Virus record (IMG/VR): IMGVR_UViG_3300036859_001052 | Location: 1-32,822 of that record | DNA length: 32,822 nt | From: a virus | Strand: one strand, 5' to 3' | Shown: piece by piece, positions 1 to 32,822 of the stretch | Position numbering within the stretch: the first letter of the stretch is position 1 | Layout of the letters: the number at the start of each line of letters is the position of its first letter | Made by a program: the position numbers and the translations under genes | Notes under the pieces: generated by a model | Database searches by the model: none | Told to the model about the DNA's origin: nothing | What the model saw: only the letters and a program-made list of their open reading frames with translations

Positions 1-33
1 AGAAGTTGTTTTAGCACATTTGGGAATAAAAAT

Positions 34-588
34 ATGAAATACAAAAAACAAACCAACGGAATAAATACCGGAGTTAAAGAGATTGTTCGTGATGTTGAAG
101 ACGTACTTGATAAGGTAAAATACCGTTCTGAATTTCGGCAATTCAACAGGAAAAATAATGTAAAAGTTGCCCATCTTTACGCATTATATTTATCCGGAAA
201 ATCTTTAAGATATATTGCCGAAGTAATGTATCAGGGACGATTTACGCATCAAGCGCTTGCTGATGTTTTTAGAGTCAGAGGATATAAACTCCGCACCAAG
301 AAACTAAAGCCGGCAAGAATATATAAAGGCGTTGAATACAGACCGGCACATGGAGGTTATCGTTCAAGAGTCGGAGGAAAAACCGTATATCTGCACAAAC
401 TTATATGGGAAGAACATAACGGAAAAATCCCACCGGATCACTACATTATTTTCAAAGACAGTAATCACGAAAACATTGTTATTGAAAATTTGATTTGCAT
501 ATTAAGTATTGATGCGAAAAAACAGTACAACTACAGTAATCAATTCGGTTACAAAAGATTTGAAGGAAGAGGAGCGTTTGGAATATGA
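34..588 (+). CDS. HTH plus HNH-like homing endonuclease-type protein
   Basis: A 184-residue protein. The middle (about residues 45-90) looks like a helix-turn-helix, with SGKSLRYIAEVMY followed by a second helix around THQALADVFRVRGYKL. The C-terminal third resembles the HNH family found in phages: a YLHKLIWEEHNGKIPPDH segment followed by FKDSNHENIVIENL. The usual His-His pair before the Asp is replaced by Ile-Phe, so nuclease activity is uncertain, although phage HNH subfamilies with a similar substitution exist. Such proteins often act as homing endonucleases or packaging-associated nucleases. Its stop overlaps the start of the ATPase gene by ATGA, so the two are probably translated together. 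The window starts 33 bases upstream, so the promoter is not seen. Confidence 0.6.
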   Translation: MKYKKQTNGINTGVKEIVRDVEDVLDKVKYRSEFRQFNRKNNVKVAHLYALYLSGKSLRYIAEVMYQGRFTHQALADVFRVRGYKLRTKKLKPARIYKGVEYRPAHGGYRSRVGGKTVYLHKLIWEEHNGKIPPDHYIIFKDSNHENIVIENLICILSIDAKKQYNYSNQFGYKRFEGRGAFGI

Positions 589-2285
589 AAATAAACATAA
601 ATAAAAACACATCAATAGACCTTTCAACACTCATAGATACTCGCCTACTCGTCCAGGCAAACAGCGGTGGTGGTAAATCGTGGCTCTTGCGCCGGATTCT
701 TGAACAATCTCATGGAAAAACACAGCAGATAATTCTTGATCTTGAAGGAGAATTTTCTACTCTTCGTGAAAAGTATGACTATATCCTTGCCGGTAAAAAT
801 GGGGATATTGCTGTGGATATAAAAACGTCAGGACTTCTTGCAAGAAAACTTCTTGAGTTAAATGTTTCAGCAATTATTGATCTATATGAATTAAATCACT
901 ATGACCGGAAAGAATTTGTAAAACAATTTTTAACTTCAATGGTAAACGCACCAAAAGATTTGTGGCATCCTTGCCTTGTCGTTATTGATGAAGCGCATGT
1001 ATTTTGTCCGGAAAAAGGACAATCTGTAGCAGCAGAAGCAGTCATAGACCTTGCCACAAGAGGAAGAAAAAGAGGATATTGTGCAATTCTAGCTACACAA
1101 AGGCTTTCGAAGCTTCATAAAGACGCAGCTGCAGAGTGTAATAACAAACTAATAGGCAGAACCGGTCTTGATGTTGACATGAAACGCGCCAGTGAAGAAC
1201 TTGGGTTTACAACAAAAGAACAATATCTGTCCCTTAGACAACTTAAATCGGGAGAGTTTTTTGCTTTTGGTGCTGCAATCTCAAGGGAAGTAATAAAACT
1301 AGAAGTAGGAGAAGTTGAAACAACTCATCCTTCAGTTGGATCAAGGGTGCTGGTAAGCAAGCCTATTCCTCCTACTGAGAAAATAAAGTCTGTTCTTGGG
1401 AAACTGACTGATCTTCCACAGGAAGCAAAGGAAGAAGCAAGTACAATTGGAGAACTTACAAATCAAGTAACAACATTAAAAAGAGAACTTTTCCTTGCAA
1501 AAAAACAACAACCTATTCCTTCTCAAGAACAAATACAAAAGTCAGTTGATATTGCTTTAAATAGACAAAAGATTGAATTTCAAAACGAAATTAAAAGATA
1601 TTTAACTTCTCAGCATAAACTTGAGTCTTTTATTAGATCAATTATAGAAAAAGGAGCAAGTGTTCTTGAACTTCCACAAATGGATTTAAGTAAATCAAAT
1701 GGGATGGCGACTGGTAAGCCTACAGAATCCGTTCGTGTTGCCGAGCAACCGATTCAGCGGGATAGAAGATTGCCTCAATTGGGAGAAACTAACCAGATCC
1801 AGCCCGACTTTTCAAACGGAAATAAACCAATTACAGGTGGCGCTTTAAGAATGTTACAAGTGCTTTCTTCTCGCTATCCAATGATATTTACAAAATCACA
1901 ACTTGCAACTCTTTCAAAACTTTCTCCAAGAAGCGGAACTTACGGAACATATCTTTCGCTTCTTAAAACAAATAATTGTATTGAACAAAACGGAGATCAA
2001 ATCTCAATTACTCAGGAAGGATTAGAAATTGCCGGTGAGCAACCAAAAGATCAGCAAGATACTATCGCCATGTGGAGAAACAATCTGACAGGCGGAGCGC
2101 AAAGAATGTTTGATTGTCTGGTTGAAAATCATCCACAAGTACTAACAAAAGAAGAATTAGGAGAACGAACAGGGTTAGTTTCAAATAGTGGAACATTTGG
2201 CACTTATTTATCAATGTTAAGAAGCAACGGTCTTATTGAGGTATCAGGCGGAAAGATTAAAGCGTCTGAGAATTTGTATTTATGA
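585..2285 (+). CDS. HerA/FtsK-like (DUF87) P-loop ATPase with C-terminal winged-helix repeats
   Basis: A 566-residue protein. Walker A is at residues 25-32 (ANSGGGKS) and Walker B at 131-138 (LVVIDEAH). A sensor-like ATQR follows at 170-173 and an Arg in NNKLIGR near 190. This order fits the HerA/DUF87 group of hexameric DNA-pumping ATPases. A Gln/Lys-rich, probably coiled-coil stretch spans roughly 285-360. The C-terminus has two similar ~65-residue modules, each beginning with TGGA.RM and containing SGT(Y/F)GTYLS.L, which look like tandem winged-helix DNA-binding domains. Phages often carry such ATPases in early regions; the substrate here is unknown. The start overlaps the preceding stop (ATGA), and the stop overlaps the next small gene in the same way. 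Confidence 0.8.
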   Translation: MKININKNTSIDLSTLIDTRLLVQANSGGGKSWLLRRILEQSHGKTQQIILDLEGEFSTLREKYDYILAGKNGDIAVDIKTSGLLARKLLELNVSAIIDLYELNHYDRKEFVKQFLTSMVNAPKDLWHPCLVVIDEAHVFCPEKGQSVAAEAVIDLATRGRKRGYCAILATQRLSKLHKDAAAECNNKLIGRTGLDVDMKRASEELGFTTKEQYLSLRQLKSGEFFAFGAAISREVIKLEVGEVETTHPSVGSRVLVSKPIPPTEKIKSVLGKLTDLPQEAKEEASTIGELTNQVTTLKRELFLAKKQQPIPSQEQIQKSVDIALNRQKIEFQNEIKRYLTSQHKLESFIRSIIEKGASVLELPQMDLSKSNGMATGKPTESVRVAEQPIQRDRRLPQLGETNQIQPDFSNGNKPITGGALRMLQVLSSRYPMIFTKSQLATLSKLSPRSGTYGTYLSLLKTNNCIEQNGDQISITQEGLEIAGEQPKDQQDTIAMWRNNLTGGAQRMFDCLVENHPQVLTKEELGERTGLVSNSGTFGTYLSMLRSNGLIEVSGGKIKASENLYL

Positions 2286-2461
2286 AAATACGAAAATTTA
2301 CATTTTATACATTAATTTTTATGGTCTTAAATCTTGGATTTATTATTGGAATTAACTTAGAGAAAGCAAAAGAAATTTATGAATTTAAACATTTGTGTGA
2401 TGATTTTTATCATGGTAAAATTTTTGATTCAAAATTAAGTTTTATTGTTGTTTGTAAATAA
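2282..2461 (+). CDS. Small single-span membrane protein
   Basis: A 59-residue reading frame that starts in an ATGA overlap with the ATPase stop, which supports translational coupling. The N-terminus is basic (MKIRK) and is followed by one hydrophobic segment at about residues 7-25 (TLIFMVLNLGFIIGI). The rest is a short soluble tail with two Cys. I do not recognise the family. A role at the membrane, for example superinfection exclusion, is possible but unsupported. Confidence 0.5.
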   Translation: MKIRKFTFYTLIFMVLNLGFIIGINLEKAKEIYEFKHLCDDFYHGKIFDSKLSFIVVCK

Positions 2462-2530
2462 ATATTAGGTAACTAATCTTTAACGATAGTAGAGTAAGTT
2501 CTTAAAAGCTGCAATTGACGAAGTAAATAT

Positions 2531-3598
2531 ATGATAGATTTTATAAATTTACAAAAAATGATTGATGAGAAATATATCTCAGTGCAAAAACATCCAAGTG
2601 CTGATTTATATATTTACAATTACACCCAAAAAGCTCAGTTTGATCGTGTTTGGAATAACGAAACCTTGCAGTGTCGAGGATTAATTATGGATTCAAGAAA
2701 TAATATTGTTGCACGTCCTTTTCCTAAGTTTTTTAACTTGCAGGAAGCCATAGATCAAGGAGAACAACTGCCAGCAGAAGATTTTGTCGTTACTGAAAAA
2801 ATGGATGGTTCTTTAGGGATCCTTTATTTTATTTCGGGATTTCCTCATCTTGCTACTCGTGGATCTTTTATTTCGGATCAAGCAATTCGCGGAACAAAAA
2901 TATTGCAAAGCAAGTATTTCGAATCCAGATTTAATCCGCATTATACTTACCTCTTTGAAATCATTTACCCAGAAAATAGAATTGTTGTTGACTATAAAGG
3001 ACTTGAAGACCTGGTGCTGCTTGCTGTTAGAGATACGCAAACCGGAAAAGAGCCGCCTTACGATTTTATATGTAAATTTGCAGAAAATCATGGATTAAAA
3101 CATGTTCAAAAATATGATGCCATCAGAGACTTTTCTAAAATTCAGGCAGAAGAAAATAAAGAAGGATATGTTATCAATTTCCCGACATCGGAAAAAAGGT
3201 ACAAAATTAAATTTGATGAGTATGTCAGGCTTCATAGGCTTGTTACAGGAGTTAATGCGCGAACGATTTGGGATTTGCTTCGCAGTAATCAAGCATTTGA
3301 TGAGCTTATGGATCGAGTGCCGGACGAATTTTACTCGTGGGTCAAGAAAACGAAAAAGAATCTTGAAGAAGAATTTAACCTGGTTGAAGCTTTGGCCTTG
3401 AAGCAATGGGAAATTATCAAAACACTTCCTGACAGAAAAACTCAAGCGCTTACATTGCTAAACAATACAAAAGAAGAGCAGAAAAAGATTATTCCTATTG
3501 TTTTCGCATTATTAGACAAAAAACCGTATGCAGATATTATTTGGAAAATGTTAAAACCAAGCGCAGAAAAACCATTTAAGGAGGATGTTGATGCCTAA
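2531..3598 (+). CDS. T4 Rnl1-type RNA ligase
   Basis: A 355-residue nucleotidyltransferase that seals 5'-phosphate and 3'-OH RNA ends via a lysyl-AMP intermediate. Motif I is KMDGSLG at residues 90-96, with K90 the predicted adenylated lysine. An upstream CRGLIMD (48-54) is typical of the Rnl1 group. YLFEIIYPENRIVVDY (140-155) matches motif III, LVLLAVRD (161-168) IIIa, EGYVINF (211-217) IV and KIKFDEY (225-231) V. The size fits Rnl1 proteins (about 370 residues). It overlaps the kinase-phosphatase gene by 8 bases, as expected for a repair pair that fixes cleaved tRNA or other RNA. Confidence 0.9.
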   Translation: MIDFINLQKMIDEKYISVQKHPSADLYIYNYTQKAQFDRVWNNETLQCRGLIMDSRNNIVARPFPKFFNLQEAIDQGEQLPAEDFVVTEKMDGSLGILYFISGFPHLATRGSFISDQAIRGTKILQSKYFESRFNPHYTYLFEIIYPENRIVVDYKGLEDLVLLAVRDTQTGKEPPYDFICKFAENHGLKHVQKYDAIRDFSKIQAEENKEGYVINFPTSEKRYKIKFDEYVRLHRLVTGVNARTIWDLLRSNQAFDELMDRVPDEFYSWVKKTKKNLEEEFNLVEALALKQWEIIKTLPDRKTQALTLLNNTKEEQKKIIPIVFALLDKKPYADIIWKMLKPSAEKPFKEDVDA

Positions 3599-4436
3599 AA
3601 TAATTTTAACCAAGGGATTGCCAGGAAGCGGAAAAACTACTTGGGCAAAAGAATATCAACGCGAGAATCCAAATACAGTTTTGGTAAATAAAGATGACCT
3701 TCGTGGTATGTTGCATCAAAATGTATTTTCCAAAGGGCGTGAGAGTTTTGTACTGGAAATCAGAAATGCAATTATTATCCGGACACTGGAGGAAGTACAC
3801 GATATCATCGTGCATGATACAAATTTAGCTCCAAAACATCAAGCGCAAATGGAGGAAATCGCAAAGCTGCCTCAATTCAAAGGAAAAGTTGAGATTGAAA
3901 TAAAAGATTTTACAGATGTACCACTTGAGGTGTGTATTAAACAAGATCTTAAAAGATATTCCTCTGTGGGATCAAAAGTAATAAAGGATATGTATAAGCA
4001 ATTTCTTGCCCCAAAACCTCCTGTTATAGAGTACGATTCCAAACTGCCTGATGCAATTATTTGTGATCTTGATGGAACCCTTGCTTTATTTGGAAACAAA
4101 AATCCCTATGAAAGAGATTTTGAGAACGATACGCTGAATGATGCTGTTGCTGATCTTTTATATCGCATAGATCGTTGTAATTTTGATGGCATAGGTAATT
4201 TTACAAGAATAATATTTGTATCGGGAAGAAAAGAAGATTTTAGAGGAGTTACAAGAAAGTGGTTAGACGATAAGGGGTTTAATATTTATCCATTATTTAT
4301 GCGAGGCTTCAATGATTCTAGGAAAGATTTTATTGTTAAACAAGAAATTTACGAAACGGAAATAAAAGATAAATACAATGTCAAGTTTGTTCTCGATGAT
4401 CGTAACCAAGTTGTTGAATTATGGCGTAGTCTTTGA
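3591..4436 (+). CDS. Polynucleotide 5'-kinase / 3'-phosphatase (T4 Pnkp-like)
   Basis: A 281-residue two-domain enzyme. The N-terminal kinase has P-loop GLPGSGKTT at residues 9-17. The C-terminal HAD phosphatase has DLDGT at 159-163 (nucleophile D159, acid D161), SGRKEDF at 211-217 and DD at 269-270. Domain order and size match T4 Pnkp (301 residues), which turns 2',3'-cyclic-P/5'-OH ends into 3'-OH/5'-P ends for Rnl1. I use ATG 3591 because the AAGGAGG at 3578-3584 lies 6 bases before it; the ATG at 3585 touches the Shine-Dalgarno. Partner of the overlapping RNA ligase gene. Confidence 0.9.
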   Translation: MPKIILTKGLPGSGKTTWAKEYQRENPNTVLVNKDDLRGMLHQNVFSKGRESFVLEIRNAIIIRTLEEVHDIIVHDTNLAPKHQAQMEEIAKLPQFKGKVEIEIKDFTDVPLEVCIKQDLKRYSSVGSKVIKDMYKQFLAPKPPVIEYDSKLPDAIICDLDGTLALFGNKNPYERDFENDTLNDAVADLLYRIDRCNFDGIGNFTRIIFVSGRKEDFRGVTRKWLDDKGFNIYPLFMRGFNDSRKDFIVKQEIYETEIKDKYNVKFVLDDRNQVVELWRSL

Positions 4437-4439
4437 CTC

Positions 4440-4453
4440 ACCTGTTTACAGGT
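4440..4453 (+). other. Short intergenic hairpin
   Basis: ACCTG-TTTA-CAGGT forms a 5-bp stem with a 4-base loop between the kinase stop and the methyltransferase start. No U-run follows, so it is not an intrinsic terminator. It could be an RNA processing or mRNA-stability element. A good Shine-Dalgarno (GGAAGGAG) follows at about 4457-4464. Confidence 0.35.
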
Positions 4454-4475
4454 AGCGGAAGGAGATTTTTAATTT

Positions 4476-5285
4476 ATGAAAAAAATAAAAAGACCGATTA
4501 TGAGATATTTTGGAGGTAAGTATAAATTAGCTGACTGGATCGTGTCGCATTTTCCGCCCCATAAAGTTTATACAGAAGTCTTTGGGGGATCAGCAAGCGT
4601 TTTAATGCGAAAAGATCGGAGCTACGCAGAGATTTATAATGATTTAGATAGCGAAGTAGTTAATGTTTTTCACGTCCTGCAGGATCCCAAGAAAGCAAAG
4701 GAGCTTGCAAGACTTATCTATCTTACTCCATTCTCACGTGAGGAATACGACTTGGCGTTTGAAAGAGCAAACAATGATATTGAGCAAGCACGCCGGTCTA
4801 TAATTAAAACATTTTTATGTCATGGTAGTGATTCTTTAAATAGAAAATCTGGTTTTAGAGTAAATTCAAATCGATCAGGAGCGCACCCAGCTAAGGATTG
4901 GCAGAATTATCCTCAATACATTATTGAATTTACTGAGAGACTTCGAGGAGTGGCCATAGAAAACCGAGATGCTATTGAAGTAATCCTGCAGCATGATTCA
5001 CCAGACACGCTTCACTATGTCGATCCTCCTTATGTATCTTCAACCAGATCAATGGGTAAGTATAACTTTGAAATGACAGATAAGGATCATGTCAAACTTG
5101 CTGAGATATTAAGATCCTGTCGAGGAAAAGTAATTATTAGTGGTTATCCAAGCAATCTTTATTCAAATCTTTATGGCGATTGGTTCAAAGAAGAAAAGCA
5201 AACCTATGTCAATATGAATAAATCAAGAACTGAAGTAATTTATGCAAATTTTCCTTTTCAAGAACAAAATTATTTATTTAACTAA
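4476..5285 (+). CDS. Dam-type (D12 class) DNA adenine-N6 methyltransferase
   Basis: A 269-residue protein of the D12 class of N6-adenine methyltransferases, which usually modify GATC or similar sites. RYFGGKYKLA at residues 10-19 and FGGSAS at 36-41 form the S-adenosylmethionine site. DPPY at 183-186 is the catalytic motif, preceded by a target-recognition region rich in Ser, Asn and Arg (about 115-140). In phages such enzymes protect DNA from host restriction or mark it for packaging. No partner endonuclease is seen, so this is an orphan enzyme. Start ATG 4476 follows a strong purine-rich ribosome-binding site. Confidence 0.9.
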   Translation: MKKIKRPIMRYFGGKYKLADWIVSHFPPHKVYTEVFGGSASVLMRKDRSYAEIYNDLDSEVVNVFHVLQDPKKAKELARLIYLTPFSREEYDLAFERANNDIEQARRSIIKTFLCHGSDSLNRKSGFRVNSNRSGAHPAKDWQNYPQYIIEFTERLRGVAIENRDAIEVILQHDSPDTLHYVDPPYVSSTRSMGKYNFEMTDKDHVKLAEILRSCRGKVIISGYPSNLYSNLYGDWFKEEKQTYVNMNKSRTEVIYANFPFQEQNYLFN

Positions 5286-5331
5286 ATCTTAACAGGTATG
5301 TAGGCTTATTCAAGAAAAATATAATTAAAGT

Positions 5332-5541
5332 ATGTCAAAGATTAAGAAAAAAATAGCAAAAACAATTTTAGGAAAGACTGTTTATGAATTACCAAAGGAT
5401 TTTCACAAACTTAGAGAAATAAAAGTGAATGGTAAGAAACTAATAAGCAATTTATATAAATTAAAACCTATTGCTATTAAATACGAATTGCATTTAAAAG
5501 TAGACACTCAAGACAAGGAATTGTTTATTGAATATATTTAA
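5332..5541 (+). CDS. Small basic hypothetical protein
   Basis: A 69-residue Lys-rich protein, largely alpha/beta by appearance, ending in a charged ELFIEYI. No family recognised. A -10-like TATAAT lies at 5320-5325, only 6 bases before ATG. No Shine-Dalgarno is visible, so this gene may be expressed from a leaderless transcript, although no good -35 box is found. Confidence 0.45.
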   Translation: MSKIKKKIAKTILGKTVYELPKDFHKLREIKVNGKKLISNLYKLKPIAIKYELHLKVDTQDKELFIEYI

Positions 5542-5543
5542 TT

Positions 5544-5687
5544 ATGACGAAGATAGTTGTTTGTTCAGATTGCAGCGGAACAGGGATTATAGATGATGAA
5601 ATCTGCGAAGAGTGTGGTGGCGCTGGTGATTTTTCAGTCACAGAAAGAAAAGATTATGGCAAAAGAGAAGTTAAAAAAAGTAGTTAA
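5544..5687 (+). CDS. DnaJ-type zinc-finger mini-protein
   Basis: A 47-residue frame beginning 2 bases after the preceding stop. It contains two CxxCxGxG knuckles, CSDCSGTG and CEECGGAG, spaced as in the zinc-finger region of DnaJ, then a basic tail. The paired Cys motifs make it a convincing gene despite its size. Its 3' end overlaps the start of the small terminase gene by 32 bases in another frame. Function unknown; similar stand-alone knuckles are common in phages and are presumed to bind partner proteins or nucleic acid. Confidence 0.7.
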   Translation: MTKIVVCSDCSGTGIIDDEICEECGGAGDFSVTERKDYGKREVKKSS

Positions 5688-6108
5688 AAATTTGGTGGCA
5701 CAGAAAATGCAAAATGGTGGCAAGAAGAAGCCGAGTGTTGCAAAAGCCATGAGAGTCGCAGGGTACTCTAAAGCTTATTCTCGAAACCCACAAAAGCTAA
5801 AAAAGAATAAAACATGGAATGAATTAATGGAGGAGCATTTGCCAGACGATTTTCTCGCTGAAAAGCATAAGTCACTATTAAATGCAAAAACAATTGTAAA
5901 AGTAACAATTAAAGGAAAAAGAACAGTAATAACAGAGCATGAAGATACAGACGCATTAGGAAGAGGACTAGATTTGGCTTATAAGATTAAAGGGAAGTTT
6001 AAGCCTATTCAGGTAGATATTCGATCATTTGTCGGTTGGACACCGGCAGAATTGGAGGCGTATGCAGCAAATGGCAGTGTCCCCGAACGATTTAGAGCTA
6101 AGAGCTAA
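5656..6108 (+). CDS. Small terminase subunit-like protein
   Basis: A 150-residue basic protein immediately upstream of the large terminase, which is the standard position for the DNA-recognising small subunit. The segment KPSVAKAMRVAGYSKAYSRN (about residues 27-46) looks like the helix-turn-helix of small terminases (AA.AGYS..YA). A conserved-looking C-terminal tail, SFVGWTPAELEAYA, follows. I choose ATG 5656 (MAKEKLKK). The frame is open further upstream, but that stretch codes for the zinc-knuckle protein in another frame. It overlaps the large-subunit gene by about 47 bases. Confidence 0.7.
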   Translation: MAKEKLKKVVKNLVAQKMQNGGKKKPSVAKAMRVAGYSKAYSRNPQKLKKNKTWNELMEEHLPDDFLAEKHKSLLNAKTIVKVTIKGKRTVITEHEDTDALGRGLDLAYKIKGKFKPIQVDIRSFVGWTPAELEAYAANGSVPERFRAKS

Positions 6109-6706
6109 AGCGAGGGCAGAACTTGAAAGACAACAAAAAGAGGAAAGATATAAGTTTTATATACCAAATGGGAAAGTGGAGCGTTTTATCGATCTTATTG
6201 GCTCCGGTGAAGTATTTGTCGGTCTATTTTCCGCTGCAAATGGTGTCGGTAAAACAGCATGTGGTGTAAATATTGTCGCACACATTCTTTTTGATTGTAG
6301 CTGTAGTTGGTTTGATAAGGCTTTATTTAAAAATTTTCCATATTTGAAGCGCGGGCGTATTGTCTCTGATCCAACAACTATTTCACAAAAGATAGTGCCG
6401 GAACTGCACATGTGGCTTCCGCAAGGAAGATATACAGCAGCAAGAGGAGACAAACATTTTGATAGTAAATGGTCAACTGATACTGGTTTTAAAATTGATT
6501 TGATGACTTATGAGCAAGATACAAAAGAATTTGAGTCAGTAGATCTTGGCTGGGCGTGGTTTGATGAGCCGCCGCCTGAACATATTTATAAGGCGACAGT
6601 TTCACGTATGCGAAGAGGGGGGATCATTTTTATTACCGAGACACCTTTGACAGGCAGTGCTTGGCTTTATGACCGATTTATAACGAGTCCAGATAGAATA
6701 ATATGA
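6062..6706 (+). CDS. Large terminase, ATPase half (split gene)
   Basis: A 214-residue protein carrying only the packaging ATPase domain. Walker A is SAANGVGKT at residues 57-65, Walker B WAWFDE at 164-169, and the coupling motif ITETPLTGS is at 191-199. The frame then ends with DRFITSPDRII and a true stop. Full-length large terminases continue into an RNase H-fold nuclease; here that half is a separate gene beginning at 7025. ATG 6062 or 6071 could be the start: GGAGG at 6054-6058 is close to the first and 12 bases from the second. The stop overlaps the next small gene (ATGA). Confidence 0.85.
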   Translation: MQQMAVSPNDLELRAKARAELERQQKEERYKFYIPNGKVERFIDLIGSGEVFVGLFSAANGVGKTACGVNIVAHILFDCSCSWFDKALFKNFPYLKRGRIVSDPTTISQKIVPELHMWLPQGRYTAARGDKHFDSKWSTDTGFKIDLMTYEQDTKEFESVDLGWAWFDEPPPEHIYKATVSRMRRGGIIFITETPLTGSAWLYDRFITSPDRII

Positions 6707-6864
6707 GTGAAAAAGATTTACTTAAAGAACAAAATAAACTCTTGAGGAGAGAGATCGCATTACTAAAACTAGCTTTATGCAGATGTCCTAGGAATGGTGA
6801 TTGGGTAATTGTAGGTATATCAATACTTTGTCCGGTTCATAATAAAAATCATAAAATCATTTGA
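6703..6864 (+). CDS. Tiny coiled-coil / Cys-rich protein inserted between terminase halves
   Basis: A 53-residue frame starting in an ATGA overlap with the ATPase-half stop. Residues 4-24 are a probable helix (LLKEQNKLLRREIALLKLAL). Next come CRCPRNGDW and a later LCPVHN, so three Cys and a His could hold a metal. No family recognised. The tight overlap argues that it is a real gene in the packaging operon, not an intron remnant. Confidence 0.55.
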   Translation: MSEKDLLKEQNKLLRREIALLKLALCRCPRNGDWVIVGISILCPVHNKNHKII

Positions 6865-6865
6865 T

Positions 6866-7024
6866 ATGGAAAAACTTAATTCTTATTGTTGCAATGCTCC
6901 TATTCAGAGAATGAGCAATGGGGATTATCTATGTACTGTATGCGGAGCAAATGTTAGTCCTTATGTTTATTCTCAATATAAATTTTCGGAGACAAAAAAT
7001 AATAATGAAAGGTTGGTTAATTAA
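6866..7024 (+). CDS. Tiny zinc-ribbon protein inserted between terminase halves
   Basis: A 52-residue frame beginning 1 base after the previous stop and ending directly before the nuclease-half ATG. It has YCCNAPIQR and later YLCTVCGANV, a minimal zinc-ribbon arrangement (two Cys, then CxxC). The rest is polar and Asn-rich. Very small zinc-ribbon proteins of this type are frequent in phage genomes. A role as a bridge between the two terminase proteins is only a guess from position. Confidence 0.6.
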   Translation: MEKLNSYCCNAPIQRMSNGDYLCTVCGANVSPYVYSQYKFSETKNNNERLVN

Positions 7025-7978
7025 ATGTTGCAAGATAATGATCTCATCAAGGTTTTGGATAATCCGCTTCAACCAGCGGCAGTAGCTCCTATTTCTTTTG
7101 CTCCTTCTATTCCTGAAATGTCAGACGAAGAGATATACAAGCGCAAGATCGGTGTTGTTGAAGCCGAGATCGAAGACAACTGTATAGAGCATGGTATCAG
7201 AGGAATACTCAAACACGGAGACATTATGAATATGATCTCTGAATATAGCGAAGAAGACAAACAAGCTCGTGTGCATGGTAGATTTCAGCATTTGACTGGT
7301 CTTGTACTTAAAAAGATGTCGCGACAAATTCATGTCATCAGACCATTTCAAATCAGACCCCAGGACTTTTGTGTGATTGAACTTCTTGACTGTCATCCAA
7401 GAAATCCTGATGCTGTGATGTGGGTTGCTTTTAACGAAAAAGGAGAAAAGTATGTCGTTGATGAGCTGTATGAAAACTTTGCAAATGTTGACGATATGGA
7501 GTATAAAATCAAACGAAAAGCCGATCAATACAGAGTCCTTCAGCGTAGGGCTGATCCGTCAGCATGGATTGAAGATCAACACACACGAGTAAGCCTTGCA
7601 AAGATGCTTGCAGAGCGGGGACTCCATTACATTCCAGCTTCAAAAGAAAGAACACAGGGCATCACTCTTATTAATTACGCTCTTGATTACGAAATCAAAA
7701 ATATTGAAGGACAAGAATTGTTGGTGAAGAAACCAATGCTTTATTTCTTTGAGTCAGCAGTGCGTACTATCTGGGAAGCTGAGCATTGGCAATATAATGA
7801 GTGGACTGGTAAAGCTGCTGAGAAACGCAATCAAAGCGAAAAGCCAATGGACAAAGATGATCATCAGATGGAAAATCTTGGACGTGCGCTTCTTGATGAG
7901 GTTCCTTTTGTGCAGATGCCAACCAAACAAAACAATCAGGTACTAGGAACAATGCCTACAATAGATCCATTTGATTAA
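7025..7978 (+). CDS. Large terminase, nuclease half (split gene)
   Basis: A 317-residue protein corresponding to the C-terminal part of large terminases. After a ~45-residue N-terminal extension comes EDNCIEHGIRGIL.HGDI and EYSEEDKQARVHGRFQHL, typical of the region just after the ATPase domain. The RNase H-fold nuclease follows, with LLDCHPRNPDAVMWVAF carrying a metal-binding Asp. RRADPSAW and DKDDHQMENLGRALL near the end supply further acidic residues. The gene starts immediately after the stop of the zinc-ribbon gene. Both halves keep their motifs, so they probably work together in trans to cut and pump concatemeric DNA. Confidence 0.8.
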   Translation: MLQDNDLIKVLDNPLQPAAVAPISFAPSIPEMSDEEIYKRKIGVVEAEIEDNCIEHGIRGILKHGDIMNMISEYSEEDKQARVHGRFQHLTGLVLKKMSRQIHVIRPFQIRPQDFCVIELLDCHPRNPDAVMWVAFNEKGEKYVVDELYENFANVDDMEYKIKRKADQYRVLQRRADPSAWIEDQHTRVSLAKMLAERGLHYIPASKERTQGITLINYALDYEIKNIEGQELLVKKPMLYFFESAVRTIWEAEHWQYNEWTGKAAEKRNQSEKPMDKDDHQMENLGRALLDEVPFVQMPTKQNNQVLGTMPTIDPFD

Positions 7979-8020
7979 CAACGGGTATAGTGACTTTTCA
8001 CAGAATTTTATAATTTATAT
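7975..8020 (+). promoter_or_regulatory. Possible promoter region sharing a 15-base repeat with 14528-14542
   Basis: TTAACAACGGGTATA at 7975-7989 spans the nuclease-half stop and recurs exactly at 14528-14542, again across a stop codon. Here it is followed by a small hairpin (GTGA-CTTT-TCAC, 7990-8001) and TATAAT at 8009-8014, 6 bases before the next ATG. It could be a shared promoter or operator element; no clear -35 hexamer is present. Confidence 0.3.
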
Positions 8021-8293
8021 ATGGATCGAAACCCAGGAACAAACCATGGTGCGCTCTCAAATGAAGAGCGAAAGATTTTAGCTAAAAAAGTTATACCCAT
8101 GGACGTAAATCCATTTGAAGCAGAAGTAATAAAAGAGTTGCGAAAAATAAGACACGGCAAATATACTGTTCAAGTCCTCGATGGTATACCAATCCGACAA
8201 ATAGCAGAACTTAGTAAGGTCTTTTTTGATGGAATAAGTCAAGAAGAATTAGGGATAGCTGCATCAAATAATCGATCTGTATATCAAAGGTAG
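8021..8293 (+). CDS. Hypothetical phage protein
   Basis: A 90-residue acidic-basic mixed protein beginning MDRNPGTNHG, with central EAEVIKELRKIRHGKYTVQV. The family is not recognised. No Shine-Dalgarno precedes the ATG, but a TATAAT sits 6 bases upstream, which would give a leaderless message. It lies between the terminase and portal genes. Confidence 0.5.
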   Translation: MDRNPGTNHGALSNEERKILAKKVIPMDVNPFEAEVIKELRKIRHGKYTVQVLDGIPIRQIAELSKVFFDGISQEELGIAASNNRSVYQR

Positions 8294-8304
8294 GTGATGA
8301 ATAT

Positions 8305-8589
8305 ATGACATTTGAAGAAAAGAAAGAAAAAATTAAAAAACTTTTATCAAACGAAAACAGGCAACCAGCTGACGACCAGGAGCTTGAAAACTTACAGCGT
8401 GAAGTATCTCTTGCCGAATCTGAAAAGAAACCGGCAACAGTCGAAGCAAAACCAGCAAAGAAAGCAGAGAAAGAGCTTTCTTATTTTGAGTTGAAAAGAA
8501 AGGCTGTGCAATTGGGTTTGAAATTCAACCCTGTTGGTATGTCTAGGGAAAAGTTAAAGAAACTGATTGAAGAAGCTAAAAACAAATAG
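8305..8589 (+). CDS. Small protein with SAP/HeH-like C-terminal helix-extension-helix
   Basis: A 94-residue, highly charged protein. The N-terminal two-thirds is Glu/Lys-rich and probably helical or disordered, with an Ala/Lys/Pro linker around residues 45-58. The end, YFELKRKAVQLGLKFNPVGM then SREKLKKLIEE, has the helix-extended loop-helix pattern of SAP or HeH/LEM domains, which bind DNA. Such a domain next to packaging genes could bind phage DNA. A weak ribosome-binding site (AGGTGATGA) precedes the ATG. Confidence 0.5.
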   Translation: MTFEEKKEKIKKLLSNENRQPADDQELENLQREVSLAESEKKPATVEAKPAKKAEKELSYFELKRKAVQLGLKFNPVGMSREKLKKLIEEAKNK

Positions 8590-8598
8590 TTTCTTCGT

Positions 8599-8671
8599 GC
8601 CTTTGTAGCTCAGTTGGCAGAGCAGCTCACTTGTAACGAGCAGGTCAGGGGATCGTGCCCTCTCAAAGGCT
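8599..8671 (+). tRNA. tRNA-Thr, anticodon UGU
   Basis: A 73-base cloverleaf. The acceptor stem GCCTTTG/CAAAGGC is perfect (7 bp), and the D-stem is GCTC/GAGC with a GG-containing loop. The anticodon stem is GCTCA/CGAGC (one mismatch at its loop end) with loop CTTGTAA, giving anticodon UGU. The variable loop is AGGTC and the T-stem AGGGG/CCTCT (one G-U). The T-loop is ATCGTGC, so T54 and A58 are swapped to A54 and T58, which is unusual. The CCA end is not encoded. ACA is the favoured Thr codon in the Thr-rich capsid genes, so the tRNA may support late translation. Confidence 0.88.
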
Positions 8672-8679
8672 CTGTGCTT

Positions 8680-8958
8680 ATGAGAAGCAAAGCGAAAATC
8701 AATAGTCTGCACGCCAAAAGACGATTGCAGCAAAGATATGGAATACATGCAACTGATAAATTGCAAAGACACTTAATTAATATCATCAGGACAACAAGTG
8801 GCAAATTTGCAGTTGAGAAACAATCTTTGACAAGAACTTTATATAAAATACCTTACAACGACATACACATATTTACAGTTTATGACAAAAAACACAAAAG
8901 TCTTGTAACTGTATTGACTGAAAGACAAGGAAGGAGACACATGTATGCACAACAGTAA
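8680..8958 (+). CDS. Hypothetical basic phage protein
   Basis: A 92-residue basic protein. The frame is open back into the tRNA, so I start at ATG 8680, nine bases after it. Features are HAKRRLQQRYGI near the N-terminus and a strand-rich C-terminal half (YKIPYNDIHIFTVYDKK.KSLVTVLTER). This pattern is seen in small uncharacterised phage proteins and resembles compact RelE/BrnT-like folds only loosely. Its end overlaps a decayed methyltransferase-like frame. Confidence 0.45.
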   Translation: MRSKAKINSLHAKRRLQQRYGIHATDKLQRHLINIIRTTSGKFAVEKQSLTRTLYKIPYNDIHIFTVYDKKHKSLVTVLTERQGRRHMYAQQ

Positions 8959-9031
8959 AACGTGGCAAGAAGCCCAAAGATTTGAAGCAAAATGGTGGGG
9001 AAATGCACAACACCTACGGAGAAGGAAGTAA
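8945..9031 (+). pseudogene. Decayed fragment resembling the N-terminus of a class I methyltransferase
   Basis: The frame from ATG 8945 reads MHNSKTWQEAQRFEAKWWGN and stops at 9029-9031. Shifting by one base near 9005-9010 continues as NTYGEG. From memory, class I SAM methyltransferases of candidate-phylum genomes often begin KTW.EAQ.FE..WWGNC.NTYGEE, so this looks like a frameshifted remnant of about 30 residues. The SAM-binding domain is absent. It could instead be a genuine 28-residue peptide. Confidence 0.35.
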
Positions 9032-9113
9032 TAGTATACCTGTTTGCATTTGCACAGAGATAGTATAATGTGATTATGGGAAAGAAAAGAAAGCCTAAAC
9101 CAAGTTATTAAAC

Positions 9114-9227
9114 ATGAAGAAAATTATTTGTTTTATTTTTGGACATAAATTAGCAAATCACATTTCTTCAAAAAGAATTGTTTGTTACAGATGCGGTAGA
9201 ACATTTGAACTTTTTAATCGGAAATAA
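9114..9227 (+). CDS. Tiny DUF1660-like zinc-finger protein
   Basis: A 37-residue frame, MKKIICFIFGHKLA then RIVCYRCGRTFE. This matches the pattern of the small DUF1660 prophage family (basic N-terminus, C..FGHK, short linker, CxRCG), which probably binds one metal ion. It sits 2 bases before the next ATG. A -10-like TATAAT at 9064-9069 lies upstream. Confidence 0.5.
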   Translation: MKKIICFIFGHKLANHISSKRIVCYRCGRTFELFNRK

Positions 9228-9229
9228 TT

Positions 9230-9502
9230 ATGGACAAAGTATTGACTGACTATAAACCAACAATTTATATTGATTCTAAACAATTACCTGCAGTTAAGGA
9301 CTGGAAAGTTGGTGAGACTTATGTGGTTGTTCTTAAAATAAAAATGACCGGTATGCACGAGAGAGAAGATAAAAGCGTATCTGGCGACTTCCAGATTGAA
9401 AAAGTTACTCCAAAAGATGAAAAAAAGGATCTTTCAGGAATCTCTAAAAACTCCGATTTCTCCAAAGCAGCTGCAGGTGTTAAAAAGAACATGGTATATT
9501 AA
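9230..9502 (+). CDS. Hypothetical protein, single beta-rich domain
   Basis: A 90-residue protein. Residues 10-65 alternate hydrophobic and polar in a beta pattern (PTIYIDSKQLPAVKDWKVGE then VVVLKIKMTGMHERED and SGDFQIEKV), suggesting a small barrel. A Lys/Ser-rich tail follows. Position just before the portal suggests a head-related or decoration role, but I do not recognise the family. Confidence 0.5.
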   Translation: MDKVLTDYKPTIYIDSKQLPAVKDWKVGETYVVVLKIKMTGMHEREDKSVSGDFQIEKVTPKDEKKDLSGISKNSDFSKAAAGVKKNMVY

Positions 9503-9504
9503 TA

Positions 9505-9855
9505 ATGAAAACAGTACGCATACTCAAGCTCGTAGAATATAAAAGTTTTCATATTCTTACACAACAAATAATCCCCTCTCACATTTTTCAATTTATTATT
9601 TTCCGCAATGGAAAATTTTATCAAGGACATAATACAATTACACCCGCAAAGGGCATAAAAAAGAAACACACGCAAGAAGATCTTTTGAAATGCGCAACAC
9701 TGATTCTTGACTATGCATACACAACAGTTGATACTATATTGGGACAAGAAGATCCTGATAAATTCCTCAAGGAACAGTCACAAGGACAGACAGTTCTTGA
9801 AGTATTGGAAAATGTAGAGAAGGCTGATAAAAAGAAGAAAAAATTGATAAATTAG
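9505..9855 (+). CDS. Hypothetical protein upstream of portal
   Basis: A 116-residue protein starting 2 bases after the previous stop. The N-terminal half is hydrophobic and beta-like (HIFQFIIFRNGKFYQG). The C-terminal half is helical and ends in a Lys-rich tail (KADKKKKKLIN). No family recognised. It closes the packaging block; the first late leader element follows directly. Confidence 0.45.
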   Translation: MKTVRILKLVEYKSFHILTQQIIPSHIFQFIIFRNGKFYQGHNTITPAKGIKKKHTQEDLLKCATLILDYAYTTVDTILGQEDPDKFLKEQSQGQTVLEVLENVEKADKKKKKLIN

Positions 9856-9857
9856 TT

Positions 9858-9909
9858 TATAATAAAGTTGCTAACTGAATTACAGAGGCACCGCAAAGCG
9901 GTGTCTTTT
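9858..9909 (+). promoter_or_regulatory. Late leader element copy 1 (portal)
   Basis: A -10 box TATAAT at 9858-9863 is followed 6 bases later by GCT-AA-CTG-AATTA-CAG-A-GGC (9870-9889). The terminator-like stem GGCACCGC/GCGGTGTC (9887-9905) follows with TTTT. The GGC is shared by both stems. This copy has the shortest T-run, and it alone has a Shine-Dalgarno (TAGGAG) before the downstream ATG 9929. No good -35 box seen. Confidence 0.75.
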
Positions 9910-9928
9910 GTGATTTTTAGGAGTAAAT

Positions 9929-11893
9929 ATGCCAGAAGAATTAGATAAATCATTTGAAAAAGATTTAAAAAAACATGAGGACTCAACCTATGATAGTCTC
10001 ATCAAGCAGATTGATGCAGAATATAATCTATCATGGCTTCATCAGTACGATAAAATCCAACAAACCCTTTCCCGAATGAAGTTGTATAACAATCAGCGTA
10101 AAGATCCAAATACTGTAGGTGATCCCCTCTTATTTACTGTCCATCAGACAGTGCTTGCTTCGCTTTATGATGACAGACTTATGGCAACGTGGGAAGGTCA
10201 TGAGGAAGGCGATGAAGAAACCGCTGAGAATTTGAACGGTCTTACACGATTTGATTATGACAAGATGGAGAAAGACGTTCTCGATTATATGTGGGATTGG
10301 GACACGCTATTTTTCAGTCGAGGACTTGTATCGCTCATGGAGTTTGATAGAAGTAAGGAGTATATGTGTCCGGTTCCTGAAATCTTTGACCCAGGAACAT
10401 TTTTGCGAGATCCGCGGGCGATCTCTGTCAATGGTGACATGAGAAGAAGAGGCGGTATGCGTTTTGGCGGAAGAGAATTGTGGTTTAATAAAGTGTTGAT
10501 GACAGATAAAAACGGTTATTTTAATACTTCATACCTCCGCACTGATAATGAAATCAAAGACCTTATTTATAAAGCACAAGAAGCACGAGACAGCGCGCAA
10601 AACCTCCAGGCAATTTTCAGCAAAAACATGGAGGCTAATCTTGGTGATAACGCGACAGTTGGAGGATTACAATGGTTTACTCATTGGAAGGGTAAAAGAG
10701 TTGTAGTCGAGTTAGTAAAGAAAAGGACAAGAATTGTTAAATATACCGAACTTGATGATCAAACGAGATTCCCTATTATTGACAGACCAATGTATCCGCA
10801 TTCTCATAGTTGGGACAATACCTCGATCCCCGATCTTACTGAAGATAAACAGCGTCAACGATCTGTAGCCATCAACTTGGGATTACAGGCGATGAAATCA
10901 GATATGTACCCTATGTATATTTATGATGAGGATCGAATCAAAAATAAAGGCGATCTTCTGAAATTTGGATTTAATAAATTTGTCGGTATTCAAAATAACG
11001 AGGGGAAAGATATACGAACAGCTGTCGCGCCGCTTAATAAAGCAAACCCAAGTCTTCAAATGGCAAACTTTATTCTTGAGACTCTTGATGCTTCTGCGCA
11101 ACGGGCAACAGCAACACCAGATATGCAGCAAGGACAGATTGAGAATCAAAGAAGAACGCTTGGAGAATTAAACCTTGTTGCTTCAAAAGTAGATACACGT
11201 TTTTCACTTAGCGCAAAAGTTTTTGGATGGAGCGAAAGAGCATTTTGGCGAATGTGGTATGGACTCTACAAAGAGCATTTCCATGCAGATATTGATAAAA
11301 AAATCATCCGTATTAAAGGATCACTTGGCAACAAATGGCGACCATTGCTTCGAGACAATATTGTTGCAAAAACTTATGATCCTGATGTTTTTATCGACAG
11401 TCAGACAGTTTCTGAGGCAAAGATGGTCAGAGAGCGTATTTTATTCCAGGCATTTGGTCAGGCGCTTTTCAGCGATCCTGACGCAAATAGACGCTTTTAT
11501 CTTAAAAAATTGGCAAAACTTAACGGACTGAGTAAAGATGACATCATGCTTTTATTGCCACCAACTGTTGACGAACTTCTGGCTGAAGATGAAAATAATA
11601 AACTCAACAAAAATCAGCTGGTGCAGGTAAGTCCGAACGATAAACATATGATACATCTTGAGATACACGCAAAAGCTGCTGAAACCGCAGCGAAAGCAGC
11701 ACATATCGCAGCGCATAAATACGCGATGAAAGTACAAAGAGATCAGCCTGAGCTATTTCCAGAACTGCAAGCACAACAGTTGCAACAGCAAGATAGGAAA
11801 ACGCCTTCAATTACTCCAAATTTGGGGAATTTGGGCGGACTGCTTAATGCGCCTGCCGGAAATATGCAGGGCGGTAATCCTTTAGCAAACTAA
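9929..11893 (+). CDS. Portal protein
   Basis: A 654-residue protein in the portal position, between terminase and scaffold/capsid. The N-terminal 130 residues contain YDKIQQTLSRMKLYNNQRKDP and a DPLLFTVHQTVLASLYDD segment. A wing/stem-like middle follows (VPEIFDPGTFLRDPRAISVNG, then EVVELV-type strands). Near residues 385-420 is the helix-rich ANFILETLDASAQRATATPDMQQGQ, resembling the region before the tunnel loop of podovirus-type portals. The Gln/Asn-rich C-terminus (LQAQQLQQQ) is typical of a barrel tail. It forms the dodecameric DNA channel at one capsid vertex. Headed by leader element copy 1. Confidence 0.8.
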   Translation: MPEELDKSFEKDLKKHEDSTYDSLIKQIDAEYNLSWLHQYDKIQQTLSRMKLYNNQRKDPNTVGDPLLFTVHQTVLASLYDDRLMATWEGHEEGDEETAENLNGLTRFDYDKMEKDVLDYMWDWDTLFFSRGLVSLMEFDRSKEYMCPVPEIFDPGTFLRDPRAISVNGDMRRRGGMRFGGRELWFNKVLMTDKNGYFNTSYLRTDNEIKDLIYKAQEARDSAQNLQAIFSKNMEANLGDNATVGGLQWFTHWKGKRVVVELVKKRTRIVKYTELDDQTRFPIIDRPMYPHSHSWDNTSIPDLTEDKQRQRSVAINLGLQAMKSDMYPMYIYDEDRIKNKGDLLKFGFNKFVGIQNNEGKDIRTAVAPLNKANPSLQMANFILETLDASAQRATATPDMQQGQIENQRRTLGELNLVASKVDTRFSLSAKVFGWSERAFWRMWYGLYKEHFHADIDKKIIRIKGSLGNKWRPLLRDNIVAKTYDPDVFIDSQTVSEAKMVRERILFQAFGQALFSDPDANRRFYLKKLAKLNGLSKDDIMLLLPPTVDELLAEDENNKLNKNQLVQVSPNDKHMIHLEIHAKAAETAAKAAHIAAHKYAMKVQRDQPELFPELQAQQLQQQDRKTPSITPNLGNLGGLLNAPAGNMQGGNPLAN

Positions 11894-11894
11894 T

Positions 11895-12221
11895 ATGGCG
11901 AAAAAAGAGCCAAAATTAAATTTTAAAAGTAAAGCCGATAAATCAAACGCGATTGATGAATTTACAAATCTCAAAAATCATCCCGCATGGAAAAGGGTAA
12001 TTGAGTATTATGACAAAAAAATAGAGTGGCTTGAGAAAATTATTGACGGTGATATCACAAATGACGATGGGACAGGCATTATTCAAACCATTGAAGAACT
12101 CAAACTCTTTCGCGCTAGACGAAATATGGCTCAGCAATTTCGAAACCTGCCGGATATTCTTATTGAGGCAGCACAGGCAGCAGAAGGAAAACAGATAGAT
12201 TTTGATCCATATGATGAATAG
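11895..12221 (+). CDS. Hypothetical head-region protein
   Basis: A 108-residue, probably all-helical protein starting 1 base after the portal stop, so in the same transcript. HPAWKRVIEYYDKKIEWLEKII and LKLFRARRNMAQQFRNLPD look like two long amphipathic helices, ending acidic (DFDPYDE). No family recognised. The position suggests a portal-associated or head assembly factor. Confidence 0.5.
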   Translation: MAKKEPKLNFKSKADKSNAIDEFTNLKNHPAWKRVIEYYDKKIEWLEKIIDGDITNDDGTGIIQTIEELKLFRARRNMAQQFRNLPDILIEAAQAAEGKQIDFDPYDE

Positions 12222-12222
12222 C

Positions 12223-12255
12223 TTGACAAAAAGGAACTTACTATAGTATAGTAAG
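12223..12255 (+). promoter_or_regulatory. Promoter with palindromic operator upstream of scaffold gene
   Basis: TTGACA at 12223-12228 and TATAGT at 12247-12252 are separated by 18 bases. The -10 lies inside the perfect palindrome CTTACTATAGTATAGTAAG (12237-12255, 9-bp arms, centre 12246), a likely repressor or activator site. A 5-bp hairpin TAAGT-CCTC-ACTTA (12264-12277) lies in the short leader. Unlike the other late promoters, no AAWUA hairpin or terminator follows. Confidence 0.65.
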
Positions 12256-12287
12256 TATATCCGTAAGTCCTCACTTAGCTGCTATAT

Positions 12288-12884
12288 ATGGCAGACGATA
12301 AAAACGTACAACCACCAAAAGATGGAACGCCACCGACAGATCCACCAGCAACACCGCCTGCTGATCCTCCAAAAGACGGCGCACCAACAGTAAAAGATGA
12401 TGATGTTCCTCCTGTTAGCACTCCTCCGACCCCTCCGGCAGATCCAAGCGGAGATGATGGTAAAAAAGATGATCCGCCAAGTGATGACGCAATAAGAAAA
12501 GTAGTAAAAAGCGAAATGGCTCCAGTTGCCGATTCACTTCATACTCAAAGAATAGAAAATGAGATACAAAAAATACTTACTGAAAATCCCGAATATAAAC
12601 CATATGAAAAAAGAATCAGGAATTTTGTAACCCATGAAAATAGAAAGGGGCTCATCAAGCAAGGTTTACCAGTACAGGCAGTTGTAGTTGAAGCAGTTGC
12701 GCCTTATATGCAGGAAATCGGTGCAGCCCGCGCAAAAGCAGCTGATGAAAAAGCAGACAAAACAAAAAGTGCCGGTAGTTCAACAACTCCAACTGAAACG
12801 CCAGAAGTCGATTTGAGTAAAATGAAAAATGTTGATGTTACCAATATGTCTGAGCAAATAAAATCCGGACGATTTAAAAAGTAA
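12288..12884 (+). CDS. Scaffolding-like protein
   Basis: A 198-residue protein just upstream of the major capsid gene, the usual place for a scaffold. The first ~65 residues are Pro/Asp/Thr/Lys-rich and disordered (repeats of PPADPP type). Residues about 70-150 are helical and charged (AIRKVVKSEMAPVADSLHTQRIENEIQKIL), and the tail is MSEQIKSGRFKK, a basic end of the kind that binds coat protein. Low-complexity N-terminus and helical core fit capsid scaffolds. It has its own palindrome-bearing promoter. Confidence 0.65.
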   Translation: MADDKNVQPPKDGTPPTDPPATPPADPPKDGAPTVKDDDVPPVSTPPTPPADPSGDDGKKDDPPSDDAIRKVVKSEMAPVADSLHTQRIENEIQKILTENPEYKPYEKRIRNFVTHENRKGLIKQGLPVQAVVVEAVAPYMQEIGAARAKAADEKADKTKSAGSSTTPTETPEVDLSKMKNVDVTNMSEQIKSGRFKK

Positions 12885-12909
12885 TCATCTTTAGCCTCAA
12901 AATACCCCC

Positions 12910-12939
12910 TTGACAAGACATACTGCAATCTTCTAAACT
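12910..12939 (+). promoter_or_regulatory. Promoter for major capsid leader
   Basis: TTGACA at 12910-12915 and a weaker TAAACT at 12934-12939, 18 bases apart. The first hairpin of the tandem leader begins 21 bases after this -10, further than in other copies. Confidence 0.55.
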
Positions 12940-12960
12940 AATTACAGTTAAGCAAAAGGA

Positions 12961-13003
12961 GCTTACGGAAATACCGAAGCAGTCCCACAAGGACTGTTTT
13001 TTT
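12961..13003 (+). promoter_or_regulatory. Late leader element copy 2 (capsid, first of tandem)
   Basis: GCTTACGGAAATACCGAAGC at 12961-12980 reads GCT-TA-CGG-AAATA-CCG-A-AGC. It is followed by AGTCC-CACAA-GGACT (12981-12995) and then G plus seven T (12996-13003). The AGC can also pair with the GTT after the terminator stem. Confidence 0.75.
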
Positions 13004-13010
13004 GGTATTA

Positions 13011-13057
13011 GCTCAGGGAAATACCCAGGCACTACTCGCAAGAGTGGTGCTTTTTTT
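13011..13057 (+). promoter_or_regulatory. Late leader element copy 3 (capsid, second of tandem)
   Basis: GCT-CA-GGG-AAATA-CCC-A-GGC at 13011-13030 overlaps the strong terminator stem GCACTACTC/GAGTGGTGC (13029-13050, loop GCAA), followed by seven T. The capsid ATG is 21 bases after the T-run. An ATG GCT TAA mini-frame follows the T-run directly. No Shine-Dalgarno is visible for the capsid gene. Confidence 0.75.
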
Positions 13058-13078
13058 ATGGCTTAACACAAAAAAACT

Positions 13079-14041
13079 ATGGCAGACACAACAAAAACAC
13101 AAATTCCAAATGAGGTTAATAATTTCTACAACCGTAATCTTTTAGTACGCGCAGTTGCTTACTTCGTTCACACAAATTGGGCACAGGTTAAAGATATCCC
13201 AGCAAATGGTGGAACAGACACTATTAAATTCCGAAGATATGGAAACCTTACAGCTGCAACAACAGCACTTACAGAAGGTGTTACTCCTTCAGGTTCTCAG
13301 CTTTCAGTAACAGACATTACAGCACAGGTTTTGCAATATGGTGATTATGTTACTCTTACTGATTTAGTTGATTTTACAACTTATGATCCAATCCTTACAG
13401 AAACATCTGAAATTCTTGGTGATCAAATGGGAGATACTCTTGATCAGCTTACACGAGATGTTATGGTTGCCGGAACTACAGTACAATATGCTTCTACAGC
13501 AGCAGCGAGAGGAGACATTACAGCAGCAATGAAATTAACAGCTGCGGAAGTCCGTGAAGCTGTAAGAACATTGCAGGTCGCAAAGGCTCAGCCAATTATG
13601 CGCAGAGTTGATCCAGAAGATGCTTACAACACTGTTCCGCTTGGAGCATGCTACATAGGTATTATCTCACCTAATACATTGTTTGATCTTAAATCCGATA
13701 CAGCTTTTGTTCCTGTTCAAAAATATCCACGGCAAACAGACGTCATGGAACATGAAGAGGGTGCTGTTGATAATGTCCGATTCGTCATGACACAAAATGC
13801 AAAGGTATACACCGGTGGTGGATCAGGCGGAGTTGATGTTCACGGAACACTTATTATCGCACGGGACTACTATGGTATTACCAGAATCGCCGGACATGCA
13901 GTTGAAAATATCGTTAAACCACTTGGTGCAGGAGAAGATCCGTTGAACCAAAGAGCCACATCAGGTTGGAAAGCAACATTTATCGCAAAAAGACTTAACG
14001 AGGCATTCGCAACACGAATAGAGCATGGAGTGACAGCCTAA
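13079..14041 (+). CDS. Major capsid protein, N4-gp56 family type
   Basis: A 320-residue protein with the pattern of the N4-gp56 major capsid family (HK97 fold). The N-arm is MADTTKTQIPNEVNNFYNRN. Next come DTIKFRRYGNL, the phrase LTEGVTPSGSQLSVTDITA, LQYGDYVTLTDLVDF and DPILTETSEILGDQMGDTLD. The C-terminal domain carries DYYGITRIAG and WKATFIAKRLNEAFATRIEHG. Length is at the short end for the family. It self-assembles into the procapsid with the upstream scaffold-like protein. It is preceded by two tandem leader elements, the only doubled copy in the window. Thr codons are mostly ACA, matching the phage tRNA. Confidence 0.9.
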   Translation: MADTTKTQIPNEVNNFYNRNLLVRAVAYFVHTNWAQVKDIPANGGTDTIKFRRYGNLTAATTALTEGVTPSGSQLSVTDITAQVLQYGDYVTLTDLVDFTTYDPILTETSEILGDQMGDTLDQLTRDVMVAGTTVQYASTAAARGDITAAMKLTAAEVREAVRTLQVAKAQPIMRRVDPEDAYNTVPLGACYIGIISPNTLFDLKSDTAFVPVQKYPRQTDVMEHEEGAVDNVRFVMTQNAKVYTGGGSGGVDVHGTLIIARDYYGITRIAGHAVENIVKPLGAGEDPLNQRATSGWKATFIAKRLNEAFATRIEHGVTA

Positions 14042-14059
14042 TAAGCTGAACAAATAAAT

Positions 14060-14311
14060 ATGGCAGAAATAAATCCAACATCAGGACGACATCAAGCAGA
14101 CACAATCGCAGTATTAGATTCAATGCTTGCAGACATCACGGCAATTAGAGCAGAAGTTGTTAAATTGGTAACAGATATGGGTACTAGAATAACTGAGCAT
14201 AATACATTGGCAACAAAATTAAATGCTGATGCTGGTGTCACCGATACAAACTATGCAGCCGCAGCAGCTATTACAGCAGCAGCTCCAGCAGCATTAACAA
14301 CAACTACATAA
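14060..14311 (+). CDS. Small virion protein, paralog A
   Basis: An 83-residue Ala/Thr-rich protein: MAEINPTSGRH, a helix (ADTIAVLDSMLADITAIRAEV), then HNTLATKLNADAGVTDTNYAA. It is clearly homologous to the next gene, sharing LxTKLNxDxGVTDTxYAA and a Thr-rich end. The VTDT.YAA motif recurs in small proteins next to phage capsid genes. A trimeric coiled-coil fibre or decoration role is plausible from position, not proven. Confidence 0.6.
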   Translation: MAEINPTSGRHQADTIAVLDSMLADITAIRAEVVKLVTDMGTRITEHNTLATKLNADAGVTDTNYAAAAAITAAAPAALTTTT

Positions 14312-14315
14312 TACT

Positions 14316-14531
14316 ATGGCTGAAATAAATCAAGAAGTTACAGTAGGCAATGAAGCACTCGGAAAAGTTTTAGATGCTATTCTTATAGATCTTACAGCAT
14401 TAACAGCAGCAGTAAACGCCCTCAGAACAGATCATAATACCCTTAGAACAAAGCTAAATTCAGATGGTGGAGTTACAGATACTGATTATGCTGCATCAAC
14501 AGCATCAGCCGTATCTTTAACGACAACTTAA
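14316..14531 (+). CDS. Small virion protein, paralog B
   Basis: A 71-residue paralog of the preceding gene, 4 bases downstream: MAEINQEVTVG, a helix (LGKVLDAILIDLTALTAAVNAL), then DHNTLRTKLNSDGGVTDTDY and a Thr end. The pair probably arose by tandem duplication. The hydrophobic heptad-like helix suggests an oligomeric virion component. Function not known. Confidence 0.6.
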   Translation: MAEINQEVTVGNEALGKVLDAILIDLTALTAAVNALRTDHNTLRTKLNSDGGVTDTDYAASTASAVSLTTT

Positions 14532-14583
14532 CAACGGGTATAAGCGTTTTTCTCCTTTTGCTAACATATAGATAAGCGCTTAT
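14528..14583 (+). promoter_or_regulatory. Second 15-base repeat copy with flanking inverted repeat
   Basis: TTAACAACGGGTATA (14528-14542) repeats 7975-7989. ATAAGCG (14540-14546) pairs exactly with CGCTTAT (14577-14583), which contains the start of the next ATG at 14582. A weak -10-like TATAGA is at 14567-14572. This may be a promoter plus a start-codon-masking stem, but the evidence is thin. Confidence 0.3.
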
Positions 14584-15148
14584 GGCAAGACAACCAAAAA
14601 CTACAGAAGAAAATAAAAATCCACAGGGAGAACAGACTCCTACGCCACCTGTAAACACACCATCTGTAAGCACTGCACAGGCACAAGAAGATCCAGGTAT
14701 TGCTGCAAAAATGGCAGAACTTGATGAAGAAATAAAAAAAGCCCGTGAATTTAATGAGCGAATGGCGCAAAAAGAAAAAAAAATTGATGAAATGAAAGGA
14801 AAAGTTGACTCACTTGTAGAAATTTCAGGTAAAGCAGCAGCCAATGTCGCTGTCGCCCACAAAACAAAAGCGCAGAGAATGAAAGAGCATCTTGCAAAAC
14901 AGCCAAAAGTAAAGATTTTTGTCCCAACAGAAGGAAAAGAGAAAGTCGGAACAGTTTTGCCGGTAACATTAAATGGTTACAGGCTTAATATTCCCAAGGG
15001 AAGATACGTGGAAGTCCCTGAACAAGTTGCGCAAGTGGTTATGGATAGTCTTAATCAGACACAAGATGCTACAAGTCCGATAAAAGAAGATGGTAAGCCT
15101 TTGCGACTTGATGAGCAGAATGAAACAGATCAACAACGAGTTGCTTAG
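14582..15148 (+). CDS. Head-associated protein with coiled coil and small C-terminal domain
   Basis: A 188-residue protein. Residues 1-40 are Pro/Thr/Gln-rich and disordered. About 45-105 is a Lys/Glu-rich coiled coil (MAELDEEIKKAREFNERMAQKEKKIDEMKGKV). The C-terminal domain contains KIFVPTEGKEKVG.VLPVTLNGYRLNIPKGRYVEVPEQVAQVV. The NG.R..IP.G..VEVP.QVA pattern recurs beside N4-gp56-type capsid genes in phages, but its function is unknown. No Shine-Dalgarno is seen. Confidence 0.55.
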   Translation: MARQPKTTEENKNPQGEQTPTPPVNTPSVSTAQAQEDPGIAAKMAELDEEIKKAREFNERMAQKEKKIDEMKGKVDSLVEISGKAAANVAVAHKTKAQRMKEHLAKQPKVKIFVPTEGKEKVGTVLPVTLNGYRLNIPKGRYVEVPEQVAQVVMDSLNQTQDATSPIKEDGKPLRLDEQNETDQQRVA

Positions 15149-15151
15149 TTA

Positions 15152-15208
15152 TGCTAGAATATAACTAGCTAACAGAATTACTGAAGCACCCAATAGGGTG
15201 TTTTTTTT
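15152..15208 (+). promoter_or_regulatory. Late leader element copy 4 (connector)
   Basis: An extended -10, TGCTAGAAT, occupies 15152-15160. Seven bases later comes GCT-AA-CAG-AATTA-CTG-A-AGC (15168-15187), then ACCC-AATA-GGGT (15188-15199), G and eight T. The AGC extends the terminator stem by pairing with GTT. The next ATG, 15219, is 10 bases after the T-run and has no Shine-Dalgarno. Confidence 0.75.
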
Positions 15209-15218
15209 GTAGCAAAAT

Positions 15219-15956
15219 ATGACTGGTACAAATTTCGCAGCACTTATTAGAGAATATACAAGGACTAATTCTACAACGCTTACTGATGCGACTATTGTTC
15301 TATTGGCAAATACCGTTAAAGAAGATTTTGCTCCGGAAATCATGAAGGCAGACGAAGATCTTTTTGGCGTTCCGGCAACACGAAATCTTATCGCATCAGC
15401 AATTTCCAGAGAATATTCTTTGCCGGAAGATAATTTAAAACTTATCAGAGTTGAGGCTAAATTTGATGGGACTAATTGGGTAAAACTACATGAGTTGAAT
15501 CTCGCGCTTTACAGAAGAACGACAGATGAGGCAACAATAACAAGATTATTCAACAATAGCGAAATGAATGCAGGTAATCCATCAGGCGCACAATATGATA
15601 TTTTCAGGAAGGCATTGTGGTTATATTCAGCAACAATAGAGGCTGTAACAGCAGGTTTAAAACTTTATTACATCGCCTACCCTGCTGATATCGTAGCTGG
15701 TGATTTAGCAGGTAGCACAGATCTTTCAATAGATCCAACAACAACAACTTCACAAATCCCGCGCCAATTCCATGAATTGTGGGCAAGAAAAGTATCAATT
15801 ATGTGGAAATCCAACAGGGAAAAACCAATACCATTAAATGAACGCGAGTTGTTTTTTGAAAAAGACTTTAAAAAGAAAATCTCATCTATTACAAATCCAA
15901 ATCAAGATAGAGATAACGAAGCTAAATTGCCAGATGATACTCATTTGCAGAACTAA
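15219..15956 (+). CDS. Probable head-to-tail connector/adaptor protein
   Basis: A 245-residue protein. The N-terminal helices (NFAALIREYTRTNSTTLTDA then IVLLANTVKEDFAPEIMKADEDLF) are followed by a beta-rich middle with YSLPEDNLKLIRVEAKFDG and LYYIAYPADI. A late helix, IPRQFHELWARKVSIMWKSNR, follows. This arrangement and the position after the capsid module resemble phage adaptor proteins that extend the portal (gp6/gp4-like). The assignment rests on context more than on a diagnostic motif. It is the first gene of its own leader-headed unit. Confidence 0.5.
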   Translation: MTGTNFAALIREYTRTNSTTLTDATIVLLANTVKEDFAPEIMKADEDLFGVPATRNLIASAISREYSLPEDNLKLIRVEAKFDGTNWVKLHELNLALYRRTTDEATITRLFNNSEMNAGNPSGAQYDIFRKALWLYSATIEAVTAGLKLYYIAYPADIVAGDLAGSTDLSIDPTTTTSQIPRQFHELWARKVSIMWKSNREKPIPLNERELFFEKDFKKKISSITNPNQDRDNEAKLPDDTHLQN

Positions 15957-15959
15957 GAC

Positions 15960-16044
15960 TTGACACGCTAATGCTGAGAGCATACAATTATAGTAGTTTC
16001 GCTTAACGGAATTACCGAGAGCAGCCAAGATGGCTGCTTTTTTT
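15960..16044 (+). promoter_or_regulatory. Promoter and late leader element copy 5 (tail module)
   Basis: TTGACA at 15960-15965 and TACAAT at 15983-15988 have the ideal 17-base spacing. GCTT-AA-CGG-AATTA-CCG-A-GAGC follows at 16001-16022, with a fourth outer pair, U-G. The terminator stem AGCAGCCA/TGGCTGCT (16020-16038, loop AGA) shares the AGC, and T continues to 16044. A second -10-like TATAGT lies 6 bases before the hairpin. ATG 16056 has no Shine-Dalgarno. Confidence 0.8.
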
Positions 16045-16055
16045 GTGGCAAAAAT

Positions 16056-16340
16056 ATGTTTATAGGCAAAATCAAGTCAGTAAAAAAAGCAATAGCACAA
16101 GTAGATAATTCAGAATTTCTTGATGTTGAAGTTGAGATATCAAAAGATGAAGAAGTTGTTGAGGTACGAAAACTCGCTTTTCCCCTCAACGCAGTAGAAA
16201 AAGAAATAAAAGCAGAACTTAAGAAGTATATGAAGACATATAATAGTGATTTTGAACTTGCGGAAGCATCAAAAGAACGGGATAAGGCACACGCAAACGC
16301 AGACAAAGTAATAGAAAAAATGACAGGAGCAGCAATATGA
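16056..16340 (+). CDS. Hypothetical protein of the tail module
   Basis: A 94-residue protein with a beta-like N-terminal half (MFIGKIKSVKKAIAQVDNSE then FLDVEVEISKDEEVVEV) and a helical, charged C-terminal half. No family recognised. It overlaps the following gene by 4 bases (ATGA). Headed by leader element copy 5, so presumably made late. Confidence 0.5.
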   Translation: MFIGKIKSVKKAIAQVDNSEFLDVEVEISKDEEVVEVRKLAFPLNAVEKEIKAELKKYMKTYNSDFELAEASKERDKAHANADKVIEKMTGAAI

Positions 16341-17074
16341 AAATAAAAGCAGGACGAGGAAGATTCCAACTTAAACAAAATGTTACTTACGAAGTCTTTA
16401 ATAGATTTATTTTTATGGATAACCTCGCAAAAGAAGGCGTTACTATCCCTGTGCAATTCGTCAAAATCAGAGGTGATTTAAATAAAATTTATGCTTACGC
16501 ACTTAAAAAAGGCCTAAATAAGGAAAAAGTAGAAGCTGCAAAACTTGCTTCACGAAAACAAATCTTTCAGGAAAATGGATTTACACAATGGCTTATTAAA
16601 CACAACTTAATCAACCCTGCATCTCAATTCATAAAAGACATTTCCTCTCTTGCTCCTTTTATTTTTGGAGCTTATGCTGATAAAAAGGTAATTTCTAATT
16701 TAATTACCAGTGCTGGAAAAGCCGGTGTTGCTTCACGTATTAATGGCTCTGGTGGAGAAGCGGCATTTACCTATATTGCAGTTGGAATAGGAACAACAGC
16801 AGCAAACGTGGCAGATACCACTCTTGAATCAGAAATTACTGACTCCGGATTACAAAGAGCTGCTGCAACAGCTTCCCGTGTCACTGTAGATGTAACCAAT
16901 GATGGCGCGAGACTTGTTCTTACCTTCACTGTAAGTGGTACTAAGGCTGTGACAGAATCGGGTGTGCTTAATGCTGGAGCATCAGGTGTACTTCTAGCTC
17001 GTCAGGTATTCTCAGCGATCAATGTTGTTAGTGGGGATAGTCTTCAGGTCACCTGGACATTTGACGTTGACTAA
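16337..17074 (+). CDS. Virion appendage protein with fibre-type C-terminal domain
   Basis: A 245-residue protein. The N-terminal half is Lys-rich and helical (IRGDLNKIYAYALKKGLNKEKVEAAKLA). The C-terminal ~100 residues match a beta-sandwich module common in phage structural proteins: YIAVGIGTTAANVADTTLES, then a run of TFTVSG and SGVLNAGASGVLLARQVFS, ending VVSGDSLQVTWTFDVD. This module usually sits on virion surface or fibre proteins. Overlap with the previous gene implies co-translation. Confidence 0.6.
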   Translation: MKIKAGRGRFQLKQNVTYEVFNRFIFMDNLAKEGVTIPVQFVKIRGDLNKIYAYALKKGLNKEKVEAAKLASRKQIFQENGFTQWLIKHNLINPASQFIKDISSLAPFIFGAYADKKVISNLITSAGKAGVASRINGSGGEAAFTYIAVGIGTTAANVADTTLESEITDSGLQRAAATASRVTVDVTNDGARLVLTFTVSGTKAVTESGVLNAGASGVLLARQVFSAINVVSGDSLQVTWTFDVD

Positions 17075-17088
17075 TCCTCATTAATTAG

Positions 17089-17361
17089 ATGGCTACTATG
17101 GATAAAAAGGAGCAAGTAAACAAAAGCTTAACGATTGTTGCAAAAGTAGCACATGCAGATGGCTCTTGGATAGGAGCAGGTTTTATTCAAGACCCTGAAT
17201 TTAAAGACAAAGATATCGGCGTAGTAGTTTGCGACCAATCCGGCAGGCAAGTTTTAGGGTTTGAAATGAATATGCAGAACCTTTTGATTCTTGTTCAGGT
17301 TATAACAATTGCAGTCAGAATGTATATCGAGAAAAAAGCAGGTGGAATTTTTCACCCATAA
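17089..17361 (+). CDS. Hypothetical small structural protein
   Basis: A 90-residue protein. It has a short basic N-terminus, a beta-rich core (KSLTIVAKVAHADGSWIGAG then DIGVVVCDQSGRQVLGF) and a hydrophobic helix (NLLILVQVITIAVRMYIEKK). It lies inside the tail-module unit. I do not recognise the family. The hydrophobic helix could be a membrane or packing segment. Confidence 0.45.
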   Translation: MATMDKKEQVNKSLTIVAKVAHADGSWIGAGFIQDPEFKDKDIGVVVCDQSGRQVLGFEMNMQNLLILVQVITIAVRMYIEKKAGGIFHP

Positions 17362-17376
17362 TAAGGAGAAATAACT

Positions 17377-17886
17377 ATGGCACTATATTTAATAGCAAAC
17401 GGAGCAAGTCCAACAACAGCTGCGCAGGTAGTTGTCACTACTGGTACTGCAATAAAAACATTGCTTCAAATAAAGGCGAGCGCTACAAAACCTTTTAAAA
17501 TAGTTGAATGGGGTGTTTCATTTGATGGTTCCGCGGCGGCCACTCCAATTAAAGTTGAATTACTTGAAGTTGATAGTGCTGCTACTGTTACCGCTCATGT
17601 TGCCGCTGGGATTGTAAAGATTGACGGAGAAGCATTAGCAGGTGGCGACCCAACAACAAATCTTTTTCCTGTTGGCACAACTTCTACCGGTTATACTGCT
17701 TCAGGAGAAGGAACACCAACGGTGAGCAGAATGTTTGATGTGCAATTAATTGCTCCAACAAATCAATATGTTAAACAATTTCCTCTTGGCAGAGAGCCTG
17801 TTGTTCAAATTTCACAGTTTGCTCGTATTCGTGTTACCGCAGCTGCAGCTGTTAATGCATATGCTTATATGGTTGTTGAAGTATAG
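17377..17886 (+). CDS. Probable minor virion protein (beta-sandwich)
   Basis: A 169-residue, Ala/Thr/Val-rich protein with an all-beta look: KTLLQIKASATKPFKIVEWG then VSFDGSAAATPIKVELLEV and, late, FARIRVTAAAAVNAYAYMVVEV. The pattern resembles single-domain virion decoration or tail proteins. A good ribosome-binding site (AAGGAG) precedes ATG 17377, in contrast to leader-headed genes. Exact role not known. Confidence 0.5.
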   Translation: MALYLIANGASPTTAAQVVVTTGTAIKTLLQIKASATKPFKIVEWGVSFDGSAAATPIKVELLEVDSAATVTAHVAAGIVKIDGEALAGGDPTTNLFPVGTTSTGYTASGEGTPTVSRMFDVQLIAPTNQYVKQFPLGREPVVQISQFARIRVTAAAAVNAYAYMVVEV

Positions 17887-17955
17887 ATATGATATGTACT
17901 ATGAAAATATCCTCAAAAACCTTTTTAAACTTCTAAGAATGGGAGGTAGCTTCTA

Positions 17956-19131
17956 GTGGCAAGTTTATTTAGATCAGGCTTTGAACTACAGTCAGTAACT
18001 GATGGTGTTGAGTGGGATACTAATACTGGTTCGCCAACAATTAGTACAAGTATTAAAAGAAGTGGTGCTGCTTCATTAAGAGTTAATCCAAGCGCGTCAC
18101 AAGTTTATGCTAGACGTACTATCGCATCGCCTATAGCTAGTAAGACATTTTTTATTAGATTTTATTTATATATTGCCTCTGCTCCTGATACGCTAATTCA
18201 AATTTTAAGAGTTAATACAATCTTACCTAATGATGTAGTTACAATAAGACTAAATACAGACAGAACACTTGAGCTATGGAATGGTGGCACCCCAGGTCAA
18301 TTAGGATCTGATAGTAGCCCTTTGAATACAAATCAATGGTATAGAATTGAAGTAAAATTTGTTACAAATGCAACCCCGCAAGTAACTGATTACGAAGCAA
18401 AAATAGACGGGGTAGTATTTGCAAGTGCCAGTGGGAGAACGGATGGGATTGCAAATCTAGCTACGTTAGCAGCTTTTGGATGCGCAACAACAGCAACAGC
18501 AGATTTATATTTCGATGATATTGCCATAAATGATAATACTGGTACTCAGCAAACTTCTTATCCTGGGGTGGGTTCAATCGTCCATATGCATCCCGATACG
18601 GCAGGGGATAACAATAATGCTTCAGCAGGGGATTATACAAGCGTTGACGAGGTAACCCCTGATGATGCCACAACGATTGCTGTTCTTGATGATGATAATG
18701 ATATTTTAGATGTTAATTGTGAAACTTCGGCTAATGCAGCAATAGGAGCAGCTGATAATATTACCTTAGTACAAGTGGGAATAAGAGAAGCTGCCGTATC
18801 GGCCGCATTAGAATCTTGGAAATTAAGAATTAAATCTCAAGCTTCAGGAACGGTACTAGAGGGAACAACTACTACGCATGATGACACAACTTATAAAACT
18901 AATGGAGAGGCATCTCCTAGAAATTATACTTTAACATCATATACTGATCCGCAAGCAGGCGGTGTTTGGACACCTGCCCTTTTGGATACCATGCAAATTG
19001 GTATTCAGGCGGTTGATGCAACACCTGACATAAATGTTTCAACTTTATGGGCTTTGGTTGAGTATATTCCTCCTATCCCGAATAAAATTATCCAGGTGAA
19101 ACAAGCAATCAATAGATCAAATACTTACTAA
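17956..19131 (+). CDS. Lectin/LamG-like virion protein
   Basis: A 391-residue protein starting with GTG, after GGGAGG at about 17941. Residues 1-195 look like a concanavalin A-like jelly roll: FRSGFE at the start, SIKRSGAASLRV, KTFFIRFYLYI, NTNQWYRIEVKF, YEAKIDGVVFAS and LYFDDIAINDN. That layout is common in phage appendage proteins that bind glycans. The second half is another beta-rich region ending LWALVEYIPPIPNKI. It likely forms a surface fibre or host-binding part. The repeat-protein gene begins 1 base after its stop. Confidence 0.6.
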   Translation: MASLFRSGFELQSVTDGVEWDTNTGSPTISTSIKRSGAASLRVNPSASQVYARRTIASPIASKTFFIRFYLYIASAPDTLIQILRVNTILPNDVVTIRLNTDRTLELWNGGTPGQLGSDSSPLNTNQWYRIEVKFVTNATPQVTDYEAKIDGVVFASASGRTDGIANLATLAAFGCATTATADLYFDDIAINDNTGTQQTSYPGVGSIVHMHPDTAGDNNNASAGDYTSVDEVTPDDATTIAVLDDDNDILDVNCETSANAAIGAADNITLVQVGIREAAVSAALESWKLRIKSQASGTVLEGTTTTHDDTTYKTNGEASPRNYTLTSYTDPQAGGVWTPALLDTMQIGIQAVDATPDINVSTLWALVEYIPPIPNKIIQVKQAINRSNTY

Positions 19132-19132
19132 T

Positions 19133-19888
19133 ATGGCAAGACTAGGACGTTCATTTCCAATTTCAAGAAGATTTCCGAAACCTGTTTCCATAGTTGGAAT
19201 AAATTATACTAAAAACTTAGATGAGACTGTAACCATTCAGGATTCATTTATAAAATTATCAGGAAAAGTTCTAAGCGAAACAATCACAATAGTTGATGCC
19301 CTTATTAATGGTTCTGTCAGGGTATTTAGTGAGACTATCACACTCGTTGATACACTCAGTAAACAGGCTGGTAAGGTTCTCAGTGACGATATAACAATTG
19401 TAGATACGGTTATCGCCCTGATAACAGTTAAAGTGTTATCTGAAACAATTACAATTGTCGATAGCCTTGTCAAAAACTTTGTAAGGGCATTTAATGAGGT
19501 AATCACAGTCGTTGATACCATAAGCAATTCTATAAATAAAACGCTCAGTGAAACGATTGAGATCGTTGATGCTCTGGCAAAACAAACCTCACGGGCATTA
19601 TCTGATGCTATCACTGTTGTCGATACAGTTGCTAAACAAGTCTTAAGATCTTTGTTAGAGTCTGTGACTATTGTTGATTCAATGAACATCCTTTTTGGGA
19701 AAGTATTAAACGAAACGATAATTGTAACTGATAAGCTCATTAGCTACTTAAATGGGGTTCGCGAAGCTTGGACAAAGGCAGTCAAGGCAAGTGGTGGATC
19801 ATGGACAAAAATTGCAAAAACTGTCGGATCTTGGACATCTCAAGCAAAAAGTGCACTTGTTGATTGGACGAAAATAGAAAAAGAATAG
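19133..19888 (+). CDS. Virion repeat protein with ten 18-residue repeats
   Basis: A 251-residue protein. After a basic 27-residue lead come ten tandem units of 18 residues (one of 19) spanning about residues 28-208, consensus VLSETITIVDTLxKxxxR. The LSE(T/S)ITI.D core resembles repeats in bacterial and archaeal surface proteins that probably fold as beta-solenoids or strings of short strands. The C-terminus changes to WTK-type motifs (EAWTKAVK, GSWTKIAK, GSWTSQAK, VDWTKIEK), a likely attachment domain. Probably a fibre shaft adjoining the lectin-like protein. The function is inference. Confidence 0.6.
   Translation: MARLGRSFPISRRFPKPVSIVGINYTKNLDETVTIQDSFIKLSGKVLSETITIVDALINGSVRVFSETITLVDTLSKQAGKVLSDDITIVDTVIALITVKVLSETITIVDSLVKNFVRAFNEVITVVDTISNSINKTLSETIEIVDALAKQTSRALSDAITVVDTVAKQVLRSLLESVTIVDSMNILFGKVLNETIIVTDKLISYLNGVREAWTKAVKASGGSWTKIAKTVGSWTSQAKSALVDWTKIEKE
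19214..19756 (+). repeat. Ten tandem ~54-bp coding repeats
   Basis: In-frame repeats encoding (V/A/S)LSETITIVD-type units. DNA identity between units is modest and protein identity high around ETITIVD, so the array is old and under selection, not freshly expanded. Such arrays can vary in copy number and so change fibre length. Confidence 0.7.
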
Positions 19889-19948
19889 TGCTATAATGTA
19901 GTCAGGTTAAGAGAAATACTCAGACCCCGCACATAGCGGGGTTTTTTT
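19889..19948 (+). promoter_or_regulatory. Late leader element copy 6 (tail protein)
   Basis: Extended -10 TGCTATAAT (19889-19897), then 7 bases, then GGTT-AA-GAG-AAATA-CTC-A-GACC (19905-19926). The terminator stem ACCCCGC/GCGGGGT (19924-19942, loop ACATA) shares ACC and runs into seven T. GGT replaces GCT on both the 5' side and the terminator 3' side, keeping all pairs. ATG is 6 bases after the T-run, without Shine-Dalgarno. Confidence 0.82.
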
Positions 19949-19954
19949 GTACTT

Positions 19955-22036
19955 ATGCCAAAAATTTTAATAAACGCTTTTAATCAAGGAGGAGTAGCAG
20001 ATAGCAAATATTCCGGTATCAAACATTCCAATGCTCGCTTAATTGGATGGGATATTCACTCTGAACCAGGACTTTTGAAAGTAAATCAGAAGATGTCTAA
20101 AATATCAGGACAAACTGTTGATACTTTTTGTAAAGTAGTTGTAGCAGCATCAAATAATATTCGTTATTGGTTTTCAGCAACAACCGGAAAAATTTGGCAA
20201 GAAAAAGCAGGTGTATTTACTCTTGTTTATACTTTTGCTAATCCTGCACAAATTACTGCCGGAGCAGGAGCATTAGGCGCAATAGAATACGAAGGGTATC
20301 TTTATTGGTTTACACAAAATTATGTAAACAGAATTTTTGTTGATAATGCTGATGGAGCTTCAGCATGGACTACAAATGTTTCAACTATCTGGGCGGAGCT
20401 TAATCTGGATCAAAGGTTTTATCAATTTAGCGGTATCACGTATGCAATGACAACCGGAGTAAATGAAGGAGCAACGCATAGACACACATTTGTAGCAGAT
20501 GAATTATTGCTTGAAACTATATCGTTTAGACTTCCGGCCAAGGGTACAGGAGATGTAACTGTTGTAGTCCACAATAGCGCAAATACTGTTATAGGAACAA
20601 AAACAATAGCTAATGCCAGTCTTCTTAATGGAGCAATTAATTATTTTCAATTTTCTACTCCTCTTAATTTAACTAAAGGCAGCACCTATCATGTCCACGT
20701 TTATTCAACTGTGGCTGATGGAACAGTAGATGTATTACAGCTTAACAACCTTGAAGCGTCTGCCATGAGTCTTTATAGAACTTCAAGTTCTTCCTATCAT
20801 CCAACAAGAATTGTAGATGCAGTGTTGTACATAGGAGATAATCAATATGTTCATCAAATTGATGGTGAAACATTTACAGCAAAAGCGCTTGATATAGAGT
20901 CACAATATCAAATATCTGCGCTTGGTAAATATGGAACGGATCTTTTAGTAGGAACAATTATATCGTCAAGTGTTTCTTTTTGTGAGATTTTTCGTTGGAA
21001 TACATGGAGCGTATCATTTACTAATTCCGATATAATTTTTGAGCCTGGAATTAACGCATTTTTGGAAGCTGATAATTATGTTATTGTTAATGCTGGTCTT
21101 GCCGGTAATCTTTATTCATACAATGGTCAACAGCTTGAGTTTTATAAAAAAATTCCAGGTACTTATTCTCCAACTAAACAGGCAATAATTTATGGAAATG
21201 CAAGCGCTCTCTTAAATGGTTTTCTTCCTATATTTGGTGTTTCAAACTATACAGGTGATCCCTGTGATCAAGGTATATGGAGTCTTGGTAATCATTCTAG
21301 TAATTATCCAATAGTGCGCAATCTTGAATTTCCAACCTCAAATGTTGATGCGAATAATTATAATATTTTAACCGGAATTGAAATAGGAGCAATTATTGTT
21401 GTAGGACAGGATGTTTATAACTCATGGCAAAGGAAAGTGACAATTACAGTTACAATTGCCAGCCCCGCGGTAGCTACTTACACAGCTCACGGATTAAGCA
21501 ATGGAGACGCAATTGTCTTTACTACAACCGGCGCATTGCCAACTGGAATTACTGCTGGGACGACTTATTACATTAGATCAATTGATGCAAACACATTTAA
21601 TTTATATGACACATCGGCTCATGCTATAGCTGGCGGATCAACCGGTAGAGTAGACACCACTGGTTCACAGTCAGGCGTTCATACAGGAGCTACTATTGGT
21701 ATTGATAAGCTCGATTATTCAAACAAAATTATTCACCCAATTTTAGAAACACCAGTTCTTTCTCCATTGCCTGGCATTTTTACTACGTTTAGCAAATTTA
21801 TCGCAACCTATGAAGGTTCAATGCCTGCCAGTACGGCGCTTGCTTTTAAGTATGGTAAAAATGGATTAGCAGCGGATACCGGAACAGATATTACGTCAGT
21901 TGACGATGCAGATCGCGCGCAGGTTATAGCTGATTGTTCACAGCTTGATGCGAGAACATTACAACTTCGTCTTGAAGCTACTTCAAATAATAATGATGCT
22001 CCTGAGGTGCAAGAAATTATTATAGAAACACAATAG
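19955..22036 (+). CDS. Large tail protein (nozzle/hub-like)
   Basis: A 693-residue, all-beta protein. The start, MPKILINAFNQGGVADSKYSG, and RLIGWDIHSEPGLLKV are followed by repeated Trp/Tyr-rich strands (YLYWFTQNYVNRIF, IRYWFSATTGKIWQE). This fits a beta-propeller-like tail tube or nozzle as in podoviruses (T7 gp12-like), though not proven. Around residues 500-570 is an inserted module (TYTAHGLSNGDAIVFTTTGA, then GITAGTTYYIRSIDANTFNL) seen in many phage tail proteins. It is the first gene after leader element copy 6. Confidence 0.6.
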   Translation: MPKILINAFNQGGVADSKYSGIKHSNARLIGWDIHSEPGLLKVNQKMSKISGQTVDTFCKVVVAASNNIRYWFSATTGKIWQEKAGVFTLVYTFANPAQITAGAGALGAIEYEGYLYWFTQNYVNRIFVDNADGASAWTTNVSTIWAELNLDQRFYQFSGITYAMTTGVNEGATHRHTFVADELLLETISFRLPAKGTGDVTVVVHNSANTVIGTKTIANASLLNGAINYFQFSTPLNLTKGSTYHVHVYSTVADGTVDVLQLNNLEASAMSLYRTSSSSYHPTRIVDAVLYIGDNQYVHQIDGETFTAKALDIESQYQISALGKYGTDLLVGTIISSSVSFCEIFRWNTWSVSFTNSDIIFEPGINAFLEADNYVIVNAGLAGNLYSYNGQQLEFYKKIPGTYSPTKQAIIYGNASALLNGFLPIFGVSNYTGDPCDQGIWSLGNHSSNYPIVRNLEFPTSNVDANNYNILTGIEIGAIIVVGQDVYNSWQRKVTITVTIASPAVATYTAHGLSNGDAIVFTTTGALPTGITAGTTYYIRSIDANTFNLYDTSAHAIAGGSTGRVDTTGSQSGVHTGATIGIDKLDYSNKIIHPILETPVLSPLPGIFTTFSKFIATYEGSMPASTALAFKYGKNGLAADTGTDITSVDDADRAQVIADCSQLDARTLQLRLEATSNNNDAPEVQEIIIETQ

Positions 22037-22037
22037 T

Positions 22038-23225
22038 ATGAAAAATATTCTCACCCCACCTTTTACAAACATACCGGATAAAAAAATATCTCCAATGGTT
22101 GCTGATCCTCTTCTTGCGCAAAAATATGCTGAAGGTAATATCCAAGATCCATCCAGATACTTTTCTTCAAAAGCATCTATTAAAGTGGTTGTTGGTACAA
22201 AAAGAGGATATGGAGTTGATTTTACAAATATTCAAAAAGCAATAGATACAGTAAATCTTGCCGGCGGAGGAACTATATTTTTTAGAGCAGGAACATATAC
22301 ATTAAGATACGACATCACTTTGTATTCAAATATACGTTTATTAGGAGAAGATTACGCAACAACAATTATAGATTTTGACAGGGGTAATTTTGGTTTTCAG
22401 GCAACCGGAGAATCCGGCGATCCATTATTAAACATAATTGTTGACAATTTACAGTTTACCAATCAAAAACCTAATGGTTCAAGTGTTGGCGATTATCCTG
22501 TTTTTGATTACGATTACGTAGAAGATTCTTATTTTCTCCGTTGTTATTTTCATGATAATGTTGACTTTACTAATCAAACCGCAGTCAATTTAGACTTAAA
22601 AAATTCTAAAAGAATACATATAGAAAATAATATTTTTGGTGCATCTGGAGAAGATGCTGATACCCACATTCTGGCCTACAGCACGAGTAGTTTTATTTAT
22701 GTAAGGAATAATTTCTTCACAGGGGACACGACTACCAATAATATTAAAATTGATTCTCAATTTTCTATCATGCACGGCAACACCGGTGATAGTCCTGATG
22801 CAAACTTTATAGAGCTTGGTAGCGCTTCAGGATTTTGTGTTGTTTCAGACAATATCGATAAGGGCGCAAGTATAGGAAGCATTCTTGTTGGCTCTGGTAA
22901 AAATGTAATAAAAGGTAATATTGTATATGCCAGTTCCGCATCTGCTTTAACAGGAATTGATATATCAGCCGGAGATCATAATATAGTCTCAGGTAACTAT
23001 GTTGAGGGCTTCAGTAGTACAGCCGGAAAAGGTATCTATCTACATGGTGGCGCTGATTACAATATCATAGGTAACAATGTTATTAAAAGCTGCGATACAG
23101 GAATTTTAGTAGATGCTGTAGCAGAAGATAAAAATCTTATTCACGGCAACATGCTTGTTAGCAATGCTACACAGATTACTGATAATGGCACGGGGACTGT
23201 ACAGGCAGACAATGTTACTGTGTAA
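22038..23225 (+). CDS. Tailspike with right-handed beta-helix (pectate lyase-like)
   Basis: A 395-residue protein. The ~55-residue N-terminus probably attaches to the tail. The body begins GYGVDFTNIQKAIDTVNLAG and GGTIFFRAGTYTL, the usual entry of pectate-lyase-like solenoids. It continues with repeating strand motifs (NIRLLGED, IHIENNIFG, FIYVRNNFF, NVIKGNIVY, HNIVSGNYVEG, YNIIGNNVI, NLIHGNMLV). Such spikes bind or cleave host polysaccharide. Catalytic residues cannot be assigned. Two bases separate it from the upstream tail gene. Confidence 0.8.
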   Translation: MKNILTPPFTNIPDKKISPMVADPLLAQKYAEGNIQDPSRYFSSKASIKVVVGTKRGYGVDFTNIQKAIDTVNLAGGGTIFFRAGTYTLRYDITLYSNIRLLGEDYATTIIDFDRGNFGFQATGESGDPLLNIIVDNLQFTNQKPNGSSVGDYPVFDYDYVEDSYFLRCYFHDNVDFTNQTAVNLDLKNSKRIHIENNIFGASGEDADTHILAYSTSSFIYVRNNFFTGDTTTNNIKIDSQFSIMHGNTGDSPDANFIELGSASGFCVVSDNIDKGASIGSILVGSGKNVIKGNIVYASSASALTGIDISAGDHNIVSGNYVEGFSSTAGKGIYLHGGADYNIIGNNVIKSCDTGILVDAVAEDKNLIHGNMLVSNATQITDNGTGTVQADNVTV

Positions 23226-23245
23226 TATTGTAAAAAAGCGTTTTG

Positions 23246-23307
23246 TGATACAATTAGTGTAAAGCTCAGGGAAATACCCAGGCCACGCAATAGCGTGGTT
23301 TTTTTTT
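23246..23307 (+). promoter_or_regulatory. Late leader element copy 7 (virion protein)
   Basis: Extended -10 TGATACAAT (23246-23254), with a weak TTGTAA further upstream. GCT-CA-GGG-AAATA-CCC-A-GGC is at 23264-23283, then CACGC-AATA-GCGTG (23284-23297), G and nine T. The inner hairpin is identical to copy 3 but the terminator stem differs. ATG 23321 is 13 bases past the T-run, with no Shine-Dalgarno. Confidence 0.78.
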
Positions 23308-23320
23308 GTGGCTAAATATT

Positions 23321-24562
23321 ATGGCAGATGTAAATACACCACCACCAGGAGGATTTAAAGAGGGAGGCTGGTATTGGGATCCAGGTATAAATGAGTCGCG
23401 ACAATATTCCGGTGGATCTTTTGGTGGCGGCACTACGATAAACAATCCTAATCAAGCAGGATATGGTACTCGTGTGAGTGAAGAAGTGCAAAAGCAGAGT
23501 GGCTATGTATCAAAAGACCAGTTACAAAGCAGTCTGAACGGATTACAGAACACTACCTTTCAAAATTACACATCTCCAGATGCTCCAAAAGTTCAAACTC
23601 CAGCAGAGATAGCAGCAGAATTGAAAGGTAGCGGACTCCTTCCAACCGGTGAAGCGCCAAAAACCCCTAATCTCGTCCAGACCTATCTCGATCTGACAAA
23701 ACAAGCTGGCGTTGATGCTATTCAAGGTGATATTATCAAGCTTAAATCACAACAAGACACAATTGCTTCGCAATTACAAATAAATAAAACCGCAGAAAGA
23801 GGAAAAATAGTTGCACAAAATGTTATTGAAGGTAGGATATCTCAAGAAACACAACAGGCTCAAGATCAATACGACTTTGTAGGTAGGCAATTAGCGCGAA
23901 AAACGGACGAATTAAATTCAGCACTTGGAAATATAAAAACAATTATGGATTTAACTCAAACTGACTATAGTAATGCTTCAAAAGCATACGCAGATCAATT
24001 TAGTCAAGCTATCAGTCTTATAAATCTCGTTCATGGCATTCAGCAAGATCAAAAAAATGATGCCCAGAAGGCACAAGATAATGCACGAGCAAATGCTCAA
24101 ATCTATGTAAACGCGCTTAAGGATGGAAGTATTGATCTTGGTAGTCTTGCCCCAGATCAACAGGCGCAACTGAATAAGCTTGAGGTACAAGCTGGATTTC
24201 CTATTGGATTCTTCCAATCAATTAAAAAAGATCCAAAGGCAGATATTATTTCAACGACCTCTGATAATGGACAAATTCAGGTACTTATTAGAAATCCAGA
24301 TGGAACAATGAGTTTACAAAAATATGGAACTAAAACATCTTCAAGCGGAGATCAAAAAACAATTGATTCACAGACAACATATAGTAATGCTGTAAGTGAT
24401 GCTAAGAGAGGCGCGACTCTTAAAGAACTAGTAAATCATTACAAAATTCCTGGCGGACTCTCTGTAGAAGATGTTTATTCTTTATACAATAGTAATTCTC
24501 CGTACAAAAAGGCAAACGAATCACTTGATGATGTAAAGCAGGGAATTTTTGGAAGTAATTAA
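23321..24562 (+). CDS. Coiled-coil virion protein
   Basis: A 413-residue protein. I start at ATG 23321 (MADVNTPPPGG); the frame is open upstream only through the T-run of the leader. The N-terminal ~100 residues are Gly/Asn/Gln-rich. Residues about 130-270 are strongly helical and Gln/Lys-rich (IIKLKSQQDTIASQLQINKT, then DQYDFVGRQLARKTDELNSAL), suggesting a long coiled coil. A small globular C-terminus follows. The Gln-rich helical nature and position between tail and giant proteins suggest an internal virion or ejection protein. Confidence 0.5.
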   Translation: MADVNTPPPGGFKEGGWYWDPGINESRQYSGGSFGGGTTINNPNQAGYGTRVSEEVQKQSGYVSKDQLQSSLNGLQNTTFQNYTSPDAPKVQTPAEIAAELKGSGLLPTGEAPKTPNLVQTYLDLTKQAGVDAIQGDIIKLKSQQDTIASQLQINKTAERGKIVAQNVIEGRISQETQQAQDQYDFVGRQLARKTDELNSALGNIKTIMDLTQTDYSNASKAYADQFSQAISLINLVHGIQQDQKNDAQKAQDNARANAQIYVNALKDGSIDLGSLAPDQQAQLNKLEVQAGFPIGFFQSIKKDPKADIISTTSDNGQIQVLIRNPDGTMSLQKYGTKTSSSGDQKTIDSQTTYSNAVSDAKRGATLKELVNHYKIPGGLSVEDVYSLYNSNSPYKKANESLDDVKQGIFGSN

Positions 24563-24580
24563 GGATATTAATAATTATGT

Positions 24581-26704
24581 ATGATAATTCAATCTCTCTA
24601 CAACGAAGACGATAAAAAAAAGAAACCTTCTCAGGTTGCTGCTGATCAAAATAAATCACAAAGTGCAAGGGTTATTCAACCTATTTATGCAGCGGATGAT
24701 AAATTTCAATATGTTGCGCCAAAGGCCACGCCTCAGCCCCAACAACAAACTGGCTTTTTTCAAAGCGCAATAGACGCAATTAAAAAAACCGCTCAAACTG
24801 CAATAAACGCATTAACACAAAAAAGTGGTGATAGTGGTATCAAATTTGAATCTGCATCTTCACAAAGTCCTAGTAAACCATCTCAGGCAGTTAGTAATTT
24901 AAAACTTGATCTGGGAACGAATCAAGCAGCTCCATCTGCGCAACCAACAGTAACACCCCAGTCAATTGAGCAACAAAAGCGAGGAGTTCAGAAAATAGAT
25001 ACATTTTATAAACCAATTGATAATGTGATTGACACTGTTAGTAATGTTAATTCTTATGCTCCTCAAGCATCAAGCGTATTACACGAATTGGCTATTGACC
25101 CACTTTCCCTAAAAGCTGATCCAAAAAAAGCAATCAATGATGCTTGGGAAGCTATTAAAAGTCCAGTAATGGATTTTTTAAAAACAAAACAAACAATTCT
25201 TACTCAGCCTCCAAAGTCATTAGCAGAAGATATTGGCCGAAATTTGCATTTAACTGCAGCTGGAGCAGGCGTTGTCTTTTCTCCTCTTAGCGCGTTATTT
25301 GCTGCTGCAAATGATGTTCCCGTACTCGGAAGCCTTTCAAGGCTTATCACGCTTCCTTTTACCGCAGTCGGAGAAGGATCTACCTCATTATCAAATGGGA
25401 TAGTAGATCAACTTCCTATTTCAAAAGAGGCAAAGGATCAGATAAAACCAGGCTTAGGAGAAATTGCTGCTCTCGTATCACAGATTGCACTTGGAAAAGT
25501 AACACAAGTAGGAGCAAAAAAACACACAGATCTTGTAAAAAAATACGGTGAGAAAGATGCGGCAACAATTGAGACTAAAGCTAAGGAGATAGCAAATCAA
25601 AAAAACCAATCGAATCAAAACAATGGAATTGAAATGACACCGGATCAAGCAAGAGTTCAGGCAGAAGCAACCGACCTCAAAGGAACTAAGGCAGGGGAAG
25701 TATTGATAAATGCAGCAGATCAGGCAGAGAAACAAGGTAAAAATCTTCTTATTTCTGCGCCTCAAGAGCAAAAACTCCTATCTGCACCGAAGCAAAATGC
25801 ATCTCAAGGTGAAGGATTTACTGTAACAGATAAAGTCAATAAAGAAGCCATTAAGGTTACAAAATCAACAGCCGAATATCAAAAAGCACTTGATGATTAT
25901 AATAAAGCGCCTACACCAGAAAAGCTTAAAAAAGTACAGGAATTAAAGCAATCAGCAAGCGAAGCCAAAGCAGCTTTTAGCGCAAAAACAGATAAAGGAA
26001 ACGAATTTACTATTGATTTTGTCGAACCAAGAAAACTAGAACTTATCAGTGAAGAAGGTGGTAACGCTTCACAAATACCTGGGCAGATTATAAGTAATGG
26101 CGTTATACCTCCGATTGAAAAATTATCGTCACCAATTGAGAAACCAGTAACAGAATCATTCAAACCAAAAGATGCGAGTAAAACTCCGTCAAAGATCGCT
26201 GAAAGCATCGAAACAAAGGCTATTGAACAAAAACTTACAGAAGGATTTGAAGGATTAGCCGGATACGACAAGATAACAATCAAGGAACAGGCACAAAAAG
26301 CATCGGAGCTTTTGACAGATATTGAAAAAACAAGGCGCGTCATTCGTGGAGAAGAAGAATTGCCAACAGGGCTTCGAGGAACGGCTGTTATTACTGCGGC
26401 TGAGGAGTATATCAAGAAAACCGGAGATGCTAAACTTGCTTATGATCTTGCAAATTCTCACCTTGTTTCAGAGACATCCGCTGCAGCGCAAGAGTTAAGA
26501 TTGGCAGCAGAAAGACAACCAGATAGTCTTGCCCAGAAATTGAAAGATTTGAAGCAAACACGAGAAGAAGCAGTAAGAAAAAAAACCGGAAAAACACTTG
26601 ATAAAGCAATTAAAAGCGAGGTTGATACGATAAAGTCAGAGGTTCGAAAATCAGCACCAAAGAAGGAGGATTGGAGTTCTTTCTTAGACTCCATACAGTG
26701 TTAA
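24581..26704 (+). CDS. Large internal virion / ejection-type protein A
   Basis: A 707-residue, Gln/Lys/Ser-rich protein with long low-complexity stretches. One hydrophobic Ala/Gly-rich region near residues 220-270 (LTAAGAGVVFSPLSALFAAA then LITLPFTAVGEG) could cross or perturb a membrane. The rest is mainly helical (EAVRKKTGKTLDKAIKSEV). No enzymatic motif is seen. Its stop and the next start are 1 base apart, so both giants probably function together, as do ejected core proteins of podoviruses. Confidence 0.45.
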   Translation: MIIQSLYNEDDKKKKPSQVAADQNKSQSARVIQPIYAADDKFQYVAPKATPQPQQQTGFFQSAIDAIKKTAQTAINALTQKSGDSGIKFESASSQSPSKPSQAVSNLKLDLGTNQAAPSAQPTVTPQSIEQQKRGVQKIDTFYKPIDNVIDTVSNVNSYAPQASSVLHELAIDPLSLKADPKKAINDAWEAIKSPVMDFLKTKQTILTQPPKSLAEDIGRNLHLTAAGAGVVFSPLSALFAAANDVPVLGSLSRLITLPFTAVGEGSTSLSNGIVDQLPISKEAKDQIKPGLGEIAALVSQIALGKVTQVGAKKHTDLVKKYGEKDAATIETKAKEIANQKNQSNQNNGIEMTPDQARVQAEATDLKGTKAGEVLINAADQAEKQGKNLLISAPQEQKLLSAPKQNASQGEGFTVTDKVNKEAIKVTKSTAEYQKALDDYNKAPTPEKLKKVQELKQSASEAKAAFSAKTDKGNEFTIDFVEPRKLELISEEGGNASQIPGQIISNGVIPPIEKLSSPIEKPVTESFKPKDASKTPSKIAESIETKAIEQKLTEGFEGLAGYDKITIKEQAQKASELLTDIEKTRRVIRGEEELPTGLRGTAVITAAEEYIKKTGDAKLAYDLANSHLVSETSAAAQELRLAAERQPDSLAQKLKDLKQTREEAVRKKTGKTLDKAIKSEVDTIKSEVRKSAPKKEDWSSFLDSIQC

Positions 26705-26705
26705 T

Positions 26706-28694
26706 ATGGCAGCATTTTGTTTAACAAAACAGGCTACGGAAAAACTGAAACTTGCTCTTAAATCAAGGGAACTCGACCCATTTAAAATGGCAGACATGAC
26801 TAGTGCTGAAAGACGCGATTTGCTTACAAAACATATAGGATCAGAAAATGCAAAAGAGGTCAATGCGCTGTTTGAAAGCAAATTGTTGCTTAAAAATAAA
26901 CAACAAGGATACATCAATTGGGCAAAAAAAGTTACAGGCATAACTACTGAGGCTAAAAGGGATATTATTTCACGAATTGAGAGAATGCAAGACGTTCTTG
27001 ACCCGAAACAAGAACAGAAGTTTTTGGAAGATTTAGCAGCAAAAAGATTGGGTCTTGAAATTACAGAGGTGGAAGCGAAAAACCTTGCAGATTTTTATAA
27101 AAAAGTTGATGAATTACAGACAAAACGCGATTCAAATACTCTTGAGTTTTTAAATGAAAAAGATAGATTAGATTTTGGAGCAGCAAAAATAAATCTTCTT
27201 AATTATTTTAATGGTCTGAAAAATGACACTACAAAATTAAGCCTCACAGAACGTCTTAAACCAGAAAATTATATTAAAAATACTTCAGAGATTGCTGGTA
27301 TAGCAAAATCGGTTAAAGCTTCTCTTGATAACTCAGCAATATTTAGACAGGGGTGGAAAACTTTATGGACAAATCCTGGAATTTGGTTAAAAAATGCTTC
27401 CAAAACATTTGTGGACTTCGTAAAAACTATAAAAGATAAAGAGAAAGTAAAAGATGGAATTATGGCTGATATTGTCTCTAGGTCTAACTATGACCGCATG
27501 GTTAAGGCAAAATTGGCAGTCGGAAATATAGAAGAAGCTTTCCCAACATCTTTGCCGGAAAAACTTCCATTAATAGGAAGATTATTTAAAGCAAGTCAAA
27601 CAGCTTTTGAAGGTTTTGTTTATCGTCAGAGGGCAGACATTTTTGATAAGTATATTGAGATAATGAAAAGATCTGAGCTTAATATTGATGACCCAAAGGA
27701 GCTTTTGGGAATTGGTAAAGTTATTAACTCTTTGACTGGTAGAGCAGATTTGGGAAAATTTGAGCCATCAGCAGATGTTATAAATAATATTTTCTTTTCT
27801 CCACGCTTCTTAAAAAGCCATATTGATGTACTAACAGCGCATTCTCTTGATAAAAACTTAACTCCATTCGCAAGGAAAGAAGCTGCAAAAAATTTAACAA
27901 AAGTCATTTTAGGTACTGCAGCTGTTTTAACTATTGCAAAAGCATTAAACCCAGATAGCGTTGAAGAAGATCCAAGAAGTTCTGATTTTGGAAAAATAAA
28001 AATAGGAAATACCAGATTTGATGTCAGCGGAGGAATGGCTTCCGTGATAACTCTTGCTGCCAGATTAATTAGTATGTCATCAAAGTCAAGTACAACTGGA
28101 AAAGTAAGTCCACTTAACTCAGGAGGATTTGGATCTTCTACTGGCACAGATGTGGTGTATAACTTTTTTGAAAATAAACTTTCACCTGCCGCAGCTATTA
28201 TAAAAGATTTGCTAAAAGGTGAGGATTTTCAAGGTAATAAGCCAACAATTATTGGAGAATTGAATAATCTACTTATGCCATTGCCAATTAGTAACTTTAT
28301 AGAACTAAAAGATGATCCAAATTCAGCACCTATCCTTCTTGCTATGATGGCCGATGCATTAGGTATCGGTACAAACACTTATGGTAAGTCAACAACTGAT
28401 TGGAATAAAAGCGATAGTGTCGAGTTGACTCAATTTAAAACAAAAGTAGGTGAAGAGAAGTTTAAAAAAGCAAACGAAAAATTCAATAAACTACTTGATG
28501 AATGGAGTCAAAAAACCTATCGTGATTCTAAATATCAAAATTTATCCGATGATGGGAAACAAAAAGTAATCGAAGGAGCAAAAAAAGAAATTAAAGAAAA
28601 AGTATTTAAGGAATATCACTTCAGAGCTAAAAAGAATCAGTCTACAAGTTCTGAAAAGCAAGAGAAGAGGATTATTAAAAATTTACTCCCTTAA
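26706..28694 (+). CDS. Large internal virion / polyvalent-type protein B
   Basis: A 662-residue protein. The N-terminus, MAAFCLTKQATEKLK, continues as a helical region (SAERRDLLTKHIGSENAKEVNALFE). The C-terminal half contains NNIFFSPRFLKSHIDVLTA, ARKEAAKNLTKVILGTAAVL and FGKIKIGNTRFDVSGGMAS, a pattern found in many huge phage structural or polyvalent proteins. The Ala-rich LGTAAVLTIAKAL could be membrane-inserting. The tail is Lys-rich. Its last 4 bases overlap the last 4 bases of a minus-strand gene, tail to tail. Confidence 0.5.
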   Translation: MAAFCLTKQATEKLKLALKSRELDPFKMADMTSAERRDLLTKHIGSENAKEVNALFESKLLLKNKQQGYINWAKKVTGITTEAKRDIISRIERMQDVLDPKQEQKFLEDLAAKRLGLEITEVEAKNLADFYKKVDELQTKRDSNTLEFLNEKDRLDFGAAKINLLNYFNGLKNDTTKLSLTERLKPENYIKNTSEIAGIAKSVKASLDNSAIFRQGWKTLWTNPGIWLKNASKTFVDFVKTIKDKEKVKDGIMADIVSRSNYDRMVKAKLAVGNIEEAFPTSLPEKLPLIGRLFKASQTAFEGFVYRQRADIFDKYIEIMKRSELNIDDPKELLGIGKVINSLTGRADLGKFEPSADVINNIFFSPRFLKSHIDVLTAHSLDKNLTPFARKEAAKNLTKVILGTAAVLTIAKALNPDSVEEDPRSSDFGKIKIGNTRFDVSGGMASVITLAARLISMSSKSSTTGKVSPLNSGGFGSSTGTDVVYNFFENKLSPAAAIIKDLLKGEDFQGNKPTIIGELNNLLMPLPISNFIELKDDPNSAPILLAMMADALGIGTNTYGKSTTDWNKSDSVELTQFKTKVGEEKFKKANEKFNKLLDEWSQKTYRDSKYQNLSDDGKQKVIEGAKKEIKEKVFKEYHFRAKKNQSTSSEKQEKRIIKNLLP

Positions 28695-28987
28695 TATCTA
28701 CTGCCGATACGATTTAGTATGGCAATAATTACACCCAAAAAAATCGGAATTAAAAAATATAATAAAGTGTAATTTTTTATAAACCAATCAAGAGATTTTA
28801 AAATTTCTTTATTTGGAGGATTTATCAAAAGTAAAGCTAAATTAAATGCCATAACTAGACCGTAACAAATTAGAGAATATCGAATAGTATCAAAAATTAA
28901 ATTTTTATCTTTCATAATGTCCATTTTTTTCATAAACATTCCTATTGAGATACATATTAATATAATTCCAATAACAATATATAGCAT
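28691..28987 (-). CDS. Three-span membrane protein (minus-strand cassette, third gene)
   Basis: A 98-residue protein with three hydrophobic spans, about residues 2-19 (LYIVIGIILICISIGMF), 37-56 (YSLICYGLVMAFNLALLLI) and 73-92 (TLLYFLIPIFLGVIIAIL). No family recognised. It is the last gene of a minus-strand trio sitting between plus-strand virion and lysis genes, which is typical of accessory morons. A membrane role such as superinfection exclusion is possible. Confidence 0.55.
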   Translation of the reverse strand: MLYIVIGIILICISIGMFMKKMDIMKDKNLIFDTIRYSLICYGLVMAFNLALLLINPPNKEILKSLDWFIKNYTLLYFLIPIFLGVIIAILNRIGSRY

Positions 28988-28988
28988 T

Positions 28989-29231
28989 TTATTTTAAGCC
29001 TTTACTGTGCAAACATTGAGTATATTTCCAATCATATTGATCTTTATCGATAACAGTTCGTGGTTTTGGATCCTTATAGTAAGCATTTGATCTATCGTCA
29101 AGAAACTTTGCAGCCTCCCATGCTATCTTATCGCACTCTTTCTTTATTTCACTTGGTCTCCACTGAAACCAGTAAAATAGTAATCCACCAACAAATAAAA
29201 AGATAAATGTTATAAGTATAATTTTTCTCAT
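28989..29231 (-). CDS. Membrane-anchored small protein (minus-strand cassette, second gene)
   Basis: An 80-residue protein with an N-terminal hydrophobic helix (KIILITFIFLFVGGLLFYW, residues 3-21). A soluble, charged domain with two Cys follows (KKECDKIAWEAAKFLDD; YTQCLHSKGLK) that may form a disulfide outside the membrane. The start overlaps the stop of the upstream Pro-Thr-rich gene (ATGA). The family is not recognised. Confidence 0.55.
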   Translation of the reverse strand: MRKIILITFIFLFVGGLLFYWFQWRPSEIKKECDKIAWEAAKFLDDRSNAYYKDPKPRTVIDKDQYDWKYTQCLHSKGLK

Positions 29232-29836
29232 TGTATTACATAATAATTTAATCCGTGAGCTACTAAAATTGCATTAAGGTTTCCTTTGTAGTGTGTATTT
29301 ACAATATCAGAATAAATTTGTTGATTGTTACTCACCCAATCTTGATAAGCTTTATCTCTTTTTCCATTGATAACATTCATTGCAATTGGTTGATTCTCTA
29401 TGTTTGTTAGTGTCTGGTTGAGCTGAGAGAGTGCATCTTCAATAGTCTGACTATAAAATGGCGTAGGCGTTGGAGGTACAGGTGTTGATGTAGGATTGAT
29501 ATAACTTTGTGTTGTCAGAGCAGGTATATTTGTTGGTTGCACATAATAAATATTGGTTTGTTGCGGCTGAACAGGTGCGGGCGTATTGGTGGGCGTGGGA
29601 GTGGATATTATCATTCTTGAAGGCGTTTGTACGCGCATTGGGGTCGGTGTATCGGTAGGTATTGGAGAAGGTGAATCTGTAGACGTAGGGAGAGCTGTAA
29701 GAGTAGGTTTACGAATAGCAACTCCTAATACCTTTTCCTGATGAATATTTAAAAGCGTAGTAATGCCAATAGTAAACACAACCGCGATACCGGCAACAAA
29801 AACATATCTTTTATATCTCAGTATTTTAGAAAACAT
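29228..29836 (-). CDS. Pro-Thr-rich membrane-anchored surface protein (minus-strand cassette, first gene)
   Basis: A 202-residue protein. The N-terminus is basic (MFSKILRYKR) and is followed by a membrane span at about residues 12-29 (VFVAGIAVVFTIGITTLL). Residues about 45-130 form an extended Thr/Pro linker (repeats of TPTPTN, PVPPTPTP). The C-terminal ~70 residues are a small domain (QTIEDALSQLNQTLTNIEN then KAYQDWVSNNQQIYSDIV). This is the form of surface-displayed proteins on stalks. The divergent promoter places its start almost at the transcript 5' end. It likely alters the host surface. Confidence 0.6.
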   Translation of the reverse strand: MFSKILRYKRYVFVAGIAVVFTIGITTLLNIHQEKVLGVAIRKPTLTALPTSTDSPSPIPTDTPTPMRVQTPSRMIISTPTPTNTPAPVQPQQTNIYYVQPTNIPALTTQSYINPTSTPVPPTPTPFYSQTIEDALSQLNQTLTNIENQPIAMNVINGKRDKAYQDWVSNNQQIYSDIVNTHYKGNLNAILVAHGLNYYVIQ

Positions 29837-29843
29837 CGCAAAG

Positions 29844-29849
29844 AGTATA
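29844..29849 (-). promoter_or_regulatory. Minus-strand extended -10 for the accessory cassette
   Basis: Read on the minus strand, TATACT preceded by TGG (extended -10) lies 7 bases before ATG 29836. The message would therefore start at or near the AUG (leaderless). It faces away from, and lies next to, the plus-strand promoter at 29859-29887. Confidence 0.5.
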
Positions 29850-29858
29850 CCACAAGAC

Positions 29859-29936
29859 TTGACTGCTTGAAAATAACTGTCTACAATGGTCTTAGCTCAC
29901 CGAAATACGGAGGCACGCGAAAGCGTGTCTTTTTTT
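29859..29936 (+). promoter_or_regulatory. Promoter and late leader element copy 8 (lysis)
   Basis: TTGACT (29859-29864), 17 bases, TACAAT (29882-29887), then 7 bases to GCT-CA-CCG-AAATA-CGG-A-GGC (29895-29914). The terminator stem GGCACGC/GCGTGTC (29912-29929, loop GAAA) shares GGC and is followed by seven T. ATG 29943 is 6 bases on. Because the genes immediately to the left are on the minus strand, the hairpin cannot be there simply to end a neighbouring plus-strand operon. Confidence 0.85.
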
Positions 29937-29942
29937 GTACTT

Positions 29943-30410
29943 ATGAACGATAGGAAATCACAACCGATAACCTTATCAGCCGCCAAATCAGCAGTATATT
30001 TCGGCGGCATCTTGGTTGCTATTGTTTTATCATGCGCAGCGATAATAACAAAACAAGCATTAAGCGATCAGAAAATGGATACCTACATCGCTACAAGTGC
30101 CGATAGGCTTGAAAGACTTGAAGAAAGTGATCGCGAGCAGGATAGGTTAATTATAAAACATGAAGAAGTTATAAACAGCGCAAAGGCACGGGGTATTTTA
30201 AGTAGACTTCCAAATTCTCAAACTTCAAGCAGTCCTATTGCATTAGCTCCAACTCCAGCTGCAGAAAGCGCAAGATTTGAACAGCAACGGTTAATTATAA
30301 ATAACAATATTCAACCATCGCAAACGACCTCTGAGCCTAAGCAAGAGCAACAACCTACACCAGTACCTACACCGTCACCAAAGTTTTGTTTAATAGGTAT
30401 TTGTTTATAA
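29943..30410 (+). CDS. Single-span coiled-coil protein of the lysis block (spanin- or holin-like)
   Basis: A 155-residue protein. I start at ATG 29943 (MNDRKSQP); the frame is open earlier only through the leader. One membrane span covers about residues 18-37 (AVYFGGILVAIVLSCAAII). A coiled coil at 45-85 (RLERLEESDREQDRLIIKHEE) and a Gln/Pro/Thr-rich tail ending PSPKFCLIGICL follow. Placement directly before the amidase suggests a lysis role, similar in outline to inner-membrane spanins, but no motif proves it. Confidence 0.5.
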   Translation: MNDRKSQPITLSAAKSAVYFGGILVAIVLSCAAIITKQALSDQKMDTYIATSADRLERLEESDREQDRLIIKHEEVINSAKARGILSRLPNSQTSSSPIALAPTPAAESARFEQQRLIINNNIQPSQTTSEPKQEQQPTPVPTPSPKFCLIGICL

Positions 30411-30416
30411 AATAAT

Positions 30417-31166
30417 ATGAAAACTATTTGTTTATCAGCAGGACATGGCGCAGGCGATCCAGGTGTCGTTTACAAGGAATTGCAAGAAGCCAATCTTACA
30501 AGAGTGATTACGAAAAGAGCAGTTGAGATGCTTCGAAAGCATGGTATTGATTGTCTTGAAGTGCCTGATAACCTTACTCTTGTTGAAACGATCCAATGGA
30601 TCAATAATAGAACCAACCAAATAGACATATGTGTTGAAGTGCATATCAATTCAGGAGTCCAAGATGCCAAAGGAGTAGAGGGTTGGAATTATGAGGGTGG
30701 CGACACTGAATCTGATAAATTATCTCAGTTTTTAGCTGATGCCTGTTCTGCAGAGACAGGTTTAATCAATCGTGGTATTAAAGATGAAAGTCAAAATAGA
30801 TTTAGAAAGCTTGGCTTTGTCCATGATACAAATCCGATAGCTGCGCTTATAGAATGTGGATTTATTCAGGGTGATTATGATTTTTTGAAAAATGACGAAA
30901 ATTTAACAAGGCTAGCAAAAGGTGTTGCTAGAGGCTGTCTGACCTATCTTGGTGAAGCATGGAAGCCAGAACTTGTAAATCCGCAGCCACAACTCCCACC
31001 AAAACCTTCACAAGAAGATCCGCGAGACAAAAAGATTGGAGACCTTGAAAGAGAATTAGAGAATTTAAAACTGAAAATAATAGAGCTGGAAAAACGACCT
31101 CAATTATGTCCGTCATATAGAAATGAAGCAAATCAAATCATTGAATTGGCAAAAAATATTGGATGA
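30417..31166 (+). CDS. Endolysin: N-acetylmuramoyl-L-alanine amidase (Amidase_3)
   Basis: A 249-residue zinc amidase that cuts the bond between MurNAc and L-Ala in peptidoglycan. Zinc ligands are H10 (SAGHGAGDPG), E24 (LQEANLTR) and H76 (VEVHINSG). E146 (ALIECGFI) is the catalytic acid. The catalytic domain is about residues 1-178. A Pro-rich linker (NPQPQLPPKPSQED) and a coiled-coil tail (KIGDLERELENLKLKIIELE) follow, perhaps for oligomerisation or wall binding. No signal peptide is seen, so export should need a holin. The stop overlaps the next gene (ATGA). Confidence 0.9.
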   Translation: MKTICLSAGHGAGDPGVVYKELQEANLTRVITKRAVEMLRKHGIDCLEVPDNLTLVETIQWINNRTNQIDICVEVHINSGVQDAKGVEGWNYEGGDTESDKLSQFLADACSAETGLINRGIKDESQNRFRKLGFVHDTNPIAALIECGFIQGDYDFLKNDENLTRLAKGVARGCLTYLGEAWKPELVNPQPQLPPKPSQEDPRDKKIGDLERELENLKLKIIELEKRPQLCPSYRNEANQIIELAKNIG

Positions 31167-31324
31167 TCGCTGAAAATATTTACATGAAGGTCTTTTTGAC
31201 CAGACCTTTTTTGAGAAAATATATAGTTCAATTAGAAGAAGAGCAGATACATGAAATAGCAAAAATTGGCTTTATTGTATTTTTGATCTTTTTCTTTTTC
31301 TTATCGTTAGTTATTAAAATATGA
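31163..31324 (+). CDS. Small single-span membrane protein of the lysis block
   Basis: A 53-residue frame joined to both neighbours by ATGA overlaps, strong evidence for translation. The N-terminal half is amphipathic and basic (RPFLRKYIVQLEEEQIHE). The C-terminal half is one very hydrophobic span (IGFIVFLIFFFFLSLVI). It may be a holin, pinholin or antiholin partner of the next gene. The family is not recognised. Confidence 0.55.
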   Translation: MIAENIYMKVFLTRPFLRKYIVQLEEEQIHEIAKIGFIVFLIFFFFLSLVIKI

Positions 31325-31506
31325 AATTTTGGTATCAATCAAAAATAGTTTGGTTTAACATCTTAATGACAATTGTTGACCTGGCATCATTTATAAGTAC
31401 CTTTCAGGGTGTTCCTGAGTGGCTTGTGGGTGTGTCAAGTATTGTGCACGGGGTAGGAAACATTATTTTGAGAATTTGGTTTACAGATACCATTATTAAG
31501 AGATAA
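31321..31506 (+). CDS. Holin-like small membrane protein
   Basis: A 61-residue protein, MKFWYQSKIVWFNIL then LASFIS and VSSIVHGVGNIILRIW, ending in a basic tail. The W.QSKIVWFN.L start and N.ILR.W end recur in small phage membrane proteins encoded after endolysins and usually called holins. Two weak hydrophobic spans fit a class II topology. Its last 11 bases overlap a minus-strand gene tail to tail. Confidence 0.65.
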   Translation: MKFWYQSKIVWFNILMTIVDLASFISTFQGVPEWLVGVSSIVHGVGNIILRIWFTDTIIKR

Positions 31507-31708
31507 TTTTAGCGTAATCTTTTCTTGCCTTCTTTGGCTCTTTACCTGTTTTTAATCTTTGATTCTCGCGGTCGAGCTGATCGAGGTACAAAGCGCATCT
31601 TTCTTCAAGTTCTTTATATTTCTCTTTACTCTTTTTAGAAGAAAAAAAGATAACAACTAATTGAATAGCTATTATGAGTAAGAGGATGAAAATAATTATT
31701 CCATCCAT
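31496..31708 (-). CDS. Membrane-anchored coiled-coil protein
   Basis: A 70-residue protein from ATG 31708 (MDGIIIFILL); an upstream ATG is possible but lies beyond a better-placed GGCAGG. A strong N-terminal span (residues 3-23) is followed by a charged coiled coil (KEKYKELEERCALYLDQLDRE) and a basic tail. No family recognised. It lies between lysis genes and integrase and has its own promoter, so it may be expressed in the lysogen. Confidence 0.55.
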   Translation of the reverse strand: MDGIIIFILLLIIAIQLVVIFFSSKKSKEKYKELEERCALYLDQLDRENQRLKTGKEPKKARKDYAKIIS

Positions 31709-31733
31709 AGCAAAACAAACCTGCCTATGTAAA

Positions 31734-31761
31734 ATATTACACATTTTATTGTAGTAGTCAA
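31734..31761 (-). promoter_or_regulatory. Minus-strand promoter for the coiled-coil membrane gene
   Basis: On the minus strand, TTGACT (31756-31761) and TAATAT (31734-31739) are 16 bases apart, and the start codon at 31708 lies about 25 bases downstream. It sits just after the integrase stop, so it is independent of the integrase. Confidence 0.5.
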
Positions 31762-31775
31762 ATATTAAATCTTCA

Positions 31776-32822
31776 TTAAAATACGATACGGTTTTTTAAC
31801 CTCACCTTGAAGCTGTACCCTTTTCCATTAAGTGGTGTAAGCTCAGGAGGACTAAAATCCCCATCATGTTCTAGTTCTTCTCTTATTTTTTCAAGCCAGC
31901 TTCTTAATCTATAAATTTTTTGCAAGGGTGTTAACGATTTTGCAAACATTGGATGATTTTTGGCAGCTTCAAACAAATCTTCATCATTAAAATCTGTATA
32001 ACCCATTGTTGTTTTTATATCTTTATGTCCAACAAGTTTACTTACTTCTGGTAGCGGAGTTTTACTGCGAAGATGTGCCATTATGTATGAGGCGCGAAGA
32101 TCGTGAATACGGGGAGCTTTGGTAATGCCGGCAAGTCTTAATCTTTTGTGCCAATCCTCCTCCATGCTAGTTGCTGATATTTTATTTCCTGCTGCTGAAG
32201 TAAAAGCCAGTTCTTCAGGGTTTTTCTTCTCAAGATGTATTTGCAGTTTAATAATTACGGAATTAGGAATCGGTACTTTTCTCCCTATCTTATTTTTAAC
32301 CTCAAAACCTGGCTTTCTCTCAATCTTTATATACCCATCATCTCCAAGGACTATATCGCATTTGCGAAGCGTCAAGCATTCATCAAGTCTGCATCCCGTT
32401 GCGGCAATCACCCACAAAGCAAGATTTCGATTTATATCAATTTCAGAGCCTTCCATTCCGAATCGTTTAGTATATGTAACTCTGGAAAATAAAATTTTTT
32501 CAATTTCATTTTGGCTTAAAATAACAGGTATTCTTTTTTCTTTAGGAAAGTAGCTTACTTTCTTAAGCAGATGTAGGTCTTTATTAAAATCACGCTCGTA
32601 AATATCAATAAGAGTAATAACGCGAATGTGGGTGTTGATGGAAACATTTACTAGTCCTTTTTCACGAAGATACTGGACATATTCTCCTACTGAATCTTGA
32701 GTTAATTTTCTTCGTCCCAACCATTTAAACAATAAATCATACCTAATTCTAGTATGCTTCATACTATTTTTAGATAGGTTTCGTTTTGTCACGCACCATG
32801 ATAGAAAGTCTTTCCTATCCAT
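31776..32822 (-). CDS. Tyrosine recombinase / phage integrase
   Basis: A 348-residue integrase whose ATG is the last codon of the window on the minus strand; a longer N-terminus cannot be excluded. The N-terminal core-binding (SAM-like) domain covers about residues 1-85. In the catalytic domain I see R145 (ATGCRLDECL), K182 in the beta-hairpin (NKIGRKVPIP), H240 and R243 (HDLRASY), H266 (LVGHKDIKTT) and nucleophile Y275 (MGYTD). All catalytic residues are present. It implies site-specific integration. Its attachment site is not identifiable here. Confidence 0.88.
   Translation of the reverse strand: MDRKDFLSWCVTKRNLSKNSMKHTRIRYDLLFKWLGRRKLTQDSVGEYVQYLREKGLVNVSINTHIRVITLIDIYERDFNKDLHLLKKVSYFPKEKRIPVILSQNEIEKILFSRVTYTKRFGMEGSEIDINRNLALWVIAATGCRLDECLTLRKCDIVLGDDGYIKIERKPGFEVKNKIGRKVPIPNSVIIKLQIHLEKKNPEELAFTSAAGNKISATSMEEDWHKRLRLAGITKAPRIHDLRASYIMAHLRSKTPLPEVSKLVGHKDIKTTMGYTDFNDEDLFEAAKNHPMFAKSLTPLQKIYRLRSWLEKIREELEHDGDFSPPELTPLNGKGYSFKVRLKNRIVF

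What the first reader, a model, noticed from the sequence alone, without database searches (positions are those of the whole stretch)
6062..7978. Large terminase split into two genes by two tiny Cys-rich genes
The ATPase half (Walker A, Walker B, coupling motif) and nuclease half are separate proteins with their own starts and stops. Between them two small Cys-rich genes fit exactly, with an ATGA overlap, a 1-base gap and a direct stop-start junction. There is no spare sequence for an intron, so this is a stable gene arrangement rather than a frameshift. The small Cys-rich proteins might link the halves.
Basis: partly seen in the sequence, partly recalled or inferred. Interest (0 to 1): 0.6.

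Follow-up and report, generated by a model that had tools for sequence, protein, structure and literature searches.

The report
Phage DNA-packaging motor gene naturally split
In this virus, and in at least fifteen related ones, the gene for the DNA-packaging motor is cut into two separate genes at the same loop, so the motor is probably assembled from two pieces; the tiny genes lying between the pieces here are later arrivals, not a link.

Summary
At 6062-7978 the only large terminase (TerL) of this virus is two genes: an ATPase core (6062-6706) and a second protein (7025-7978), with two 52-53-codon Cys-containing ORFs packed between.

A survey of 131 distinct relatives found 16 TerL genes split at this same loop; 114 are fused and one has an unrelated stop. 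Nine of the 16 have no gene in between (e.g. TAATG, TAATATG junctions). The closest relative, L133 (69% identical), is split with a 20-nt gap and no small genes. Other splits hold an HNH homing endonuclease, an MT-A70 methylase or unrelated small ORFs. A single clade of all splits is rejected (AU p = 7.7e-6).

All 16 keep the ATPase and nuclease motifs. Window and L133 show strong purifying selection in both pieces. No intron, split intein or possible frameshift joins the window's pieces.

The cut falls inside the ATPase domain, between ASCE core and lid, so the second protein is lid + linker + nuclease.

Best reading: a "genes-in-pieces" TerL whose two subunits assemble without a covalent bond (assembly inferred, not shown). 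The small genes are late cargo. I found no report of a TerL split this way in the open papers searched.

The parts
5656..6108 (+). small terminase-like gene (TerS position, 150 aa), overlaps the ATPase gene by 47 nt
   Evidence: Position; 42% identical ORF in the same place in L133, with the match starting at this Met. No Pfam/PHROG family hit at a meaningful E-value.
6062..6706 (+). TerL piece 1: ASCE ATPase core (214 aa)
   Evidence: A6 profile E 7.7e-101; 72% identical to L133 piece 1; Walker A 6233-6256, DE 6563-6568, coupling TPLTGSA 6641-6661
6703..6864 (+). small ORF 1 (53 aa, Leu-rich helix then CRCP...CPVH), inserted later
   Evidence: absent from L133; no homologue found
6866..7024 (+). 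small ORF 2 (52 aa, zinc-ribbon-like CC...CxxCG), inserted later
   Evidence: absent from L133; no credible homologue found
7025..7978 (+). TerL piece 2 (317 aa): N-terminal extension + lid + linker + RNase H-fold nuclease
   Evidence: A6 profile E 2.3e-116; model pLDDT 81, best PDB match D6E TerL E 1.9e-10; nuclease motifs LDCHPR ~7385, VVDE ~7460, DKDDH 7850-7864
7043..7072 (+). conserved peptide LI[KR]VLDNPLQ at the N-terminus of piece 2, possible docking segment
   Evidence: shared with L133 in an otherwise diverged 42-59 aa extension; pN 0.12 vs pS 0.52 over 11 codons
7151..7258 (+). lid subdomain of the ATPase (approximate), here on the nuclease polypeptide
   Evidence: mapped from L003 model residues ~220-255; P74-26 ATPase-domain structures cover model 25-266

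Best explanation
This is a large terminase in pieces. An ancestral one-chain TerL gene was broken in the variable loop after the coupling-motif helix. It now encodes two proteins: the ASCE ATPase core, and a lid-linker-nuclease protein with its own start. Both are made from one operon by stop-start coupled translation (inferred) and assemble non-covalently, the lid closing on the core around ATP, into a working packaging motor (inferred). Breakage happened more than once at this loop. Homing-endonuclease insertion, seen in two relatives, is one plausible route. The open junction then accepts other genes; the two Cys-containing ORFs of the window are such late cargo.
For: SHOWN: 16 of 131 distinct loci are split at the same loop; nine of them have no gene between the pieces and the others have differing inserts. 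The nearest relative, L133, is split with a 20-nt gap, shares gene order TerS-core-lid/nuclease-portal-major head protein, and shares the peptide LI.VLDNPLQ at the N-terminus of piece 2. Its sister L003 is fused. pN/pS is 0.20/0.81 for piece 1 and 0.23/0.83 for piece 2, window against L133. All 16 keep Walker A (L022's is interrupted by an in-frame intein), DE, TPL.GSA and the nuclease motifs. The two pieces are co-inherited: distance correlation 0.70 in split, 0.66 in fused. One clade of all splits is rejected, AU p = 7.7e-6, and starred branches force at least 5 changes of state. L016 and L022 carry 78%-identical HNH/NUMOD3 endonucleases exactly at the site. Structure places the cut between core and lid. 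INFERRED: non-covalent assembly and function, as shown for other split phage enzymes (Aeh1 NrdA; gene 43A/43B; PMC2988022).
Against: No biochemistry. All close relatives are metagenomic contigs without an isolate. In T4, cutting gp17 at the linker kept both activities but abolished DNA translocation (PMC3012670, PMC9958956), although that cut lies downstream of the lid, not upstream as here. The count of fissions cannot be separated from re-fusions on an unrooted count, and within each of the two main groups a single origin is not rejected (p = 0.21 and 0.13).
Confidence: 0.8

Rival explanations
1. The insert is (part of) a self-splicing intron, so that the mRNA becomes continuous.
For: terL genes of ICP1 and IBB_35 do have introns (PMC10448857, PMC3322345); inserts here are 0.45-0.85 kb in several loci.
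Against: No Rfam intron in the window or in 15 split loci. The insert is filled by ORFs. L133 and eight more splits have no gene and at most about 84 nt between the pieces. The first codons of piece 2 are conserved as protein between window and L133, which an intron would not need.
Confidence: 0.04
2. The two pieces are joined by a split intein (like GOS-TerL/AceL-TerL) and trans-spliced.
For: Split inteins are known in TerL genes (PMC11766414); in-frame inteins sit about 10 residues downstream in L129 and L275.
Against: Piece 1 ends four residues after FITSP with no intein N-fragment. The extension of piece 2 has no HN+Cys/Ser/Thr junction, and Pfam finds no intein domain in either piece.
Confidence: 0.02
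3. The small Cys-rich proteins are structural linkers or assembly factors of the two-piece motor.
For: They are exactly packed between the pieces and probably co-translated; L064 and L142 also have a tiny Cys-containing ORF in the gap.
Against: Absent from L133 and from all nine insert-free splits; no relatives in the 13 related records searched; another small zinc-motif ORF lies outside the gap at 5544-5687.
Confidence: 0.05
4. The gene is decaying (pseudogene or assembly error) and the phage packages with something else.
For: Metagenomic assembly; record possibly incomplete (32.8 kb).
Against: Purifying selection on both pieces, catalytic motifs intact, same site in 15 other contigs, two related splits assembled twice in different samples, no second TerL.
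Confidence: 0.04
5. Translational frameshift or bypass fuses the pieces (as in T4 gene 60).
For: In L133, L058 and L160 the two frames overlap in the stop-to-stop sense.
Against: In the window, L012, L016, L019, L022, L064, L093 and L142 the frames do not overlap at all, and the window's gap holds whole ORFs.
Confidence: 0.03

Closest known systems
Aeh1 nrdA/mobE 'genes-in-pieces' ribonucleotide reductase; T4 topoisomerase split by mobA; split gene 43A/43B (PMC2988022)
   Same: One enzyme gene broken into two ORFs that keep all catalytic residues, sometimes with an HNH endonuclease in the gap (here in L016 and L022)
   Different: The enzyme is the packaging motor; the cut is repeated at one loop in several lineages; most cases lack the endonuclease; activity of the reassembled enzyme has not been tested
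GOS-TerL / AceL-TerL split-intein terminases (PMC11766414)
   Same: TerL gene in two pieces in environmental phages
   Different: Those carry intein fragments that ligate the chains; none is present here
Intron- or intein-interrupted terL of ICP1 (PMC10448857), IBB_35 (PMC3322345), Mic1 (PMC7156551)
   Same: TerL as a target of mobile elements
   Different: Splicing restores one chain there; here nothing for splicing is found
D6E / P74-26 large terminases (solved structures)
   Same: Fold of the fused relative and of piece 2
   Different: Single chain
T4 gp17 cut experimentally at the linker (PMC3012670)
   Same: Two-piece terminase
   Different: Artificial cut after the lid; translocation lost

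Membership tests
Large terminase (TerL) homologues | Walker A, Walker B/catalytic Glu and coupling motif | tested here: met
   AANGVGKT, WAWFDEPP, TPLTGSA; conserved in all 16 splits (intein-interrupted in L022)
Large terminase (TerL) homologues | RNase H-fold nuclease with acidic triad | tested here: met
   Model of piece 2 matches D6E, P22, G20c and T4 TerL nucleases; D, E, DKDDH conserved
Large terminase (TerL) homologues | Gene context TerS-TerL-portal-major head protein | tested here: met
   SU10-type portal 9929-11893, major head protein 13079-14041, same order in L133; the TerS gene itself is assigned by position only
Canonical one-chain TerL | ATPase and nuclease on one polypeptide | tested here: not met
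   Two ORFs with stops and an insert; frames do not overlap
Genes-in-pieces by homing-endonuclease insertion | Intact homologues exist and the pieces are complementary | tested here: met
   L003, MW202743 and others fused; junction collinear
Genes-in-pieces by homing-endonuclease insertion | Endonuclease gene between the pieces | tested here: not met
   Window: two small ORFs without family match. Met in relatives L016 and L022 (HNH)
Genes-in-pieces by homing-endonuclease insertion | Pieces assemble into an active enzyme | not testable with these tools
   Needs co-purification and a packaging assay
Split-intein TerL (GOS-TerL, AceL-TerL) | Intein fragments at the cut ends | tested here: not met
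   No intein domain in either piece; piece 1 ends four residues after FITSP
Intron-interrupted terL | Group I/II intron between exons | tested here: not met
   No Rfam intron at gathering threshold, nor in the window gap at E up to 10

The most novel reading that the evidence does not exclude
A natural class of viral packaging motors in which the ATP-burning core and the lid-nuclease 'transmission and wheel' are separately made subunits held together non-covalently. It evolved repeatedly by fission in one loop, so covalent continuity between core and lid is not needed for force generation.
Probability: 0.55. Interest if true: 0.75.

Novelty: new variant of a known kind. Interest (0 to 1): 0.6.

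Why it matters
How ATP hydrolysis in the core is passed through the lid to DNA movement is an open question for terminase motors. Current models invoke core-lid motion (PMC5727402, PMC9958956, PMC9410871), and a T4 terminase cut at the linker loses translocation. These phages carry a cut one subdomain earlier, apparently made several times, and keep the genes under selection. That gives ready-made two-piece motors in which core and lid-nuclease can be expressed, mixed, mutated or swapped separately. It also marks the post-coupling loop of TerL as a fission and insertion site, and warns that phage annotation and TerL-based taxonomy will miss or split such terminases.

Tried and rejected
Rfam at relaxed threshold in 6600-7250 gave only a chance snoRNA match. 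Sequence searches for the small ORFs in phages, viral contigs and 13 related records found nothing credible (L277 is a spurious 22-residue match). A scan of genome contigs found no relatives. A profile search of solved structures by sequence found nothing, so fold comparison was used. Promoter/terminator scan around the locus was at chance level. The idea that inteins sit exactly at the cut was rejected: L129/L275 inteins are at the conserved Cys about 10 residues downstream. A single ancestral fission of all splits was rejected. L130, counted as split by the script, has an in-frame stop inside the ATPase and a near-identical intact relative (L125), so it was excluded. Rhizobium phage hits with two annotated features were an overlapping upstream gene, not a split. 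A PHROG label 'terminase large subunit' on ORF 585-2285 was traced to a HerA/FtsK-type ATPase. The Dassa 2009 'fractured genes' paper could not be read here.

Full report
THE OBSERVATION. The window is a virus record of 32,822 bases. The upstream start is best put at ATG 6062, which has GGAGG in front. Single-chain family profiles barely see the pieces, but relatives settle the identity. In the phage record MW202743 one 'large terminase' gene matches residues 44-220 of the upstream ORF and, 6 nt further on, residues 43-300 of the downstream ORF. The window holds no other TerL.

HOW COMMON. Scans of viral contigs with the two pieces, classified by script, gave 131 distinct loci with both parts. 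114 are fused, 16 are split at the same loop, and one (L130) has an unrelated in-frame stop. The queries included split sequences, so 16/131 is not a prevalence. The 16 are window, L002, L012, L016, L019, L022, L054, L058, L064, L086, L093, L133, L142, L145, L160 and L179. The junction carries no gene in nine: TAATG in L002; TAATATG in L054, L086, L160 and L179; 20 nt in L133; about 36 nt in L145; about 84 nt without an ORF in L012; an overlap in L058. The other inserts are an HNH/NUMOD3 endonuclease (L016, L022; 78% identical to each other), an MT-A70 methylase (L019, E 7e-29) and small ORFs (window, L064, L093, L142). Two of the splits were assembled independently in a second sample with 100% and 99.96% identity (L054/L055, L145/L146).

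ORDER OF EVENTS FOR THIS WINDOW. The closest relative is L133: 72% and 67% identical for the two pieces, with the same gene order from the TerS-position gene to the major head protein. It is split with only 20 nt between the stop of piece 1 and the ATG of piece 2, and it lacks the two small ORFs. Its piece 2 begins MDDQSLIRVLDNPLQ..., the window's MLQDNDLIKVLDNPLQ...: a conserved start in an otherwise diverged extension, with pN 0.12 against pS 0.52 over 11 codons. So the most economical order is that the fission, and the separate start of piece 2, are older than the small-gene insertion. The sister of this pair, L003, is fused (bootstrap/SH-aLRT 99/94). The small ORFs have no detectable relatives in the collections tried.

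RECURRENCE. On a 48-row tree the split label needs 10 changes, at least 5 forced by well-supported branches. Holding all 16 splits together is rejected (AU p = 7.7e-6), while holding together the nine around the window (p = 0.21) or the six of the second group (p = 0.13) is not. With L179 among fused rows, the conservative count is three separate changes. Fission and re-fusion cannot be told apart by this count. L086 against its fused relative L014 shows a simple route: 34 extra nt in the linker region, with TAATATG at the junction. The linker is of variable length in fused relatives, which fits a permissive loop. The HNH pair at the site makes endonuclease-driven breakage, with later loss or replacement of the endonuclease, a plausible but unproven cause.

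FUNCTION RETAINED. All 16 keep Walker A (in L022 interrupted by an in-frame intein), the DE pair, TPL.GSA and the nuclease motifs D.H.R, [DN]E and DKDDH. Between window and L133, pN/pS is 0.20/0.81 in piece 1 and 0.23/0.83 in piece 2 (synonymous sites are saturated, so these are raw proportions). The pieces are co-inherited as tightly in split as in fused loci (matrix correlation 0.70 and 0.66). This argues against decay.

WHERE THE CUT IS. The model of fused L003 (pLDDT 85.9) matches D6E TerL over its whole length (Z 21.6, though rmsd 15.9, presumably because domain orientation differs). The ATPase-domain-only structures of P74-26 cover model residues 25-266 (Z 19.8, rmsd 2.9), and nuclease-only structures begin at 264-269. 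The cut corresponds to model residues about 210-218, a loop between a helix and the strand 218-223. It therefore lies inside the ATPase domain, between ASCE core and lid (inference from the model; subdomain terms as in PMC5727402). The window's piece 2 alone folds confidently as a nuclease (blocks of 86-98 for most of residues 91-300), while its lid region drops to about 51-81. In the fused model most of the corresponding lid residues (about 221-240) reach 90-91. This is compatible with the lid needing the core as partner.

MECHANISM. Shown: two genes, fission shared with relatives, selection on both, cargo absent from the nearest relative. Inferred: co-translation by stop-start coupling, non-covalent core/lid assembly, a working motor. 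Precedents for functional split phage enzymes are Aeh1 NrdA and gene 43A/43B (PMC2988022). T4 gp17 cut at the linker keeps both activities but not translocation (PMC3012670, PMC9958956). The natural cut differs in keeping lid, linker and nuclease on one chain and severing core from lid. A role of LI.VLDNPLQ in docking is a guess.

ALTERNATIVES. No intron family is found in the window or in the 15 other split loci. Split-intein fragments, as in GOS-TerL/AceL-TerL (PMC11766414), are absent. The frames of the window's pieces do not overlap, which excludes a simple frameshift. The idea that the Cys-rich proteins link the pieces fails on L133 and eight other insert-free splits.

NOVELTY. Terminases interrupted by introns, inteins or split inteins are known (PMC10448857, PMC3322345, PMC7156551, PMC11766414). 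In the open library I found no TerL encoded as two unspliced genes, nor one split before the lid; the library lacks most subscription papers. I rate it a new variant of a known kind (genes in pieces).

Noticed in passing
L129 4610-5600; L275 2290-3350: In-frame LAGLIDADG inteins in fused TerL relatives at the conserved Cys of IEDN^CIEHG, about 10 residues downstream of the fission loop.
   Followed up: partly
L022 1752-3572: A split TerL that also carries an in-frame intein inside Walker A (GIGK^C...STGN^T) besides the HNH gene in the gap.
   Followed up: partly
window 585-2285: 566-aa HerA/DUF87-type ATPase with a winged-helix C-terminal part, next to an HNH gene (34-588); the PHROG label 'terminase large subunit' appears to be misleading.
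   Followed up: partly
window 6233-6256 and relatives: P-loop is AANGVGKT: where D6E has the P-loop arginine (three before the Lys), nearly all of this family have Gly, in fused and split members alike. The aligned position is inferred from spacing.
   Followed up: partly
window 8599-8671: tRNA gene shortly after the terminase block; L133 has one and L054 three at similar places.
   Followed up: no
window 5544-5687: A further small zinc-motif ORF (DnaJ-like CxxCxGxG) just upstream of the TerS-position gene, outside the terminase gap.
   Followed up: no
window 2531-4436: RNA ligase and polynucleotide kinase genes side by side, possible tRNA-repair pair.
   Followed up: no
window 31776-32822 (-): Tyrosine-type integrase running off the right end, so the phage may be temperate.
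   Followed up: no
L012 1859-1942: Stretch of about 84 nt without an ORF between the two TerL pieces with a hairpin-like repeat (TGTTTTAGTG...CAAAAAACA); possible processing or regulatory site, not folded.
   Followed up: no
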